DNA from: Candidatus Pacearchaeota archaeon CG10_big_fil_rev_8_21_14_0_10_34_76
GTDB taxonomy: Archaea > Nanobdellota > Nanobdellia > Pacearchaeales > GW2011-AR1
DNA: 63,685 nucleotides
Assembly (NCBI GenBank): GCA_002763075.1
Contig: PFDB01000002.1
Span: forward strand, 126,286 to 189,970
Direction of reading: 5' to 3'
In this document: one piece after another, positions 1-63,685 of the stretch
Layout: every line of letters begins with the position of its first letter
How positions within the stretch are numbered: position 1 is the stretch's first letter
The notes under the pieces: model-generated
The model's database searches: none
What the model was told of the DNA's origin: nothing
The model's input: only the letters and a program-made list of their open reading frames with translations
Position numbers and translations under genes: made by a program

Positions 1-474
1 TGGTGAAATAAAGTTTCCAAGCCATTTTTTGAATCTTGAAGGGAAGAAAAATAATTGAAGGAGATTTAAAGGGGTATAAGAAGAATCATACTCGAACCCA
101 TATTTTTCAAGAAGGTCTAGCGTGTCTGAATCAATGCTGTGTTGGGGCGCTCTAAAGCCTTTTGGTACCATCTTTAGTTTATTCTTGAATAATTTAAGAA
201 CTGATTTTAATTCATCTTCTTTTTCTGAGAAAGACATTTCATCAAACCGTTTATGTGAAAATCCATGAGATGATATATCCCATCCTTTTTTTTTGAGCTT
301 GGTAAAAATGTCTGGGTGTTCTTGTATGCAGGTCCCAGTTACGAAAAGAGTTGGTTTTATATTGTGTTTGTCGCATAGACCTTCGAATATTGAAAGCCCA
401 ATAGTTATTCCATCAAATTTTCCAGTATGAAGGTCTGGCTCAACGTCTATACTAAAAATTATTTTATTTGACAT
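1..474 (-). CDS. Polysaccharide deacetylase-like protein (NodB fold), C-terminus cut by window edge
   Basis: This leftward gene starts at the ATG at 474 and runs off the window edge. About 158 residues are visible. The N-terminus has a metal-site-like SIDVEPDLHT, followed by FVTGTC, then SSHGFSHKRF, which supplies the two histidines of the NodB HxxxH-type motif, and FRAPQHS, which resembles the RxPxG/FRxP motif. Family members remove N-acetyl groups from polysaccharides. The gene overlaps the preceding methyltransferase by 11 nt, so it belongs to the leftward glycan operon. Its substrate cannot be read from the sequence. Confidence 0.8.
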   Translation of the reverse strand, partial: MSNKIIFSIDVEPDLHTGKFDGITIGLSIFEGLCDKHNIKPTLFVTGTCIQEHPDIFTKLKKKGWDISSHGFSHKRFDEMSFSEKEDELKSVLKLFKNKLKMVPKGFRAPQHSIDSDTLDLLEKYGFEYDSSYTPLNLLQLFFFPSRFKKWLGNFISP

Positions 475-1147
475 TCCCTATCTTTTCGACAACAAAATGG
501 ACAAAGAAGCCAAAATGCTGCTTACTAATTTTATTTAAGTAATTGTCAAGTCTATTAAATATATTTGCTGTTTGAATATGAGGTTCTGTCCAATAAGAAA
601 CTAATCTGAATCCTGATTTATTAACAATTTTTTGAATTTCATTTTTTGTGAAGCTTTTTTCATATCCTAAATCCCAAGTTCCAAGATGCATTTTGATATT
701 CTTTGTTATATGAAAGAAAGAAAATTTATTTGGGACAGTTATATATGCTAGTCCATGGGGCTTCATTATCCTATTCAACTCCCTCATTACAGAAAGAGAC
801 CTTGGCATGTGCTCAAATACGCCTAATGAAAAGACCTTGGTGAAAAAATTATCTGGGAAGGATGTTTTTTCCATATCTGCTACACGAGTTTTCACTCTTT
901 TGTCCTTATTGAGCTTTATAGCTATTGGAGAGATATCTATCTCGTGACAATCTGCGCCTGTTTTGTCAGTTATATCAGAAAGATGTGCTCCAACTGCACA
1001 CCCTATATCGAAAACAACGTCTCCCTTTTTTATTTTCAGAATATTGATTATTTTGTCCGCATTTGAGCCTGTTTTGCCATAGTAAGAACCATCAGTAGAA
1101 ACTCTGTCTTCCCAATATTTTTTCCATTCATTCTGTAACTGTGCCAT
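464..1147 (-). CDS. SAM-dependent class I methyltransferase
   Basis: A 227-residue protein with motif I of class I methyltransferases, VVFDIGCAVGAH, at about residues 44-55. An acidic residue follows strand 2 (CHEIDIS), and the motif IV/post-I region reads FSLGVFEHMPR. This is the Methyltransf_11/25 type often found in surface-polysaccharide loci, where it methylates sugars or lipid-linked intermediates. It lies between a deacetylase and a glycosyltransferase with very short spacing, which supports a role in glycan modification. The actual acceptor is unknown. Confidence 0.8.
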   Translation of the reverse strand: MAQLQNEWKKYWEDRVSTDGSYYGKTGSNADKIINILKIKKGDVVFDIGCAVGAHLSDITDKTGADCHEIDISPIAIKLNKDKRVKTRVADMEKTSFPDNFFTKVFSLGVFEHMPRSLSVMRELNRIMKPHGLAYITVPNKFSFFHITKNIKMHLGTWDLGYEKSFTKNEIQKIVNKSGFRLVSYWTEPHIQTANIFNRLDNYLNKISKQHFGFFVHFVVEKIGNVK

Positions 1148-1158
1148 TTTATTATTGA

Positions 1159-2238
1159 TTATGAAAAGAGCTTATAAATTTTGTGAATTCTTTTGGATAT
1201 ACTTGACCAGCTATATTCTTGTGAAATCTTTTTTCCATTAAGTCCTATTTTTTTAGCATTAGATTTTTGATTTATTAACTGAGCGATTTTTTCTGCTAAA
1301 TCGACTGAGCTACCTGGTTTGGCCAAAACAATATTTTCATTGTTTTTGAATACTCTTCTCATTCCTGGCAGATCTGATGCAATCACCGGTCTGCCGGATG
1401 CAAGCCCTTCAAGAAGGGCTGGCCAAGGGAGGGCCTCCCACATAGATGGGAATACAAGCATCTCAGATGAAGAAATTCCGGAAAAGAGAGTTTTTCTATC
1501 AGAGATAAACCCCTTCCATATTAAGCTCTTATTTTTATATCTTGAGGAAAGAGTCTTGTAATAAGAACCCTCATTTTTTCCAAAAATAACTAGTTTGTAT
1601 TCTGGAAATCTTTTTGAAATTTCTTGAAATGCCTCCAGAAGATATTCAAGTCCCTTTTGCTTATGTATTCTACCTACGAAAGAGATTATTTTTTCATTCT
1701 TGGATAGTTTTATCTTTTTATAAATGTCTATATCAACTCCATTTGGAATATATTCTATCTTTGAGGAGAATATTTCTTTTTCTAACAACTCCTTATCTGC
1801 AAGACTAACTGAAATTACCTTATCTGCAGACCTAAGAAAATTTTTGAAAAAAAACCAAAGAAATTTATTTTCATAAAACTTGAATCCTGTGATACCATGC
1901 ACAGTGATTATTATTTTGTATCTAATTTTTAGTATTGGTGCTAGAATATAAAGAAGGTTTTCATGAATATGGATAACATCATATTTTTTTTTAGAAAATA
2001 ATAAAAAAAATGAGTATAATGTAGCTGAAATGAAAAATGACAGGTTCTTTATCAATCCTGGATTTTTCAAGATAGGAAGCCCGATCTTTTTTTTACATTT
2101 TGAATTTTTCTGGGTCAGAACAGTTACATTTTCAATCCGAGAGCTTATTTCATAAATATGTGTTTCGCTCCCTCCTTCTAACGGAGGTGTCAACCCAATC
2201 ATCAATGTTCTTGGCTCACCTTGATTTTGTTTTTTCAT
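1159..2238 (-). CDS. Glycosyltransferase family 4 (GT-B)
   Basis: A 359-residue GT-B enzyme. The acceptor-side domain has a glycine-rich loop (PPLEGGSETH, about residue 20). Then come YIPNGVDIDIY (about 163-173), FVGRIHKQKG (about 187-196), and an E-x7-E-type donor site in the segment from WEALPWPALLEG to ASGRPVIAS. These are hallmarks of retaining GT4 transferases that use nucleotide sugars. The start at 2238 overlaps the upstream gene by 23 nt; an internal ATG at 2202 (MIGLTPP) would remove the overlap and is a reasonable alternative. It probably adds a sugar to a lipid-linked glycan on the cytoplasmic face. Confidence 0.88.
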   Translation of the reverse strand: MKKQNQGEPRTLMIGLTPPLEGGSETHIYEISSRIENVTVLTQKNSKCKKKIGLPILKNPGLIKNLSFFISATLYSFFLLFSKKKYDVIHIHENLLYILAPILKIRYKIIITVHGITGFKFYENKFLWFFFKNFLRSADKVISVSLADKELLEKEIFSSKIEYIPNGVDIDIYKKIKLSKNEKIISFVGRIHKQKGLEYLLEAFQEISKRFPEYKLVIFGKNEGSYYKTLSSRYKNKSLIWKGFISDRKTLFSGISSSEMLVFPSMWEALPWPALLEGLASGRPVIASDLPGMRRVFKNNENIVLAKPGSSVDLAEKIAQLINQKSNAKKIGLNGKKISQEYSWSSISKRIHKIYKLFS

Positions 2239-3208
2239 ATATTCTCCTTAATAATTTTGATTTTTTTGATAGATTCCTTAAGGATGCATAAAAAAGACTT
2301 GTAGAAAAAATTAGTTGTGGAGTTATCTTGCCTCCAAATCTTTCCTTAAATTTATTTATATTGTATAACTTATCTCCCTTTCTTGCATCAACATCGTACC
2401 CTCCAAAATCAAAATATTTCATTCCAGAACTCTTGCTATATAATATGAGGTTCCAATAAAGGAATGGCATTGTTTGCAGCTTTAATCCTTTTTCTGTACA
2501 GGACGTCAGATTTAATATAGAATATTCCTTGTTAACATCCAGAAGAATAAGTCCCCCTCCCAAAATTTTGTTCTTCAATTTTATGAGAAATAGCTTTCCT
2601 GTCCCTTCCTCAATTAACTTTTTCAGGAATTCTTTTTTTTCCGGCTGAAATCTTCCTTCTTCTGCCGTTTTTTTATACAGCTCATAAAAACTGTTTATCT
2701 CATTAGGTTCCATTGGCTCTGTAAAAGAAAGTCCATTTCTTTTTGCATAATTCACTCCCCACCTAATTGACTTTTTCTCCATGTTACTGAATAATGCAGA
2801 TTCACTCAGAGATAAATCTAACATTGATGTATGGCTTGTTGTTTTATGAAATCCGCCTTTGATAAATTCATTTTCTTCAGGAGATATAACATTCGCATAA
2901 CATTCTCCATATGCGTAATCTCTTGAGGTTTTTTTGAACATCTTTAAAACCCTGACTGAAACTGATTTATCTAAAACGATTGGACTTCCTTCTGCAAGAA
3001 GTATCTTCTTTTTTCCTAGAAATGGGAAGTTTTTTGTTTTCTCAAATGCTACAATTCCTCCTGAAATGATTCCGTTTTCTTCAATTAATGTGAATATTGG
3101 TTTTTGGCCTGCTGACTCTCTGGATTTTATCCAACCGATGCTTTGATATGTGCTTCCATTGGAAGCCTTCCAGATTTTCTGCCATTGTTTCTCTAATTTT
3201 TTATCCAT
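2216..3208 (-). CDS. FemAB-like GNAT acyl/aminoacyltransferase
   Basis: A 330-residue protein resembling the FemAB / peptidoglycan-bridge family (two GNAT-like halves). The C-terminal half carries LYWNLILYSKSSGMKYFDFG and GGYDVDARKG, a signature of this family (W..I..a...G...yDfGG). In bacteria such enzymes attach amino acids to lipid II. Archaea lack murein, so here it may decorate a surface glycan with an amino acid or acyl group; that is inference from its place between two GT4 genes. It overlaps the upstream GT4 gene by 8 nt. Confidence 0.75.
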   Translation of the reverse strand: MDKKLEKQWQKIWKASNGSTYQSIGWIKSRESAGQKPIFTLIEENGIISGGIVAFEKTKNFPFLGKKKILLAEGSPIVLDKSVSVRVLKMFKKTSRDYAYGECYANVISPEENEFIKGGFHKTTSHTSMLDLSLSESALFSNMEKKSIRWGVNYAKRNGLSFTEPMEPNEINSFYELYKKTAEEGRFQPEKKEFLKKLIEEGTGKLFLIKLKNKILGGGLILLDVNKEYSILNLTSCTEKGLKLQTMPFLYWNLILYSKSSGMKYFDFGGYDVDARKGDKLYNINKFKERFGGKITPQLIFSTSLFYASLRNLSKKSKLLRRIYEKTKSR

Positions 3209-4361
3209 TTTTTTCTAGCCTTCTAAGTAATTTAAGATATTTGCCATAGATAATATCTTCTGAGAAATCTCTTTCTATTATCTTTCTTGCTAGAATTGAC
3301 CTTTTTTTTCTATATTCTTTGTCATTTATCAGTTTTTTTAACTCGTCTATTGCCTCTGTTTTTTTCATTGTGAAGAAGCCATATTCTTCCTTGCCTTCAT
3401 TCAATGCGACTATTGGAATCCCGCATGCAGCTGCTTCTGTTGTAGAACGAGAGACATTTCTTTGCTGTTCTACTTGCAAGAATATATCCATTTTTTGAAG
3501 AAAAAAAGGAAGATTATTATTATCTATCCTGTTGAGATATTTTGCATTATTTATCATTAAATTAGACTTCAGCCTCTCAAAATAATTTTTCTCGAAAGAG
3601 GGGTCAAGAGGACCTACCCAAAAAAACTCAGTATTCTTATTTCCTCTTGATGCTTTCTGGAAAATTTTGAGAGCTATTTCCGGATGTTTTATTGGGGCTA
3701 ATCTTCCAACATACGCAATAGAAATTTTGTTCTTTTTCTTAGATTTTTTTAAGGGTTTGAATAACTTTGTATCTACGCCATGGGGGATTGTAAATATCTG
3801 AGCACCATTACGTTTTTTGGAATTCATGAATTCATGTTCTGAAGAATTTACTGGAATCATAACGTCTGGCAGTTTCAATGTTAAATTATTATAAATTTTT
3901 ATCAGGAAAATGAAAAACTTGGAGTAAAGATTTCTGCCACGCTCTTTGAAAACCTCCTTGCTCATGGTTTCGTACATAAGAGCTCCCCCTCTACAAATTA
4001 TTTTTGTACCTAAAAATTTAACAAAAATTGTAGAGGCCAGTTCTGTCTCGCCGACAATCAGGGCATTTATTTTTTCTGATTTTGCTAATTTATATAAATA
4101 TTTAGCCGTGACAAAAAGGCGCAAAGAATAAGCTATTGGGTTAAACCTCTTACCCCTTTTCCTAGAAGGAGTGTATCTAACTTTAATAACTCCCCTACCA
4201 AAATGAATGTCTTCATCATCGCATTTTTCATCCTCAAATCTATGTGCTAAAACCACCACATTATGTCCTCTTCTTGCTAACCAGTGAGAAAGAGTTTTGA
4301 CAAATAGATCTGTGCCACCCTTATCATAATGCCATGATCCAACTTGAAACATTATATTCAT
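3201..4361 (-). CDS. Glycosyltransferase family 4 (GT-B)
   Basis: A 386-residue GT-B enzyme. The N-terminus reads FQVGSWHYDKGGTDLFV with a glycine-rich loop. The donor domain has IPHGVDTKLF (about residue 193) and AYVGRLAPIKHP (about 215), and ends with an E-rich TTEAAACGIPIVAL segment that matches the GT4 nucleotide-binding site. It is the first of three overlapping leftward genes and follows a methyltransferase by about 30 nt. The likely role is stepwise assembly of a cell-surface glycan; the sugar is not predictable. Confidence 0.87.
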   Translation of the reverse strand: MNIMFQVGSWHYDKGGTDLFVKTLSHWLARRGHNVVVLAHRFEDEKCDDEDIHFGRGVIKVRYTPSRKRGKRFNPIAYSLRLFVTAKYLYKLAKSEKINALIVGETELASTIFVKFLGTKIICRGGALMYETMSKEVFKERGRNLYSKFFIFLIKIYNNLTLKLPDVMIPVNSSEHEFMNSKKRNGAQIFTIPHGVDTKLFKPLKKSKKKNKISIAYVGRLAPIKHPEIALKIFQKASRGNKNTEFFWVGPLDPSFEKNYFERLKSNLMINNAKYLNRIDNNNLPFFLQKMDIFLQVEQQRNVSRSTTEAAACGIPIVALNEGKEEYGFFTMKKTEAIDELKKLINDKEYRKKRSILARKIIERDFSEDIIYGKYLKLLRRLEKNG

Positions 4362-4391
4362 AAAATCTGAATGAGATTATAATTTAAAATA

Positions 4392-5054
4392 CTATGGTTT
4401 TCTTGCGATTATTAAGCCTGCTCTCCAGAAAAATGGCTTTGTTTCTAGAATTTTATAGTGATTGTTTCTTAAAACAACTAGAATATCTGCTGTTGAAACC
4501 TTGTGACAAAGATCTTCATCATTTCCAAAGACATTCTTACTTAAATTCGGCCTGGTTATTTCAAACCTTGTTTTTTTGGTAATTAATGTTAAAAGTTGTT
4601 TGAGCTTATTCTGGCGATTTGGATAACGCAAGAAAAGAAGGCCGCGAGGCCTTAGAACTTTATTGATCTCGAACAACATTTTTCTTGGTTCTAGGACGTG
4701 CTCAATTGTCTCAGCACTTATAACTACATCGAAACTATTTTTGGGGAAATCTAAGTGGGTGACATCCATAACTCTAAATTTTGCTTTTTTAGCCTTGTTT
4801 GCTTCCCTTACAAATAATGGGGAAATATCTACTCCAGTTACGACATAACCCTTAGTTGAAAGAAAATTTGCAACTTGCCCTGCTCCAGAACCTAAATCCA
4901 ATATCTTAGCGCCCTTGGGAGCCATTTGGAGTATTTTGTTTAAGTATTTAGAATAAACTGAAATATCATGTTTTTTCAGCTGGGCTAAATAGGGCTTGGA
5001 ACTTGAGTAAAATTCCTTCATTGATTTCTTAATCTTTTTTACGTCCACCTTCAT
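4392..5054 (-). CDS. SAM-dependent class I methyltransferase
   Basis: A 220-residue protein with a clear motif I (KILDLGSGAGQVANFL, about residues 54-69), the acidic GVDIS after strand 2, and VVISAETIEHV as motif IV. It is the UbiE/Methyltransf_11 type. The start codon lies inside the 3' end of the preceding transferase gene (26-nt overlap), indicating translational coupling. Together with the other methyltransferases of this locus it probably caps or modifies sugars. Confidence 0.82.
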   Translation of the reverse strand: MKVDVKKIKKSMKEFYSSSKPYLAQLKKHDISVYSKYLNKILQMAPKGAKILDLGSGAGQVANFLSTKGYVVTGVDISPLFVREANKAKKAKFRVMDVTHLDFPKNSFDVVISAETIEHVLEPRKMLFEINKVLRPRGLLFLRYPNRQNKLKQLLTLITKKTRFEITRPNLSKNVFGNDEDLCHKVSTADILVVLRNNHYKILETKPFFWRAGLIIARKP

Positions 5055-6678
5055 CGTTAGTTAATTTATTTATTATTTTATAAATCCTTTCAGTCGCCTT
5101 GCCATCCAGATTATAATAATACTTCCTTAGAAACCTTGCCCCGTTGTCTAATAATGGTTTGAGAATATTATTATCCTTCAGGATTTTTTGTATAAACTCT
5201 GTGGCTTGTTTTTTATTATTAAACTCTATGGCTGCATTTTCTTTTGTCCAAGGTAATGTTCCGAGAGAGTTTGGAAAATTAAAAATAAAAACTGGCTTCT
5301 TAAACATCATTGCTTCCAATGCAACAGTAGAACTGAGAGTAATAAAATAGTCACATGAAGTTAATGCTTCAAAGGTATCTAACTTCTTATCCAAAATAAC
5401 TGCATTTATTTTATTCTCTTTTATTCTATGCTTATAGAATGATATGTCTTTTTCAGCAGGGTGTGGTTTTATTATTATTTGTATTTGCTTAAATTTCTTT
5501 AACACATCCATAGTACCATTAAAGTATTTGTCTCTCAAAATGTCTATAAGTGGCTGTGTGGCAATCAAAAATATTTTTTTGTCTTTGTCAATGCCGTATT
5601 TCTCTATAAATTTCTCTCTTAAATCTGGCATTAGATAATTCTTAATCTTATCATATCTGGGCTGTCCAACTACTTCAATCATTTTCTTATTATATTTTAA
5701 CTCTTTAACCAGAATATTTTTCACTTCTGGTCCAAAAACACAAAAAACATCTGGAAATGTTTTGTTTTCCTTATTTTCACCGAGTTGAAAGTAGCCTTCA
5801 TGCAATTTGTAGACGACCCCATGCTGCAACGCAATAGTCTTGATTCCCTTCTCTCTTGCAGCATAAATTAAAATTTGCTCCCATCCTCCCCGTTCATTCT
5901 GCAATAAAATTGCTTCTGGATGGACTTTATTTAAAAAATTCCTGGACATCTCAAGCAATTTCATTTTTCTTGGCAGAACAACTTGAAAATAATAATCAAA
6001 AAAATTCATTAATCTCTCGCCTAAAATATCTCCTTTTTCATAAAGAATCTTATGCAAATCACTACTTCCTTTGATTTTTCTCCAAATCTTTCTAAAATGT
6101 CTTCTTGCTCTAAATTGTTTAATTAATACATTTAAATTCCAGAAAGATTCGATTGAAGCGTAGGGAGAATCAGGTCTTTTTACTCTTCTGTTAAATAAAT
6201 TCAAGAAAGATTCAAGAGAACGTGTCTGCAATATCTGTAATTCCCCAATTGAAAGTGTTGATTTTCCGAATTTTTGGTTTTCTTTAATTAAAGAATCAAA
6301 AAAATCATCAACTTTTTCATAATTTTTTGTTTCTGGATTATATACATCCTTCCAATATCTGTCCATTGTTACAAAAGTTACTGGATCTTTCTTCTTTTTG
6401 TAGCTGGAATAAACTATCATTCCAATAAAACCATTTAAGAAATCAATTAACAATTCAATTTTTGGAAAAATATTCATCCTAAGATTCAATTCTTTTTTAG
6501 GGAGGGGGACTTTCCTTTGATACTGGTTCATCTCCTGACAGACGCCTATGATGCAAAACCACCATAAATTTATTCCATTATATTCAAAGTAATCATATAA
6601 CTTTTTTCCACTTACTTCTTTATCCTTTAACTTGTGTGCCCAAGTAAAAAAACTCTCTTTAATTTCTTTCTCATTCAT
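5029..6678 (-). CDS. Capsule/CDP-glycerol glycerophosphotransferase-like protein
   Basis: A 549-residue protein. The C-terminal GT-B-like half has TIALQHGVVYK (about 282-292), GQPRYDK (about 339-345), IIKPHPAEKD (about 402-411) and ITLSSTVALEAMMFKKP (about 446). These QHG, KPHP and SS/TxxLEA motifs are typical of capsule polysaccharide biosynthesis and CDP-glycerol:poly(glycerophosphate) transferase families. The N-terminal 250 residues are not recognised. It is the first gene of the leftward glycan block and starts about 240 nt from the divergent nonulosonate operon, so both probably share this intergenic control region. Confidence 0.75.
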   Translation of the reverse strand: MNEKEIKESFFTWAHKLKDKEVSGKKLYDYFEYNGINLWWFCIIGVCQEMNQYQRKVPLPKKELNLRMNIFPKIELLIDFLNGFIGMIVYSSYKKKKDPVTFVTMDRYWKDVYNPETKNYEKVDDFFDSLIKENQKFGKSTLSIGELQILQTRSLESFLNLFNRRVKRPDSPYASIESFWNLNVLIKQFRARRHFRKIWRKIKGSSDLHKILYEKGDILGERLMNFFDYYFQVVLPRKMKLLEMSRNFLNKVHPEAILLQNERGGWEQILIYAAREKGIKTIALQHGVVYKLHEGYFQLGENKENKTFPDVFCVFGPEVKNILVKELKYNKKMIEVVGQPRYDKIKNYLMPDLREKFIEKYGIDKDKKIFLIATQPLIDILRDKYFNGTMDVLKKFKQIQIIIKPHPAEKDISFYKHRIKENKINAVILDKKLDTFEALTSCDYFITLSSTVALEAMMFKKPVFIFNFPNSLGTLPWTKENAAIEFNNKKQATEFIQKILKDNNILKPLLDNGARFLRKYYYNLDGKATERIYKIINKLTNDEGGRKKD

Positions 6679-6917
6679 CCCTGTACCACCCCGGAAAATT
6701 TCCGATAGGATATTTTATTTTAAAGACCTTATGCGAAGACCTTACAAGTTCAACCATCTTTCCAATGAGCCGTGGAATCTTTAATAGTTATGCTTTTATT
6801 TATCCCCACCTAATTAATTTGGTATTTAGGATAAATAAACTTAACCTCTGTAGCACATAAGCGCTGTATGCCAAAGGCCATCGTTAAACTTAAATACCTC
6901 CAGCGTTAAAATTTGAC
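6679..6917. promoter_or_regulatory. Divergent intergenic region with TATA-like box for the Pse-like operon
   Basis: Non-coding spacer between two divergent glycan operons. The rightward operon has a TATA-like AACTTAAATACC at 6887-6898, about 25 nt from the start ATG at 6918, so a leaderless mRNA is expected. The leftward gene has AT-rich stretches near 6705-6722 that could serve the same role. No other gene is seen here. Confidence 0.5.
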
Positions 6918-7940
6918 ATGGAAGAGATATTCAAGGATAAGACTGTTTTGATTACAGGTGGGACAGGTTTTATAGGTCGCCATCTTATTAAAGATATTTT
7001 AAAGTTTAATCCTAAAAGTATTCGTGTTTTGAGCAGAGATGAACTTAAGCACTATGATTTAAAGCAGGTTTTTACTGATGTTAAAGTTAAAAGTTTTATA
7101 GGAGATGTTAGAGATTATGAAAGATTAAAAAGAGCTATGAATGGGTGCGATATAGTCATCCATGCTGCAGCACTTAAAAGAATTGATCTTATTGAGTACA
7201 ATACTGAAGAATGTATTAAAACAAATATACTGGGCACACTGAATGTTGTTCATGCTTGTCTTGAAACTGGAGTCTCCAAGGCAGTTTATATCTCTACAGA
7301 TAAGGCATGTTTACCAGTAAACACTTATGGTGCTTCAAAATTTTTGGGAGAGAGAATATTCATTGAGAGCAATTATAGCAAAGGAGATCATAAAACTTTA
7401 TTTGTGTGTGTAAGATATGGAAATGTTTTGGAAAGCACTGGATCTCTAATACCCATGATCAGGGAGAAAATTATTAAGAATGAAGATTTAACTATCACTG
7501 ATCATAAAATGACCAGATTCTTTATCACACCGGCCAAGGCAATAGCCCTTATCTTTAATTCTCTAAAATATGGTGTAGGCGGAGAAATATTTATTCCAAA
7601 GCCTGATGGGTTTAAGATTATAGATGTTATACAGGCGATAAAAGATTTATATAAATATGACAAGGAAATTAAAACTGTAGGAATTAGGCCTGGTGAAAAG
7701 ATTCATGAAGTTTTAGTTAATTCACAAGAAGTGCCAAGAACATTAGATATGGGGGAGTTTTTTGTCATAACTTCTCAGATAGAGAGGTACCAAAGTAATA
7801 TTAAGCACTCGTACTTATTGGGCAAACCTTCTGTTAATTATCAAGAATATACTTCAAATGACAATCTTCTTTCTATAGATGCTCTGAAGAACAGATTAGC
7901 TGAAATAGGGGTTGATGCAATCAATACACACAATGATTGA
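6918..7940 (+). CDS. pseB: UDP-GlcNAc 4,6-dehydratase (inverting), PseB-like
   Basis: A 340-residue extended SDR enzyme. The Rossmann GGTGFIG lies at 14-20, STDKA at 126-130 and the catalytic YGASK at 137-141. The order of genes after it (methylase, PLP aminotransferase, cytidylyltransferase, NeuB-like synthase) is that of pseudaminic acid synthesis, where PseB makes the 4-keto-6-deoxy sugar from UDP-GlcNAc with C5 inversion. FlaA1/CapD-type dehydratases are close relatives, so the assignment rests partly on context. First gene of the rightward operon, with a TATA-like box about 25 nt upstream. Confidence 0.85.
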   Translation: MEEIFKDKTVLITGGTGFIGRHLIKDILKFNPKSIRVLSRDELKHYDLKQVFTDVKVKSFIGDVRDYERLKRAMNGCDIVIHAAALKRIDLIEYNTEECIKTNILGTLNVVHACLETGVSKAVYISTDKACLPVNTYGASKFLGERIFIESNYSKGDHKTLFVCVRYGNVLESTGSLIPMIREKIIKNEDLTITDHKMTRFFITPAKAIALIFNSLKYGVGGEIFIPKPDGFKIIDVIQAIKDLYKYDKEIKTVGIRPGEKIHEVLVNSQEVPRTLDMGEFFVITSQIERYQSNIKHSYLLGKPSVNYQEYTSNDNLLSIDALKNRLAEIGVDAINTHND

Positions 7941-8610
7941 AAAAACACCACAAATGGAAAACTGGGCAGGGGAATTTGGTAAGGACTACACAGACAGAAA
8001 TCCCATTACAATTGAACAGCTCAATGCACTTTATGTTCAAAACCTTGGGATCACAAGGGACAAAATCAACGAGCTGTTTTTTAAAGATCTTCAAGTAGGC
8101 TCGGTGTTGGAGGTCGGCTCAAATGTAGGTGTTCAGTTAATTTCCCTTCATGATAAATTGGGACTTAGAAATCTTTATGGAGTTGAGATTCAAAACTATG
8201 CGGTGGATAAGTCCAAAGAGCTAACCAAGGGAAAAGACATTCATAATATAACTGGCTCAGCATTAAATCTTCCATTTAAAGATAAATCCTTTGACTTGGT
8301 AATGACAAATGGAGTTCTAATTCATATTTCTCCAGAAGATATTAATAAAGTAATGGAGGAAATCCATAGATGTGCAAAAAAGTATATTTTTGGTTATGAA
8401 TACTTTGCTGAGGATTACATGGGGGTTGATTACAGAGGTAACAAGAATCTTTTATGGAAAACAAATTTTGCAAAGCTATTTTTAGATAATTTCCCTGACT
8501 TAAGTTTAGTGAAGGAGGATAAATATCCTTATCTATCGGATTCTTCTTTGAAAGATCAAGCATTTTTATTAGTTAAAGATGAAAATACCTTACGGAAAAC
8601 AAACAATTGA
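7933..8610 (+). CDS. Pseudaminic acid biosynthesis-associated methylase
   Basis: A roughly 225-residue protein with ENWAGEFGKDYTDRN near the N-terminus and the SAM site VLEVGSNVGVQL, both typical of the methylase family associated with pseudaminic acid clusters. The post-I acid is in YGVEIQN and motif IV is LVMTNGVLIHI. In-frame ATGs exist at 7915 and 7933; I chose 7933 because it gives a short 8-nt overlap with the upstream stop, but 7915 is possible. Its substrate is not established. It overlaps the following aminotransferase gene by 32 nt. Confidence 0.82.
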   Translation: MIEKTPQMENWAGEFGKDYTDRNPITIEQLNALYVQNLGITRDKINELFFKDLQVGSVLEVGSNVGVQLISLHDKLGLRNLYGVEIQNYAVDKSKELTKGKDIHNITGSALNLPFKDKSFDLVMTNGVLIHISPEDINKVMEEIHRCAKKYIFGYEYFAEDYMGVDYRGNKNLLWKTNFAKLFLDNFPDLSLVKEDKYPYLSDSSLKDQAFLLVKDENTLRKTNN

Positions 8611-9733
8611 CAAAGAGGATGTTCTGGCAGTTATAGGAGTGTTAGAGAGTGATTTCCTGACGACTGGGCCAAAAGTGAAGGAATTTGAAGAATCCTTTGC
8701 GGCTGCCGTTGGGGCAAAATATGCAGTAGCAGTTTCAAGCGGTACTGCTGCCCTTCATCTGGCATGTATGGCTATTGGTTTAAAAGAATCAGATGAAGTT
8801 ATAACTTCACCAATGACTTTTGTTGCATCTTCAAATTGTGTATTATATTGTAACGCAAAACCTGTTTTTGTAGATATTACTAAAAACGGCTTAATTGACA
8901 ATGAGAAAATAGAAGAAAAAATAACTTCAAAAACAAAAGCAATTATTCCTGTTCATTATTCCGGTTTAATCTGCGATATGAGCGAGATAAACAGAGTTGC
9001 CAAGAAACACAAATTATATGTAATTGAAGATGCCTGTCATGCCCTTGGAGCAAAATACGAGAATTCTAAGGCTGGAGACTGCGAGTATTCTGACTTAGCA
9101 ATATTTAGCTTTCATCCAGTTAAACATATTACAACTGCGGAAGGAGGGATGATAACAACTAATTCTAAGCAGCTGTATGAAAAATTGTTGATGCTTAGAA
9201 CTCATGGGATTACCAGAGACCAAAATAAATTAATAAAAAATAACCCTGAGCCATGGTACTATGAAATGCAGGAGCTTGGGTATAATTACAGGATAACTGA
9301 TGTTCAGTGTGCTTTGGGTGCATCTCAACTAAAAAAACTGCCAAAATTTATAGAATTGAGAAGAGATATTGCTAAAAAATACAACTCTTTTTTTAAAGAC
9401 CTAAAAGATATAACCATATTAAAGGAAAAGGAAAATCAATTTAATTCATATCATTTATATTTAATAAAAGTTAAAAATGAAGAAACGAGACTAAAACTAT
9501 TTAATTACCTACATGAAAAAGGAATTTTTTGTCAGGTGCATTATATTCCAGTTTATTGGCAACCATATTATAAAAAAATAGGATATTCTGTCGGAATTTG
9601 TCCCAATGCTGAAGAATTTTATAAGAGAATTATCAGTCTGCCAATTTATCCAGGATTAACAAGAGAAGAGCAAGAATATGTTATAGATAAAATAAGAGAA
9701 TTTATAATTAAAAGTCAAAAGAATACCATCTAA
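8579..9733 (+). CDS. pseC: UDP-4-amino-4,6-dideoxy-sugar aminotransferase, PseC-like
   Basis: A 384-residue DegT/DnrJ/EryC1 PLP enzyme. It starts with the typical MKIPYGKQTIDKEDV, has SSGTAALH (53-60) for phosphate binding, EDACHALGA (150-158) with the cofactor-ring aspartate, and FSFHPVKHITTAEGG with the Schiff-base lysine at about 182. PseC transfers an amino group from glutamate to the 4-keto sugar made by PseB. The upstream methylase and downstream PseF/PseI homologues support this over other sugar aminotransferases. Confidence 0.88.
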   Translation: MKIPYGKQTIDKEDVLAVIGVLESDFLTTGPKVKEFEESFAAAVGAKYAVAVSSGTAALHLACMAIGLKESDEVITSPMTFVASSNCVLYCNAKPVFVDITKNGLIDNEKIEEKITSKTKAIIPVHYSGLICDMSEINRVAKKHKLYVIEDACHALGAKYENSKAGDCEYSDLAIFSFHPVKHITTAEGGMITTNSKQLYEKLLMLRTHGITRDQNKLIKNNPEPWYYEMQELGYNYRITDVQCALGASQLKKLPKFIELRRDIAKKYNSFFKDLKDITILKEKENQFNSYHLYLIKVKNEETRLKLFNYLHEKGIFCQVHYIPVYWQPYYKKIGYSVGICPNAEEFYKRIISLPIYPGLTREEQEYVIDKIREFIIKSQKNTI

Positions 9734-9788
9734 TCCAATGTTTTATTTGATTAGATAAAAATATAAATCTCGCCTTCGGTATAAAACT

Positions 9789-10550
9789 ATGAAACAGAGC
9801 ATTATTATACAAGCAAGAATGAGTTCTACCAGACTTCCAGGTAAAGTTATGCTCAACCTGGCTGGAAAGCCAGTTTTACTCCATGTTTATGAGAGATGTA
9901 AGAATGCGAAGGTAGATGATGTTATTATAGCCACTACAACAAACAAAAGTGATGACATAATAGAAGAGTTTTGTAAAAAAAATAATATTCTCTATTTTAG
10001 GGGTTCGGAAGAGGATGTATTGGACAGGTATTACCAATGTGCAAAAAAATTCAAAGTAGACATAATTGTCAGAGTAACTTCGGACTGTCCTCTGATTTCT
10101 TCGGAGATAATAGATGAGGGGATAGAGAAGTTTAGAGCAGAAAAAGTAGATTATTTAACAAATGTCTCTCTTAGAAGTTTTCCTAGAGGACTGGATTTTG
10201 AAGTATTTAGTTTTGATACCTTGGAGAAAGACTATAATTTAGCGAAGAAGAAACACGAGCGGGAGCACGTAACTCCGTTTATTTATAGTAACCCCAGTTT
10301 GTTTAAAATTGGAATTTTTCTGGCTCATGAAAAGATTAGGCGTCCAGATATGAGACTATGTTTAGACACAAAAGAAGATATGGAATTATTAGAGATAATT
10401 TACAAAGAACTGTATAGTGAAGATACTATTCAGTTGGAAAAGGTTATCCAATTTTTAACTAAAAATCCAGACCTCATAAAACTTAATCAAGATAGCGAAA
10501 AAGAACATTTAGAGAGAAGTAAAGAAGTAAAACAGAGTTTTACAAAATAG
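9789..10550 (+). CDS. pseF: CMP-nonulosonate cytidylyltransferase, PseF/SpsF-like
   Basis: A 253-residue GT-A-fold nucleotidyltransferase with the CTP-binding loop QARMSSTRLPGKVM at about 8-21, followed by RVTSDCPLI and the conserved segment FPRGLDFEVF. It belongs to the SpsF/NeuA/KdsB group. In this operon it most likely activates the nonulosonic acid with CTP before transfer. A TATA-like AAAATATAAATCTC lies about 20-25 nt upstream, so it may have its own promoter as well as read-through. Confidence 0.82.
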   Translation: MKQSIIIQARMSSTRLPGKVMLNLAGKPVLLHVYERCKNAKVDDVIIATTTNKSDDIIEEFCKKNNILYFRGSEEDVLDRYYQCAKKFKVDIIVRVTSDCPLISSEIIDEGIEKFRAEKVDYLTNVSLRSFPRGLDFEVFSFDTLEKDYNLAKKKHEREHVTPFIYSNPSLFKIGIFLAHEKIRRPDMRLCLDTKEDMELLEIIYKELYSEDTIQLEKVIQFLTKNPDLIKLNQDSEKEHLERSKEVKQSFTK

Positions 10551-10590
10551 CTTTAGAAACATTTTTATAGCAAATGTATATCGTGATTTA

Positions 10591-11649
10591 ATGAACGAAA
10601 TTGTAATCTCCACACCAAAAGGAAAGAGAAGAATTGGCCCTGGAAATTCAACATTTATAGTTGCTGAGATGTCTGGAAATCATAATCAAAGTTTTGATAA
10701 CGCCTTAAAGATTATAGATGCAGCTGCAGAGTCTGGAGTTGATGCAATAAAATTGCAAACTTATACTCCTGAAACTATGACTATTGACTGTAATAACAAA
10801 TATTTTCAAGTAAATGTAAATGAAGCATGGAGGGGGAAAAGTCTGTATAAATTATATCAAGAGGCATATACTCCATGGGAGTGGCAACCAAAGTTAAAAG
10901 ATTATGCAGAATCAAAAGGAATTTTGTTGTTTTCTACACCATTTGACGAGTCCGCAGTAGATTTTTTAGAGAAAATGAATGTTTCATTGTATAAAATAGC
11001 TTCATTTGAATTAGGACATATACCCTTACTGAAAAAGGTAGGATCTACTAATAAACCAGTTATAATCTCGAGAGGGCTTGCCTCGATAGAAGAAATTAAT
11101 CTGGCAGTTAAAACCTTAAGAGAAGAGGGATGTCCTGCGATAATTATTTTACATTGTGTAAGTTCTTACCCAGCCACAACGGAACAGATGAACATTTCAA
11201 CAATTCAGAATATCTCAAAAAGATTTGATGTTGTGTCTGGTCTTTCTGATCATACGTTAGGACTAACTGCATCCATAACTGCAGTTTCTCTTGGAGCATC
11301 AGTTGTTGAAAAACATTTTACTCTTTCAAGGGTTGAAGGTGGACCGGATGCTTCTTTTTCTTTGGAACCATCAGAAATGAAAGAACTTGTAAATAGTATA
11401 CGTGAGGTTGAGAAGGCAATAGGAAAACCAACTTATGATATTGGAGAGAAAGAAAAGGAAAATTTGATTTTTAAAAGATCAATTTTCGCAGTTAAAGATA
11501 TAAAAAATGGTGAAAAATTCACTAATCTTAATATTAAAATTATTAGGCCAGGATATGGGATTGAGCCAAAATACTATGAGCATTTACTTGGAAAAATTTC
11601 AAATAGAGATATTGAAATGGGAACTCCAATAAAAATGGGGGATTTGTAA
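10591..11649 (+). CDS. pseI: Pseudaminate (nonulosonate) synthase, PseI/NeuB family
   Basis: A 352-residue NeuB-family enzyme. An N-terminal TIM barrel begins with FIVAEMSGNHNQ and has DAIKLQTYTPETMT, LFSTPFDESAV, LHCVSSYPA and GLSDHTLG. The end (about 290-352) is an antifreeze-like SAF domain (RSIFAVKDIKNGE). The family condenses phosphoenolpyruvate with a 6-carbon amino sugar to give a 9-carbon acid. The opening STPKGKRRIG and the neighbours point to PseI rather than sialic acid NeuB. Confidence 0.9.
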   Translation: MNEIVISTPKGKRRIGPGNSTFIVAEMSGNHNQSFDNALKIIDAAAESGVDAIKLQTYTPETMTIDCNNKYFQVNVNEAWRGKSLYKLYQEAYTPWEWQPKLKDYAESKGILLFSTPFDESAVDFLEKMNVSLYKIASFELGHIPLLKKVGSTNKPVIISRGLASIEEINLAVKTLREEGCPAIIILHCVSSYPATTEQMNISTIQNISKRFDVVSGLSDHTLGLTASITAVSLGASVVEKHFTLSRVEGGPDASFSLEPSEMKELVNSIREVEKAIGKPTYDIGEKEKENLIFKRSIFAVKDIKNGEKFTNLNIKIIRPGYGIEPKYYEHLLGKISNRDIEMGTPIKMGDL

Positions 11650-11651
11650 AA

Positions 11652-12263
11652 ATGCCTCCAAAATATAAAGTTGTGGGGTTTCTTGCAAGGCAACATGGAT
11701 TGGAAGGACTGAAATCGATAATGAAATCAGAAAAATATGATCCTTTATGTGTTTTTACTCATAGAATGAATCCTACTTCAGAGAATCCGTCAGGAGAGCA
11801 GAGAGATGATTTTAAAGATTTTGAATCTCTTACGCGGAGCCATGGAATACCTCTTTATGCAGTAGATTCAAAGAACGAGAATAGAATAGTTTATGGAATC
11901 TTCCGAGACTATCCAATAGATCTTATTTTATCAATAAGTTGGCGCAGGCTGATACCTCTGCATCAACTTAGAATGGCCAAATATGGGGGTTTGAATATTC
12001 ACAGAGGGAAATTGCCAGAATATGCAGGAGCATTACCAATTCATCGTGCATTGCGGGATTGTCAGAAAAATCTTTATGTAACTGCACATGTGTTATCTGA
12101 AGAGATAGACGGCGGAGAGATTTTAGATACGATTGTTCATCCAGTGAATTATAATCCTGAAAAGTCTTTAGAAGAAAATATAGAAAGATTGAAAAGAGAA
12201 ATTTCTCCCCATATGGGAGAATTATCTATTAGAGGTTTGGATAAACTGCTTTTACGAAAATGA
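11652..12263 (+). CDS. Formyltransferase-like protein of the nonulosonate operon
   Basis: A 203-residue protein of the Fmt/PurN/ArnA formyltransferase fold. It has the catalytic asparagine and histidine in GGLNIHRGKLPEYAGALPIH (about 115-134) and the catalytic aspartate in EEIDGGEIL. No C-terminal tRNA-binding domain is present, so it is not a methionyl-tRNA formyltransferase. It lies 2 nt after pseI and overlaps the next gene by 4 nt. It probably formylates an amino group of the nonulosonate or its precursor, the step where other pathways use the acetyltransferase PseH, which I do not find here. That role is inference. Confidence 0.75.
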   Translation: MPPKYKVVGFLARQHGLEGLKSIMKSEKYDPLCVFTHRMNPTSENPSGEQRDDFKDFESLTRSHGIPLYAVDSKNENRIVYGIFRDYPIDLILSISWRRLIPLHQLRMAKYGGLNIHRGKLPEYAGALPIHRALRDCQKNLYVTAHVLSEEIDGGEILDTIVHPVNYNPEKSLEENIERLKREISPHMGELSIRGLDKLLLRK

Positions 12264-13576
12264 TAAATAATAAAAAAGTATTTATATTTGATTTGGACGG
12301 AGTGATTATCAACACAGTTGAGTTTTTGTATAATTCATATTTAAAATTTCTTTTAAAATACAAGATAAATGGTAGCAAAGAAGAATTTAATATGCTGAAT
12401 GGCCCGAAAATAGAGGATATTATTATTTATCTTAAAACAAAGTATAAAATAAAAGAATCTGAGTCTCATCTTTTGGAGGAATATAACGGTTTGATAAATT
12501 CTGTTTATAATAAGGCTGAAATGGTCTCGGGAATTGAAAAAATTCTCAAAATATTAAAAACATTTAACTTTGATATCGCTTTGGCTACATCTTCTTCAAA
12601 AAAGAATGTAGACTTTATATTGAAAAAATTTGATTTATCACATTACTTTAATGTAATTGTCTACGGAGATGATCTAAGCGAAGCGAAACCATCTCCATTA
12701 ATTTATAATTTAGTAAGAAACAAAATTCCTGCGAAAACTTATTATGTAATAGAAGATTCTGTTCAAGGGGTAATCGCCGCTAAAGCTGCTGACATGAAAA
12801 TAATCTTTTTTAACAGAGAAAACAAAAAGGCAAACCAGAGTTGGGATTATCAGGCATCACGGACAGAGGAATTAATGAATATAATTGTAAAACTCATTAC
12901 TAATATAGATATTCTAAGCGTGGAACAGGATCTAAAATTAGTGGTTGTTAATCAGCCAATAACCGATTCGCAAGAAAAAAAGGATAAGGTAAACCTGATT
13001 TGGGAGGAGAAAAAGAAAAATAACTCCTCTGTTTATGAAGGGAATATCTTAAGAGGTATAAGTGTTGAAAGGAAAGGAAAGGATGTTATTTTGCTTTGCT
13101 CACAAACTGAATATAAATATTATCTGGCAAAGTTTAGTGATTCTTCATTGGGTTTCAAAATTAATCCGATAGCGATATCCGGTTTGATAACTGATAATGA
13201 AGGGTATACCTTGATAGGAAAAAGGAGGAAGGTTACATCCCATGCAGGACATTATGAATTGGTACCTTCTGGTGGCGTAGATTCTGTAGAATTCAGAAAA
13301 CAGATAATAAAGGAGTTCAAGGAGGAAACCGGGTTTGATGAGGAAATCATAAAAAGAGTTGATATTAGTGGTCTAATTTTTGATAATACTGAATCTTTGT
13401 ACGAAATAATATTCAATATACATATATCTAAAAGTCTGAATCTTCTTTTGCCAAGTTTAAAGATTGGTGAATATGAAGAATTTGAAGTAATAAAACTTAG
13501 TGAGTTCGGCAAGATTATTAGTAATTATGAATTTGTCCCACTCTCAAAATTAATTTATGCCATGATAGATAATTAG
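12260..13576 (+). CDS. HAD phosphatase - Nudix hydrolase fusion
   Basis: A 438-residue two-domain protein. Residues 1-210 are a beta-phosphoglucomutase-like HAD hydrolase: FDLDGVII (motif I), ATSSSKKN (II), and KPSPLIYNL with YVIEDSVQGVIAA (III/IV). Residues about 310-438 are Nudix-like with the box SGGVDS...KEFKEETGF. The catalytic glutamates are kept and the usual arginine is lysine. Last gene of the operon. A Nudix domain could split UDP-sugar to sugar-1-phosphate and the HAD domain could remove the phosphate, together doing the job of the missing PseG. That idea is inference; clean-up of phosphorylated sugars is an alternative. Confidence 0.78.
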   Translation: MINNKKVFIFDLDGVIINTVEFLYNSYLKFLLKYKINGSKEEFNMLNGPKIEDIIIYLKTKYKIKESESHLLEEYNGLINSVYNKAEMVSGIEKILKILKTFNFDIALATSSSKKNVDFILKKFDLSHYFNVIVYGDDLSEAKPSPLIYNLVRNKIPAKTYYVIEDSVQGVIAAKAADMKIIFFNRENKKANQSWDYQASRTEELMNIIVKLITNIDILSVEQDLKLVVVNQPITDSQEKKDKVNLIWEEKKKNNSSVYEGNILRGISVERKGKDVILLCSQTEYKYYLAKFSDSSLGFKINPIAISGLITDNEGYTLIGKRRKVTSHAGHYELVPSGGVDSVEFRKQIIKEFKEETGFDEEIIKRVDISGLIFDNTESLYEIIFNIHISKSLNLLLPSLKIGEYEEFEVIKLSEFGKIISNYEFVPLSKLIYAMIDN

Positions 13577-13728
13577 GAAAAATGAGTTTATGTTATTGTT
13601 ACTAAGAAAAAAGTTAGGGCTTAAATTCTCAACCTTTGATAAAATAACTTTGGAAATATTTTTTATTCATTTTTCTATGATTATGGGGCTTGAACGACCA
13701 ATTTAAACTTTTCTAAACTAGAAATAGA

Positions 13729-14223
13729 CTATTTTTTGACCTTTAATTCTATTACCAAATCTACTGCGGGAAAAAGATATGCAAAATGTTTTTCATAAAA
13801 AACGGAGTTTAGTTTTGTTAATCCCCTCATAAAGAATCGTATATGGGGGAATGTGATTATTTGACTTTTTATGCTATAAAAAGAGGACATATTGCTGTTT
13901 TTGAAAGTTTCACTATTGAATCCTCTTTTATGTTGTAAATCTCCCCAAGCGTTGTTACTAGAAAAATGAGGAGTTCTAATTTTTATTATAGCTTCTGGCT
14001 TTGATATTCTATGAATCTCTTTCATAATTTGGTAAGGGTCATTCAGATGTTCCAGAATATTATACATTAAGATTTCATCAAAAGAGTTATCCTTGAAGGG
14101 GTATGGGAGATTGTTTAAATTAATTAATTTGTCTACACCTTTGAATTTTTCAAAGTCTATGTTTAGATAACCTTTTTTGACGTCTTCTCCACAACCAAGA
14201 TTGAGTTTTGATGGATTATTCAT
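13729..14223 (-). CDS. Small SAM-dependent methyltransferase
   Basis: A 164-residue class I methyltransferase-like protein. It begins with KLNLGCGEDVKKGYLNIDFE (motif I plus the acidic residue after strand 2), then FDEILMYNILEHLNDP and HRISKPEAIIKIRTP. It is a short form of the kind common in archaeal glycan loci. It ends convergently with the nonulosonate operon after about 150 nt of AT-rich non-coding DNA and lies downstream of the flippase gene, with which it is probably co-transcribed. Substrate unknown. Confidence 0.78.
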   Translation of the reverse strand: MNNPSKLNLGCGEDVKKGYLNIDFEKFKGVDKLINLNNLPYPFKDNSFDEILMYNILEHLNDPYQIMKEIHRISKPEAIIKIRTPHFSSNNAWGDLQHKRGFNSETFKNSNMSSFYSIKSQIITFPHIRFFMRGLTKLNSVFYEKHFAYLFPAVDLVIELKVKK

Positions 14224-14253
14224 TAGAAACTATAAATTTGGATATTTAAAAAA

Positions 14254-15801
14254 CTAATTGATTTTCTTTTTGCTAAGAGGATTCCTTAATTTAGAAGCTA
14301 TGAGTAAAAGAATCATCTTGTCTTGTTCATCTAAGGCCTTAGTTTTAAAAATTAAAATTAAATAAATAAGAGAAAAAAGAATTCCTGAAAGGACCAATAG
14401 GGGCAAAGATGGTTTTGACATTGAACTTATTGTGATTAATACTATGAGGGGAATTATAGCTGAAATTAATATGTTCAAAACCTTTCTTCTTATTGGAATT
14501 ATTGAAGTATATTTATGCGCATTGTATGTGTAAATGACTGCTAAACATATGTAAGAAAGAGATGTTGAAAATGCTGCTCCATTTATTCCAAATCTAGGTA
14601 TGAATAGAAAATTGAGTATGGCATTTAGGATACCTGTAAAAATTAAGGTGGTCATTATTACCTTTGATCTACCAGTCATTGAAATCAAATTATTCGATAT
14701 TGATGAAAAAGAGTAAACTAGCATTCCTGCTGAAAGAATTTGTAATGCTAAGGTTCCAGATAAGTAATCGCTTCCGAACAAAAAGTTGATTATCACTCCT
14801 GGGAAAACGAGTGTTAAGAAAAATAATGGGATGTTTATCATCGCTATCCATTTGTTAACTTGTTTACTTAATGCTTTTATTACATCCAGATTTTTCTCAC
14901 CATATTCTCTAGTTATCAAAGGCAAGAAGAGTTGTAAAAACATCTGTGGTGCAAAAGTTAAGAGCATTGCAATGGGTATTGCTGCATTGTAAATTCCCAC
15001 ATCTCCAACAGTTAGAAAAAACCCTATGAAGAACGTGTCTATCCAGAAGAAAACGGATGCAATCATACCTGAAAACATGGCTGGCCATGAATAGGAAAAA
15101 AAATCTATTAGTATCTTCTTTTTGTTTCCAAGTTTTAGCTTGTTAGATAGAATGGGGATTTTTTTTCGGATTATGATAAATGTGAAAATCATGATGCCCA
15201 GAACTGAAACGAGGTAAGATAATGCGACTCCCTTTGAATTAAATCCTAAGAATATGAAAATTAGTAAGGATAAGACCTTAAGAGTATTTTGTAAAATATT
15301 GTTTATGAAAGAAAACCAACCTACTTCTTCAAATGCTTGCAAAACTGAAAGAAAAACATTTGAGATAAGAGATAATGGAAGCATAATGCTGAATATTTTC
15401 AGAAAAATGCTTAATGAAGCATTTTTGAAGAGGTATATTGAAATTGCGTCAGATAACGTGTAGACTATGATTGCTGAAATCAGCCCAGTTAGAAAGACTA
15501 TTCCTAAGGAGATTCTATAAATGAAATTTATTTTTTTGTCTTCTTTTTGTCCCCTGTATAATGGAATGAATCTTAAGAGCCCCTGAGGCAATCCTAATGA
15601 AGAGAAAGCTCCAAACCAGCCAACTACCATAAGAGCTAAGGCGAGCAAACCATAAACTTCTGGCCCAAAATATCTTGCTACTACAATTCTATAAGCATAA
15701 GTTAGGACCTTGGACAAAATTATCCCTATGAAAACGATAAATGAAGATTTGGCTATAAACCTTAGAGCGATATTTGTCTCTCTGTTTTCTTTGCTTTCCA
15801 T
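14254..15801 (-). CDS. Polysaccharide flippase (Wzx/MATE-type, MOP superfamily)
   Basis: A 515-residue integral membrane protein with about 12-14 hydrophobic segments. The N-terminal FIGIILSKVLTYAYRIVVAR and FGPEVYGLLALALM are typical of the polysaccharide-biosynthesis (RfbX/Wzx) family, as is GINGAAFSTSLSYI in the C-terminal half. It would flip the lipid-linked glycan across the membrane before attachment outside. It is the first gene of a leftward pair with the small methyltransferase and is divergent from another methyltransferase at 15891. Confidence 0.88.
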   Translation of the reverse strand: MESKENRETNIALRFIAKSSFIVFIGIILSKVLTYAYRIVVARYFGPEVYGLLALALMVVGWFGAFSSLGLPQGLLRFIPLYRGQKEDKKINFIYRISLGIVFLTGLISAIIVYTLSDAISIYLFKNASLSIFLKIFSIMLPLSLISNVFLSVLQAFEEVGWFSFINNILQNTLKVLSLLIFIFLGFNSKGVALSYLVSVLGIMIFTFIIIRKKIPILSNKLKLGNKKKILIDFFSYSWPAMFSGMIASVFFWIDTFFIGFFLTVGDVGIYNAAIPIAMLLTFAPQMFLQLFLPLITREYGEKNLDVIKALSKQVNKWIAMINIPLFFLTLVFPGVIINFLFGSDYLSGTLALQILSAGMLVYSFSSISNNLISMTGRSKVIMTTLIFTGILNAILNFLFIPRFGINGAAFSTSLSYICLAVIYTYNAHKYTSIIPIRRKVLNILISAIIPLIVLITISSMSKPSLPLLVLSGILFSLIYLILIFKTKALDEQDKMILLLIASKLRNPLSKKKIN

Positions 15802-15890
15802 TTAAGATTTAAGGAATGGAGTCTTTTTATGATTAACTTTAATTATTTAACGGACCTAAAGATTTAAATTTAGATTGAATCACTAGTTTT

Positions 15891-16415
15891 ATGGCTAAAA
15901 AAATACTGAATGTGGGTTGTGGAGAAAGTACATATGGCACAGACAGAATCGATTTTATCAAAACTCCTACATCTACTAAGATAGTTGATGCAAATAAACC
16001 TCTGCCCTATAATGATAATTATTTTGATGAAATTTATGCTAATTGCGTCCTTGAACATCTAAAGAATTTAGGTATTTTTGCAGATGAATGCTACCGAGTC
16101 TTAAAGCATGGCGGAAAATTATATATTCACACAGATCATGCAGGATATCTTCCGTTTTTTATTTTGAATACTCATGAACATAATAAATTCTTAGACTCTC
16201 AATATAGAGGCGGATTTCAGTATGGGCATGAGAAGGGTGGAGATTGGCATTATCATCTTTTTGTTGCAAGTCACCTACACGGTTTATTCAAAAGATTTAG
16301 GTCCAGAAAAGTAAGTTACACATATGGTGGAAGAAATCAATTATTTAGACTAGTTTTGAGAATCTTGCCAAGAAGACTTGGGGCAATAGGCATTACGTTA
16401 GAGGCCGTGAAGTAA
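15891..16415 (+). CDS. Small SAM-dependent methyltransferase
   Basis: A 174-residue class I methyltransferase-like protein with KILNVGCGESTYGTDRIDFI at the N-terminus, YFDEIYANCVLEHLKN as motif IV and YRVLKHGGKLYIHTDH. It resembles the gene at 13729-14223 in size and plan. A TATA-like AGATTTAAATTTAG about 25-30 nt upstream suggests a leaderless transcript. Its 3' end overlaps the convergent GT9 gene by 23 nt, an unusually tight arrangement. Confidence 0.78.
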   Translation: MAKKILNVGCGESTYGTDRIDFIKTPTSTKIVDANKPLPYNDNYFDEIYANCVLEHLKNLGIFADECYRVLKHGGKLYIHTDHAGYLPFFILNTHEHNKFLDSQYRGGFQYGHEKGGDWHYHLFVASHLHGLFKRFRSRKVSYTYGGRNQLFRLVLRILPRRLGAIGITLEAVK

Positions 16416-17538
16416 TGTTCTTTTCCAACAACCTATCTATTGATGATTTGACCTCTTTAGTTGTGATTGCACCCATGCAAATGTTTTGCTTGTCATGGGA
16501 TGGACCTTTTTGTCTATCCCTGATACACTTATCTTTATGAAAAAGATTTATCTGGATATCTTCATTTCCATATGCTCCAACTTCTTCAGGAAAAGTGGGT
16601 CCGAAAAGCGCAATGACTGGAGTTCCTGTAAATTCAGCTATATGAACTGCGCTTGTATCTACACTGATTAAAATATCTGCCCTTGAGATGACTTCCATTA
16701 GACCTTTTATACTTAGATTTCCGGAAAGATTAGTTATATGTTCTTTATTTGTTACCTCCTCAAGTATTTTATCAGTGATTATCTTCTCATTCTTCTCGCC
16801 CGTTACAAACACATCAATCTTATATTTTTCTATAATATAATCTGCTATATTCGCAAATCTCTCACTTGGCCAGCCCATTGCAGGAATTTTGCCTTGCTTG
16901 ATAATATCAGAAAAATTTCTTCCGCTGGGATGGAGAATGGCATACCTTTCATTATTGGGCTTTTTGTTTTTGAAAGTTGCAAGAGGCATTTTTATCTTTA
17001 ACCCTGCAGCCTGACAAATCCGAATCTCCTGTTCCACTTTGTGCCCATTCCTTATTGAAGGTTTTATTTTTTTATCTATGAAAGATTTATGGTGGGAGAA
17101 TAATGATGAATAGATGCTGGAATATTCATTACCTACTGTGAAACCTCCAATGAGTTTTGAATATTCCTCACTGGATGCGCTGAATAACAAGATTTCATCA
17201 TAATCAATGATATTCAAACTCTTTAGCCCTACAAATCTTAGATTTATTTTTGGTCCAATAAATCTTACTTTTTCCATCTCCGAATCTCCGCAAAGAAAAT
17301 CTATTTTTATTCCTTTATTGTCTCTTATTAATGTTAATGCCACCCTTAATGATGTGAATACGTCTCCAAGTGCTCCGTGGTTCACAATCAAAACCCTTTT
17401 TAATTTGCTTGGGAAAGGCTTGTTTTTTCTAAACATAGAATAGATTCTCCAGAGAAAATATTCGTACCAATAAGTTGAATATCTTGTTAGTCTCACTAGT
17501 TTTGCTTTGAATTGAAGAAATCGATAATAATAGTCCAT
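16393..17538 (-). CDS. Glycosyltransferase family 9 (heptosyltransferase-like)
   Basis: A 381-residue GT-B enzyme. The N-terminal domain has VLIVNHGALGDVFTSLRVAL (the GxxGDVxxs motif of GT9). The donor domain has YAILHPSGRN, WPSERFANIADYI, VTGEKNEK, and DILISVDTSAVHIAEFTGTP followed by ALFGPT. All are standard ADP-heptose/GT9 features. DPANN archaea do not make LPS, so it presumably adds a sugar to another surface glycan. It is the last glycan gene before the Sec region. Confidence 0.88.
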   Translation of the reverse strand: MDYYYRFLQFKAKLVRLTRYSTYWYEYFLWRIYSMFRKNKPFPSKLKRVLIVNHGALGDVFTSLRVALTLIRDNKGIKIDFLCGDSEMEKVRFIGPKINLRFVGLKSLNIIDYDEILLFSASSEEYSKLIGGFTVGNEYSSIYSSLFSHHKSFIDKKIKPSIRNGHKVEQEIRICQAAGLKIKMPLATFKNKKPNNERYAILHPSGRNFSDIIKQGKIPAMGWPSERFANIADYIIEKYKIDVFVTGEKNEKIITDKILEEVTNKEHITNLSGNLSIKGLMEVISRADILISVDTSAVHIAEFTGTPVIALFGPTFPEEVGAYGNEDIQINLFHKDKCIRDRQKGPSHDKQNICMGAITTKEVKSSIDRLLEKNITSRPLT

Positions 17539-17575
17539 CTTGTGTAGGGGTGAGTAGGATTTATTAAATATCTTT

Positions 17576-18007
17576 CTATTTTATTACCCAATTGAAAAAG
17601 AAAAATTCTCTTCTGTAGAATCTATCGTGGAGAAGAAGCCAGAAAAGGTCGAGTAATGAATGGAAAATCATTCCTATGAAAATATAAAAGAACGGAGTCC
17701 ATAAAAATGCCAATATTGCTATTAAGAGATGGAATTCTATTGTGTGAAAGATATGGAAATCTCCCCTTTTCCTTAAACCTTTTTTGTTTTCAGACTCTTC
17801 TATTTTGCCAAGATGTTTATGATATTCAAGTGCATGCTTCAATCTTACCTTCCTTGTCTTTATTGCTACATTAAGGTAGTGATCAAAGTCTATTAAAAAC
17901 GAGGATAGGAAAATGAGAGCAATATATATGAGGTTAGTTTGAGGTGCAGCAATCCAGATTATTATTGTGAAGATTGCCCCAAAAAAAATATGCCATCTTG
18001 GTAACAT
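17576..18007 (-). CDS. YdjM/DUF457-like membrane-bound putative metal-dependent hydrolase
   Basis: A 143-residue protein starting MLPRWHIFFGAIF, with at least three hydrophobic segments and the polar clusters FLIDFDHYLN, HALEYHKH and FHTIEFH, plus LDLFWLLLHD. The DFDH and His-rich loops fit the DUF457/YdjM family of small membrane hydrolases. The frame stays open upstream through a 39-bp tandem repeat to an ATG at 18172, which would add 55 residues of LEPRRGVIFLPGL repeats. I prefer the ATG at 18007 because the family starts there. Confidence 0.65.
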   Translation of the reverse strand: MLPRWHIFFGAIFTIIIWIAAPQTNLIYIALIFLSSFLIDFDHYLNVAIKTRKVRLKHALEYHKHLGKIEESENKKGLRKRGDFHIFHTIEFHLLIAILAFLWTPFFYIFIGMIFHSLLDLFWLLLHDRFYRREFFFFNWVIK

Positions 18008-18013
18008 TCTACA

Positions 18014-18149
18014 ACCCCTCCGCGGTTCTAGGAGTCCGGGTAAGAAGATGACACCCCTCCGCGGTTCTAGGAGTCCGGGTAAGAAGATGACACCCCTCCG
18101 CGGTTCTAGGAGTCCGGGTAAGAAGATGACACCCCTCCGCGGTTCTAGG
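18014..18149. repeat. 39-bp tandem direct repeat, 3.5 copies
   Basis: Three exact copies (18014-18052, 18053-18091, 18092-18130) and a 19-nt partial copy (18131-18149) of a GC-rich unit beginning ACCCCTCCGCGGTTCTAGG. It includes the CCGCGG palindrome. A degenerate part copy follows at about 18191-18220. The array sits between secD and the YdjM-like gene, directly upstream of the latter. Because 39 is divisible by 3, the frame stays open through it. The base composition is far more GC-rich than the surroundings. Confidence 0.95.
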
Positions 18150-18241
18150 TATTTGCAGAGCAAGCTCCGCATACATCCAACTCTTACGAGTTATATGAGT
18201 CCTGGTAAACAGATGACGCCAATCAATACAGAATTTTATTA

Positions 18242-19750
18242 TCATTCTTCCATCTTTCTTATCATATCTGCGAAAGCAGGACGTGTTATAAGAACCCCTG
18301 CAGTTATTCCTATGATGGAGGTGATTGCAAATCCCTTGAATAATCCTGCTCCAGCCCAGTAAAGAGGAATTAGAGCAAATAGAGCAGTTAGGTAAGCAGT
18401 CATAACTACAAATAATGCATTCTTCATCCTCTGTTTTATATTTGACTGTTTATTTGTGCGAGCCTCGTCTAAGATAACTATCTGTTGGTCGACTCCTGTA
18501 CCAATTGTTGCAAGTATTCCTGCTATAGATGGTAAATCAAGATTCCATTTGATTAGCGCCGCGAATCCGAGGATAATGATTAGCTCGGAGAAAGAAGTTA
18601 GAAGAAGGGCTGCAGATGCCTTGAATTTTCTATATCTTATTAGGACTATTAATCCTACTGCAACAATAGATGCTGTACCTGCAAGCAATATAAGGAAAAC
18701 AAATTGATCTCCTAATACTGGAGAGATTGTGTCTAACTTAACTATTGTTAGTTTGTAGGGCAAACTTCCAGTGATCAAAACTGTTTGTAAATGGTGCATA
18801 TCACTTCTTGCATTTTCAAATGCTTCTTCCTGTGTTGCTCCTTGCCCTGAACCTTGAATAGATATCTGGGTTGTTGCCTGACCCTTTAAACCTGAACTGA
18901 TTCTTAGCTCATCTACAATTTCTTCATCTAATATCAATGTAAGGTTTTCATTCAGGTATCTTCCTCCTGATTCTGAATCTAACCCAAGGCTTCCAGTTAT
19001 GTTTGCATGTCTTTGTGCCGCCTCTCCGCTAAGGTAAATTGTGAAAGCAAAACTACAAGAGTATCCTCCTTGGAAAGGTGTGCAACTCTGTACTCCAGAA
19101 CATGTGGCGTCATTTCTACAAACAGAGGTAATATCTTCATTTCCTCCAACAAATACAATTTGATCTTTAATGCGGGCTTCAAATTTTCCTTGTTGAGAGA
19201 TTAAATCCTCAAGATCTGTGGGAGTTGCTCCAGCTATTTCAACCAACATAAATTTGTTTCCAGAAAGGTCTGAGACTCCCCTTATTTTAACATCTGAAAT
19301 TCCGAATACATTAAATCTGTTGCTGCTTATATCAATTAAATCCTTAAGTTCTGAGTCAGTTAACTCTTGGTCTGGTTGGACAAGTGCTCTTGCTCCGCCC
19401 CTAATGTCTAATCCTGTTTGAATGTTTGTTTGGGAGATTTTTCCCACCACTATTTTTGGAGTTTCATTTGTTAATATGATATATGTACGTTCTTTTGTGG
19501 TTATATCAATTCTTTTTTCTCCTTCTGTTGAAAAAATTGAATTCATGACCTTAGCATAATCTTCTAATGATGAAATTTTTTCTCCATTTACTCCCTTGAT
19601 GATTTCTCCCTGTCTAATACCTTCTTCTGCAATTTTCGAATCTCTATCTACAGATTTTATAAGAACTCCTGATTCAAATGATGGACGTATTGCTATCAGA
19701 CTTAGCACCAATACTATTATTAAAATCCAAATACGAAATGTTATTTTCAT
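18242..19750 (-). CDS. secD: Protein-export membrane protein SecD
   Basis: A 502-residue protein: an N-terminal membrane segment (FRIWILIIVLVLSLIAI), a large outside domain, and five C-terminal membrane segments with GTGVDQQIVILDEA, the SecD counterpart of the proton-pathway region. It includes GLDIRGGARALVQPD, a SecD hallmark. With SecF it uses the ion gradient to aid Sec-dependent export. I chose the ATG at 19750 because it forms an ATGA overlap with the secF stop; an upstream start at 19777 would overlap more. Confidence 0.95.
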   Translation of the reverse strand: MKITFRIWILIIVLVLSLIAIRPSFESGVLIKSVDRDSKIAEEGIRQGEIIKGVNGEKISSLEDYAKVMNSIFSTEGEKRIDITTKERTYIILTNETPKIVVGKISQTNIQTGLDIRGGARALVQPDQELTDSELKDLIDISSNRFNVFGISDVKIRGVSDLSGNKFMLVEIAGATPTDLEDLISQQGKFEARIKDQIVFVGGNEDITSVCRNDATCSGVQSCTPFQGGYSCSFAFTIYLSGEAAQRHANITGSLGLDSESGGRYLNENLTLILDEEIVDELRISSGLKGQATTQISIQGSGQGATQEEAFENARSDMHHLQTVLITGSLPYKLTIVKLDTISPVLGDQFVFLILLAGTASIVAVGLIVLIRYRKFKASAALLLTSFSELIIILGFAALIKWNLDLPSIAGILATIGTGVDQQIVILDEARTNKQSNIKQRMKNALFVVMTAYLTALFALIPLYWAGAGLFKGFAITSIIGITAGVLITRPAFADMIRKMEE

Positions 19751-20634
19751 CCTAGGTTTTTTGCCTCCGCATACCATTTAAGTATTGATGCATTTGCTAC
19801 CCATGTGTTTAATATGTCAAATCCAAGACCGATTAAGAGTATTGTGAACATCTGTCTTAGTGTTTCTGAAAAATTGAAAATTATTGCTAATGATATTGCT
19901 ATTGCAACTATTGATGTGAGGGTCATTGTTAATCCTGTTTTTAATGCGCCAGCCATTCTTTTATTTAGGGAGACATCTTTTTTTCTTAATATTCTGGAAG
20001 TTAGCATGATGTCTGTGTCTACCGAATACCCTATAAGCATGAGCAATGCAACTATGCCTCCAATAGAAAGATTGAAATTCAGAAGATCTAATAGAACAAT
20101 TGTGAAAACGATATCCATAAATGCTGAAAGTATAACTGCGAAACTAGGCACGAATGTCCTAAATATTACAAAGACTACTATTGCCATTAGGATAAATGCA
20201 ATGATTACTGCCAATCTGAGTTGTTGATAAAAGCTCGAAGATAACGCATTTCCTGTAAATTCTGTTGAAGAATTCTCTGTAGTCAGTTCATAACCTAAAT
20301 AACTTTCTAAGAACGGCCTTATCTCTTCCGGGGTGGCTTTCGTCTCAACAAAAAATCCTTGTTGTTCTCCAGTTCTAATATTAGAAATTCCACGGATTAC
20401 TGAATCTGGAAATTCTAAAGAGAGCCCTTGCTTTAGGTCGTTTATATCTGTTTTTGCATCAAAGACTGATATTGTTGTTCCTCCAGTGATAGATACATCT
20501 GTTAATATCAAGTCTCCATTTTTTGCATTGAACTGGAATAGAAAGATTAAAGAGAATACTAACAAAATTGCCGGAATGAACAACAACTTCTTGTAATGCT
20601 TGTCGTACCAACCTTTTTTTGTGGTTTCTGTCAT
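19747..20634 (-). CDS. secF: Protein-export membrane protein SecF
   Basis: A 295-residue protein with six membrane segments. It contains VSITGGTTISVFDAKTDIND early and GYSVDTDIMLTSRILRKKD in the membrane core, the SecF-specific motif. It precedes secD in a two-gene leftward operon with a 4-nt ATGA overlap. The partners form a heterodimer in the cytoplasmic membrane that helps pull exported proteins across. The tRNA-Gly gene lies about 50 nt upstream on the same strand. Confidence 0.95.
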   Translation of the reverse strand: MTETTKKGWYDKHYKKLLFIPAILLVFSLIFLFQFNAKNGDLILTDVSITGGTTISVFDAKTDINDLKQGLSLEFPDSVIRGISNIRTGEQQGFFVETKATPEEIRPFLESYLGYELTTENSSTEFTGNALSSSFYQQLRLAVIIAFILMAIVVFVIFRTFVPSFAVILSAFMDIVFTIVLLDLLNFNLSIGGIVALLMLIGYSVDTDIMLTSRILRKKDVSLNKRMAGALKTGLTMTLTSIVAIAISLAIIFNFSETLRQMFTILLIGLGFDILNTWVANASILKWYAEAKNLG

Positions 20635-20684
20635 TGAATTTTAAAAGAATGTGGGGTTTTTAAAGCTGTTTAGAAAGAATGTGA

Positions 20685-20756
20685 TGCGCGGGCCGGGATT
20701 CGAACCCGGGTCATCGACTTGGAAGGCCGAGATTCTGACCACTGAACTACCCACGC
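20685..20756 (-). tRNA. tRNA-Gly (anticodon TCC)
   Basis: The minus strand folds as a standard cloverleaf of 72 nt: acceptor GCGTGGG with CCCGCGC, anticodon loop CTTCCAA with TCC, and T arm with GGTTCGAATCC. The CCA end is not encoded. It is the last of three tRNA genes on the same strand between secF and the kinase gene. Confidence 0.93.
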
Positions 20757-20812
20757 CTATAATCTTTAGAAAAAAGCGGGTTTTAAACCTTATTATTCTA
20801 TATCGAATCTAA

Positions 20813-20939
20813 CGTCCCCGACAGGATTTGAACCTGCGACCTATGCCTATCTCAATTGCTTTCGCAATCATAAACCTCTTCAGGATTTATTCCTTCAGGT
20901 TAGGAGGGCATCGCTCTATCCAGGCTGAGCTACAGGGAC
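20813..20939 (-). tRNA. tRNA-Arg (anticodon CCT) with a 52-nt intron
   Basis: Acceptor GTCCCTG pairs with CGGGGAC. The anticodon stem ATGCC is followed by loop bases CTCCTA, then an insertion, then A and the matching GGCAT. The intron runs 20849-20900 and sits after position 37, the standard archaeal site. The intron can form two hairpins (AACCT with AGGTT, and TTGC-GAAA-GCAA). It should be removed by the tRNA splicing endonuclease, which recognises a bulge-helix-bulge. Confidence 0.88.
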
Positions 20940-20940
20940 A

Positions 20941-21024
20941 TGCGGGGAGAAGGATTCGAACCTTCGTAAGCACTAAGCTAACGGATCTTGAGTCCGTCCC
21001 GTTTGACCACTCCGGCATCCCCGC
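20941..21024 (-). tRNA. tRNA-Leu (anticodon CAA)
   Basis: An 84-nt class II tRNA on the minus strand: acceptor GCGGGGA with TCCCCGC, anticodon stem ACGGA/TCCGT around CTCAAGA, and a long variable arm (TAGCTTAGTGCTTA) typical of leucine. It is very similar to the tRNA-Leu at 31214-31297 outside the anticodon arm, so the two are recent relatives. CCA is not encoded. Confidence 0.93.
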
Positions 21025-21077
21025 ATGAAAATAAGGGACAATCTTGTATTTTAAAAGTTGCTATTTATACATAGAAA

Positions 21078-22268
21078 TCATTTTTTGAATTTTTTATAAA
21101 AAGAAAGAATTTTCTCAGCTATTTCTTCAGGGGTGAAATTAGAAGTGTCTATAATCAAGTCTGCAAGTGATTCTTGCTCCCTATAATCAAACCCGTATAT
21201 ATTTTTCCATCCCTCTGCCTCACTATTTTCTCTAGAGAGAATGATTTCTGAGACATTGGCATCTGGCAGGTTATCTCTATTAGATGTTCTAGTCATTCTT
21301 TTATTTATAGAGGCAATTAACCAAACTCTTAAATCAGCCCAGTTTATCATGTGTAATGATAGTTTTCCATCAATAACTATCCCTCCTTTATTTGCCAATG
21401 CTATCTGGAGTTCATCAATTATATTGTGAAACTCTTTACTTTTTCCAAAATCTGTGTTCCATAAATTCTGAACTCCTAGAGAATCATTTTGTGATTTGAA
21501 TTCTGGAATTTTAAGGTTATTTCTGTTGCATAACTCTCTAAATAGCGAATAGTAATGCTGTTGAGAAACTCTGCCTGTGGAGATATCCTTAAAAAGCTGT
21601 CCTGGAGAGAAATAATTTAAATTTAACTTGTTAGCAATAATTTTTCCTGCTGTTGTGCTACCTGCACCCGGAAGACCTGATATCGCAATTACATTTCCCT
21701 TATTCAGTTCAGTTAGAATAGATTTTACCTCTTCTTTGATAGTCATCTTTGAAGAATCTATCACAAGACGATATTGTTCTGTATCTCTATAATCAAATTT
21801 TCCGCCAAATAATGCTCCATATGTCTGTTGTCCCCATTCTGCTTCTTTATTTTCTCGGAATTCCAAGGCATTTTTTACTTCTTCTAGATTTTTGCTATAT
21901 CCATTTCCTCCAATTGCCCGCATTGCCCTGATTTCTAGGGGTGCTGTAACAAAAACAGAAAGAACTGAGTTAAGCCCTTCGCAATTTACCCTTGGAAACC
22001 TTGAATCCAGGATAACCTTTCCTTTTTCCAATCTTTTTTTTGCTTCTATATTTGCATCTATGATATCTTTCTCTGTTATAACCTCTGCATAAAACTCCTC
22101 AAAAGTTAGATCGTTGGAATGACTTTTTGACTTCCATTCTTCGTATTTTTTTCTAAATATTCCCCCTATATGCAAAACTTCCCATCCTAATTCTTTTTGA
22201 AGCATTTCTATCAGGGCTGTTTTTCCTGCCTTTGGAAGGCCCGCTATTGCAATGCTCTTGTAGCTCAT
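21078..22268 (-). CDS. Tandem P-loop nucleotide kinase (two cytidylate-kinase-like domains)
   Basis: A 396-residue protein with two kinase modules. The first (about 1-185) has the P-loop AIAGLPKAGKTALIE and ends with FDYRDTEQYRLVIDSS. The second (about 190-396) has VIAISGLPGAGSTTAGKIIA and ends with GFDYREQESLADLIIDTS. The second P-loop and ending match archaeal cytidylate kinases (CMP to CDP). The first is a diverged copy with similar closing motif, so the gene looks like an internal duplication. Normal archaeal Cmk has one such domain of about 180 residues. Which domain is active is not known. Confidence 0.78.
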   Translation of the reverse strand: MSYKSIAIAGLPKAGKTALIEMLQKELGWEVLHIGGIFRKKYEEWKSKSHSNDLTFEEFYAEVITEKDIIDANIEAKKRLEKGKVILDSRFPRVNCEGLNSVLSVFVTAPLEIRAMRAIGGNGYSKNLEEVKNALEFRENKEAEWGQQTYGALFGGKFDYRDTEQYRLVIDSSKMTIKEEVKSILTELNKGNVIAISGLPGAGSTTAGKIIANKLNLNYFSPGQLFKDISTGRVSQQHYYSLFRELCNRNNLKIPEFKSQNDSLGVQNLWNTDFGKSKEFHNIIDELQIALANKGGIVIDGKLSLHMINWADLRVWLIASINKRMTRTSNRDNLPDANVSEIILSRENSEAEGWKNIYGFDYREQESLADLIIDTSNFTPEEIAEKILSFYKKFKK

Positions 22269-22355
22269 GGCATGAAAAAATGCAAGATATATTTAAGTTT
22301 GATGCAATTTCTAGGAGATAGGAAGATTTTTATACTCTAAATCAAAGATATTTTT

Positions 22356-22469
22356 GAAGACGGCCATAGTGATTGGGAAACACCTGTTCTCATTCCGAAC
22401 ACAGAAGTTAAGGCTTTCACGTCTTGTGCGTTAGTCTCCGACAAGAGGCGAAACACGGATGCTGTCTTC
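22356..22469 (+). rRNA. rrf: 5S ribosomal RNA (stand-alone)
   Basis: A 114-nt sequence closed by GAAGACGG with CTGTCTTC. It contains CACCTGTTCTCATTCCGAAC and ACAGAAGTTAAG, the conserved loop of 5S rRNA. A TATA-like TTTTTATACTCTAAA lies about 20-30 nt upstream. No 16S or 23S gene is nearby, so this 5S gene is unlinked, as in several archaea with scattered rRNA genes. Confidence 0.93.
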
Positions 22470-22478
22470 TTTATTTTT

Positions 22479-22697
22479 CTATTGCAAGTTTAATCTATAT
22501 CCCGGAACAGTTAAACATAACTGAGCATCTATAACTCTTGAAGGAATTAGTCTTGAGTAATCGTAATAAATTGCTAACCCCTCTCTCGTGTCTTTTTCAT
22601 AGGATCTTAGAATTTTTCTTGCTTCAGATTTCTCGCCCAACCTTTGGCGTTCTTGCTTAATTCTTTCTACTAAATTGCCATTGATTATTCTGAACAT
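22479..22697 (-). CDS. Small hypothetical protein
   Basis: A 72-residue basic protein starting at the ATG at 22697 (MFRIINGNLV), with a charged helix (RIKQERQRLGEKSEARK). I do not recognise a family. It ends 9 nt after the convergent 5S rRNA gene and is divergent from rnp4 with about 50 nt of AT-rich spacer, so a shared promoter region is plausible. The tidy fit in the gap supports it being a real gene. Confidence 0.5.
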   Translation of the reverse strand: MFRIINGNLVERIKQERQRLGEKSEARKILRSYEKDTREGLAIYYDYSRLIPSRVIDAQLCLTVPGYRLNLQ

Positions 22698-22748
22698 CAA
22701 TTAATATACAAAGAAGAGTTATTTAAATATAATTAGGTTAAATCAGTT

Positions 22749-23012
22749 ATGAAAAAGAAAATAACTAAGAAGGAAGCTCAAGATAGGATCATTGAATTCT
22801 TTAGACAAGCCGAAGAAATTGAACCAAAAAATTTCAGAAAAATAAAGAGGTTAGCTATGTCTTACAATATCAAATTAGGGAATTATAGAAAGATATTCTG
22901 TAAGGAATGTTATTCAGACATTAGATATCATAAAGGAAAGGTGAGAATAAAAAATATGCATAAAATTGTAGAATGTTCTAAATGTGGATTTTTGAACAAG
23001 TGGAAAATCTAG
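22749..23012 (+). CDS. rnp4: RNase P protein component 4 (Rpp21/Rpr2)
   Basis: An 87-residue basic protein. An N-terminal helical part (about 1-40: RIIEFFRQAEEIEPKNFRKI) is followed by a zinc ribbon with CKECY (about 57) and CSKCG (about 79). This is the archaeal RNase P subunit that binds the catalytic RNA with Rnp1 and helps trim tRNA 5' ends. Its closeness to tRNA and 5S genes may be chance. It ends 2 nt from a convergent hypothetical gene. Confidence 0.9.
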   Translation: MKKKITKKEAQDRIIEFFRQAEEIEPKNFRKIKRLAMSYNIKLGNYRKIFCKECYSDIRYHKGKVRIKNMHKIVECSKCGFLNKWKI

Positions 23013-23014
23013 TT

Positions 23015-23242
23015 TTATTCTCGAAAAGCTCTCGCTTTTTTTCCAGCAGCTACTGTTGTAGTAATCCGGAATAATTCTGCATAAACTTCACTTCCTACAG
23101 AAAGATTGTGTTCTAATCTGAAATCATCTAGAAAACGTGTTGCACGTTCAATATATGTTGTTTTAGGTTCGGAATGAAGCCCAGATAACTTTTCCTTATA
23201 AGTTTCAATTAGCTCACGGGGAAGGAGTTTTTCAGAGCTCAT
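23015..23242 (-). CDS. Conserved-looking hypothetical protein downstream of rpoN
   Basis: A 75-residue protein starting [11 protein letters not shown] at 23242, which forms an ATGA overlap with the rpoN stop. This makes it the second gene of an rpoN operon. It is mostly helical and charged with no zinc ligands. I do not recognise the family. Translational coupling to an RNA polymerase subunit suggests a housekeeping role, but nothing in the sequence shows which. Confidence 0.6.
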
Positions 23243-23436
23243 GATTTCTTGAATTTGCTGATTTCTGGCAACATATCTGCATGGCCAAGCATACAAGCTC
23301 TGCAGCAATATCTTTCAAGTCCTAAATCATCAAGGATTTTTCCTGTATCTTCACCTTCCTCACTTCGCTTTTTGAACTCTTCCCAGAATTGGCCAATAGG
23401 TTTTCCACAGCTAAAACATCTTACAGGTATAATCAT
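23239..23436 (-). CDS. rpoN: DNA-directed RNA polymerase subunit N (Rpb10)
   Basis: A 65-residue protein starting [17 protein letters not shown], with the zinc-binding pattern CxxC (7-10) and [11 protein letters not shown] (43-53), diagnostic of Rpb10/RpoN. It is a structural subunit at the assembly platform of archaeal RNA polymerase. In many archaea rpoN follows rps9; here it is about 9 kb from that cluster, on the opposite strand, and coupled to a small unknown gene. Confidence 0.95.
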
Positions 23437-23484
23437 ACTACAGAAGGATAAAATAAGGTTTTTAAACTTTCCCCTGGTTAGTCT

Positions 23485-24210
23485 ATGATGGGTGAATTAA
23501 TATCTTTAAAGAATGTTTGGAAAATATATAGAGAGGGGGAAGAAAATGCAGTCTTTGCCTTGAGAGATATTAGTCTTATTATCAAAAAAGGAGAATTTGT
23601 AGCTATAATGGGTCCTTCAGGCTCTGGGAAATCTACTGCAATGAACTTGATAGGGAGTTTAGATGTTCCATCCAAAGGAGACATTTTTTTAGATGGACAT
23701 AACATTTCACACTTGAGTGAATCTGATTTAGCCCAGATAAGAGGGAAAAAGATAGGATTCATATTTCAGCAGTTTAACCTCATTCCAAATTTAACTGCAA
23801 GAGAAAATGTCATGCTTCCAATGATATTTCAAGGGTCTGATGAGTTTGAGAGAGAGAAAAGGGCAGGAGAACTTCTAAAACTTGTTGAGCTAGAAGATAG
23901 AGTAGATCATCTCCCTTCTGAACTTTCGGGAGGGCAACAACAAAGAGTTGCTATTGCTCGTGCATTGGCTAACGATCCTGAAGTCATTCTTGCGGATGAA
24001 CCTACTGGGAATTTAGACACTAAGACTGGAGAGAAAGTTATGGATTTTCTTAACAAGCTACATAACCAGGGCAAAACCATAATCATTGTCACTCATGATC
24101 CTAACCTTGCTATTGAAAATGCTTCTACAACTTATTGGTTAAAAGATGGTAAAATTGATAAAATAACCAAAAAGAAAGGGAAAAACAAAATTGTTGGAAA
24201 TGAAAAATGA
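23485..24210 (+). CDS. ABC transporter ATP-binding protein (MacB/LolD type)
   Basis: A 241-residue ATPase with Walker [10 protein letters not shown] (about 41-49), Q-loop [12 protein letters not shown], signature [15 protein letters not shown], Walker [14 protein letters not shown] and switch VTHDP. The [10 protein letters not shown] and PTGNLD sequences fit the MacB/LolD/FtsE group that powers type VII ABC systems. Two ATG codons lie side by side at 23485 and 23488. It overlaps the first permease gene by 4 nt (ATGA). The complex probably moves or extracts an envelope molecule mechanically. Confidence 0.93.
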
Positions 24211-25424
24211 AACAATATCTGGTCCTGGCTGTGAAAAATCTGAGAAAAAGAGGACTCCGTAGTTGGCTGACTCTTTTAGGAATATGTATAGGTATAGCTG
24301 CAGTTGTATCTTTGATCTCTCTGGGAGATGCATTAAAAGATACAGTCAATTCTCAGTTTAATATTGCCTCTGTTGAAGTGATATCTGTCCAGGCAGGAGG
24401 CATCACTGGATTTGGGCCTCCGGGTTCAGGGGTTTCAAAACATTTGACAAAACAGGATTCTGATGCTATAGAAAGATTGAGCTCTGTGGAATTTGCAATT
24501 CCGAGAAATCTTAAAACCGTTAGTGTGGAATATAATGACAAGGTTGAGTTTGTGATGGTAAGCTCTGTTCCAAATGATGACAAGATTGATGATATGTACA
24601 CTCTGCTTGATATTGGAGTCTCGTCTGGAAGATTAATGGAAAGAGGAGAAAAAAATTTGATAATGATCGGGGACAGCCTTGCGGATGGAGAAAAAAATTC
24701 TTTTGAAAGGGATATAGGGGTTGGGAATAAATTAAAGCTAAATGGGGAGGAATTTAGGATTGTGGGCGTTCTTGAAAAGAAGGGAAGTTTTATCATAGAT
24801 GGTACAATTCTTATCAATAGTGAGGGGCTCAAAGAGATTTCAGATATAGGGGATAATGTTGATTTAATTGTTGTTAGGGCAAAGGACAAGGATTCTATAG
24901 ATGATGCAAAGAGAGATATTGAAGATTTGCTTAGAGAAAGAAGGGATGTGAAGATTGGGGAGGAGGACTTTGAAGTTTCTACACCGGAAGCACAGCTTGA
25001 ATCCATTAATGAAATTCTTACTGGAATACAGGTGTTTATCGTGATAATTGCGTCGATATCCATATTTATTGGGGCTGTGGGAATTGCAAATACAATGACT
25101 ACCTCTGTTATTGAGAGAAGGAAGGAAATTGGCATAATGAAAGCCATAGGTGCTAGAAACAAAAATATTTTTTATCAATTTTTTGTAGAAGCTGGACTCC
25201 TTGGACTGATTGGAGGACTTATTGGGGCTGCGCTTGGAATTGGAATAGGTTATCTTGGAACTACTGGACTTAATATATTTCTAGGAACATCTACTAAGCC
25301 AAATATAAATTTCATTTTAATTATCTCATCGCTATTGGGGAGCTTTATTGTTGGTTCTATATCTGGAGTGGTTCCTGCAATGAATGCTGCAAAACAAAAT
25401 CCTGTGGAGGCAATAAGGGGATGA
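24207..25424 (+). CDS. MacB/FtsX-type ABC permease
   Basis: A 405-residue permease. An N-terminal membrane segment (GLRSWLTLLGICIGIAAVVSL) follows a basic start, then a large outside MacB_PCD-like domain (about 45-265), then three membrane segments with SVIERRKEIGIMKAIGARN, the coupling motif facing the ATPase. It overlaps both neighbours by 4 nt, giving an ATPase-permease-permease operon. The two permeases probably form a heterodimer. Confidence 0.92.
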   Translation: MKQYLVLAVKNLRKRGLRSWLTLLGICIGIAAVVSLISLGDALKDTVNSQFNIASVEVISVQAGGITGFGPPGSGVSKHLTKQDSDAIERLSSVEFAIPRNLKTVSVEYNDKVEFVMVSSVPNDDKIDDMYTLLDIGVSSGRLMERGEKNLIMIGDSLADGEKNSFERDIGVGNKLKLNGEEFRIVGVLEKKGSFIIDGTILINSEGLKEISDIGDNVDLIVVRAKDKDSIDDAKRDIEDLLRERRDVKIGEEDFEVSTPEAQLESINEILTGIQVFIVIIASISIFIGAVGIANTMTTSVIERRKEIGIMKAIGARNKNIFYQFFVEAGLLGLIGGLIGAALGIGIGYLGTTGLNIFLGTSTKPNINFILIISSLLGSFIVGSISGVVPAMNAAKQNPVEAIRG

Positions 25425-26629
25425 TAAGTAAAGAGATAATAAAATATTCTATAGATAATCTTAGGAAGAGAAAGACACGGAGTTTTCTAACAATTTTTTC
25501 AATTCTGATTGGGATAACTACAATTTTTATTTTTATTAGTTTTGGGATGGGGCTATACACCTATGTAAATAGTTTTGTTTCAGAATCTTCTGCAGATAAA
25601 GTCCTTATTCAGCCAAAGGGGGTTGGTGTTCCTGGAATAGACAAGACATTTTTCTTTGATGAAGAAGATTTAGATGCGGTTAAGAAAACTTCTGGAGTTT
25701 ATGAAGCAGAGGGGGTTCAAATCCTTGTTGTAGAGGCAGAACAAAATAACATAAAAAAATTTGTCTTCATGACTGCTTATGATCCTGAAAGACCATTGAT
25801 GTTAGAAATTTCCAACCTTGAAATATATGAGGGAAGGAGCTTGACTAGTTCGGATAGGGGGAAGGTTGTTCTTGGATATAATTACTTGATTGAAGATAAG
25901 ATATTTCCGCGAAAATTGGAAGTTAATAGTAGGATTGATGTGGATGGTAAAAGTCTTACAGTGGTTGGGTTTTATGATTCTGTTGGGAATCCCCAAGACG
26001 ATTCTAATATATACATAACTAATGATTATTTTGAAGACATTTACCCTGAAAATTCAGATAAATATGACATGATCACAGCAAGAGTAGATACCAGCGATAT
26101 AGATAGAGTTATAACAAACTTGGAAAAAGAACTTAGAAAATCAAGGGGGTTGGAAGAGGGAAAAGAAGATTTTTTTGTTTCTTCATTTGGAGATCTTTTT
26201 GAAAGTTATTCTACTTCGTTAAACATTATAATTGGGTTTATAGTATTGATTGCATTGATATCCGTTATTGTCTCTGCCATAAACACTGCCAACACAATGA
26301 TAACTTCTGTTCTAGAAAGGATAAAAGAAATAGGGGTGATGAAATCAATAGGTGCAAGAAATTCTGAAATATTCAATCTTTATCTATTTGAATCAAGCTT
26401 CCTTGGATTTATTGCTGGAGTTTTAGGGGTCTTCTTTGGATGGATATTTAGTCTTGTAGCGGGAAATATTCTAGAAGGGTTGGGTTGGAGCTTTCTAAGT
26501 CCATATTATTCTGTTGAATTATTTATTGGATGCATATTATTTGCAACAATTACTGGAGGGATTTCGGGAGTGATTCCTGCAATAAGTGCTTCTAGAGTAA
26601 ATCCTGTAGATGCATTAAGATATGAATAG
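25421..26629 (+). CDS. MacB/FtsX-type ABC permease
   Basis: A 402-residue paralogue of the gene before it. It has the same plan: TRSFLTIFSILIGITTIFIF as the first membrane segment, an outside domain of about 220 residues, and three C-terminal membrane segments with SVLERIKEIGVMKSIGARN. It ends with SASRVNPVDALRYE, like the NPVEAIRG end of its partner. The pair with one ATPase is typical of archaeal MacB-like exporters. Cargo unknown. Confidence 0.92.
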   Translation: MISKEIIKYSIDNLRKRKTRSFLTIFSILIGITTIFIFISFGMGLYTYVNSFVSESSADKVLIQPKGVGVPGIDKTFFFDEEDLDAVKKTSGVYEAEGVQILVVEAEQNNIKKFVFMTAYDPERPLMLEISNLEIYEGRSLTSSDRGKVVLGYNYLIEDKIFPRKLEVNSRIDVDGKSLTVVGFYDSVGNPQDDSNIYITNDYFEDIYPENSDKYDMITARVDTSDIDRVITNLEKELRKSRGLEEGKEDFFVSSFGDLFESYSTSLNIIIGFIVLIALISVIVSAINTANTMITSVLERIKEIGVMKSIGARNSEIFNLYLFESSFLGFIAGVLGVFFGWIFSLVAGNILEGLGWSFLSPYYSVELFIGCILFATITGGISGVIPAISASRVNPVDALRYE

Positions 26630-26634
26630 AGAAT

Positions 26635-27495
26635 TCAGATTTTTTTTCTTTTCTTATTCTTGTATTTTCTATAAAAGAAATAAATAACTATGACAAGAAT
26701 TAATAAACCGACTATGTACGTTATGACTGGGGTTGACTGCTGTTCTTTTTCTCTATCTATGAATGGCTGAGGGTTAAAGTATATAGATTTTGGAAGACTC
26801 CTACGCACTTTTACCTCGTCAATATAATAGATAGTCATTTCTATATCTCCTTCTTTTACAATTGCCTCGAAGTCTGCTGTTGTGAAATCTTTTGAATCGA
26901 GGGAGCCTATGATATTTGCTCCTGGGCCTCTTAAATTAAAGTTTTCCTGAGAATTTATTTCTAAGGTTAGTGCTTCAACATCGCTTTTTCCAGTGTTAAG
27001 GATTTCAAAAGTTATTTTTCTAGTTGAGGGGTTATAATTTTTAACGAACACCTCAAAGTCCGACCTAACATCTTTCACGCTGATATTAAAATTATAAATT
27101 CTATTTGAAATATTAAGGTTTGAAGTTCCTACCCTTGTTTCTATTTGAGCATCTCCGTCAAGAGCACTTGCATCAAGTCTCACCTTATAAGGCACAAGAA
27201 GACTAGATGTGAAGTCCTGCGAAGTGTATGTTCCTCCCTTGACCTGAATTTTAGAGGCAGTATTTGGATCAAGCTGGAGGGGGTATTTTTCCACTAATTC
27301 AAAATTTACATTTATACACTGAGGATTTTCAATTCCTGTAACTTGAAAAACTAATTTGACATAATCTCCTGGAACTGCAGGATAAGGATCTTGATTTATC
27401 AAGGATACTTTCATATCACACTCGGCGCTAGTTGCAAGATTAGCTGAAAAAATAAATAATGAGAGTGCTATCGTCATTAATATTAATCTATTCAT
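26635..27495 (-). CDS. Surface-anchored protein with CARDB/COG1361-like domains
   Basis: A 286-residue protein. It has a signal peptide (about 1-23, LILMTIALSLFIFSANLATS), an outside region with Ig-like features (VPGDYVKLVFQVTG, then VKNYNPSTRKITFEILNTGK and EALTLEI) and a C-terminal membrane anchor (VITYIVGLLILVIVIYFFY) with a lysine-rich tail. This is the design of S-layer-related COG1361/NPCBM-like proteins in archaea. It is convergent with the ABC operon, 5 nt away, and could be related to its function. Confidence 0.7.
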   Translation of the reverse strand: MNRLILMTIALSLFIFSANLATSAECDMKVSLINQDPYPAVPGDYVKLVFQVTGIENPQCINVNFELVEKYPLQLDPNTASKIQVKGGTYTSQDFTSSLLVPYKVRLDASALDGDAQIETRVGTSNLNISNRIYNFNISVKDVRSDFEVFVKNYNPSTRKITFEILNTGKSDVEALTLEINSQENFNLRGPGANIIGSLDSKDFTTADFEAIVKEGDIEMTIYYIDEVKVRRSLPKSIYFNPQPFIDREKEQQSTPVITYIVGLLILVIVIYFFYRKYKNKKRKKI

Positions 27496-27576
27496 GTGCT
27501 TATTTGGTATGGAACTCTTTTAAATTTTGCGTTTATTGAAAAGGTCTAAATTCAGATTTTATATTGAAATGCTCCT

Positions 27577-27590
27577 AAAAATTTATAAAC
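27577..27590 (+). promoter_or_regulatory. TATA-like box upstream of the zinc-ribbon gene and ribosomal cluster
   Basis: AAAAATTTATAAAC lies about 45-55 nt upstream of the ATG at 27634, so a short leader is expected. GAAAAGAGGG just before the ATG could act as a ribosome-binding site. A second AT-rich TTTTTAAAG near 27823 could be a promoter for the ribosomal cluster itself. Confidence 0.45.
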
Positions 27591-27633
27591 TATTCAGCCA
27601 TACAAAACTATTCAAAATTGAAAAGAGGGAAAA

Positions 27634-27813
27634 ATGAAAAAATGTATATATTGCTCAAGTGAGATTTCTCTAGAGAGTGTTGTGGATGTATGTGAAAGAT
27701 GTGGACATGGAGTTTGGGGAGAGAAGATGTTTTCTGCCATAAAACAAAACATGGAAAACGCCAGAGATAATGGAGATTTGAATCAAGGCAGTGTTGGGAT
27801 GACTAGTTCTTGA
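27634..27813 (+). CDS. 59-residue zinc-ribbon protein
   Basis: A short protein read from the ATG at 27634 to the TGA at 27811-27813. It starts [20 protein letters not shown] and continues [15 protein letters not shown], so two CxxC pairs sit about 14 residues apart, a compact zinc ribbon. A helical tail with [12 protein letters not shown] follows. It comes just before the ribosomal cluster in the same direction. The family is not named here; a nucleic-acid or ribosome-linked role would fit the position but is not shown. Confidence 0.75.
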
Positions 27814-27877
27814 GTAGAAAAGGTTTTTAAAGTGTTATTATGAGGTATTATTGGGTTTTTACCTAAAGGAAACAAAA

Positions 27878-28135
27878 ATGCTGAAAAGAAAAAGGATTAG
27901 ACAACGAGGAAAATTTTCGTTCTCGAATTTTTTCCAAAAATTTGATAGTGGAGACTCTGTTGCAATGGTTAGGGAACTTGGCCAGCAAGGACCAGGATTT
28001 CCTAAGAGGATGCAGGGACGTACAGGAAAAGTAATTGTTAAGAGGGGATCTGCTTATGTCATAGAAGTCAAAGATCAGAATATGAAGAAACAATATATGG
28101 TAAAGCCAATTCACTTAAGGAGGATAAAAGACTAA
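27878..28135 (+). CDS. rpl21e: Ribosomal protein L21e
   Basis: An 85-residue basic protein starting MLKRKRIRQRGKFSFSNFFQ, with the L21e motifs GDSVAM, FPKRMQGRTGKV and KPIHLRRIK. The ATG at 27878 is preferred over an upstream ATG because family members start here and an AAAGGA element precedes it by about 8 nt. It shares a TAATG junction with rpoF. Confidence 0.95.
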   Translation: MLKRKRIRQRGKFSFSNFFQKFDSGDSVAMVRELGQQGPGFPKRMQGRTGKVIVKRGSAYVIEVKDQNMKKQYMVKPIHLRRIKD

Positions 28136-28434
28136 TGATATTAGACATGAAACCTGTCTCACTTGCTGAAGTTAAGGAGATAATCAAAAATATGGATGAA
28201 AAAAAGAGTCTGGAAGATTATCTAAAAAAATTCAATAAATTGAGTAATGAAAAAGCTGATAAGCTAAAAGAAAGTGTCAAGGGACTTGATAATCCGAAAA
28301 TTAGAGAAGACGACTTTATTAAACTGGCAGATTTTGTCCCAAAAACCAGTGAAGATATTAACAAGATATTCAACGATGTATCGCTGAATGAGGAGGAGAT
28401 CAATGCTTTACTGGAGATCCTTAAGGAATATTAA
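28135..28434 (+). CDS. rpoF: DNA-directed RNA polymerase subunit F (Rpb4)
   Basis: A 99-residue acidic helical protein with VSLAEVKEIIKNM near the start, and DFIKLADFVPKTSEDINKIF and LNEEEINALLEIL at the end, which match archaeal RpoF/Rpb4. It pairs with RpoE to form the polymerase stalk. Position between L21e and DUF655 is the usual archaeal order. Confidence 0.92.
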   Translation: MILDMKPVSLAEVKEIIKNMDEKKSLEDYLKKFNKLSNEKADKLKESVKGLDNPKIREDDFIKLADFVPKTSEDINKIFNDVSLNEEEINALLEILKEY

Positions 28435-28436
28435 AA

Positions 28437-28976
28437 ATGAGAGAGAAAGACGAATATGCTTTAGTTCTAGATTATCTTCCATATGGATATCCCTTGGAAG
28501 GAAAGATGAATCCTATAGTGCAAGCTATTGGTGAAAAATATTTTTCCTTACTTGAACTTGTACCTAGTAGAGGAATGACATTTAATCTGCAGGAAAAGGT
28601 TTATATAGGCCCAAATAAACGTGATAAGATATACTTCATTCGGGGCAGACTTGCTACGAATAAGTTGACAGAGACTGCAAAGATCCAACTACAGGAATTC
28701 GTCAAAAAAGTGGTTGCGGAGCAGGAGAAGAAATATTTAGATTTCTTTAACACTGCACAAGCAATTAATACGAGACTTCACCGAATTGAACTTCTTCCTG
28801 GATTTGGAAAAAAGCATACCAATGAAATTATCAAGATACGAGAAGAAAAACCCTTCGAGTCATTTGATGACATACGAGAAAGGGCTCCTGGATTACCAGA
28901 TCCGCAAAGGGCTATAGAGAAAAGGATAATTGAAGAAATATTGGAAAGTCCTAGACAGAGATTGTTCGTGATTTAA
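28437..28976 (+). CDS. DUF655 protein (OB-fold plus helix-hairpin-helix)
   Basis: A 179-residue protein of the archaeal DUF655 family. It starts KDEYALVLDYLPYGYP, then has an OB-like part (VYIGPNKRDKIYFIRGRL) and a helix-hairpin-helix region (RLHRIELLPGFGKKHTNEII and FESFDDIRERAPGLPDP). It is a predicted RNA- or DNA-binding protein. Its steady neighbourhood between rpoF and ribosomal genes suggests a translation or RNA-processing role. Confidence 0.9.
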   Translation: MREKDEYALVLDYLPYGYPLEGKMNPIVQAIGEKYFSLLELVPSRGMTFNLQEKVYIGPNKRDKIYFIRGRLATNKLTETAKIQLQEFVKKVVAEQEKKYLDFFNTAQAINTRLHRIELLPGFGKKHTNEIIKIREEKPFESFDDIRERAPGLPDPQRAIEKRIIEEILESPRQRLFVI

Positions 28977-28977
28977 A

Positions 28978-29457
28978 ATGACTGAAGAAAAAAAAGTAAA
29001 ACAACAAGAGAATGTGGGAGTTCTAGTCAGAATTATGGGAAAGGACATTTCTGGAGAAAAGAAAATTTATACTGGCTTGACAAAGATAAAGGGTATCTCT
29101 TGGGCAATCTCAAGCGCTATTTGTTATAAGCTTAATTTAGATAAAAATGAGAATATTTTGAGTTTGAGCAAGGATGATTTAATCAGGATTGAAGAGCTAT
29201 TGAAAGGTGATGCTATTCCCAAACATTTGAAGAATAGGAGAAATGATTTGGAAGATGGGCAAGACAAGCATATTACTGGAGTCAATCTTGATATGAAAAA
29301 AGAATTTGATATTAAGAGGCTTAGAAAAATTAAGAGTTATCGTGGAAATAGACATTCTCTTAAGCTTCCCGTGAGAGGTCAAAGAACAAGAAGTCATTTC
29401 AGAGGAAAGGGAAGAGCAGTTGGAGTTAAAAAACCTAAGGTAGGGAAGAAGAGTTAA
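28978..29457 (+). CDS. rps13: Ribosomal protein S13
   Basis: A 159-residue protein with VRIMGKDISGEKKIYTGLTK, GISWAISSAICYKL (helix-two turns-helix), and the C-terminal YRGNRHSLKLPVRGQRTRSH. It sits in the head of the small subunit and touches the P-site tRNA and L5. First gene of the conserved S13-S4-S11-RpoD string. Its stop overlaps the rps4 start by 1 nt. Confidence 0.97.
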   Translation: MTEEKKVKQQENVGVLVRIMGKDISGEKKIYTGLTKIKGISWAISSAICYKLNLDKNENILSLSKDDLIRIEELLKGDAIPKHLKNRRNDLEDGQDKHITGVNLDMKKEFDIKRLRKIKSYRGNRHSLKLPVRGQRTRSHFRGKGRAVGVKKPKVGKKS

Positions 29458-29984
29458 TGATTCGCAAAAAGAAAAAATTCATGTGGCCGAGGAAGCTTTA
29501 CGATAAACCTAGGATATTAGACGAAAATAAACTTGTCAAAAAATATGGATTGAAGAATAAAAGGGAAATCTGGAAGACTGAAGCTAAGGTTAATTATTTT
29601 AGGACCAGAGCGAAGGCACTTATCAATGAAAGTCAAGAAGAACAAAAAACATTTTTCAATAAACTTAATCAAATTGGTCTAAAGGTAAATTCTATTGCAG
29701 ATGTCCTTTCATTAGGCATGGTCGATCTCTTGGAAAGAAGATTATCTACTGTCGTATATTCTAAAGGACTTGCATCTACTCCAAGACAAGCAAGACAAAT
29801 GATAGTACATAAAAAAATATTAATGGGTGATAAAATGGTAAGCTCTCCAAGTTATCTTGTTAAAATAGATGAAGAGAAGAAAATAAAAATAAAGAAAAAA
29901 GCAGTTACACCAAGAGCTGTTGAGGAAAACAACACGCAAGAATCAAATGAACTTAATGTTGAAGTGGAGGCAAGCAATGACTAA
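29457..29984 (+). CDS. rps4: Ribosomal protein S4
   Basis: A 175-residue protein with the archaeal S9/S4 N-terminus (KKKKFMWPRKLYDKPRIL) and an S4 RNA-binding domain (LLERRLSTVVYSKGLASTPRQ, then ARQMIVHKKILMGDK). S4 is a primary binder of 16S rRNA. It overlaps rps11 by 8 nt. Confidence 0.96.
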   Translation: MIRKKKKFMWPRKLYDKPRILDENKLVKKYGLKNKREIWKTEAKVNYFRTRAKALINESQEEQKTFFNKLNQIGLKVNSIADVLSLGMVDLLERRLSTVVYSKGLASTPRQARQMIVHKKILMGDKMVSSPSYLVKIDEEKKIKIKKKAVTPRAVEENNTQESNELNVEVEASND

Positions 29985-30462
29985 AAAAGAAGAGTTAACT
30001 GGAGACACAACTGAAGGAATAGAGAAGATTCAAGATGTTGAGGAAAATCCAGAACAGCCTGTTAGGGAGAAAAAGTCTTCTTCTAAGGCGGAGAGAGAAG
30101 GCATAGCTTATATATTTAGTTCATACAATAACACAATCCTCCATATCACAGACCTTGCAGGCAACACCATTGCAAGAGTTAGCGGTGGGATGGTCACTAA
30201 ACATGACAGATTAAAAGCAAATCCTACTACTGCAATGTTTGTTGCAAAAAATGCTGCTGGAAGGGCAAAGGATATTGGAATAACAAGCCTATATGTGAGA
30301 TTGAAGGCAAAAACAAGAAGTCCTGGAATTGGGCCAGGAGCTCATGCTATTGTAAAGACTCTTGGAAAAGAAGGATTCAAAATTGTTAGTGTTGTTGATG
30401 TCACAAGATCACCAAGAGGCGGACCTAAGAAGAAGGGAGGTAAGAGAGGAAGGAGAGTTTAA
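29977..30462 (+). CDS. rps11: Ribosomal protein S11
   Basis: A 161-residue protein with an unusually long acidic N-terminal extension of about 40 residues before the core, which begins GIAYIFSSYNNTILHITDLA. Core motifs are GGMVTKHDRLKANPTTA, SPGIGPGAHAI and VDVTRSPRGGPKKKGGKRG. I chose the ATG at 29977, inside the rps4 end. The extension is atypical for archaeal S11 (about 130 residues). Confidence 0.95.
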   Translation: MTKKEELTGDTTEGIEKIQDVEENPEQPVREKKSSSKAEREGIAYIFSSYNNTILHITDLAGNTIARVSGGMVTKHDRLKANPTTAMFVAKNAAGRAKDIGITSLYVRLKAKTRSPGIGPGAHAIVKTLGKEGFKIVSVVDVTRSPRGGPKKKGGKRGRRV

Positions 30463-30499
30463 CCTTAACATTTAAAAGAGCTCACTTCATAAATTTAAA

Positions 30500-31195
30500 A
30501 TGAATCTCATAATAGACCTACCAGAAAAGATGATATTAAGAGCATCTCTCAGCGAGAGTCTTGCTAACGCTTTCCGAAGAAGCATTGAGGAAGTACCAAC
30601 CTTAGCAGTTGATGAGGTAGAAATTTACAAGAATGATTCTGCATTGTATGATGAGTTTTTAGCACATAGAATTGGACTTATCCCTCTTAAGACAGATAAA
30701 AAAATGAATTCTAAGACTGAGATAAATCTGACCTTGAAAAAATCTGGGCCAGGAATTGTATATTCTGGAGATTTCAAGGGTTCCTCTGAAGTGATTTATC
30801 CCAATATTCCATTAACGCTACTTGAAAAAGGTCAAGAGGTTGAATTGATAGCTACTGCGAGATTGGGAAGAGCTATTGAACATGCCAAGTACATTCCAGG
30901 ATTAGCACATTATAGAAATTTATTTGAGGTCAAGATAGGAAATAAGAAAATAGATGAGATAATCAGCAATTCAAAGGGTTTTGTAAAAGAGAAAAAAGGC
31001 AATATGTGGATAGTCGACCTTAATGAATCAGAAGAAGAAGAGATTTCTAAAGCTGATAAAGACTCCATCAAGGAAAGTGAAGAGATGATATTTATAGTTG
31101 AGTCATTCGGACAATGGAAGGCAAAGGACATATTAATACATGCAATTGATGCTCTTAAAAATAATTTAGGCGAAGTGGACAAATCGCTTAAGTAG
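30500..31195 (+). CDS. rpoD: DNA-directed RNA polymerase subunit D (Rpb3)
   Basis: A 231-residue protein with LSESLANAFRRSIEEVPTLA (the alpha/Rpb3 motif), DEFLAHRIGLIPL and a C-terminal FIVESFGQWKAKDIL. It pairs with RpoL to form the assembly platform. I do not see the 4Fe-4S cysteines that some archaeal D subunits carry. A TATA-like stretch (AACATTTAAAAGAG) precedes the gene by about 30 nt. Followed by a tRNA-Leu gene, as in other archaea. Confidence 0.95.
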   Translation: MNLIIDLPEKMILRASLSESLANAFRRSIEEVPTLAVDEVEIYKNDSALYDEFLAHRIGLIPLKTDKKMNSKTEINLTLKKSGPGIVYSGDFKGSSEVIYPNIPLTLLEKGQEVELIATARLGRAIEHAKYIPGLAHYRNLFEVKIGNKKIDEIISNSKGFVKEKKGNMWIVDLNESEEEEISKADKDSIKESEEMIFIVESFGQWKAKDILIHAIDALKNNLGEVDKSLK

Positions 31196-31213
31196 GGAGA
31201 GACAGAGCACCGC

Positions 31214-31297
31214 GCGGGGATGCCGGAGCGGTCAAACGGGACACGTTAAGGCCGTGTTGGCTTAGTGCCTGCGAAGGTTCGAATCCTTCTCCCCGCA
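31214..31297 (+). tRNA. tRNA-Leu (anticodon reads AAG)
   Basis: An 84-nt class II tRNA: acceptor GCGGGGA with TCCCCGC, anticodon stem ACACG/CGTGT closing the 7-nt loop TTAAGGC, so the anticodon is AAG. Long variable arm. It lies between rpoD and rpl18e, a known archaeal arrangement. An A at position 34 is very unusual for archaea. CCA is not encoded. Confidence 0.9.
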
Positions 31298-31306
31298 TTG
31301 AAGAAA

Positions 31307-31675
31307 ATGATAAGCAAAACAAAATTAAGTAGGAGAATAGGAAACAAAACAAATCCTGAAGTAGTTGAGACTCTTATGCTTATCAAAAAGAATGACGTGT
31401 GGAACAATATATCAAGATATGTTTCTGGGCCAAGAAGAAAATACTCTTCGGTCAGCTTGAAAAAGATAGAAGAACAAAGTTCAGAGGGAGATACCATAAT
31501 AATAATTGGGAAGGTTTTGGGCAATGGCGCTCTCACAAAAAAAATAAGAATATGTGCAATGGGATTTTCAGAGTCTGCTAGAGAGAAGATAAAATTGTCC
31601 AAATCTGAGGCAGTGAGCCTATCTGAAGAGCTAAAAAAGAACAAGAAAGCAGAGGGAGTGAAGATAATAAGATGA
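31307..31675 (+). CDS. rpl18e: Ribosomal protein L18e
   Basis: A 122-residue protein starting MISKTKLSRRIGNKTNPEVV, with ISRYVSGPRRKYSSV and VLGNGALTKKIRICAMGFSE, the L15/L18e fold markers. The ATG at 31307 is chosen since an earlier in-frame ATG lies inside the tRNA gene. It overlaps rpl13 by 4 nt. Confidence 0.96.
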   Translation: MISKTKLSRRIGNKTNPEVVETLMLIKKNDVWNNISRYVSGPRRKYSSVSLKKIEEQSSEGDTIIIIGKVLGNGALTKKIRICAMGFSESAREKIKLSKSEAVSLSEELKKNKKAEGVKIIR

Positions 31676-32073
31676 AACTAATAGTAATTGATGCTAAAGA
31701 TGCTGTGCTTGGTCGTTTGGCTAGTTTTGCAGCAAAGCAATCTCTTCTTGGTTACAATATAGTAATAGTTAATTGCGATGATGCAATAATCACTGGTAGA
31801 CCGAGCTCTGTTATTGGAGAGTATAAATTTAGTTTTACAAAGGGGGGAGCAAACCTTCAAGGACCTTATTTCCCAAGGCATCCTGAAAGAATAGTAAAAA
31901 GAACCATAAGAGGAATGTTGGCACATAGACAAGGAAGAGGGAGTGATGCTCTTAAAAGGATAATGTGTTATAATGGAACGCCAGAAGAGTTTAAAGAATC
32001 TAAAAAGATTCTTGCAGGCAAAGAAAAAAGAAGCAAAACAATTAAACTACGCGAATTGACGAGAGAACTATGA
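31672..32073 (+). CDS. rpl13: Ribosomal protein L13
   Basis: A 133-residue protein with VIDAKDAVLGRLASFAAKQ, VIVNCDDAIITG and the loop FPRHPERIVKRTIRGMLAHR, all standard for archaeal L13. Joined to its neighbours by 4-nt overlaps within the L18e-L13-S9 group. Confidence 0.97.
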   Translation: MKLIVIDAKDAVLGRLASFAAKQSLLGYNIVIVNCDDAIITGRPSSVIGEYKFSFTKGGANLQGPYFPRHPERIVKRTIRGMLAHRQGRGSDALKRIMCYNGTPEEFKESKKILAGKEKRSKTIKLRELTREL

Positions 32074-32477
32074 ACAAAAAGATGATGGTTGTTTCAGGAC
32101 AGAGAAAAAATGCCGTTGCTAAAGTAAGGATTCAAGATGGAACTGGAAAGATATTCTATAACATTCTTCCATATGAACAACTTGGAATGTTTCACAAATT
32201 GGCCTTAGATGAGCCGATTAAAATATGTGAGCAAACCCTTGGAAAATTTCCATTTGATATTGCAATAAAAACCTCTGGGGGTGGCAAGGAATCACAAGTA
32301 GAGGCTGCAAGACTTGGTATTGCTAAGGCTCTCGTGCAGTTTACTGGATCTATTGAACTCAAAAAAGCATTTTTATTATATGATAGAAATCTTCTTGTGG
32401 CAGATACTAGAAGAAAAGAGGCCTATAAGCCCGGAGATTCCAAAGCAAGGTCTAAGAGACAGACTTCTTATCGTTAG
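32070..32477 (+). CDS. rps9: Ribosomal protein S9
   Basis: A 135-residue protein starting with VVSGQRKNAVAKVRIQDGTG, with GGGKESQVEAARLGIAKAL and the basic tail GDSKARSKRQTSYR that reaches the P site. Last gene of the cluster here; rpoN, rpoK and rps2, which usually follow in archaea, are not next to it. Confidence 0.97.
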   Translation: MNKKMMVVSGQRKNAVAKVRIQDGTGKIFYNILPYEQLGMFHKLALDEPIKICEQTLGKFPFDIAIKTSGGGKESQVEAARLGIAKALVQFTGSIELKKAFLLYDRNLLVADTRRKEAYKPGDSKARSKRQTSYR

Positions 32478-32536
32478 CTTAATTGTAGAACTGATAGTAA
32501 AGATACAATTATAAATTTAGGATTGATTTAATTCTA

Positions 32537-32866
32537 ATGAACAGCACAGGAAATTTACTGAGTGAAGTACTCAAAATTGATCCTTCTAATTACACTAGAT
32601 GTGTGGCTTATTATAATGGCAGAATAGGTGAAGGAACTGCATGGGAATATGAGGGAGGCGGAGAGAAATTTAGAATTGAGCTCACTCCTGAACAAGCTGT
32701 TTTTCTTGCAAGACTAACAGAAGAGACTTACGGAAATAATGACCTGAGTAGACATCCAGATCAATGGATGATAAATTCTCTTCCAGAACCTTTTGTTTTG
32801 AGGCAAGAACAAGAAATCAGGTTAACCTCTGCCTGCCAAGTTGCTCTTTATGATTTTATTGATTGA
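32537..32866 (+). CDS. Hypothetical protein
   Basis: A 109-residue acidic protein (WEYEGGGEKFRIELTPEQAV, then LARLTEETYGNNDLSRHP). No family recognised and no signal peptide or membrane segment. It has its own TATA-like box (ATTATAAATTTAGG, about 20-25 nt upstream) and ends 10 nt from the convergent recombinase gene. Confidence 0.6.
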   Translation: MNSTGNLLSEVLKIDPSNYTRCVAYYNGRIGEGTAWEYEGGGEKFRIELTPEQAVFLARLTEETYGNNDLSRHPDQWMINSLPEPFVLRQEQEIRLTSACQVALYDFID

Positions 32867-32876
32867 AAAACAAAAA

Positions 32877-33680
32877 CTATAAACTATCAAACGGATTTTG
32901 CACCTTCTTTATTTGATCTGAGGAAATATGGGTATAAATCTGCGTCGTGTTGAGTGATGAATGCCCTAATAATGCTTGAATCATTCTTATGTCTGTTCCT
33001 GCTTCCAATAGGTGTGTTGCAAAGCTGTGCCTTAGTGTATGGGGAGTTACCTTTTTACTTATCTCGCCCCTTTGGCTTGCTTTCTTCACAATTTTCTGGA
33101 TGTTTCTTGTAGTAAGCGGTTTTTCCTTTGAAAATACATAAAGGTTATTTCTTTTTTTAAGATAGTCTTGTATATCTTTGGCGAGATTTTCAGATATTAT
33201 AAATGCCCTGTCTTTAGAACCTTTTCCTTTTCTTACCCACCCTATTTTTTCATCTATATTTAAATCAGAAGTTTTTAGGTTGACAATTTCAGAAACCCTC
33301 AGACCAGATGAATAAAGCAATGAGAGTATGAGGCGGGATTTTTTTGTTTCTGTGGCCTCGATTATTCTTTTTACTTCTTCTTTTGTAAGAACTTCTGGAA
33401 GAGTCTTTGATTTTTTTGGGACTCTCACTGTGCTGAATTCCATTTTAAGAACTTCCATATAGAAAAATTTTAGGGCGGCTGCTGCAAGCATTATTGTATT
33501 TTTTGATTTGGTTTCAAAGAGTGTTGAGAGGTATTCTTTTGCATCTTCTTGTGTCAGTTGATCTTCAGATTTTTTTGAATGTATTAAGAACTTTTGAACG
33601 AAAAAAGAATAGTTCCTTACAGTCATCGGAGAAAATCCCCTCAGTTTTAACTCCATCTTTAGTTTTTCTACATATTCCAT
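32877..33680 (-). CDS. xerA: Tyrosine recombinase XerA
   Basis: A 267-residue tyrosine recombinase. The N-terminal SAM-like DNA-binding domain (about 1-85) is followed by the catalytic domain with SSGLRVSEIVNLK (first Arg, about 129), VTPHTLRHSFATHLLEAGTD (HxxR, about 214-217), LLGHSSLNTTQIYTH with the nucleophile Tyr. The compact length is typical of archaeal XerA, which resolves chromosome dimers. No adjacent element boundaries are seen, so a chromosomal role is more likely than a mobile one. Confidence 0.92.
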   Translation of the reverse strand: MEYVEKLKMELKLRGFSPMTVRNYSFFVQKFLIHSKKSEDQLTQEDAKEYLSTLFETKSKNTIMLAAAALKFFYMEVLKMEFSTVRVPKKSKTLPEVLTKEEVKRIIEATETKKSRLILSLLYSSGLRVSEIVNLKTSDLNIDEKIGWVRKGKGSKDRAFIISENLAKDIQDYLKKRNNLYVFSKEKPLTTRNIQKIVKKASQRGEISKKVTPHTLRHSFATHLLEAGTDIRMIQALLGHSSLNTTQIYTHISSDQIKKVQNPFDSL

Positions 33681-33737
33681 CTTTTTATTAAAACTGGAAG
33701 TTATTTAATCTTTTAAAGATTTGTGAGCTTACATTAT

Positions 33738-34190
33738 TTAGCAAGGTAGAATCTTTTTGGATTCTATTGCACACCCTCTAAGACTAATTATGACCTCCTG
33801 GGGATTTTCAATAGTTGTATAGGGTATTAGGTATGTTTTTGTCTCTCCTGGAGAGAGGATTAAGCATTCTTCAGAACAGCTCAGGTCACAAGTCCAAGAC
33901 TCTGAGAATTTTTCAAATACTATATTAACATCAAAATTTCTTAAAATATTGTTATCAGTAAGGTCTCTTGTAAGGGATAATTGTATTATATTGTTCTCTG
34001 GATCTAGACATGCGTTATTTATAGATAATTTTGGATTGATTGTGATTGATGTACAAAGGGCAGGAGATAGGGAGGCGTCTGTAAAACCAATTATTGCATT
34101 TCCAATTATTGCCAGAGATGCAAGAGAAGCTAGAATGAAGAAAATAACAGATACGATGCCTGAAACTCCCTTTTTATTTATTTTTTGCAT
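33738..34190 (-). CDS. Archaeal type IV pilin-like protein
   Basis: A 150-residue protein whose start MQKINKKGVSGIVSVIFFIL has the short basic leader, KKG processing site and hydrophobic helix of class III signal peptides of archaeal pilins. The rest is an outside domain with several cysteines (CTS, NACLD, WTCDLSC, EECL, RGCA). It overlaps the metallopeptidase gene by 13 nt, so the two are co-translated. I infer a surface assembly or pseudopilin role. Confidence 0.65.
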   Translation of the reverse strand: MQKINKKGVSGIVSVIFFILASLASLAIIGNAIIGFTDASLSPALCTSITINPKLSINNACLDPENNIIQLSLTRDLTDNNILRNFDVNIVFEKFSESWTCDLSCSEECLILSPGETKTYLIPYTTIENPQEVIISLRGCAIESKKILPC

Positions 34191-35302
34191 AGAGTTGTGC
34201 CCTCCGATTTATCAAGAATTAACTCTCCAATATTATTTCCTTCCTGATCTTTAAGAACAATTTCTTCTGAATTTGAAGGTATTGTAAATCTGAATACATC
34301 CAAGTCTAAAACTTCTCCAGATATAATATCTTCTCCATCATATTGAACATCTGTAAAAATAAAATCATTTATTGAATTGGTGTTTGTGTAACCCTCTTGA
34401 GAATTGACTTCTAATGTAAGTTCCTTATCAGTAGAAATATCTGTCTGAGAGCATCCTGTAATCAATGTAGGCTCTAGAATTAAATTTCCCTCAGGGTTTA
34501 ATTGACCTGTAACTAAAAAATATTTTTCTTCCTGACAAGGATTTTCATCTTCTACTACAAATCCAGTTAATGGGGATTTCTTTGATAGCTTTTTTGATAA
34601 TGAGTTTGATATTGCAGAAGTGCTAACCTTGTTGTAATCGTTTGTAGAAAGAGTGCGCATTACGCTATTTTCAGAGGGTCTAAGAAGATTTGAGAGAGAG
34701 CACCCTGCGAAGTCACATGAATCTTCGAGCCCATTAAAATCTGCACAGGTCGTTGCACAATTAACTGAGTTTTTAGGTGGCTTTTGATTGTTTAGGTATT
34801 CCTCAGCAAGATTTGATATTGCATGCCCTAATTCATGAGTTTGAACAGTCATAGAGTGCCTTGTATTGATGCTTATAAGAGAGTTATATGCTGAACTTCT
34901 AATTGTGTTGTCTTCTAAATTCTTTAAAGCGATTATTACATCATTTGGACAAGATCCTGCTGTAGAAAAAGTGGTTGCATCATCACATAAAACCGCTACA
35001 CCCTTGTAAATTCTGCATTCGGGGTCTGAGTCCACATAATAAATATTAAAATCTTTTTTTCTTTCATTAAATGGAGGAGTTTCTAGAAAAAATTCTGAAT
35101 ATTTAATCACGCTATCCTTGTTTCCAATATATACTATATTCACCTTCTCTGGGCCATTGTAAATCAAGGTATTGCATTTCTTTAATTGAGTGTTCAAATC
35201 CGGAGAAAGACCTGAGTCCTGAGGAATTGTAAGATATAATGAGAAAATTATTGATAATCCAAGAATGGCTGTTCCAGATATAAATAATAATCTTGATTTC
35301 AT
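34178..35302 (-). CDS. Secreted zinc metallopeptidase (M64-like), membrane-anchored
   Basis: A 374-residue protein starting MKSRLLFISGTAILGLSIIF (signal anchor). The catalytic centre is VQTHELGHAISNLAEEYL (HExxH plus downstream acid), close to the IgA-type M64 peptidase pattern. Paired cysteines follow (CATTC, DSCDFAGC). The C-terminal 120 residues are a beta-rich outside domain. An earlier ATG at 35347 is in frame, but the start at 35302 puts the signal anchor at the N-terminus. It is the first gene of an operon with the pilin. Confidence 0.7.
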   Translation of the reverse strand: MKSRLLFISGTAILGLSIIFSLYLTIPQDSGLSPDLNTQLKKCNTLIYNGPEKVNIVYIGNKDSVIKYSEFFLETPPFNERKKDFNIYYVDSDPECRIYKGVAVLCDDATTFSTAGSCPNDVIIALKNLEDNTIRSSAYNSLISINTRHSMTVQTHELGHAISNLAEEYLNNQKPPKNSVNCATTCADFNGLEDSCDFAGCSLSNLLRPSENSVMRTLSTNDYNKVSTSAISNSLSKKLSKKSPLTGFVVEDENPCQEEKYFLVTGQLNPEGNLILEPTLITGCSQTDISTDKELTLEVNSQEGYTNTNSINDFIFTDVQYDGEDIISGEVLDLDVFRFTIPSNSEEIVLKDQEGNNIGELILDKSEGTTLCKK

Positions 35303-35464
35303 ATACTGATAAATATTAGATAACTTAAATACATTCTGATAATTCATAATATGCACGTATGTGTGGCCAGATGATTGCACAAATGGTCATATGCAAACAC
35401 TTAAATAAGATAGTTTTTTGATTTTTTTTAGTTAGAATGGGTACTACTTATTCTTTCAGATGAA

Positions 35465-35905
35465 ATGAGTATTAAGAAAAACGATAAAATAAAGGTAGAA
35501 TATGAAGGCAGACTAGAAGATGGAACTGTTTTTGATAGTTCTGAAAAGCATAATGGTCAACTTTTAGAGTTTACTGCTGGTGTTGGGGAAGTCATCAAGG
35601 GGTTTGATGATGCTGTTATTGGAATGGAAATAGATGAAGAAAAAGAGTTTACATTGAAACCTGAAGAGGCATATGGAGAAGCAAACGAAGAATTGAAGCA
35701 AGATATTCCTAAAGACATATTTAAGGGGCAAGAACCAAAACCTGGGATGGTAATTGTTCTTTCTAGCCCAGATGGAAAACAATTTCCAGTTAATATATTG
35801 AGTGTTAATGAAGAATCTATAACTGTTGATTTGAATCATCCTCTTGCAGGCAAAACTCTAATATTTAAGATAAAAATAAAGGAAATTCAGCAAAGTTCTG
35901 AATAG
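35465..35905 (+). CDS. FKBP-type peptidyl-prolyl isomerase (SlyD-like)
   Basis: A 146-residue protein with IKVEYEGRLEDGTVFDSSE, VIKGFDDAVIGMEIDEEKEF and PEEAYGE, followed by an inserted flap domain (about 70-125) and DLNHPLAGKTLIFKIKI. That layout is the SlyD-like, short archaeal FKBP. No signal peptide, so it works in the cytoplasm as a folding helper. It is divergent from the peptidase gene. Confidence 0.95.
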   Translation: MSIKKNDKIKVEYEGRLEDGTVFDSSEKHNGQLLEFTAGVGEVIKGFDDAVIGMEIDEEKEFTLKPEEAYGEANEELKQDIPKDIFKGQEPKPGMVIVLSSPDGKQFPVNILSVNEESITVDLNHPLAGKTLIFKIKIKEIQQSSE

Positions 35906-35973
35906 AGTGAACAACCTTATAACAAGGAATAGACATTACAAAGGTTTTTAATCGCTCACTAATTTAATTTAAA

Positions 35974-37575
35974 ATGAATAAAAATAAGAAAAATCAAAAC
36001 TTTTCATCTAAAAATAGACACGAAGTTAAATCGTGTACTCTGGATCAAATAGATAGAAATTCTATTGGAAACTTTTTAGAGGTCGAGTGTATAACAGATA
36101 GTGTTGGACAGACTTCTGGACCTACATTATTTTCAGTTAGTGATGGAACTGGGAGTTTTATGTTAAAGGGTTTTGCTAGTAAACCTGGAGAGAGGGCACA
36201 CGTAGAAATTAATGCAGAAGATTATATTTCAGCTAAAATAAAAATTAATGAATATAATAATTCATTAGAAGGAGAGATTATTTCTATTAAAAAGTTAAAT
36301 GATTCTGAAAAAAATATTCTCATCAAAAGGATGCAAGATCTTCTTAGAGAAAGATCTAAAGCAAGAGATGTTCAATTTATGATTAATAGTCCAATACTTG
36401 ACAAATTAAGAGAGAGTATGATGAAAGCTGCGACTGAGATTAAACTTGCAGTCATGCAAAACAGACCAATAATTGTTAGACATCATAATGATGCAGACGG
36501 ATATTCCGCAGGGTACTCCTTAGAAAAGGCCATAATTCCTTTGATTGAACAACAACATGGAGGAGGAAAGAGTGCATGGGAATTTTATACTCGGGCTCCT
36601 TGTGCAGCGCCGTTTTATGAAATAGATGATTCTATAAGAGACACTGCAAATTCTCTGAGAAATGTTGCAAAGTTTTCAAACAAAATGCCTCTTGTTGTAA
36701 TTGCAGATAATGGTTCAAGTTCAGAGGATTTGATGGGAATAAAACAAGGAAAAATTCATGGAATGGATTTCATTGTTATTGATCATCATTATTTTGATAA
36801 AGACGTTATATCTCAAGAAGTGTTAGTCCATATTAATCCTTTTCTCGTCGGTGAAGATGGACAAAAGTTTTCTGCTGGGATGTTGTGTGCAGAACTTGCA
36901 AGGATGATTTATCAAGTTGAAAACATTGAACAGATTGCTGCAATGGCAGGACTTGCAGATAGGATCGATTTATCTAATGAGGATGCTGTAAATCAATATG
37001 TAAAACTTGCAGAAGGCCAAGGATATTCCAAAAAACTTTTAAGTGAAATAGCGACGGTAATTGATTTTGTTTCTGCAAAATTGAGATTTATGGAGGCACG
37101 AGAGTATATCGAAACAGTTTTTGGAGAACCAAGAGAGCAGCAGAAGAAACTTGTTGGATTAATGGCTCCATATATTGGTGAACTTGATAGGAAAGGACTT
37201 GAGATGGCTAAATCTGGAGCAACTCTTGAAAAGCTTGGAAGAGTTACATTACAATTAGTTGAAGTAGATAAAACATTCCCTGGATTTGGATTCTTTCCTA
37301 AACCTGGGAGAGCTGTTGGGCTTGTACATGATTTTGTTCAGAAAGATAAAAATCTCGACGCTGTCGTAACTGTTGGGGTGATGAACACTGCAATAACTAT
37401 TAGAGCAACTGACAAGGCAGACTTTTCAGTTCATGAACTTATTAAGGAGATTAATAAAAAAGTAAAAGATGTTTTTGCTGAAGGTGGCGGACATAAGAAT
37501 GCTGGAAGCATTACATTCTTGCCGTCGAAGAAAGAAGAAGTTCTTAAGGTGTTGAGAGATTTTGTCAGGAAATAA
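35974..37575 (+). CDS. RecJ-like DHH phosphoesterase with N-terminal OB fold
   Basis: A 533-residue protein. Residues about 20-105 form an OB fold (GNFLEVECITDSVGQ, FMLKGFASKPGERA). The DHH domain has VRHHNDADGYSAGYSL (about 168), VVIADNGSS and FIVIDHHYFD (the DHH motif, about 268), and the DHHA1 end has FAEGGGHKNAGSITF. This is the plan of archaeal RecJ-like nucleases such as GAN, which associate with GINS and the replication fork. A TATA-like TTTTTAATCG precedes it. Confidence 0.9.
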   Translation: MNKNKKNQNFSSKNRHEVKSCTLDQIDRNSIGNFLEVECITDSVGQTSGPTLFSVSDGTGSFMLKGFASKPGERAHVEINAEDYISAKIKINEYNNSLEGEIISIKKLNDSEKNILIKRMQDLLRERSKARDVQFMINSPILDKLRESMMKAATEIKLAVMQNRPIIVRHHNDADGYSAGYSLEKAIIPLIEQQHGGGKSAWEFYTRAPCAAPFYEIDDSIRDTANSLRNVAKFSNKMPLVVIADNGSSSEDLMGIKQGKIHGMDFIVIDHHYFDKDVISQEVLVHINPFLVGEDGQKFSAGMLCAELARMIYQVENIEQIAAMAGLADRIDLSNEDAVNQYVKLAEGQGYSKKLLSEIATVIDFVSAKLRFMEAREYIETVFGEPREQQKKLVGLMAPYIGELDRKGLEMAKSGATLEKLGRVTLQLVEVDKTFPGFGFFPKPGRAVGLVHDFVQKDKNLDAVVTVGVMNTAITIRATDKADFSVHELIKEINKKVKDVFAEGGGHKNAGSITFLPSKKEEVLKVLRDFVRK

Positions 37576-37592
37576 ATTTGTAAGAGAACTGT

Positions 37593-37841
37593 TTATTCTT
37601 GAGTGTTGATGCTTTCTTCAAGAGCCCTTCCAATGATTCTGATTTCTTCAGGATCAAGAACCCCATTGTTATTTTGATCATAATATAACATGACTCTTTG
37701 ACCTTCTGGACCAAGTGCGTTGTTATACCTTGCCATATGCTCATGAATCCCATAAATAGAAATTCCTGTAGCAATTCCTGTAGCCCCAAGTACAATCAGC
37801 TTCCCACATAAACTTCCTCGAGGGGTTGGGTCTTTTCCCAT
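37593..37841 (-). CDS. Small membrane protein with an EF-hand-like loop
   Basis: An 82-residue protein: one hydrophobic segment (LIVLGATGIATGISIYGI, about 15-32), then a hydrophilic tail with YYDQNNNGVLDPEEIRIIGR. The 12 residues DQNNNGVLDPEE fit a canonical EF-hand calcium loop (D1, N3, N5, G6, L8, D9, E12). No second EF hand is seen. Function unknown; it could sense calcium outside or just inside the membrane. It is followed by convergent recJ-like gene 17 nt away. Confidence 0.6.
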   Translation of the reverse strand: MGKDPTPRGSLCGKLIVLGATGIATGISIYGIHEHMARYNNALGPEGQRVMLYYDQNNNGVLDPEEIRIIGRALEESINTQE

Positions 37842-37926
37842 AATAAAATTGGGAAAAAAGATTATTTAAAGATTTATATAATCTTATTTTTGGATGGCTC
37901 TTAGAAGTAAGTTTACAGAAATTATG

Positions 37927-38286
37927 TTAGCGATTTAAAATATTTGAACCCGTATATCCTAAAGCATAACCCAATCCTAAAAAAATTGATGAGCCGACAA
38001 AACCAAGTCCTGCGCCAACTGCTCTTTCTCCGGTAATAAGGGCGTATTCCATTCCCGTTGGTCTTTGATGATACTTTTCCATTTCGCGTTCTGTATCAGA
38101 GGGGGTTGGGAATGTTATTCCTCCTGTAATTGCGCCTATAAATGGAAACCCGGTCATTAGTGCGTCGTCTAAATAAGTGTCAGTTATTGGAAGTCCTATT
38201 TCTGTGCTTATTCCCTTTGCAAATCCAAATGCAAGTGATACAGTATATGCTGTTCCTAGTCCAATTATTTTTTTTAAATTTCTCAT
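37927..38286 (-). CDS. Hypothetical glycine-rich membrane protein
   Basis: A 119-residue protein with three or more weakly hydrophobic segments (IIGLGTAYTVSLAFGFAKGI, FPFIGAITGGITF, AVGAGLGFVGSSIFLGLGYA) rich in glycine. No family recognised. Third gene of a leftward operon after 38529-38921 and 38283-38519, joined by a 4-nt ATGA overlap. Confidence 0.55.
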   Translation of the reverse strand: MRNLKKIIGLGTAYTVSLAFGFAKGISTEIGLPITDTYLDDALMTGFPFIGAITGGITFPTPSDTEREMEKYHQRPTGMEYALITGERAVGAGLGFVGSSIFLGLGYALGYTGSNILNR

Positions 38287-38519
38287 TTTCTTGTAACTAG
38301 ATAAAGTGCTCCTAATAAACTTGAGGTATATAATGCGCCTGCGAGAAGTTCTCTTGAATCAAGATTTTCTTTTTTGAAGGATGGTTCTTCTCCTCTGATA
38401 ATTGCGGTCGTTTCTTGGTATGCTTTGTGAAGTTCTGGTTTGAAATTATCTAGTTGGGAAACTCCTAAGGCAATTATGGATATTGCTAAAAGATTTCTTA
38501 TTGGTTTTCTTCTTGTCAT
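38283..38519 (-). CDS. Hypothetical small membrane protein
   Basis: A 78-residue protein with a basic start (MTRRKPIRNLLAISIIALGV), a charged middle and a C-terminal hydrophobic stretch (GALYTSSLLGALYLVTRK). Probably two membrane passes. Family unknown. It starts 9 nt after the stop of the upstream gene and overlaps the downstream gene by 4 nt, so all three are one transcript. Confidence 0.55.
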   Translation of the reverse strand: MTRRKPIRNLLAISIIALGVSQLDNFKPELHKAYQETTAIIRGEEPSFKKENLDSRELLAGALYTSSLLGALYLVTRK

Positions 38520-38528
38520 GTTAGATGG

Positions 38529-38921
38529 TTAAGAATTTAAAGTGCTCGGATCTGAAGGGGAATATTCCGGAAAAATTATTTTCTTTAGGTATTCGGGAAG
38601 CCCTGACCCTTCTAGTATGTCTCTTATGTCTGGATTAGTCACCGGGTTTTTGGATTCCCAAGAATGTCCCTTTTGATGAAATTCATACCTTCCAACTAGT
38701 TCCCATTTTTCTCCCCTATCGTCTACGTCGTGTCTGATAACGTTTAATTCTTCCTCTGGACCGATGTAACAATTTCCCCTTGGTAAGTTCTTTAAGTCTC
38801 TTTTTTCATGACTGATGGTAAGAAAACAATTTGAAAACCCGTCCTCTCTTCTTTGAATAACAGTATACACTTTTCCTTCACTTGTGATTTCTCCAACGAA
38901 TTTTGTTTCAAGAGTTCCCAT
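38529..38921 (-). CDS. Hypothetical soluble protein under the shared divergent promoter
   Basis: A 130-residue protein, beta-rich by appearance (TKFVGEITSEGKVYTVIQRR, then CFLTISHEKRDL). No family recognised. Its start lies exactly 22 nt from a 28-bp element also found 22 nt upstream of the genes at 39565-40014 and 40544-40798. It is the first gene of a three-gene leftward operon. Confidence 0.55.
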   Translation of the reverse strand: MGTLETKFVGEITSEGKVYTVIQRREDGFSNCFLTISHEKRDLKNLPRGNCYIGPEEELNVIRHDVDDRGEKWELVGRYEFHQKGHSWESKNPVTNPDIRDILEGSGLPEYLKKIIFPEYSPSDPSTLNS

Positions 38922-38942
38922 GAAAATTCTTAATTTTTGAAG

Positions 38943-39007
38943 TTTTTAAATTTATCTTAAAGCGAACTTATAGAAAGAGTTAAAAAGAGAAGAAAATAAG
39001 GATTTTT
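38943..39007. promoter_or_regulatory. Divergent promoter module (copy C of a shared element)
   Basis: 38943-38970 (TTTTTAAATTTATCTTAAAG...) matches 26 of 28 bases of the elements at 40036 and 40820. Read on the minus strand it gives a TATA-like ATAAATTTAAAAA ending 22 nt before the ATG at 38921. The rightward side has TTAAAAAGAG at 38980-38989, 28 nt before the ATG at 39008, the same spacing as at 40131-40140 before the ATG at 40159. Confidence 0.7.
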
Positions 39008-39358
39008 ATGACTGATACGAGATATACACCAGAGGGCTTGCCTAGAGTTACAAGAGCAACAATCGAAGAGTACATGAGAAACTATAAAAGAATACACGAT
39101 AGTCTCCAAGTTCCTTATAATGAAATTGCTATGGAAATGAGAAGTGAAATTGCTATGGAAATGAGAAGAGAAAATCCCGAAATAGCCGACTGGTTCGCAA
39201 AGTCTCTGAAAAAAACACCAGCAATGTCAAGAGAGGTATCAATGTCTATGGTTATAGGGGCTAGTATGTTATATGGTTTGCTAAAGGAACAAGCAGAGAA
39301 AAATCGTGATGAGGATGAAAAAGCGAGAGTATCTTTTGAAGGATATCAATTAGAGTAA
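39008..39358 (+). CDS. Hypothetical protein with an internal 8-residue duplication
   Basis: A 116-residue, mostly helical charged protein. A 24-bp tandem duplication at 39122-39169 gives EIAMEMRS followed by EIAMEMRR. A moderately hydrophobic stretch (VSMSMVIGASMLYGLL) may be a membrane or packing helix. No family recognised. It shares a rightward promoter element with the gene at 40159. Confidence 0.55.
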   Translation: MTDTRYTPEGLPRVTRATIEEYMRNYKRIHDSLQVPYNEIAMEMRSEIAMEMRRENPEIADWFAKSLKKTPAMSREVSMSMVIGASMLYGLLKEQAEKNRDEDEKARVSFEGYQLE

Positions 39359-39406
39359 ATTCTTAGGTCTCTAAAACTTTAAATAGATTTGATTATTAAT
39401 TTTGAT

Positions 39407-39568
39407 ATGAAGATCATAAAAGAGAGGTCAAGAACCTATAAGGAACAGGCATATTACAAGTATAAAATAAATATCCCTGAGATGAAATTAGATGATGCAG
39501 GGTTTAAAGAAGGTGATGAATTAGAGTGTGTTGCTGAGAAAGGGAAAATTGTTTTGAAGAGGGCCTAA
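39407..39568 (+). CDS. Small AbrB/SpoVT-like DNA-binding protein
   Basis: A 53-residue protein starting MKIIKERSRTYKEQAYYKYK. The second half, KLDDAGFKEGDELECVAEKG followed by KIVLKRA, is the swapped-hairpin pattern seen in AbrB/MazE-like domains (GxxxGDELxV...G.I.L.K). A TATA-like TTTAAATAG precedes it by about 30 nt. Small size suggests a dimeric regulator or an orphan antitoxin; no toxin gene is recognised beside it. Confidence 0.6.
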   Translation: MKIIKERSRTYKEQAYYKYKINIPEMKLDDAGFKEGDELECVAEKGKIVLKRA

Positions 39569-40014
39569 ACAAGTGATCTTAAATCTCTTGGAACGGAGGA
39601 GGGCACTTTTTCTTCGTATTCCGGCTTGCGATAGAGGCCTCTAGGAATACGTAAGCTTTCGAGAACGCGATGATCTCCTGGGAATTCTATCGGCCAAAAA
39701 TCCAAATATCCGAGACAAGATAGTTCGCCTTCTGAAATTCTGAAAGTTTTTTCAGCAAAATCTGAAATAATCTTGGCTTCTTCTGTCGATTTGTGTATTC
39801 CTGGAGTAGAGTAGAAATCATTTAAATGCCTATAAACTCTAGAGAGTATTCGCATTCCAATTAATTCATCGCGTGAAAAAGATTCATTGAATTTTTCAAT
39901 TTTCTTTCTTTCATCTCTATTGCACTCAATCCATCCTTGTTCCCAAGGTTTTTGTGGATTACTCACAAGTCTATGAAAGACAGGTTTTTTGAATGGTTTT
40001 TGATAGGGTATCAT
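39565..40014 (-). CDS. Hypothetical protein under shared promoter copy A
   Basis: A 149-residue soluble protein (FHRLVSNPQKPWEQGWIECN, then FDRDELIGM-like helix and GELSCLGYLDFWPIEFPGDH). No family recognised. It starts 22 nt from shared element copy A and ends by overlapping the convergent AbrB-like gene by 4 nt. Confidence 0.55.
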   Translation of the reverse strand: MIPYQKPFKKPVFHRLVSNPQKPWEQGWIECNRDERKKIEKFNESFSRDELIGMRILSRVYRHLNDFYSTPGIHKSTEEAKIISDFAEKTFRISEGELSCLGYLDFWPIEFPGDHRVLESLRIPRGLYRKPEYEEKVPSSVPRDLRSLV

Positions 40015-40035
40015 AATTGGTGATAGAGGGGGACA

Positions 40036-40106
40036 TTTTTAAATTTATCTTAATCCGAACTTATCCTTTATGTTGGAAGTTATTGGCGAAAGCTAAAGGT
40101 TTTAGC
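40036..40106. repeat. 71-bp dispersed repeat, copy A (promoter and hairpin)
   Basis: This 71-bp segment and the one at 40820-40890 match at about 66 positions without gaps. Both start 22 nt upstream of a leftward gene. The minus strand reads as TATA-like ATAAATTTAAAAA preceded by TAAGTTCGGATTAAG. The far end carries the inverted repeat GCTAAAGGTTTTAGC, a possible operator hairpin. In this copy a rightward promoter (TTAAAAAGAG, 40131-40140) follows. Confidence 0.85.
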
Positions 40107-40158
40107 ATGTGAATTCTAGGATAGGAATGGTTAAAAAGAGCGGAAAAGTAAGTTTTTT

Positions 40159-40485
40159 ATGGAATCATTAGATATTGAGATTGGAAAAGTACTTGACAAA
40201 GATTTAGAAAAATCTAGAAAACGAGTTGGGCTTGCTTTAAATTCTAGGATTTGGAAATATTTAAATGCTGTTGTAAGCAATCATGCAAGAAAGATAGAGG
40301 GTCGTGTTAAAGCAAGGTCGGGGATAGAATGTTCTGAATTACGAAGCTATAATGATGCGGTTGATGCATTGGCTCAGTTTGAAAATCTTTTGCAAAGAGA
40401 ATTTCACCTCAGTGTTGGTAGAGTTAATTATGCAATGACCGAAGTCTACAGACAATCTTATTCTGAAAAAAGAGTTCCTGCTTAA
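40159..40485 (+). CDS. Hypothetical helical protein
   Basis: A 108-residue basic, mainly helical protein (DLEKSRKRVGLALNSRIW, NHARKIEGRVKARSG, VGRVNYAMTEVYRQSY). No family recognised. Its upstream TTAAAAAGAG sits 28 nt from the ATG, exactly as for the gene at 39008. The composition would fit a nucleic-acid-binding protein, but no motif proves it. Confidence 0.55.
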   Translation: MESLDIEIGKVLDKDLEKSRKRVGLALNSRIWKYLNAVVSNHARKIEGRVKARSGIECSELRSYNDAVDALAQFENLLQREFHLSVGRVNYAMTEVYRQSYSEKRVPA

Positions 40486-40543
40486 CCCGAATCTTTCCAG
40501 AGTTCAGTTAATGTATCTTGTGCGAAGTTTTTACGTGTAAAAC

Positions 40544-40798
40544 TTATTTTTGTCTGTAAAATTGAATAGGGTATACTTCTGAAGGAGTTCCCGTGACATC
40601 TTTGCTAATTTTGTATCCTATTACATATGCAACTGCTTCTTGGGGCACGTTTCTTTTTCCTTCAACCGAAAGTTCCCTTCCATCGATTCCTCCATCAATT
40701 TCAATTGCCCAAGTTGGTTTTCCCAAGGCTATTAAATCTGGCCTTTTTGGTATGTCTTCGTCCACTAATCCTTCAAGATTATTAGTCCATTTACTCAT
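40544..40798 (-). CDS. Hypothetical protein under shared promoter copy B
   Basis: An 84-residue protein (DLIALGKPTWAIEIDGGIDG and VPQEAVAYVIGYKISKDVTG). No family recognised, no membrane segment. It starts 22 nt from shared element copy B. The preceding 58 nt up to the convergent gene at 40485 hold nothing recognisable. Confidence 0.55.
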   Translation of the reverse strand: MSKWTNNLEGLVDEDIPKRPDLIALGKPTWAIEIDGGIDGRELSVEGKRNVPQEAVAYVIGYKISKDVTGTPSEVYPIQFYRQK

Positions 40799-40819
40799 TT
40801 TATTATCTTGGTTTTGAAG

Positions 40820-40890
40820 TTTTTAAATTTATCTTAATCCGAACTTATCTGTTATGTTGGAAGTTTTAGGCGTAAGCTAAAGGTTTTAGC
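40820..40890. repeat. 71-bp dispersed repeat, copy B (promoter and hairpin)
   Basis: Partner of the 71-bp element at 40036-40106, with about five substitutions and no gaps. The hairpin here extends to AGCTAAAGGTTTTAGCT (7-bp stem, 3-nt loop). It lies 22 nt upstream of the gene at 40544-40798. No rightward gene follows; instead the stop codon of a leftward DUF3096-like gene lies 5 nt beyond. Confidence 0.85.
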
Positions 40891-40894
40891 TAGA

Positions 40895-41056
40895 CTAGAT
40901 TGGTGAGAAATCAACATAAGTTCCTAGGAGTTGTAGAATTCCGAAAATTACTAGGTATAGTCCTACTGCCCATCTTAAGAGCTTTGGAAATATGAGAATT
41001 ACTATTCCAAGGATTATTGCTAGAATTGCTGAGATTGTTAATGAGATTGTAGCCAT
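40895..41056 (-). CDS. DUF3096-like small membrane protein
   Basis: A 53-residue protein, almost wholly hydrophobic: ATISLTISAILAIILGIVIL, then FPKLLRWAVGLYLVIFGILQ. Two membrane helices joined by a short FPKLLRW turn, as in the DUF3096 family found in many archaea and bacteria. Function unknown. No overlap with neighbours. Confidence 0.65.
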   Translation of the reverse strand: MATISLTISAILAIILGIVILIFPKLLRWAVGLYLVIFGILQLLGTYVDFSPI

Positions 41057-41114
41057 GTTTTATTTAGGTGTTTGAAGTTAATAAATCTTGTTAGTGTAAG
41101 TGAAGATGCTATGA

Positions 41115-41405
41115 CTAATGAGAATTAGATCTGTCTGTGAGGAAGTAAGAGGCTATTAGCATTAAAAGAAGGCTAAAAATTGTTATGAAAAATGAGGTGA
41201 GGAAACTTAATGTTGCGGTACCTTGAACATTTATGAATCTTATTACAAAAGACTCTACAACGTCAAAGATAGTTTGTCTCCATGTGAATGCGATTGTGAA
41301 TCCAAGAGCCACTATGATTAATAGACGCAACTGCCTACGGAATTCTTTCTTGAAGTTTTCTCCTCCAATGAAGAATGATTTTGCTTTCTTTTTTATTATT
41401 TTCAT
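41115..41405 (-). CDS. DUF5654-like membrane protein
   Basis: A 96-residue protein with a basic start and two membrane segments (LLIIVALGFTIAFTWRQTI and TSFFITIFSLLLMLIASYFL). The FKKEF...GFTIAFTW pattern is shared with the gene just upstream (41402-41776), so they are tandem paralogues. I associate them with the archaeal DUF5654 type; that name is tentative. 4-nt overlap with the upstream gene. Confidence 0.6.
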   Translation of the reverse strand: MKIIKKKAKSFFIGGENFKKEFRRQLRLLIIVALGFTIAFTWRQTIFDVVESFVIRFINVQGTATLSFLTSFFITIFSLLLMLIASYFLTDRSNSH

Positions 41406-41776
41406 TTTTTCCCTGGTTTATCTGGTGTTTTTGCCCATTTAGAAATAAACATGATACCTATGACGGATATTGCTGTGACTATTATTGCTGTATAAAGATC
41501 TGCAAGATAAGGATATTTTTCTAAAAGCTCACTTGTTTTATGGAAATTTTTGGCTAATTTTGTTATGAGATCTTTCCAAGAAAGCGCTATTATGAAACCA
41601 AACCCTGCCATTATTGCTGTTGATGTGTGCTTTTTGAATTCGGATCCAAATGCAGATCCTCCTTGGAGAACTCTTTTTCTGAGTTTAATTTTTTCTTTTT
41701 GAACTTGTTGTTCAACCTGCTTTTCTACCTCTTTTTTTAGCTCGTCCTGCTGTTTTTTTGTTAAATCTGATGACAT
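41402..41776 (-). CDS. DUF5654-like membrane protein with coiled-coil N-terminus
   Basis: A 124-residue protein. The first 40 residues are a charged coiled coil (LTKKQQDELKKEVEKQVEQQ); then FKKHTSTAIMAGFGFIIALS and a second membrane helix (TAIIVTAISVIGIMFISKWA). It is the first gene of a two-gene operon of paralogues. Possibly a membrane-bound oligomer. Confidence 0.6.
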   Translation of the reverse strand: MSSDLTKKQQDELKKEVEKQVEQQVQKEKIKLRKRVLQGGSAFGSEFKKHTSTAIMAGFGFIIALSWKDLITKLAKNFHKTSELLEKYPYLADLYTAIIVTAISVIGIMFISKWAKTPDKPGKK

Positions 41777-41899
41777 TAGTGTTAAGAGATATGAACATTT
41801 TTAATGCTTTCGTAAATATCTTGTGTTTTTTTGATGTTGTGTTGCGTACCGAGAGAAAATTGAATTAAATAAAAAAAATAAAGTTTGTTTTTGTTGGAA

Positions 41900-42046
41900 T
41901 TATTTACCAGTGAAAGCTCCAATTCCGCCTATGAAAGCTAGAATTCCGCCAATTGCTGGAAGAAAGTAGTCGAATCCCCAGAATTGTCCGATGAAAGCTA
42001 CAACTCCACCGATCAGAGCCAACCAGCTTTGCCAATTACCTGCCAT
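41900..42046 (-). CDS. 48-residue glycine-rich membrane peptide
   Basis: A short gene from the ATG at 42046 (MAGNWQSWLALIGGVVAFIG) with two hydrophobic stretches and GGILAFIGGIGAF. It has an exceptionally good ribosome-binding site and a TATA-like TTCTATAAAATGG further upstream, so it is probably strongly expressed. Family unknown; a small membrane-packing or hole-forming peptide is possible. Confidence 0.65.
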   Translation of the reverse strand: MAGNWQSWLALIGGVVAFIGQFWGFDYFLPAIGGILAFIGGIGAFTGK

Positions 42047-42048
42047 TT

Positions 42049-42063
42049 ATACACCTCCTTTCA
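42049..42063 (-). promoter_or_regulatory. Strong Shine-Dalgarno sequence
   Basis: On the minus strand AAAGGAGGTGTATAA lies directly before the ATG at 42046. This near-perfect complement to the 16S 3' end contrasts with most genes here, which look leaderless. Confidence 0.8.
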
Positions 42064-42214
42064 AATGGGTTGAATTATCCATTTTATAGAAATTGATGGG
42101 AAAAGTTGTTTAAATATGTTTCTTTTTTCTTGACGATTTTGAGAAACTGCTATTTCTTTTAATCCTTAAAAAAGAAAGAATTAATGAAAAAAATTAGGTT
42201 TTTCGGGCGCAATC

Positions 42215-42241
42215 GGCGCTTCGCGCCTCAATTTATTGAGG
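42215..42241. repeat. Two overlapping inverted repeats in a GC-rich island
   Basis: GGCGCTTCGCGCC (5-bp stem, 3-nt loop) is followed, with a 2-nt overlap, by CCTCAATTTATTGAGG (7-bp stem, 2-nt loop). The two structures cannot form at once, so they could switch. Flanked by T-rich DNA in a non-coding stretch between the 48-residue gene and the repeat cluster. Confidence 0.7.
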
Positions 42242-42293
42242 TAATTTTTTCTTGATAGGGGGGGACTTATTTTTAAGTATCTGGAGAGTTTTC

Positions 42294-42440
42294 AAGGGTG
42301 TTTTTGGGTGTTTAAGTGGTGTTTAAGTGGTGTTTAAGTGTGTTTTTTTAATTACCCTCGCTGTTTAGGGGTGTTTAAACAGCTGTTTAAAATAAATCCT
42401 AGGGTGTTTTTGGGTGTTTAAGTGGTGTTTAAGTGTGTTT
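42294..42440. repeat. Iteron-like GGTGTTTAAGT direct repeats
   Basis: Three adjacent copies of the 11-mer GGTGTTTAAGT at 42307-42339 and two at 42413-42434. Each group is set in a larger duplicated context (AAGGGTGTTTTTG / TAGGGTGTTTTTG before, TGTGTTTTTT after). They lie in the 455-nt non-coding stretch upstream of the winged-helix gene at 42502. One inverted relative (TTAAACACC) occurs inside that gene at 42608-42616. Confidence 0.9.
42374..42391. promoter_or_regulatory. 18-bp perfect palindrome
   Basis: TTTAAACAGCTGTTTAAA is a perfect palindrome midway between the two iteron groups and about 110 nt upstream of the winged-helix gene. Its core AAACAGCTGTTT occurs again at 42631-42642 in that gene, and AAACAGCTG at 42742-42750. 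Confidence 0.9.
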
Positions 42441-42501
42441 TTTACTACTTTTTTAGGTAAAATTACGAAAGATTTATATACGATAAATCATAGAAATCTA
42501 T

Positions 42502-43140
42502 ATGTTTTGGATATTTAATGGTAAAAAAAGAGTAGAAAATCTTGAAGAAAATACTAAGAGGGGTTTTGAAGAAGTAAAAAAAGATTTTGAAGGTGTTGGT
42601 AAATGGATTAAACACCTAGACAACAGAGATAAACAGCTGTTTGATATTATTCGAGAGATAAAATCAGAATTGTCCTCGATTAATGATGAGGTTGATGGTT
42701 TGAGAGAAGCTCTTTCTTTAATGAATTTTGCCTCTGAGGGCAAACAGCTGTCCAAAAAACAAACAGGTGTTGGTAAACAGATGCCTGTTTATAGTGTTCA
42801 AGAACCTGTCCAAACACCTGTCCAAACAGGCAATTTTCACCAAATTTTGCAGAATTTGAGTGCGAACGAAAGATTGATAGTTCTTACACTTTTGAATGCG
42901 GAAGGAGATATGAAGTTAAGTTATGAGGATATTGCTAAGCTACTCGGAAAAGAGAGATCTACGATTAGAGGGCAAATAAACTCAATAAAACAGAAAAGTG
43001 AGAGTTTAGTATATGAATTAACCGAACCTAATGGGAAGAAAAGAGTGTATATCCCTGAAGAAATTAAAGAAAAACTGCTGAAATACGCGAAAGTGAGAGT
43101 TGGCAATGATAAAAAATCTGAAAAAAAGAGGAAAAAGTGA
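42502..43140 (+). CDS. Coiled-coil / linker / winged-helix DNA-binding protein A
   Basis: A 212-residue protein. Residues 1-75 form a charged coiled coil (RVENLEENTKRGFEEVKKDF). Residues about 80-115 are a low-complexity linker (PVYSVQEPVQTPVQTGN). Residues about 115-200 are a winged helix (LSANERLIVLTLL, then YEDIAKLLGKERSTIRGQIN and wing NGKKRVYIP). The C-terminal domain aligns with that of protein B (43435-44181). The linker DNA is full of AAACAG/CCTGTTT repeats. A TATA-like GATTTATATACG lies about 25-30 nt upstream. Probably binds the surrounding repeats. Confidence 0.75.
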   Translation: MFWIFNGKKRVENLEENTKRGFEEVKKDFEGVGKWIKHLDNRDKQLFDIIREIKSELSSINDEVDGLREALSLMNFASEGKQLSKKQTGVGKQMPVYSVQEPVQTPVQTGNFHQILQNLSANERLIVLTLLNAEGDMKLSYEDIAKLLGKERSTIRGQINSIKQKSESLVYELTEPNGKKRVYIPEEIKEKLLKYAKVRVGNDKKSEKKRKK

Positions 43141-43296
43141 GAGAAAAATGAGAATTTATGGAAAATCTGTAAAAGTGAGTGCTTGGAAGTATGAAAAATT
43201 AGAATTTTTTGATGGAAAAGTGAGTGATATTTTTTATTTTTTGGAAGGAATTGAAAAGTGAGCATAATCATTGTGCAAAAAAATTAAAAAAGTGAG
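42994..43296 (+). repeat. AAAAGTGAG direct repeat array
   Basis: Six exact copies of AAAAGTGAG in the same direction start at 42994, 43133, 43171, 43216, 43254 and 43288, with a one-mismatch copy (GAAAGTGAG) at 43089. Most spacings are 34-45 nt. The array covers the 3' end of the winged-helix gene and the following spacer, so it is not a product of coding alone. Confidence 0.85.
43148..43261 (+). CDS. Possible 37-residue small protein
   Basis: An open frame from the ATG at 43148 to TGA at 43259-43261 (MRIYGKSVKVSAWKYEKLEF, with a second part DGKVSDIFYFLEG). It starts 7 nt after the stop of protein A. It overlaps the AAAAGTGAG array, so it may be a chance frame. Confidence 0.35.
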   Translation: MRIYGKSVKVSAWKYEKLEFFDGKVSDIFYFLEGIEK

Positions 43297-43297
43297 G

Positions 43298-43326
43298 AAA
43301 AATTGCCTGTTTGGCGTGCAATTTTT
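43298..43326. terminator. Inverted repeat between convergent genes
   Basis: AAAAATTGC (43298-43306) pairs with GCAATTTTT (43318-43326) around an 11-nt loop, ending in a T run. This could end transcription from the left. The stretch from here to 43434 contains a second small hairpin (AGCCCTTTGGGGCT) and no gene. Confidence 0.5.
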
Positions 43327-43434
43327 CTGATTAGGTGGGCTGAAATAGCCAAAACCGAGCCCTTTGGGGCTTGAGGGGGCTAAATTTGGATTTAGTGTGA
43401 ACCTTATAATTTATTCGGTATAGCGGATAGTCCA

Positions 43435-44181
43435 TTAGAGTGTTCTGAGTTGGTGGATTGTTTCAAGGGTGACTATTTTTCTGAGATCTTTTGAAATTGA
43501 AAGGGTTATCCTTTTGTTGTTTTCCTTAAGTTTATCGACGGGAATGCCTTTTTTAATGAGTCTTAGAACATAATCTCTGATAGAACTTTCTGTTAATTTG
43601 AGTTTTTCTGAGAGAATTGAATAATCGACGATGAATCCTTGTTCTTCTAGTTCGTATATTGTGCTAAATACTTGCATTTCTTGCGAGGTTAATCTTTTGA
43701 ATTTAAAACGAACTTCTTTCTTTAATTCGTCGAGGGATCCTAGAAGTTCTGATGCTCTGTGTATTTGGGTTAAAATGTGGGGTTTTTCTATGTTTTTTGA
43801 GGTTTTTAATGTATTCTCTTGTATTTCTGGCAGTTTTATGTGTAGTTCTGATGTGTTCAATGGTAGATTTTGAGGATTTTTCTCTGTTTTCCAGTGGAAA
43901 TAGGGGGGTTGTCTGTCTGTCTGTTGGTCTGTCTGTCTGTCTGTCGAAACCCCTTCATTTCCAGTGGAGATTGTTGAAATTTGGCTTTTTACGGCTTCTA
44001 GAGACAAATTATGTGTTGGAGTGTCTGTCTTATGTCTGTTGTCTGTCTGTTTCTTTAGTATTTCTGTCTGAATTTCATTTAATTCTTGTATAGTTCGTTT
44101 TAATTCTTGAAGTTCATAGTATAAGAAATCTATATCTTGTCTTGCATTAGCGAAGGCTTCCTTTATTTTGTCTTCCTGCAT
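43435..44181 (-). CDS. Coiled-coil / linker / winged-helix DNA-binding protein B
   Basis: A 248-residue protein of the same plan as protein A: coiled coil (about 1-48, FLYYELQELKRTIQELNEIQ), a long polar linker (about 49-150, with TDRQTDQQTDRQ), and a winged helix (about 160-248: LTSQEMQVFSTIYEL, YSILSEKLKLTESSIRDYVL, NNKRITLSIS). The linker DNA is packed with TGTCTGT repeats on the plus strand and two origin-recognition-box-like sites. Converges with protein A. A role in replication, partition or autoregulation is inferred. Confidence 0.75.
   Translation of the reverse strand: MQEDKIKEAFANARQDIDFLYYELQELKRTIQELNEIQTEILKKQTDNRHKTDTPTHNLSLEAVKSQISTISTGNEGVSTDRQTDQQTDRQPPYFHWKTEKNPQNLPLNTSELHIKLPEIQENTLKTSKNIEKPHILTQIHRASELLGSLDELKKEVRFKFKRLTSQEMQVFSTIYELEEQGFIVDYSILSEKLKLTESSIRDYVLRLIKKGIPVDKLKENNKRITLSISKDLRKIVTLETIHQLRTL
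43889..43971. promoter_or_regulatory. Two inverted ORB-like sites flanking a TGTC tetranucleotide array
   Basis: Plus-strand TTCCAGTGGAAATAGGGGGG (43889-43908) and minus-strand CTCCACTGGAAATGAAGGGG (within 43950-43971) resemble the archaeal mini-ORB (TTCCASTGGAAAC plus a G run). The G runs face each other. Between them, 43909-43945 is an almost pure TGTC tetranucleotide repeat. More TGTCTGT copies follow at about 44019-44070. All lie inside the coding linker of protein B. Confidence 0.65.
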
Positions 44182-44264
44182 GGTTTTTTTACTCTTGGAG
44201 AGAATTTAAGGATTTGTGTTCAGAAGAAGTTTATATATATTAAAGATTTTTATATTGCAGAGAA

Positions 44265-44702
44265 ATGGTGACTTTTCGGGGTGTTGAAGCCTTAGATCCT
44301 GATTGTGGTAATGTCTTTATTTATAGGTTTAATGGACATCCCAATTTAAACATGGCTACATCATACAAGGGGTTACTAATTGAATCTTCTGTTTCTCCTA
44401 AAGATATAGCTGTGAATCTAATTCGGTTAGACTGTTGTTTTCCTAATGGGTTTAAGTCTCCTATGGACCGACTTGTCAATGGACCTCCAGATGGGTTAAG
44501 AGCTGATTCTTTTGATGAAATTTTTGATGAGATTGATAGAGATTCAGAATTTTATACGCCTGTCGGTAGGCATTCATTTACACCTATTCCAAAAGAAGAC
44601 TGGGAGACTCTCATCGAAAGGGTTGAATCTGAAAGATATAAAGAGTGGCTTATTAAAAAATTGGGCCCTAGGGGATTTTATTGTGAATTTTCGTTAGGAT
44701 GA
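44265..44702 (+). CDS. Hypothetical protein
   Basis: A 145-residue soluble acidic protein (GVEALDPDCGNVFIYRFNGH, SFDEIFDEIDRDSEFY, KEDWETLIERVESERYK). No family recognised. A TATA-like TTTATATATATTAAAG lies about 25-35 nt upstream. It overlaps the convergent gene at 44678 by 25 nt. Confidence 0.6.
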   Translation: MVTFRGVEALDPDCGNVFIYRFNGHPNLNMATSYKGLLIESSVSPKDIAVNLIRLDCCFPNGFKSPMDRLVNGPPDGLRADSFDEIFDEIDRDSEFYTPVGRHSFTPIPKEDWETLIERVESERYKEWLIKKLGPRGFYCEFSLG

Positions 44703-44965
44703 TATTTTTTGAAGACGTCGTAGGCCTCATTTGAAAGTCTCCAGCGTTCTCTTCTAATATAATCTAATCCAGAAGAAGACTTCTTTATTTTAACTATAAG
44801 CTTGTTTTTTTCTAAGTCTTTGAGAAGGGCCTTTGTGAATTCTTCATCGCGAATGATTTGTTCTGCGATTTTTGAGGTGAAGTTAGATTCTGGAGATATG
44901 GAAAATAGGTAGTGTAGGATTTGTTCTGAGATTTTGTCTCTTTTAATTTTAGATATTGGAGGCAT
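44678..44965 (-). CDS. Small winged-helix DNA-binding protein
   Basis: A 95-residue protein with a winged-helix pattern: ISEQILHYLFSISPESNFTS, then EFTKALLKDLEKNKLIVKIK as recognition helix and wing, and a C-terminal helix (SNEAYDVFKKYHP). Likely a transcription regulator. It overlaps the hypothetical gene at 44265 and may control it. Confidence 0.65.
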   Translation of the reverse strand: MPPISKIKRDKISEQILHYLFSISPESNFTSKIAEQIIRDEEFTKALLKDLEKNKLIVKIKKSSSGLDYIRRERWRLSNEAYDVFKKYHPNENSQ

Positions 44966-45003
44966 TAAAATAATTGTACTGAGAAGTATTAAAGTTATTC
45001 GGT

Positions 45004-45294
45004 TTAGTAGTTAGGGTTGTGGGTGCCTGGGCCTACGTAAACTGCTAGATCTGCTGCAGTTATTGTGCATGCTCTTTCAATAGCTTCGAAGGTTGGGCGG
45101 GCTGCACGGTCAAGGTCTGTTTCTCTTTCCATTTCTTTTCTGTATTCCTGTGCTTCTGGGCTGTTTGGATTTTCTCTTATATATTTAGATTTTGCAAGTG
45201 CTTTACTAACTAACTGTGCGAGATTGGAGTCATAGCTTCTTTTACGATTTGGATCTCTTTTGTGTGTGGGTGGTAACATTGGATTATAATTCAT
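45004..45294 (-). CDS. Hypothetical protein
   Basis: A 96-residue polar, mostly helical protein (LAQLVSKALAKSKYIREN, EAQEYRKEMERETDLDRAAR). It ends with ADLAVYVGPGTHNPNY. No family recognised. Upstream of the winged-helix gene in the same direction with a 38-nt gap. Confidence 0.55.
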   Translation of the reverse strand: MNYNPMLPPTHKRDPNRKRSYDSNLAQLVSKALAKSKYIRENPNSPEAQEYRKEMERETDLDRAARPTFEAIERACTITAADLAVYVGPGTHNPNY

Positions 45295-45353
45295 TAGTTA
45301 AAAAATAATCTGGAAGTTAATATAATTATCGATAGATATAAATAAATTTGATT

Positions 45354-45644
45354 ATGAAAACATATATGGAAACATCTTTTGGAAGTTTAGAGCCCCTGCT
45401 TGAGCACGAAGGAAAGCTTGTTGCTGAACTGGCTACTTTTCATAAAGAAGGAAGAAGCCATACTCATGATGATTGGGAAATTTGTTATGTTATCAAGGGG
45501 GAAGGAATAATTATTTCTGGAGAAAATAAACATGGAGTGAAGGAAGGAAGTGTTGTACTTATTCCGCCTAAAACTGGACATTGGATGATCCAATCTGGAG
45601 ATAAAGAACTTAAGATTTTGTTGGTTTATTCTAAAAATAGATGA
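45354..45644 (+). CDS. Cupin-fold protein
   Basis: A 96-residue single-domain cupin. Motif 1 is SHTHDDWEICYVIKGEGII (metal ligands H, H, E) and motif 2 is GSVVLIPPKTGHWM. The ATG at 45354 is used; a TTG two codons earlier is in frame. A TATA-like GATATAAATAAA lies about 20 nt upstream. Small cupins act as sugar isomerases, dioxygenases or sensors; this one cannot be assigned further. Confidence 0.85.
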   Translation: MKTYMETSFGSLEPLLEHEGKLVAELATFHKEGRSHTHDDWEICYVIKGEGIIISGENKHGVKEGSVVLIPPKTGHWMIQSGDKELKILLVYSKNR

Positions 45645-45681
45645 GCGGAAGCTTTAAATGTTTAATTTTTCTTAAATTTTG

Positions 45682-45960
45682 ATGGATCCTCTTAAAAGAA
45701 CCTTTGGATATGAAGCATCTAATGAGCTTTATTTTGTGAAAGAAAGAGTTGATTTAGATAGACAGCGGAAAAGATTGTCTAAGAATATGGGAGTTGCTGC
45801 TGGAGTTTTAGTTGGGGGGCTTGTTTTAGGCCGAGTGATGGGAGTATATGATATTTACATTTCTGGAGAGTTTCCTAATGGAGGCATTGTCATAGAATGG
45901 GATCAGGATGGAAAAAGAGATTTTTTAGATAAATTAGATAAAAAACCATTTGAACGATAA
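45682..45960 (+). CDS. Small membrane protein with an acidic EF-hand-like tail
   Basis: A 92-residue protein: a charged start, one membrane segment (MGVAAGVLVGGLVLGRVMGV, about 36-55), and an outside tail with VIEWDQDGKRDFLDKLDKK. The DQDGKRD part resembles a calcium loop but lacks a full 12-residue pattern. Layout is like the EF-hand protein at 37593. Family not recognised. It ends 28 nt before the helicase gene. Confidence 0.5.
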   Translation: MDPLKRTFGYEASNELYFVKERVDLDRQRKRLSKNMGVAAGVLVGGLVLGRVMGVYDIYISGEFPNGGIVIEWDQDGKRDFLDKLDKKPFER

Positions 45961-45988
45961 TTCTTTAAACTCGTAATTCTGAGAAATA

Positions 45989-48604
45989 ATGCTCAATATG
46001 GCTCGGGAAATAACCTTTATGGAAGAGCCTCATGCTGCTGCTGAAGTTAGAAAGATATTACATCCGCTTGTTGCTGAATGGTTTTTTAGGAAATTTGACG
46101 ACTTTTCGCTGACACAGTTGTATGGGGTGAAGACAATATCTGACAGGAAAAATATACTGATAAGTGCGCCTACTGGAGGGACTAAGACACTTACTGCCTT
46201 TCTTGGAATAATAAATTATGTTGTTGGGTTGGCCTTGAAGAATGAACTTGAAGAAAAAATTTATGCAGTTTATGTTTCACCTTTAAAGGCATTGAGCAAT
46301 GATATTTTTGTGAATTTGGAAGCTCCCCTTAGTGAAATTTACGATCTTGCAAAGGAAAGGGGGCTTGAAATGCAGAATATTAGGGTAGGTGTTAGGACTG
46401 GGGACACTACGGTTTCTGAAAGGGCGAAACATGCTAGAAAAGTTCCCCATATTTATGTCACGACCCCTGAAAGTCTTGCTATAGTACTTACTACAACTAA
46501 ATTTGTAGAGAATCTTTCTGCTTTAGAATTCATTATAGTAGATGAGATTCATGCCATGGCAAATAAAAGGGGCGTATATATGAGCTTAACATTGGAAAGA
46601 CTTTGTGAATTAAGTTTGATTGAACCAGTTCGTATTGGACTTAGTGCGACTATTGCTCCTCTTGAAGATATTGCAAGATTTTTAGTTGGAGAAGGAAGAG
46701 ATTGTCTTATAGCAAGGGTAAAATTAATGAAAAAAATTGATATTGGGTTAATATCTCCTGCAAAAGATTTGATTGAAGCAGATAGCATTCAAAGTCAAAA
46801 GGAATTGTATAAGATTTTAGATGGATTAATACAAGACCATAAAACAACTTTAATTTTCACAAATACGCGGGCTGCAACTGAAAAAATAATACATTATCTT
46901 GATTTGCATTTTCCTGGAAAATATAACGAGTTAATTGGAGCACATCATAGTTCTATGAGCAAAGAAAATAGATTTGAGATAGAAAATAAGCTTAGAAAGG
47001 GGGAATTGAAGGTTGTTGTGACCTCTACTTCGTTAGAGCTTGGCATTGATATTGGAAACGTTGATTTGGTTATATTACTGAGATCTCCGAAAGGAGTTGC
47101 TCGAGCATTACAAAGAATTGGAAGGGCAGGACATAAATTACACAGCAATCCTAAGGGAAGATTTATTGTGACTGACCGAGATGATCTTATTGAATGTGGT
47201 GTGATGATGAAAGGCATGATTGAAAATAAGATAGATAGAGTTGATATTCCTAAAAATGCCTTAGATGTCCTTGCGCAGCAGATATATGGTATGGCAATTT
47301 CTAAAATATGGAGGGCTGAGGATATGCTTAAGATGATACGAAAAAGTTATTGTTATGCTGATTTAAGTGAAGAAGATTTTTTTGCTGTTGTTTCTTATTT
47401 GGCAGGGGATTACGCCTTGGAACACAGACACGTTTATGCAAAAATCTGGTATGATGCAACTAGTGGAGAGATTGGAAAGAGAGGAAAGACTGCTAGGATA
47501 ATTTATATGACTAATATTGGGACTATACCTGAAGAGGGTTTTATTTCTGTGGTTATAAGTGCTCCAGTGGAAAAGAGGGGGCAGATTATTGGCAAGATTG
47601 ATGAAGCCTTCTTGGAGAAGATGAAAAGAGGAGATGTGTTTGTTTTAGGAGGACATAAATATCAATTTATTAGAAGTCAGGGCATGAAGGCTTATGTTAT
47701 TGCAGATGTTTCTAAAAGCCCCACCATACCTTCTTGGTTTAGTGAAATGCTTCCATTAAGTTATGATGTTGCTATTGAAATCGCTAAATTTAGAAGACTT
47801 GTTAAGGAGAAGATAGAAAATAAGAAGAAAACTTTAGATTTTATCAAGGAATATTTGTATTGTGGAGATATTGAAGCAGACCAAATGTATGATTATTTAT
47901 CTGAGCAAGCGAAATTTAGTGAAATCCCTACAGATAAAGAATTGATAGTTGAAAAATTCAAAAGTGATAAAGAATATTTGTTGTTTCATAGTATGTATGG
48001 GAGAAGAGTAAATGATGCTCTTTCTAGGGCGTATGGGTTTGCTGCTGCAAGATTGAAACATAGAGACATTGAAGTAGGAATAAATGATAACGGATTTTAT
48101 CTTGCTGGGGAGAAGCTTGATGAAAATAAAATTTTAGATTGGGTGAAGGCAAAAGACCTTGAATTAATATTAAAAGAGGCTATAGAAACAACTGATGTTT
48201 TAAGAAGAAGATTTAGGCATTGTGCTTCAAGAAGCTTGATGATATTAAGAACCTATAAAGGAAGAAGCAAGACTGTTGGAAAACAACAAATGCATTCTCA
48301 TTTCTTGTTGGCTGCTGTTAGAAAAATAAGTAATGAGTTTCCGATCTTACAAGAAGCAAGGAGAGAGGTATTTGAAGACGTGATGGATATACATCGGGCT
48401 AAGGGAATTTTGAAAGATATAGAGAATGGAAAGATAAAAGTAAAAAAAGTTAGGACGCCATTGGTTTCGCCGTTTGGATTGAATTTAATATTACAAAGTC
48501 ATGCTGATTTAATAAGAATGGAAGAAAAACTGCAATTTTTAAGGAGAATGCATAAACTTCAAATGGGCATTATTGAAAGCAAAGAAGGAAATGGGAAGGA
48601 ATAA
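45989..48604 (+). CDS. lhr: Lhr-type superfamily 2 ATP-dependent helicase
   Basis: An 871-residue helicase. Two RecA domains carry ISAPTGGTKTLTAFL (Walker A, about 57-71), VDEIHAMANKRG (DEIH, about 183), GLSATIAPLEDIA (SAT), IFTNTRAATEKI, TSTSLELGIDIGNVDLV and RALQRIGRAGH. The remainder fits the winged-helix and C-terminal domain of Lhr-core (860-900 residues). The Walker A has GGTKT where most Lhr proteins have GSGKT; the lysine and threonine are kept. It is followed by a phosphoesterase, a common partner. Works in DNA repair or RNA unwinding. Confidence 0.92.
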   Translation: MLNMAREITFMEEPHAAAEVRKILHPLVAEWFFRKFDDFSLTQLYGVKTISDRKNILISAPTGGTKTLTAFLGIINYVVGLALKNELEEKIYAVYVSPLKALSNDIFVNLEAPLSEIYDLAKERGLEMQNIRVGVRTGDTTVSERAKHARKVPHIYVTTPESLAIVLTTTKFVENLSALEFIIVDEIHAMANKRGVYMSLTLERLCELSLIEPVRIGLSATIAPLEDIARFLVGEGRDCLIARVKLMKKIDIGLISPAKDLIEADSIQSQKELYKILDGLIQDHKTTLIFTNTRAATEKIIHYLDLHFPGKYNELIGAHHSSMSKENRFEIENKLRKGELKVVVTSTSLELGIDIGNVDLVILLRSPKGVARALQRIGRAGHKLHSNPKGRFIVTDRDDLIECGVMMKGMIENKIDRVDIPKNALDVLAQQIYGMAISKIWRAEDMLKMIRKSYCYADLSEEDFFAVVSYLAGDYALEHRHVYAKIWYDATSGEIGKRGKTARIIYMTNIGTIPEEGFISVVISAPVEKRGQIIGKIDEAFLEKMKRGDVFVLGGHKYQFIRSQGMKAYVIADVSKSPTIPSWFSEMLPLSYDVAIEIAKFRRLVKEKIENKKKTLDFIKEYLYCGDIEADQMYDYLSEQAKFSEIPTDKELIVEKFKSDKEYLLFHSMYGRRVNDALSRAYGFAAARLKHRDIEVGINDNGFYLAGEKLDENKILDWVKAKDLELILKEAIETTDVLRRRFRHCASRSLMILRTYKGRSKTVGKQQMHSHFLLAAVRKISNEFPILQEARREVFEDVMDIHRAKGILKDIENGKIKVKKVRTPLVSPFGLNLILQSHADLIRMEEKLQFLRRMHKLQMGIIESKEGNGKE

Positions 48605-48628
48605 AAAGCTTGAAAAATACCTTGATAT

Positions 48629-49045
48629 ATGGGAAAAGTGCTTGGTGGGTTGTTTTTTTTATTTTTTGGAGTCTTTTATTTTATTTTACATGGTGGAATA
48701 ATTTTACTTCATTCGCATTTTAAGGGTGAATTTTCAATTTTTTTTATTTTTAAAATTATAACAATTTCGTTGGGCTTTTTTGTTTTAGGTGGCATCTTGC
48801 TTTTTAAAAAGAAAGAAAATGGGTTTTTCAAGTGGGGTTTTAGAGGAATTGTTATAGTGGCTATATTGGAAATTCTGGTTGATATTTTTAGTTCGTTGGG
48901 GGGGGTTCCTTTATCACTTTCGGCCTCTTATTGGATTCCTGATTTTGTTTATATGGTTGGAGCGGTTGCAATTATAATTGGTTTATTTAAAAAAGATGAG
49001 TTACTTGACCCTAGAATTAATTTGCAAGGTTATCAAAAACCTTAA
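48629..49045 (+). CDS. Hypothetical four-helix membrane protein
   Basis: A 138-residue protein with about four membrane segments (LGGLFFLFFGVFYFILHGGI, IITISLGFFVLGGILLF, GIVIVAILEILVDIF, VYMVGAVAIIIGLF). No catalytic motif. It sits between the helicase and phosphoesterase genes in the same direction, 24 nt after the helicase. Function unknown. Confidence 0.7.
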   Translation: MGKVLGGLFFLFFGVFYFILHGGIILLHSHFKGEFSIFFIFKIITISLGFFVLGGILLFKKKENGFFKWGFRGIVIVAILEILVDIFSSLGGVPLSLSASYWIPDFVYMVGAVAIIIGLFKKDELLDPRINLQGYQKP

Positions 49046-49069
49046 TTAGTCTTTTTCTTGCGAGTTTCT

Positions 49070-49819
49070 ATGGAGATTAAATATATCGGTAAAACTTTAC
49101 TTATTGAAGATTCTGGAGAAAGGGTTCTTGTTATTGGAGATCTTCATTTAGGATATGAAGAAGCAATGAGGACTAACGGAATACTTGTGCCCTCTGGAAT
49201 ATATGAAGAGATTGTGAGAGAGATAGAATTAGTTTTTGATTATTTGGAAAAAAAGAGAAAGAAAGTTGATAAGGTTGTTTTATTAGGGGATGTCAGACAT
49301 GAATTTGGAAGAATATTGAAGAGTGAATGGAAAGAAGTTTTGGATTTTTTGGATTATTTAAAAGAAAAAATCGGGAAGAAAGGAGAAATAGTTGTTGTTA
49401 AAGGAAATCACGATACCATGACTGTTAATATTGTGAAAAAGAAAAATATTGAAATTGTTGACTATTATATTTGGGGGGGCCTTGCTTTTTTACATGGAGA
49501 TAAAGATTTTGATGTAGTTTATGATAAAGATATAAAATATTGGGTTATGGGACATGCTCACCCTGCTGTTGTTTTGCAAGACAAAAAAAGTGTAAAAAAA
49601 GAAAAATATAAATGCTTTTTAGTTGGTAAGTTTAAGAGAAAGGAAATAATCGTTGTTCCAAGTTTTTTTCCTATTGTTGAGGGAAGTGATGTGACGGGTT
49701 TAAATGGGAATGAGTTAGGACTTGCTTGGGATTTTAAACTTGGGAGTTTTGAAGTGAAGATTGTTGAAGGAGAGGAAAGCTTGGAAACCTTGGATTTTGG
49801 AAGACTTAATAAATTTTAA
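49070..49819 (+). CDS. Calcineurin-like metallophosphoesterase (Lhr-associated)
   Basis: A 249-residue protein with the metal-binding motifs VLVIGDLHLGYEEA, VVLLGDVRHEFG, VVVKGNHDTMT, LHGDKD and VMGHAHPAV in order. It resembles the phosphoesterases that accompany Lhr helicases and the bacterial ligase-associated repair systems. Start at ATG 49070 (MEIKYIGK) is preferred to a TTG at 49058. Probably cleaves phosphodiesters in DNA ends or RNA. Confidence 0.88.
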   Translation: MEIKYIGKTLLIEDSGERVLVIGDLHLGYEEAMRTNGILVPSGIYEEIVREIELVFDYLEKKRKKVDKVVLLGDVRHEFGRILKSEWKEVLDFLDYLKEKIGKKGEIVVVKGNHDTMTVNIVKKKNIEIVDYYIWGGLAFLHGDKDFDVVYDKDIKYWVMGHAHPAVVLQDKKSVKKEKYKCFLVGKFKRKEIIVVPSFFPIVEGSDVTGLNGNELGLAWDFKLGSFEVKIVEGEESLETLDFGRLNKF

Positions 49820-49824
49820 GTAAA

Positions 49825-50232
49825 TTATTTTGCTGGCTTTTGAATTTTAGGTAAACTAATATGAAGGGGGAGTCCTAAATCTTCTTCCATTTGGAGGGCC
49901 TTAAGAGAACATTTATTTAAGATTATATTAAAAACGGGCACCTTTAGTTCGTCATTCATTTTTTTCTTTTTCCAGTCTTTTATTGTTTTGTCTAAAATGT
50001 CTTCCGTTGTGCTTAGTAATAAAATTCCTTCAAAGGTTAGTTCTGCTTGCTTTGTTTCATATTCAATAGAAAATTTGAAAGATATTTTTAATATTTTAGA
50101 ATCCTTCATTATTTCAATGTTGTCTTTTTCTATATTTGTAAATTCAATATTTGTGGAAATTTTTTCTATTTTTTCTAACTTAATATTTCTTTTTGCAGAG
50201 ACATTTGTGAAATTAATACCTAAAAGTTTCAT
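49825..50232 (-). CDS. Hypothetical protein
   Basis: A 135-residue lysine- and isoleucine-rich protein with alternating beta strands (LKISFKFSIEYETKQAELTF) and the segment EGILLLSTTEDILDKTIKDW. The pattern recalls SecB-like small chaperones, but I cannot assign it. Convergent with the phosphoesterase gene, 5 nt apart. Confidence 0.6.
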   Translation of the reverse strand: MKLLGINFTNVSAKRNIKLEKIEKISTNIEFTNIEKDNIEIMKDSKILKISFKFSIEYETKQAELTFEGILLLSTTEDILDKTIKDWKKKKMNDELKVPVFNIILNKCSLKALQMEEDLGLPLHISLPKIQKPAK

Positions 50233-50285
50233 GTTTAAGGGGATTTTAAATTCTTTTTAAAGTTTTGTATTATTTAGTTGGAAAG

Positions 50286-50546
50286 TTATAAAAGATCTTC
50301 TTCAGAAACAACTACGAAATCGCCAATAGCTATAATTGAATTATATGGGACTATTGGTTCTTTTTGAGAAGAAATTTCTAAGTTTAAATTTCTCGTGTAT
50401 GGGGTCGCTTCCTTTAATATAATCTGAATTAGTTCTCCTGTTCTTGTTTCAAAAGAAATATCCTTTACTATTCCTAGTCTTTTTCCTTCTTTTGTTACAA
50501 CAAGCCTGCCAACAATGTCTTTTAAGAGCTTTTTATCTAGTGCCAT
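50286..50546 (-). CDS. PRC-barrel domain protein
   Basis: An 86-residue single PRC-barrel domain: DIVGRLVVTKEGKRLGIVKD at the start, FETRTGELIQIILKEA in the middle and VPYNSIIAIGDFVVVSEEDL at the end. Archaeal stand-alone PRC-barrels occur next to replication and cell-division genes. This one is the left neighbour of the candidate origin. Confidence 0.88.
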   Translation of the reverse strand: MALDKKLLKDIVGRLVVTKEGKRLGIVKDISFETRTGELIQIILKEATPYTRNLNLEISSQKEPIVPYNSIIAIGDFVVVSEEDLL

Positions 50547-50710
50547 TGTGGAGATAACTTTGAGAAGTATATAAAGTTTTTCGTGGTCTGTTGTGCTATT
50601 TTAAAGGATTTAATGACAAAGATTTCTTAAATAAATAAGGGATGCAAGTGGAACTTCTTAGGGCAATACATTAAGGTATATGAAAATTAATTGAATTGAA
50701 TTGTTGGCAC

Positions 50711-51100
50711 CCTCACCCTATCATTTCCACTGGAAAAATCATAAAGGTTTAAATATAGAGGAGGAAATTCATTTCTTCTTCTTTTCTTTTATAAATATAT
50801 ATATATTATATTATATATATTATATTATTAATATTTAAATAGTATATATTAAAACAAAGCATATCAAAGTATTATATATTAAAATGACCAATATTAAAAT
50901 CCTATGACTTTTGATATTAATAGTTCTTTAATCTCTTATTTTAAAATTTTAAATATTAAACTTTTATAGCATTTCATTAAATGATTTATTTACTCTATTT
51001 AACATTTTTATTAAGATTTTAGTGTGGTTGTTCGTTAATGTTCGTTTAACGCAACAATAATATATTTAATTAAACAGAGACTCCAGTGGAAACGGGGGTG
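50711..51100. other. oriC: Candidate replication origin (oriC) with inverted ORBs and AT-rich unwinding region
   Basis: The 685-nt gene-free stretch 50547-51231 lies directly before orc1/cdc6. It contains two ORB-like sites in opposite directions: minus-strand TTCCAGTGGAAATGATAGGG (core 50724-50736) and plus-strand CTCCAGTGGAAACGGGGGTG (51081-51100). Both have the dyad followed by a G run pointing outward. Between them is very AT-rich DNA with TATATATTATATTA tracts (50795-51000), a probable unwinding element. TTCGTTAA/TTCGTTTAA repeats occur at about 51030-51049. Origins next to orc1 and Pol D genes are common in archaea. Confidence 0.85.
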
Positions 51101-51231
51101 TGTGTGTTTTTAATAAAATATGACTTTTTTTATAATTTTTCCTCCTGATTTAAATATTTCCATTTGAAATAAAGGTTAAATTATAGATAAATTTATAACG
51201 GGAATTGTTTTTGTTTGGCTAGGAAAAAGAG

Positions 51232-52440
51232 ATGACGGTCAAATTAAATAAAATATTCGATTCTATAGCTGGAAATATAATTTTTCGTGATAAAAGTGTT
51301 TTGCAAATAAACCATACGCCTGGATCGATACCACATAGAGATGAACAAATCGAAGCAGTTGCGTCTATATTGGCGCCTTCGCTAAGGGGAGATAGAGTAA
51401 GTAATTTATTTGTTTATGGAAAGACTGGAACTGGAAAGACACTATGTGTGCAATATGTAACAAATGAAATAAGCAAAAGGGTAAAGGAAACCGGAGAGGA
51501 CGTCTTAAAGGTAATATATGTTAATTGTAAGTTGAAAAAGGTAGCTGATACAGAATATAGGATATTAGCTGAAATAATAAATCGACTAGGGGGAAGTGTC
51601 CCAGCGACAGGCCTTCCCACAGATAGCGTTTATAATAAGTTTATTGAATTAATTGATGGGAAGAAACAAGTAATATTAATTGTTTTGGATGAAATAGACC
51701 AGGCTGTAAAGAAAATATCTGATAGTTTTCTCTATACCCTAACAAGATTGAATTCGGAGCTGAAAAATGCACAAATAAGTATTGTCGGAATAAGTAACAG
51801 CTTAACATTTATGGATGAACTAGATCCAAGAGTTAGAAGTTCGCTTGGAGAGGAAGAACTTGTATTTCCTCCATATAATGCATTACAATTGCAAGAAATA
51901 TTAAAGAAAAGAGCAAGTGAGGCCTTTAATGAAGGCATTTTAAGTGAGGGGGTTATAGCAAAGTGTGCTGCCTTTGCAGCAAGAGAACATGGGGATGCAA
52001 GAAGAGCTCTTGATTTGTTGAGGGTTGCTGGAGAATTAGCAGAAAGGTCGGGAATAAAAAAATTGGATGTTGTTAGAATCGACGAAGCAAATAGTAAAAT
52101 AGAAAAAGATAAAATGCTAGATATTATAGAAAGTGAGCCTAAACAGTTTCAACTTGTACTCTTTGCTATTATGAGTCTGAGCCAAGATGAAAAAATGAAT
52201 AAGATCTTTACTGGAGATATTTATAATAAATATGAAGAAATATGCAGAAAGACAAAGAACGAGGCACTTACACAAAGGAGAGTGTCAGATATCGTTGCTG
52301 AGTTTGATATGTTAGGATTAATAAATGCTAAGGTGGTTAGCAAGGGAAGACAAGGACGAACGAGAGAAATAAAATTGATGCTTCCTGAAAATGTTCGCAA
52401 TAAGGCAAGAGAAATATTGATAGAATCATTGAATTTATGA
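51232..52440 (+). CDS. orc1: Origin recognition/initiator protein Orc1/Cdc6
   Basis: A 402-residue AAA+ initiator. It has VYGKTGTGKTLCVQYV (Walker A, about 61-70), ILIVLDEIDQAVKK (Walker B, about 145), sensor 1 VGISNSLTFMDELDPRVRSS, sensor 2 HGDARRALDLLRVAGELAE, and a C-terminal winged helix (about 300-402, LTQRRVSDIVAEFDMLGLIN). It binds ORBs and loads MCM. A TATA-like AAATTTATAACG lies about 35-45 nt upstream. It overlaps the DP1 gene by 4 nt, so initiator and polymerase are co-translated. Confidence 0.96.
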   Translation: MTVKLNKIFDSIAGNIIFRDKSVLQINHTPGSIPHRDEQIEAVASILAPSLRGDRVSNLFVYGKTGTGKTLCVQYVTNEISKRVKETGEDVLKVIYVNCKLKKVADTEYRILAEIINRLGGSVPATGLPTDSVYNKFIELIDGKKQVILIVLDEIDQAVKKISDSFLYTLTRLNSELKNAQISIVGISNSLTFMDELDPRVRSSLGEEELVFPPYNALQLQEILKKRASEAFNEGILSEGVIAKCAAFAAREHGDARRALDLLRVAGELAERSGIKKLDVVRIDEANSKIEKDKMLDIIESEPKQFQLVLFAIMSLSQDEKMNKIFTGDIYNKYEEICRKTKNEALTQRRVSDIVAEFDMLGLINAKVVSKGRQGRTREIKLMLPENVRNKAREILIESLNL

Positions 52441-54008
52441 ATCCAAAAATATTAAGTTTAATAAGAGAAAAAGGAATCTTACTAGAGAAGGATCTTTTTG
52501 AGTTGTTAAAGGAATTTGATGATGTAAAACTCGCAGGAGATTTTTTAGAGGGGCTTGAAAGTGTTTCGGGACAAAAAATTATTACTACTTCAAGTCTGAA
52601 TAAGAATTTAAACTATGTTCAAGAAATTGTAAAAGAACTTCCTGGAGAAATGAAGGGGCTTGTTGAAAGGACATTTTTTAAATTGGGACTTAGCCTAGAG
52701 ATAAAAAAAGAGATTGAAATAAAGTCTGGTGAAAATGTTGAGAAAAAAAACAATAATTATCAAATATTCTACGCAGATACAAAGAATGAAAAGAAAATTA
52801 ATGTTCAAGATTTTGTAGGACATTTTAGAGCGAGATACCACCAACTTCAAGGAATCTTAATGGATAGACCAGAGTTGCAAAATTTAATTTCTATAAATAA
52901 AATATCAAGGGAAAGAAATAGTTTTAATATTATAGGAATTGTTTCGGAAAAGCGCAAAACTAAGAATGGAAATCTCATAGTCAAATTTGAGGATATGACT
53001 GGGTCTATAAGTGCCCTCTTTAAAAAAGATGGAGATTGTTTTGTGACGGCAGAAGAACTACAAATGGATGATGTGGTGGCTGTCAAGGCATCTGGAAACA
53101 ATGAAATGATATTCGGACACGAAATAATTTTTCCTGATGTTTTTAAGGATAAAGTAAAATTTGATGAAGAGGTGTGTATTGGATTTATATCTGATGTACA
53201 TACTGGAAGCGCCAAGCACTTGGGTGAGGAATTCAAGAGGTTTTTAGAATGGATAAAAAGCGATGATGAGTTGGCTAAAAAAATAAAATATCTTTTTTTT
53301 GTAGGAGATAATGTGGATGGGGTTGGTGTTTTTCCAGGCCAAGAATCTCTTTTAAAACTTACAAGTCTAAAAGAACAATATAATCTTCTTGCCTCATACC
53401 TTAAAGAAATCCCTTCGGATATTACAATGTTCATGTGTCCTGGACAACACGACTCTGTAAGGGTTCCAGAACCCCAACCAGTCATAGACAACTATTATGG
53501 GGAAGCACTATATGAAATTCCTAATCTTGTTTTGGTCTCAAATCCTTCTACCATAAAGATTTTAGAGAAAGATAAGGTGTTTAAGGTATTGATGTACCAT
53601 GGGGCGAGTATTCACACATTTATTAATGAGATAACTGAATTGAGGATGTTAAAAGCACACAAATGCCCTGCAAAGGCCGTTAAACATATGCTGAAGAGGA
53701 GGCATCTGGCTCCAATGCATGGAGTTTCCACATCTATTGTTTATGTTCCAAACGCAAAGAAAGACCCATTGGTAATAAGTGAAGCCCCAGATGTTCTTTG
53801 TACTGGAGAGGTGCATAGATTAGACATAGAAAATTATCATGGTGTTTTAATAATCACAGGAAGCTGTTGGCAGGCACAAACAGATTTTGAAGAGAAGGTT
53901 GGGAATATTCCAGACCCTTGCAAGGTGCCAGTGTTAAACCTGAAAACTAGGGAATTGAAAATATTAGACTTTACAGGAAATAGTGAGGAAAATAAAAATG
54001 GACATTGA
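52437..54008 (+). CDS. polB: DNA polymerase D small subunit DP1 (3'-5' exonuclease)
   Basis: A 523-residue protein with a variable N-terminal part, an OB fold (NIIGIVSEKRKTKNGN, about 160) and a phosphoesterase domain: IGFISDVHTGSAKHLG (about 250), FVGDNVDGVG, MCPGQHDSVR, YHGASIHTF and CTGEVHRLD. The metal ligands needed for exonuclease activity are present. It proofreads for DP2. The start ATG overlaps the orc1 stop. Confidence 0.95.
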   Translation: MNPKILSLIREKGILLEKDLFELLKEFDDVKLAGDFLEGLESVSGQKIITTSSLNKNLNYVQEIVKELPGEMKGLVERTFFKLGLSLEIKKEIEIKSGENVEKKNNNYQIFYADTKNEKKINVQDFVGHFRARYHQLQGILMDRPELQNLISINKISRERNSFNIIGIVSEKRKTKNGNLIVKFEDMTGSISALFKKDGDCFVTAEELQMDDVVAVKASGNNEMIFGHEIIFPDVFKDKVKFDEEVCIGFISDVHTGSAKHLGEEFKRFLEWIKSDDELAKKIKYLFFVGDNVDGVGVFPGQESLLKLTSLKEQYNLLASYLKEIPSDITMFMCPGQHDSVRVPEPQPVIDNYYGEALYEIPNLVLVSNPSTIKILEKDKVFKVLMYHGASIHTFINEITELRMLKAHKCPAKAVKHMLKRRHLAPMHGVSTSIVYVPNAKKDPLVISEAPDVLCTGEVHRLDIENYHGVLIITGSCWQAQTDFEEKVGNIPDPCKVPVLNLKTRELKILDFTGNSEENKNGH

Positions 54009-57000
54009 AGGTCATTTTAATGAGATAGACAAGAAAGTAAAATTGGCATATGTTATTGCAGAAAATGCTCGGAAGAAGGGGCTTGATCCTGTAACTAAGG
54101 TAGAGACCCCATTAGCGATCTCATTGGCTGAAAAAACTGTCGGGTTAATTTCGGTAGTATATCCGCAGATAGCTGATCAAAAAATTGTAGATAGGATACT
54201 TCAACTTGAAGAACAACATGGACAATTAAATACTGCGGTTGCGTTTAAAATTGCAGAAGAGGTTGCTAGAGAGAAATATTGTAAGTTTTCTAGCATGCTA
54301 GAAGCCATGGAAGCAGGAATAAGGGTCGGATTTTCTTATATCACCTTGGGTGTTGTATCTTCTCCCATTGAGGGATTCACAGGACTTAAGGTCGGAAAAA
54401 CAAAAAAGGGAGAAGATTATTTAATTGCTTATTTTTCAGGACCTATAAGAAGTGCAGGAACTACTGCTTCGTGTGTTGTTTTAATGCTTATTGATTATTT
54501 GAGGGAAAATTTTGGATTTGCTAAGTACGATCCCGATGAGAGCGAGGTTAAGAGATATGTAACTGAAAATTATGATTATCATGAAAGAGTTACAAACCTT
54601 CAGTATCTTCCTAGTGAAAAAGAAATAACCTATCTTGCCGAAAATTTACCTATTCAAATAGCCGGAGAACCAACAGAAGACAAAGAAGTTTCAAATTATA
54701 AAGATCTTGCAAGAGTAGAAAGTAATTTTATAAGGGGAGGGATGTGTTTAATATTTTCTGAAGGATTGGCTCAAAAGGCTCAGAAAGGATTGAGGCTTCT
54801 AAAGGGAGTTCAAGAAAAAGGATTTGTAACCAGCGGGTGGGATTATTTAGAAGGATATGTTGAATTAAAAAATAAAAAGGAAAAGGGAGCAAGCGATAGT
54901 TCTCCTACATACATTAAGGATCTTGTAGCCGGGAGACCAGTTTTTGGCCATCCTGCAGCATCTGGTTCATTCAGATTTAGATATGGAAGATCAAGAACTT
55001 GTGGATTTTCAGCAATGTCTGTTCATCCAGCCACCATGGGTATAACAAATTCTTTTATTTCTACTGGAACACAACTTAAGATAGAAAAGCCAACCAAGGG
55101 GTGTGCCATTTCCGTTTCTGATGGTATTGATGGTCCGATAGTGAAAATGAAGGATGGAAGTGTTTTAAGGCCAAAGACATTTGATGAAGCATTAGAAGTG
55201 TATCCTAAAGTTGAAGAGATATTATATTTAGGAGATATATTAGTTCCATTTGGAGATGTTGCAAATAGAAATTATGAACTTATTAAACCAGGGTATGTTG
55301 AAGAATGGTGGAATCTAGAATTACAGAAGGCAAATAGTAAGGAAGATGTAGATTACCTTAATGTTGGTTTTGAAAAATCAATTGAATTATCAAAAAAGTA
55401 TTCTTTGCCATTATATCCTGCGTACATATATTTTTGGAGCCAAATTAAATATGAACAGTTTCTTTCATTGATTGATTGGATTGCACACGGACACTTAAAT
55501 GAGGGAGGGAGCCTTGTATTGCCTTTCAACCATAGTGAGAAAGAAAGGTTTTCTAAGGGAAAGAGGGCCTTGGAATTAATAGGATGTGAACATAACGTAA
55601 CGATAGAAAATGTTGTGATAAACCCAAGAGAAAGTAAGGCACTATTGTTTAATATTGGAGTTGACATTGAAAAGAGCTGGGAGAATCAGATTGAGTTGAT
55701 TTTGAAGAGAATTCCTAAGAGTGGAGATGTAATTGAAATTATAAATAAGTTATGTAGCGTAGTAATAAAAGATAAGGCCGGAAGTTTTATAGGGGCGAGG
55801 ATGGGAAGACCCGAGAAGGCCAAGCTTAGGAAACTTACTGGAAGTCCACATGTTATTTTTCCGGTGGGTGCAGAGGGAGGAAGATTAAGGAGTTTTCAAG
55901 CTGCGCTTGATGTAGGGTTTGTGCAGTCGGATTTTCCATTATTTTATTGTAGTAATTGTAAGGAAGAGGTGGTTTTTCCTAAGTGCGAATGGTGTGGGGC
56001 AGATAGTAAAAAGATGAATTATTGTCCCAGGTGTGATAGAAATTATGAAGGTAATTGTCCAGAACACGAATTTGTTTTACCATATAAAAACAGAAAAATA
56101 GATATTCGAAAATATTTTGAAGGTGCGAAAAAGAGTGTTGGGTTAAGGATTGAGGAGTTACCTGCAGCAGTTAAGGGGGTCAGAGGAACTTCAAGTGAAG
56201 AACATAGGTGTGAATATTTAGCAAAGGGTCTACTAAGGGCAAAATATAATCTCCATGTGAACAAGGATGGGACCATAAGATATGATATGACTGAAATGCC
56301 ACTAACGCATTTTAAGCCAAGGGAAATTGGGACAAGTATAAAAATTTTGAAAAAACTTGGATATGAGAAAGATATATTTGGAAATGAGATTGAGGATGTA
56401 GAACAAACTATAGAAATATTTCCTCATGATATCATACTTCCCTCTTGTCCGTATTCTGGGGATGATAGGGCAGATGAGACATTTGTAAAAGTTAGTCAAT
56501 TCGTGGATGATGAACTAGAGAAGGTATACGGGTTGGAGAGACATTTTAATGCAAATACAAAAGAAGAGATTATTGGAGAGTTGTTTGCATGTATTGCACC
56601 GCATATTTGCACCGCAGTCGTGGGAAGACTAATAGGATTCTCTAAAACTCAAACATTTTTTGCATCACCATATATTCATGCTGCCATGAGAAGAGATTGT
56701 GATGGTGATGAGGCTGCGGTAATGCTTCTTATGGATATGCTTTTGAATTTCTCAAGAAAATTTCTTCCTGCACATAGGGGTGGAACTCAAGATGCTCCTC
56801 TTGTCCTTAATTCAAGAATAAATGCTGGAGAAGTTGATGACCAAATTCTGGATTTTGAAGCAGGAGCATATCCCCTCGAACTTTATGAACTTGCAGAGCA
56901 AAAAAAGCATTCTTCTGAAGTGAAGATTGAAAATATAAAAATGAGACTTAAGGGAGGAAATAACCCATTTATAAATCTTGTATTTACACATAATACTTCA

Positions 57001-57444
57001 GATATTAACGGGGGGGCTTTGAATTCTTCTTATAAATCTCTTCCTACAATGGGAGATAAGGTTGAGAAAATGATGGAGCTTTGTAAAAAGATAAGGGCAG
57101 TGGATACTACAGATGTGGCTAGATTAGTTATAGAAAGACATTTTATTAGAGATATCAGGGGTAATTTTAGAAAGTTTTCAATGCAGGTTTTTAGGTGTGT
57201 GGGATGTAATGAAAAATATAGAAGGCCCCCATTGGTCGGAAAGTGTACTAAATGCGGAGGAAAGTTGATATTTACAATATCTGAGGGAAGTATTTTGAAA
57301 TATATGCAGGGGGCTTTGAATTTAGCTAATACATTTGGGGTTAGTTCTTATTTAATTGAATGTCTGGATCTTGTTAATAGAGATATTGAGGGGATGTTTG
57401 GAAGGGATGCCGAGAAACAAGAGGCACTTAGTAAATGGTTCTGA
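53998..57444 (+). CDS. polC: DNA polymerase D large subunit DP2
   Basis: A 1148-residue catalytic subunit found only in archaea. It has GPIRSAGTTASCVVLMLIDY early, ASGSFRFRYGRSRTCGFSAM, zinc-binding CSNCKEEVVFPKCEWC (about 650) with CPRCDRNYEGNC, the catalytic MRRDCDGDEAAVMLLMDML (about 897), and a C-terminal CVGCNEKYRRPPLVGKCTKC. The start ATG at 53998 lies in the 3' end of DP1. The length shows no intein, which often splits this gene. Confidence 0.96.
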   Translation: MDIEGHFNEIDKKVKLAYVIAENARKKGLDPVTKVETPLAISLAEKTVGLISVVYPQIADQKIVDRILQLEEQHGQLNTAVAFKIAEEVAREKYCKFSSMLEAMEAGIRVGFSYITLGVVSSPIEGFTGLKVGKTKKGEDYLIAYFSGPIRSAGTTASCVVLMLIDYLRENFGFAKYDPDESEVKRYVTENYDYHERVTNLQYLPSEKEITYLAENLPIQIAGEPTEDKEVSNYKDLARVESNFIRGGMCLIFSEGLAQKAQKGLRLLKGVQEKGFVTSGWDYLEGYVELKNKKEKGASDSSPTYIKDLVAGRPVFGHPAASGSFRFRYGRSRTCGFSAMSVHPATMGITNSFISTGTQLKIEKPTKGCAISVSDGIDGPIVKMKDGSVLRPKTFDEALEVYPKVEEILYLGDILVPFGDVANRNYELIKPGYVEEWWNLELQKANSKEDVDYLNVGFEKSIELSKKYSLPLYPAYIYFWSQIKYEQFLSLIDWIAHGHLNEGGSLVLPFNHSEKERFSKGKRALELIGCEHNVTIENVVINPRESKALLFNIGVDIEKSWENQIELILKRIPKSGDVIEIINKLCSVVIKDKAGSFIGARMGRPEKAKLRKLTGSPHVIFPVGAEGGRLRSFQAALDVGFVQSDFPLFYCSNCKEEVVFPKCEWCGADSKKMNYCPRCDRNYEGNCPEHEFVLPYKNRKIDIRKYFEGAKKSVGLRIEELPAAVKGVRGTSSEEHRCEYLAKGLLRAKYNLHVNKDGTIRYDMTEMPLTHFKPREIGTSIKILKKLGYEKDIFGNEIEDVEQTIEIFPHDIILPSCPYSGDDRADETFVKVSQFVDDELEKVYGLERHFNANTKEEIIGELFACIAPHICTAVVGRLIGFSKTQTFFASPYIHAAMRRDCDGDEAAVMLLMDMLLNFSRKFLPAHRGGTQDAPLVLNSRINAGEVDDQILDFEAGAYPLELYELAEQKKHSSEVKIENIKMRLKGGNNPFINLVFTHNTSDINGGALNSSYKSLPTMGDKVEKMMELCKKIRAVDTTDVARLVIERHFIRDIRGNFRKFSMQVFRCVGCNEKYRRPPLVGKCTKCGGKLIFTISEGSILKYMQGALNLANTFGVSSYLIECLDLVNRDIEGMFGRDAEKQEALSKWF

Positions 57445-57525
57445 ATCTGTTTCTTGGACACAATCAGCAGGTCATTGTGAACATGATTGATTGAAAAGAA
57501 AATCAAGAAGTTTTAGGCAAGTGGT

Positions 57526-58734
57526 TTAAAAGTAGCTTGTAATATAAAATATTATTGTGGGGATGAGAAGAACGCCCATAAGGTTTATTCTTCTTATTGC
57601 TGATTTAATTGCAAAAATCCCAAGTGCCGTGGAAGCTATTAAGATTAATAATCCTATAATCCCTGTGAAAAAAATTGTTAAGATTGTTAAAAACCCAATT
57701 ATTGTAATTGAAAGAAACCTGTAATTAATTTTATTTATATTACTTGAAAAAAACTTGGATATGAAAAGTGCTATGAAGAATGCTATTAATCCTGAAATGA
57801 AAGAGAAAATTAGAAGGGTTATTAGATCTGTTTGTGTGAGTGAAGGCATTAATTTATTTATTGCAACTGCTGAGCCTGTACGTGTTTTGTTTATTATAAA
57901 TAGGGTGACAAAGCTTAATGTGATCACTATTGTATTTATTGCACCAAGGAGCATCATAAAACTTTTTTTTGATTGTTCTACAAGTTCTGAACCTATTACT
58001 GCTGCGTGTCCAGATCCTATACCTGGAAGAAATGAGCAGAGTGGTGCCGAGATGGATGCGCCAAAAATGGATTTGAAAAAATCTTTTTTTGTTGGTATAA
58101 CTTCTTTTAATTTACATATATTTTGAGGAGGGATAGATGGTTTGTCCTTTAGACTGATTATCAATGCAGATGTCCCGAATAATCCTGTAAGAAGAGGGAT
58201 AAGTGGCTGGTTTATTGGTATGTTCAAAGAAGAGAATCCTAAGAAGCCAGAAAGAAGGAAGACTATCAGACTGGTAAGAATATATTTTTCTCTAAGAATT
58301 AAATACGATGAAATAAATATAAGCAAAATGGGAAGAGCTAAGTGAATAGTTGGGTATATGATTGGAATGAAAATTATAAATATTGGGGTGAAGAATAGAA
58401 TAACCAAGAATGCAAAAAGAGAGCCATATAATGTTAAAATTATTGCTTCATGGGCTTTTCCTTCTTTTAACATTTCATGTCCAGGTAAGATGGATAAAAA
58501 AGTGTCTTCTTCTGGAGCACCAAGAAAAACAGAGGGAATGAAATCAATAAATGTATGGGTTGTAGCCATTGAGACTATAAATATTGCTAGAACTGTGGGT
58601 TGAAAACTAGTGAGATTTGATAAATTGGCAAGTAAAATGACAGCAATGAGATTAATATGGATGCCTGGAATCAAGCCTGTGATTGTTCCGGCAGTTATTC
58701 CGAGCAACAATGCGAAAGTAATTTCCAAAATCAA
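57526..58734 (-). CDS. TctA-like (COG1784) integral membrane protein
   Basis: A 402-residue protein with about ten membrane segments. The start GITAGTITGLIPGIHINLIA and GAPEEDTFLSILPGHEMLKE, plus LPGIGSGHAAVIGSELVE in the second half, match the archaeal branch of the TctA family. The two glycine-rich GxxPGIxxN-type loops mark the inverted halves. Substrate unknown in archaea. It overlaps the upstream gene by 4 nt. Confidence 0.85.
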   Translation of the reverse strand: MILEITFALLLGITAGTITGLIPGIHINLIAVILLANLSNLTSFQPTVLAIFIVSMATTHTFIDFIPSVFLGAPEEDTFLSILPGHEMLKEGKAHEAIILTLYGSLFAFLVILFFTPIFIIFIPIIYPTIHLALPILLIFISSYLILREKYILTSLIVFLLSGFLGFSSLNIPINQPLIPLLTGLFGTSALIISLKDKPSIPPQNICKLKEVIPTKKDFFKSIFGASISAPLCSFLPGIGSGHAAVIGSELVEQSKKSFMMLLGAINTIVITLSFVTLFIINKTRTGSAVAINKLMPSLTQTDLITLLIFSFISGLIAFFIALFISKFFSSNINKINYRFLSITIIGFLTILTIFFTGIIGLLILIASTALGIFAIKSAIRRINLMGVLLIPTIIFYITSYF

Positions 58735-59093
58735 ATTATTTCTCTGAATGGATTTCTCCGAGTTAAGGTGACTTCTTCGAAATCAATTTTTCTTCCAATT
58801 CTAAAGTCTCCTAGGTAAATCCTATTTCTGCTTTGCATAACTCTTCTTGTTGAAGGATCTACAAATACGTCCCATTTTATTCCTAAATCTTTTACTGACC
58901 TATAGTCTGGATTGTTCATCAGGGATCTTGATTTAGTTTCACCCCCTAAAAAATCTAAACAACTATAGGAATAAAGTTCGCCGGTTTCAAAATCTTTAAT
59001 TATAAAATCAATGTAAAATGAGATGTCTTCCCCTATTTCTTTAGGATCTTTTGCTATAACGCCCACAAGAGCAAATTTGTTAAGTGCTACCAC
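58731..59093 (-). CDS. Hypothetical protein, possibly OB-fold
   Basis: A 120-residue protein starting ALNKFALVGVIAKDPKEIGE and FYIDFIIKDFETGELYSYSC. The opening looks like an OB-fold strand pattern (NKxxLxGxxxxDP) as in single-strand-binding proteins, but the rest does not match clearly. Coupled to the TctA-like gene by an ATGA overlap. Confidence 0.55.
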   Translation of the reverse strand: MVALNKFALVGVIAKDPKEIGEDISFYIDFIIKDFETGELYSYSCLDFLGGETKSRSLMNNPDYRSVKDLGIKWDVFVDPSTRRVMQSRNRIYLGDFRIGRKIDFEEVTLTRRNPFREII

Positions 59094-59135
59094 TTTTTAT
59101 AACGAAGAAGAGATATTTATTCTTTTTGTTGGGCA

Positions 59136-60341
59136 TTATTGGGGAACAATGGCTGCTGTAGAATATTCTCTTATTAGTGATTTTGCTAGGGCTTTTACTT
59201 GTTCTAATGAAACGGATCTTATTTTTTTCTCGTGATTGTAATAATCTTCTTCTATATCTCCTGTTGCAAGATATGCAAAAAGGAGTTCATTCATGACTTT
59301 TGAGCTTTCTTCAGAGGTAACTTTTTTCAACCCAATTATTCTTTCCTTCGCCTCTTCTAGATTTTTTTCAGTCATATTATCTATGTTATTGAACTCTTGT
59401 AGTATGAGTGATTTTACTTCTGGGATTGCTTCTTTAGTTGTACCTGCATATATTGAATAATATGAATAAGAAGTTTCTGAATTAATTGAAGAGTTTACAG
59501 AATAAGCGAGACCTCTTTTTTCTCTTATTTCAAGGAAAAGGCGCGAGGACATTCCATTTGCAAGGTATGCGTCTAAAACTTCTAATACCTGATATTCAGG
59601 AGATGTTTGTAGGGGAGCATGGACTCCTAATAGGAAATGTGCTTGATCTAATCCAGGACGTTCTTCTATAGATTCTGCATTTTTCTTTATCACCTCTAAT
59701 GGGCTAGATGAGGGTTTATTCTCTGTTTGGAATGCAGTTTCTAAGTATTCTGAGAGTTTTTCAAAATCTGCTTTTCCTACTATTGTAACTATGTAATTTT
59801 CTGGGGAGTATTTTTTTGTGAAGAAGTTTGCAACGAAATCTCTCGAAAGAGCGGAGACTGTTTCCTTTGTTCCTATTATACCCCTACCAAATGGTTTTTC
59901 AAAAAGATTTTCCTGAATTTTCTCATATATATGGTATTGGGGAGTGTCATGGTAGAGTTTTATCTCTTCAAGAATTACCTTTTTTTCCTTTTCGAATTTT
60001 TCTTCATTAAATGAAGGATTTTTTAACATGTCTATGAGTATATCAAGGCCTTTGAAAAGATGTTCGCTAGGGAGTTTGAACCAGTAACTTGTGACATCTT
60101 CTGCTGTGAATGCATTCAATATTCCTCCGCGTTTTTCAATCTCTCTTGAGATATCCTCATGGCTTCTCGTGAGAGTTCCAGTGAATAATAAGTGCTCTAT
60201 AAAATGGGCAATACCTTTGATGTCCGAAGACTCGTGGGATGCTGCGAATGGATTTGATATGCTTAGAGATACAACTGGAAGGTCTCTTTCTTCGTGTAAG
60301 AGAGTCATACCATTTTTTAGAATACGTTTTTGGAACTTCAT
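59136..60341 (-). CDS. M16 family zinc metallopeptidase
   Basis: A 401-residue protein. The catalytic HFIEHLLFTG (HxxEH, about 46-55) with the third ligand glutamate in EKKVILEEIKLYHD (about 118-130) places it in the M16B group (processing-peptidase type). The inactive half has REKRGLAYSVNSSINSETS. It has no signal peptide, so it acts in the cytoplasm on small proteins or peptides, usually as a dimer. It is divergent from the small gene at 60386. Confidence 0.92.
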   Translation of the reverse strand: MKFQKRILKNGMTLLHEERDLPVVSLSISNPFAASHESSDIKGIAHFIEHLLFTGTLTRSHEDISREIEKRGGILNAFTAEDVTSYWFKLPSEHLFKGLDILIDMLKNPSFNEEKFEKEKKVILEEIKLYHDTPQYHIYEKIQENLFEKPFGRGIIGTKETVSALSRDFVANFFTKKYSPENYIVTIVGKADFEKLSEYLETAFQTENKPSSSPLEVIKKNAESIEERPGLDQAHFLLGVHAPLQTSPEYQVLEVLDAYLANGMSSRLFLEIREKRGLAYSVNSSINSETSYSYYSIYAGTTKEAIPEVKSLILQEFNNIDNMTEKNLEEAKERIIGLKKVTSEESSKVMNELLFAYLATGDIEEDYYNHEKKIRSVSLEQVKALAKSLIREYSTAAIVPQ

Positions 60342-60385
60342 TACTCGGAAGGAAAAAGGAAGATTAATAAAGTTTGCGGAGATTT

Positions 60386-60700
60386 ATGAATATGGTTGAG
60401 GGAAGAGCATTGGACGTTTATGCAAAAAACAGGGGGATTTCGATGGATGAACTTCTAGGATATAAAAAAGATCCTGAAGTTGAAAGAAGAGAAAGAGTTA
60501 TGAAGCTAGGGGCGGAAATGAGGTATTCTGATATGAGTCTTTTTGAGATCCAAGAGTATTTTGTTGAGAGATCTGAAGTGGTTAGTCACAGAGTCAATGT
60601 ACAAAAAAAGATGGATGAATCTGGGTTGACGAGGGCAAATGAAATAACTGCGCGAGCTGGAAGGTTGATAGAAAATGATTTTGATTTTATCATTTATTAA
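60386..60700 (+). CDS. Hypothetical helical protein
   Basis: A 104-residue charged helical protein (ALDVYAKNRGISMDELLGYK, RRERVMKLGAEMRYSDMSLF). It starts at the ATG at 60386; an in-frame TTG at 60374 is also possible. No family recognised. Its 5' region overlaps no gene and faces the peptidase promoter. Confidence 0.55.
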   Translation: MNMVEGRALDVYAKNRGISMDELLGYKKDPEVERRERVMKLGAEMRYSDMSLFEIQEYFVERSEVVSHRVNVQKKMDESGLTRANEITARAGRLIENDFDFIIY

Positions 60701-60803
60701 TCAGTTAGGTATATCTTGATAATAAACTTCTATAAAATCCATTTATTTGGCTCTCTGGATTCATAGGTAATATTTTAAATCCTATTTTTCTTGGAAGATT
60801 AAG

Positions 60804-61712
60804 ATGCCAGTAAATGCAGGTTATGAATATTTTGAAGCTGAGAAGAAGTATTTGAATGCTCAGGGTTTAGATGAAAAAATTAAATGCTTGGAAGAGATGA
60901 TAAAGGTTGCCCCTAAACATAAAAGTTCGGAAAATCTTCTTGCAGAGCTAAAGACAAGACTAAAGAAATTTAGAGAGAAACAGGAAAAGGGAAAGAAGGT
61001 TGGAAAGGGGAAGAAAGGAATCAGAAAAGAGGGATTTCAGGTTGCACTAGTGGGCAAGGTAAATTCTGGAAAATCTGCATTGCTTGGAGCATTGACAAAT
61101 GCAAGGTCTTTTGTTTCTGATGTTGATTTCACTACATTCCAACCTGAAATTGGGGCGATGCAGTATGAAGGGGTGAAGGCGCAGATAGTGGATCTTCCAT
61201 CTATAGGGCATAAGGAATTTGATTATGGAGTCATAAATAATGCTGATTTAATATTAATGGTGGTTGAAAAAATTGATGATATTGCAGAAGTTGAAATTGT
61301 TCTGGAAAGGGCGGTTGGGAAGAGAATTCCAGTAATAAACAAGATTGACTTGCTTGATGAAAATGGAAAAAGAAAACTTGAACAGCAAGTAAGGGCTAAA
61401 AGAATAAAGGATTATGTTTTGATTTCTGCATTGTTAGGGGAAGGAATCTTGGAACTGAAGAAAAAAATATTTGAAAGTATGAATGTGATTAGGGTATTTA
61501 CTAAGGAGCCAGGGAAGCAATCTAATAATGACCCCATAGTTTTACCTACTGGGAGCAATGTTGAAGACGTGGCTGAGAGCATATACAAAGGATTTTCAAG
61601 ACAGGTTAAGGAATCCAGAGTAACTGGACCAAGTGGAAAGTTTTCAAATCAAAAGGTTGGACTGAAGCATATACTGAAGGACAGAGATGTTGTAGAGTTT
61701 CATACAAGGTAA
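60804..61712 (+). CDS. DRG/OBG-like GTPase with TGS domain
   Basis: A 302-residue GTPase. An N-terminal helical part (about 1-72) leads to G1 ALVGKVNSGKSALLGALTNA (about 77-96), the G2 region VDFTTFQPEIGAM, G3 VDLPSIG (where most DRG proteins have DLPG), G4 VINKIDLLDE and ISALLGEG. The C-terminal TGS-like domain ends with KHILKDRDVVEFHTR. At 302 residues it is shorter than typical DRG proteins (about 365). Likely ribosome-associated. Confidence 0.88.
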   Translation: MPVNAGYEYFEAEKKYLNAQGLDEKIKCLEEMIKVAPKHKSSENLLAELKTRLKKFREKQEKGKKVGKGKKGIRKEGFQVALVGKVNSGKSALLGALTNARSFVSDVDFTTFQPEIGAMQYEGVKAQIVDLPSIGHKEFDYGVINNADLILMVVEKIDDIAEVEIVLERAVGKRIPVINKIDLLDENGKRKLEQQVRAKRIKDYVLISALLGEGILELKKKIFESMNVIRVFTKEPGKQSNNDPIVLPTGSNVEDVAESIYKGFSRQVKESRVTGPSGKFSNQKVGLKHILKDRDVVEFHTR

Positions 61713-61716
61713 TCAT

Positions 61717-61974
61717 TTATTTGTAAATATTGTTTATCCACCATTTTTTTAGTATTGGGATAGAAAGAGTAGATAAGAAAAATGCAAGTGAAGGGATTAT
61801 TGCATTAAGAAAAGGTTTCGGGAGATTGAGAATATAAAATGTTATTACTATAACGATGTACGTGAGGAGGATTATGCTTATTTTTCTTGATCGGCTAGTT
61901 TCCCAAGCTTTATCTGCCTCAACACGCTTGTTTCTAATCTTTAAATCGTTGATTTGTTTTTGAAAATCATTCAT
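61717..61974 (-). CDS. Hypothetical small membrane protein
   Basis: An 85-residue protein: a charged coiled-coil start (NDFQKQINDLKIRNKRVEAD) and two membrane helices (IILLTYIVIVITFYIL and LNAIIPSLAFFLSTLSIPIL). Family unknown. It overlaps the TyrRS gene by 8 nt and so shares its transcript. Confidence 0.65.
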   Translation of the reverse strand: MNDFQKQINDLKIRNKRVEADKAWETSRSRKISIILLTYIVIVITFYILNLPKPFLNAIIPSLAFFLSTLSIPILKKWWINNIYK

Positions 61975-62977
61975 ATGCGTCTTTGTATAACTTGTAAAGG
62001 GATTTATTTTTTTGGATTTTTTCCAAAATCGAGTTTATTTCATTGGCCACGAAAAGCTTTATATCTAAGGGGTGAAGTTTTTTGGCTTTTACATCTTTTT
62101 CTATTTGAGAGAAATCAGAATATTCTAAATTTCCTCCGAACTTTTCAGGTCTTTTTATTATTAATTTTTGTTGGGTGTCTTGTTTTAATGGAAAAAGGAC
62201 ATATCTTATGAATTGCATTATTCCATTTTCAGAATCTCCTTCTGAAAATTCAGCATTTTTTATTTTTTTTGTGACCTCATCTGAGCTATCTAAAATATCT
62301 ATCTTGCTTCCTGGAATGCTTGCGCTCATTTTTTTCCCTATTAATCCTGGAATCATTGGGTTCATTAATTCAATGCGGGGGCTGTATCCTATTTTTGGAA
62401 GGTTTTCTCTAGCGAATACCATTATTTTTCTTTGATCTACTCCTCCAAATTGCATATCTACCTTAAGATATTCTTCATCTAGAGCTTGCATCATTGAGTA
62501 AATTAGTCCTGAGATGTTTGGATTTTCATTTTGCTTTACAACTTCCGAGGAAGCCTTGCTTGCATCTTTTTGAGAAACAAAGGTTGAAAGTTTAAGGAGA
62601 TCGTGAAAATAATTTGGGTTGAGTTGAAGTTTACTTCCCTTTACAAATTCTAATTTTTTAGAGTCTACGCCAAGAGCCTTAAGAATTTCTGGAAAAAGGG
62701 ATTCATAATATTTTTGCCTTTTATCTAAAATTTCCCAGGATACTCCGTCAAGAGCTGCATGCAAGTCCGCTATGAGAATTTTAACTTTTAACCCTGCTTT
62801 TAGGAAGTCTGCTATCTTGAGCATTGGAAGGAAATATGCAACGTGGGGGCTTCCAGTAGGCATCGTCCCCCAGTATATTGAAAGAGATTTTTTTTTAAGT
62901 GATTGTTTTAATTCCTCAATACTTATGACCTCTTGGAGATTTCTTGTAATTAATTCAAAACGTTGTTTATCATTCAT
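61967..62977 (-). CDS. tyrS: Tyrosyl-tRNA synthetase
   Basis: A 336-residue class I synthetase. The HIGH-like site is TGSPHVAYFLPMLKI (about 41-55) and the KMSKS-like site is IGKKMSASIPGSKI (about 222). Other markers are LIADLHAALDG and MQFGGVDQRKIMVFAREN, the tyrosine-binding region. Compact and without the bacterial S4-like C-terminal domain, it is the archaeal/eukaryal type. It charges tRNA-Tyr with tyrosine. Confidence 0.95.
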   Translation of the reverse strand: MNDKQRFELITRNLQEVISIEELKQSLKKKSLSIYWGTMPTGSPHVAYFLPMLKIADFLKAGLKVKILIADLHAALDGVSWEILDKRQKYYESLFPEILKALGVDSKKLEFVKGSKLQLNPNYFHDLLKLSTFVSQKDASKASSEVVKQNENPNISGLIYSMMQALDEEYLKVDMQFGGVDQRKIMVFARENLPKIGYSPRIELMNPMIPGLIGKKMSASIPGSKIDILDSSDEVTKKIKNAEFSEGDSENGIMQFIRYVLFPLKQDTQQKLIIKRPEKFGGNLEYSDFSQIEKDVKAKKLHPLDIKLFVANEINSILEKIQKNKSLYKLYKDAYE

Positions 62978-63026
62978 TTTTAATGTAAGGGAAAAGTTAA
63001 TTTAAACCTTATGTTTATAATGAGGC

Positions 63027-63347
63027 ATGAGGAGAATTGCATTTATAATAGCTATATTCTGCATAGCATTAATTATCATTTTAATGCATAGTCTTCCGAT
63101 TGTGTCCATAAGTTCTGTAGATGAATTGGATGAACTTGAGCTGAAAACTCGAGTGTTTATTTCAGGAGTTGTGGATGGGGAAAGAGAATTTGGAGAGTTT
63201 AGAATATTGGAAGTGAATGGTGTAACTTTGACGTGTGAATGTCCTGGAAAGTATCTTGGCAAGGATATAAATGTTATGGGGATTGTTGGAGAGTTCAATG
63301 GAAAAAAACAGGTCAATGTTTTAAGGATGAACTATCAAAACATATAA
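63027..63347 (+). CDS. Membrane-anchored OB-fold protein
   Basis: A 106-residue protein: an N-terminal membrane anchor (AFIIAIFCIALIIILMHSLP) followed by a small beta domain (TRVFISGVVDGEREFGEFRI, then VTLTCECPGKYLGKDINVMG and FNGKKQVNVLRM) that fits an OB fold of the tRNA-anti/nucleic-acid type. It is divergent from tyrS. Function unknown. Confidence 0.65.
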   Translation: MRRIAFIIAIFCIALIIILMHSLPIVSISSVDELDELELKTRVFISGVVDGEREFGEFRILEVNGVTLTCECPGKYLGKDINVMGIVGEFNGKKQVNVLRMNYQNI

Positions 63348-63422
63348 ATAGCGAGCACGATTATTTTAAAGTATAATAAATGTATAACTTAATACTTAAT
63401 TAAGTATTTAATAAGTATCTAG

Positions 63423-63608
63423 ATGGCAAAAGAAAGGGGTGTGAAGGGAAAGGAGATTCTTTTTAAAAAAGGAATAAAAATCCAAGGTCTTAATAGGGTT
63501 GCCTTGCCAAAAGAGCTATTAGAAAATCTTGATTTAAGAGAAGGAGATAAAATTGTCTTATACTTTGATCCAAATAGCGGATCTATAATAATAAGGAGAG
63601 AGAAATGA
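63423..63608 (+). CDS. AbrB/SpoVT-type DNA-binding protein
   Basis: A 61-residue protein with the AbrB swapped-hairpin pattern: GLNRVALPKELLENLDLREG followed by DKIVLYFDPNSGSIIIRR. It probably binds DNA as a dimer. It overlaps the next gene by 4 nt (ATGA), and about 75 nt of AT-rich promoter-like DNA precede it. Confidence 0.85.
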   Translation: MAKERGVKGKEILFKKGIKIQGLNRVALPKELLENLDLREGDKIVLYFDPNSGSIIIRREK

Positions 63609-63685
63609 ATAAAAAAGGGGTTATTAAAATTGGATTGGTTGGAGTGTTATTGGGAGTAGTTCTTTTTCTTGCAGTCTTTTTGGAG
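63605..63685 (+). CDS. Partial gene, membrane protein N-terminus
   Basis: The first 27 residues only, cut by the window end: MNKKGVIKIGLVGVLLGVVL and then FLAVFLE, a basic start followed by a hydrophobic helix (signal anchor or first membrane pass). It is translationally coupled to the AbrB-type gene. Confidence 0.55.
   Translation, partial: MNKKGVIKIGLVGVLLGVVLFLAVFLE

Follow-up and report, generated by a model that had tools for sequence, protein, structure and literature searches.

A dif-like site between conserved 57-bp sites suggests an exchange slot for small genes near orc1/cdc6 in Pacearchaeota

Why should the DNA in front of a set of small genes be more alike than the genes themselves? 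The question is raised by a short part of the window, the whole stretch of 63,685 nucleotides of a Pacearchaeota genome analysed here. As the original prediction described, copies of a 28-bp element begin at 38943, 40036, and 40820, in each case 22 nt from the start of a leftward gene (38921, 40014, and 40798), and TTAAAAAGAG lies at 38980 and 40131, 28 nt ahead of the rightward starts at 39008 and 40159. Positions 40036-40106 and 40820-40890 are 93% identical over 71 bp, and GCTAAAGGTTTTAGC is present in both. That conservation is higher in the DNA than in the genes also holds. Among the proteins with matching upstream regions, no BLASTP pair reaches E<=1. The genes are as follows.

38529..38921, minus strand: L1, an orphan of 130 aa, found only in its own genome of 138
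39008..39358, plus strand: R1, 116 aa, of an unnamed small family (YTPEGLP...LKRQAE) present in 7 of 138 genomes including its own
39407..39568, plus strand: AbrB/MazE-like protein of 53 aa (Pfam and NCBIfam matches weak, below cut-off), 87% identical in a relative contig, L065
39565..40014, minus strand: L2, an orphan of 149 aa, own genome only, of 138
40159..40485, plus strand: R2, an orphan of 108 aa, own genome only, of 138; stop 16 nt before the dif-like site described below
40544..40798, minus strand: L3, an orphan of 84 aa, own genome only, of 138; stop 16 nt from the dif-like site
40895..41056, minus strand: DUF3096 protein (Pfam DUF3096), with its stop codon adjoining the right type I site described below

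Four of the five flanking proteins are thus restricted to their own genome among the 138.

The best pairs among the module upstream regions rank first or second of 13,695 upstream-region pairs drawn from ~230 kb. The three regions exceed nearly all other pairs in identity, and therefore share a common ancestry. The 18-mer TTTTTAAATTTATCTTAA has three exact occurrences in the 914-kb assembly, all at this locus. The genome search for further copies that had been suggested found the 71-bp repeat at this locus only, where a 131-bp query matches the 71-bp copy (E 1.5e-24) and a 29-bp copy (E 4.5e-6). Exact GCTAAANNNTTTAGC is confined to the two palindromes.

Part of each module is a promoter of a common kind. 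Counted from the start codon, lead genes in ~230 kb of the genome have A-rich DNA at positions -34 to -31, followed by a TTTAAA/TTTATA box at positions -29 to -22; no ribosome-binding signal is evident ahead of them. A TATA-like hexamer whose first base lies 32 to 24 nt ahead of the start codon is present for 82 of 166 lead genes, compared with 21-27 in control windows. The norm in this genome is leaderless transcription, with the TATA box 22-29 nt ahead of the start codon. The spacings of 22 and 28 nt are therefore unremarkable, since the TATA position in the modules is the genome-wide default. Near copies of the 18-mer also precede a tRNA gene here (L005), a tRNA gene in a relative (L008), and start codons elsewhere. 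The boxes are located as follows.

38980..38989, plus strand: TATA-like box of R1, 28 nt before the ATG at 39008
40036..40049, minus strand: TATA box of L2, adjoining the left type I site, 22 nt from the ATG, the genome-wide norm
40131..40140, plus strand: TATA-like box of R2, 28 nt before the ATG at 40159
40820..40833, minus strand: TATA box of L3, adjoining the right type I site, 22 nt from the ATG, the genome-wide norm

On sequence comparison, the core of the shared modules is a conserved 57-bp DNA site, termed type I, and not a promoter. It consists of a TTTAACCGAACTT box, ~6 variable bases, TATGCTGAAAGTTTTAAGC, and then a second GCTAgAAAGTTTTAGC, and two direct repeats resembling GCTgAAAGTTTTAAGC occur in it, about 21 bp apart. 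In some genera, a CACTAC box replaces CGAACTT; the length is conserved at 56-57 bp. The window holds two complete copies and one partial copy.

38943..38971, minus strand: a leaderless promoter plus no more than the initial ~15 bp of a type I site (TTAAAGCGAACTTAT); it shares 29-37 bp with the other two copies
40050..40106, plus strand: type I site, left copy, 57 bp (models R1/R2; E 1e-10 when the window copies are excluded)
40834..40890, plus strand: type I site, right copy, 57 bp (models R1/R2; E 5e-12 when the window copies are excluded)

Relatives carry the same site. In contig L065, one type I element lies at the matching place and a second just behind the AbrB-like gene, where no leftward promoter stands beside it; contig L084 has three copies. 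A profile model (R1, not to be confused with gene R1) built from seven copies in the window, L065, and L084 yields 65 matches in 40 of 138 family genomes, representing 27 genera; these matches include the model's own seven seeds and two places (G068, G069) counted on both strands. The same model detects no type I site in 98 of the 138 genomes. Forty-five of the 65 matches lie 0.2-3.0 kb upstream of an orthologue of HTH212, an anchor gene described below, in 28 genomes, and 42 of these share its strand. A 46th match lies 13.3 kb from an HTH212 orthologue, and several of the remaining ones are on contigs without an HTH212 gene, some of them close to contig ends. A second model, R2, gives no convincing type I site in 19 far-relative loci, indicating that the site is clade-limited or has diverged.

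The placement of type I sites relative to genes was counted for 61 non-overlapping sites from 31 genomes, overlapping opposite-strand matches having been dropped (68 to 61). The end of the site falls at an opposite-strand stop codon (-15 to +40 nt) in 32 of the 61, compared with 6.9 expected by random placement, and the start of the site falls at a same-strand stop in 16 (5.0 expected by random placement). A leftward ATG is found 15-60 nt from the site in 14 of the 61 (6.5 expected). Some sites in relatives lie between convergent genes with no promoter alongside, and in two genomes (G072, G047) tandem sites have nothing between them. The XerA gene of G115 has one small ORF behind it, and the stop of this ORF overlaps a type I site.

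These results bear on the idea that the modules are shared promoters of a co-regulated set. Their promoter portion is the leaderless TATA box ordinary in this genome, and the remaining ~57 bp lie mostly at gene 3' ends in relatives, sometimes between convergent genes with no promoter alongside. The proposed 'hairpin' is located upstream of each TATA box and, with leaderless transcription on both sides, would be absent from either mRNA. An RNA element was likewise rejected: Rfam returned one irrelevant weak match, and the 45 aligned copies support neither base pairs nor any RNA structure. Of the earlier suggestion of a co-regulated accessory set or promoter spread by recombination, the spread is plausible and the co-regulated set is unsupported.

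Between the two complete type I copies, in the gap between the convergent genes R2 and L3, lies a candidate recombination site. It and the recombinase gene are located as follows.

32877..33680, minus strand: XerA (NF040815, 259 bits against a cut-off of 220; one PF00589 match)
40501..40528, plus strand: candidate dif (XerA) site, 28 bp in an 11-6-11 arrangement, AGTTCAGTTAA TGTATC TTGTGCGAAGT, found with a model of 21 other sites

XerA is the only tyrosine recombinase found in the assembly at E<=1e-8. The model of 21 other sites recovers the window site at E 1.2e-6, with no other good match in the 380 kb scanned of the 914-kb genome, and 320 kb of another genome (G011) also contain one match. 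The dif-like consensus, AGTTCGGTTAA TGTATC TTGTGCGAACT, is 28 bp long and is present in relatives too. A match at E<=0.05 occurs in 22 of 47 loci, nearly all of them 0.8-4 kb upstream of HTH212, and 25 of the 47 have none at this threshold; the seeds of this model came from the same 47 loci, one seed that is not 28 nt long having been left out. Across 27 sites having two arms and a 6-bp spacer within 28 bp, the arms pair at a mean of 6.8 of 11 positions, versus 2.9 after shuffling; in the window site they pair at 6 of 11. Identity with E. coli dif is 18 of 28, which is not significant alone, as 34 places in the 380 kb equal or exceed it. By its conservation, symmetry, and place, then, the site looks like dif.

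Type I sites flank dif at roughly 320-830 bp and in the same orientation. Fourteen genomes have dif and two or more type I sites; in 11 of them, dif is placed between type I sites (a hand count; chance 0.0007-0.03). In the other three (G112, G086, and G078), the best dif is not between type I sites, and G072, whose contig ends about 100 bp past dif, was left out of the count.

Three genes of the wider locus are as follows.

42502..43140, plus strand: HTH212, a predicted coiled coil plus MarR-like wHTH (AlphaFold, Foldseek), the anchor gene, in 116 of 138 genomes
43435..44181, minus strand: HTH248, a predicted coiled coil plus MarR-like wHTH (locus comparison, AlphaFold, Foldseek)
51232..52440, plus strand: orc1/cdc6 (TIGR02928 over cut-off), followed by PolD subunit genes (52437-57444)

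HTH212 and HTH248, convergent in the window, occur together on plus and minus strands, respectively, in all 32 loci compared, with p95 in nearly all. In 19 of the 32, orc1 lies on the plus strand 2.9-8.8 kb away; most of the others are too short on that side, L170 excepted. The window dif is about 11 kb from orc1. By structure, HTH212 and HTH248 match generic MarR/ArsR folds, the models having a mean pLDDT of 64 and 67, and no Pfam family above cut-off covers either protein.

The neighbourhood holds other repeats. At 42300-42830, before and inside the HTH212 gene, there are clusters of GTGTTTAAGTG and AAACASSTGTTT, similar to those in L121, L122, and L131, and these are perhaps binding sites of HTH212 itself. 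Repeats of the CAGACAGACAGA type at 43900-44060, inside the HTH248 gene, encode a TDRQTDQQTD stretch, also seen in L071. A GC-rich intergenic hairpin, GGCGCTTCGCGCC, occurs in several genomes (window 42204-42250; L065 16453-16501; L084 6800-8480), and another intergenic repeat, TAATTATCKCG..AATCCGRGGAAAAT, lies in the same slot of L065 (13922-13967 and 15200-15247). Just upstream of orc1, at 50000-51000, an AT-rich dip (GC 0.25) is a candidate replication origin; GC skew was uninformative about the origin.

Around the sites, genes change. Gene content between the sites varies greatly among genomes, and slots elsewhere hold PIN, ParE, and PemK toxins, an HNH protein, DUF2283, and DUF4258 (Pfam names). 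In two genome pairs (G063/G112 and G130/G144), dif is kept as a lone block of 28-29 bp with both flanks divergent; in another (G114/G066) the dif island measures 53 bp. Where G112 has 22 bp between a conserved gene and dif, G063 carries two additional genes. The AbrB-like gene is left of the type I site in G044 and right of it in G128. Type I sites can also persist as short islands between related genomes while the neighbouring genes differ. Two genomes of the same genus (G109/G130) are collinear across dif over 6 kb, and turnover is therefore not constant. The GC content of the slot is not foreign. In G086, an ORF adjoining a type I site begins KYTPEGLSVV, similar to the start of the gene R1 family. 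The sequences show the sites with their positions, orientation, and placement at gene ends, and genes replaced both between and beside them in related genomes.

The explanation we favour, with somewhat better than even confidence, is a slot of exchangeable genes, linked to orc1, centred on dif, and with type I sites at its boundaries. The slot would be a hypervariable region upstream of HTH212, in the orc1/cdc6 neighbourhood, with type I sites bracketing a putative XerA site. Genes would enter and leave at the dif and type I boundaries, by the action of XerA at dif and/or by recombination at the type I repeats, and the genes would be swapped with boundary and promoter DNA retained. In the window, the boundary carries the leaderless promoter of the next gene, which would explain why the promoters seem better conserved than the genes. 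Such short repeats could also be moved by homologous recombination or simple duplication, and type I, without the full Xer 11-6-11 form, may instead be used by a wHTH protein. In a bolder form, which is tentative and more apt to be wrong than right, DPANN archaea would possess an integron-like exchange platform combining the housekeeping XerA/dif with a new 57-bp boundary site, not IntI/attC. Such a platform would be fixed beside orc1/cdc6, and so perhaps beside a replication origin, and would supply leaderless promoters to incoming orphan or toxin-antitoxin genes.

Several known systems resemble this slot in part. The dif (pdif) modules of Acinetobacter are described as small genes, often toxin-antitoxin pairs, that have Xer sites at their boundaries and are shuffled on both plasmids and chromosomes (PMC6449649, PMC13141974, PMC12907356). 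The slot is like them in its small genes and, as far as those accounts go, in its putative Xer site. However, a dif module is a gene set between two Xer sites, and the window has one good dif-like site; each slot here pairs a single such site with an unlike 57-bp boundary site, on an archaeal chromosome beside orc1, with a putative movement deduced from comparison of sequences. Some archaea carry a xerA/dif module, according to a review (PMC5357621), and, as in archaeal XerA/dif dimer resolution, the genome has a XerA over the NCBIfam cut-off, and a single 11-6-11 site was found in the 380 of 914 kb examined. In the accounts consulted, archaeal dif lies in terminus regions (PMC2958812, PMC5357621), for Thermococcales 122-142 degrees from oriC (PMC2958812), unlike the window site near orc1. 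Within the openly accessible literature, nothing was found for 'dif site' in DPANN, and the match for a Pacearchaeota 'replication origin' concerns, in its available text, G-quadruplexes.

Integrons are known in archaea (PMC9668308), and, as described there, the likeness lies in oriented sites of ~57 bp at gene 3' ends and in arrays of orphan and toxin-antitoxin genes. Unlike integrons, the slot holds genes in both directions. The only tyrosine recombinase found in the assembly, that of the window, scores 216 bits with TIGR02249, below the cut-off of 265, and an IntI integrase was rejected. So was attC: the ends of the sites are not complementary (by eye), the fold is weak, with z-scores of -0.7 to -2.5 (both strands, four copies), and with RNA parameters 45 type I copies give no consensus pairs. 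A virus or plasmid island was rejected too, as the flanking orphans have no PHROG or PADLOC match above weak noise and the GC content is not foreign; a pattern with 27 fixed bases has no exact match in viral or GTDB contigs.

The main rival arises from the MarR-like wHTH neighbours, and we regard it as doubtful: type I sites would be operators, or a centromere-like array, for HTH212/HTH248, and would control the leaderless genes or tether the origin region. It is consistent with the near-palindromic half-sites two helical turns apart, the predicted MarR-like folds, the position of the sites 0.2-3 kb upstream of HTH212 and on its strand, and the excess of nearby leftward ATGs. Against these stand the occurrence of HTH212 in 116 of 138 genomes and of type I in 40, the preference for gene 3' ends, including sites between convergent genes, and the separate AAACASSTGTTT motif cluster of the HTH212 gene. 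Distinctly unlikely is a second reading, in which type I sites would assist the dif reaction as accessory sequences, in a fixed partnership with XerA, and gene turnover would be incidental. ArgR/PepA sites assist cer in this way, and both the same orientation and the roughly 320-830 bp spacing of type I around dif and the resemblance (by eye) of the first box, TTAACCGAACTT, to a dif arm, TTGTGCGAACT, would suit it; however, dif-like sites occur without type I in 8 of 19 far-relative loci and in G011, and type I number and distance vary. An ordinary local duplication of a promoter-bearing stretch within 2 kb, and nothing more, is hardly credible: it fits three copies inside 2 kb and none elsewhere in the genome, but many genomes (40, from 27 genera) have copies of 56-57 bp at this locus, and conservation across genera speaks against it.

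The genomes of DPANN archaea are small and rich in orphan genes of unknown origin. If the reading of a dif-centred exchange slot is true, this fixed slot would be a concrete entry point for such orphan genes, and the Xer site would be found not in the terminus region but next to the initiator gene.
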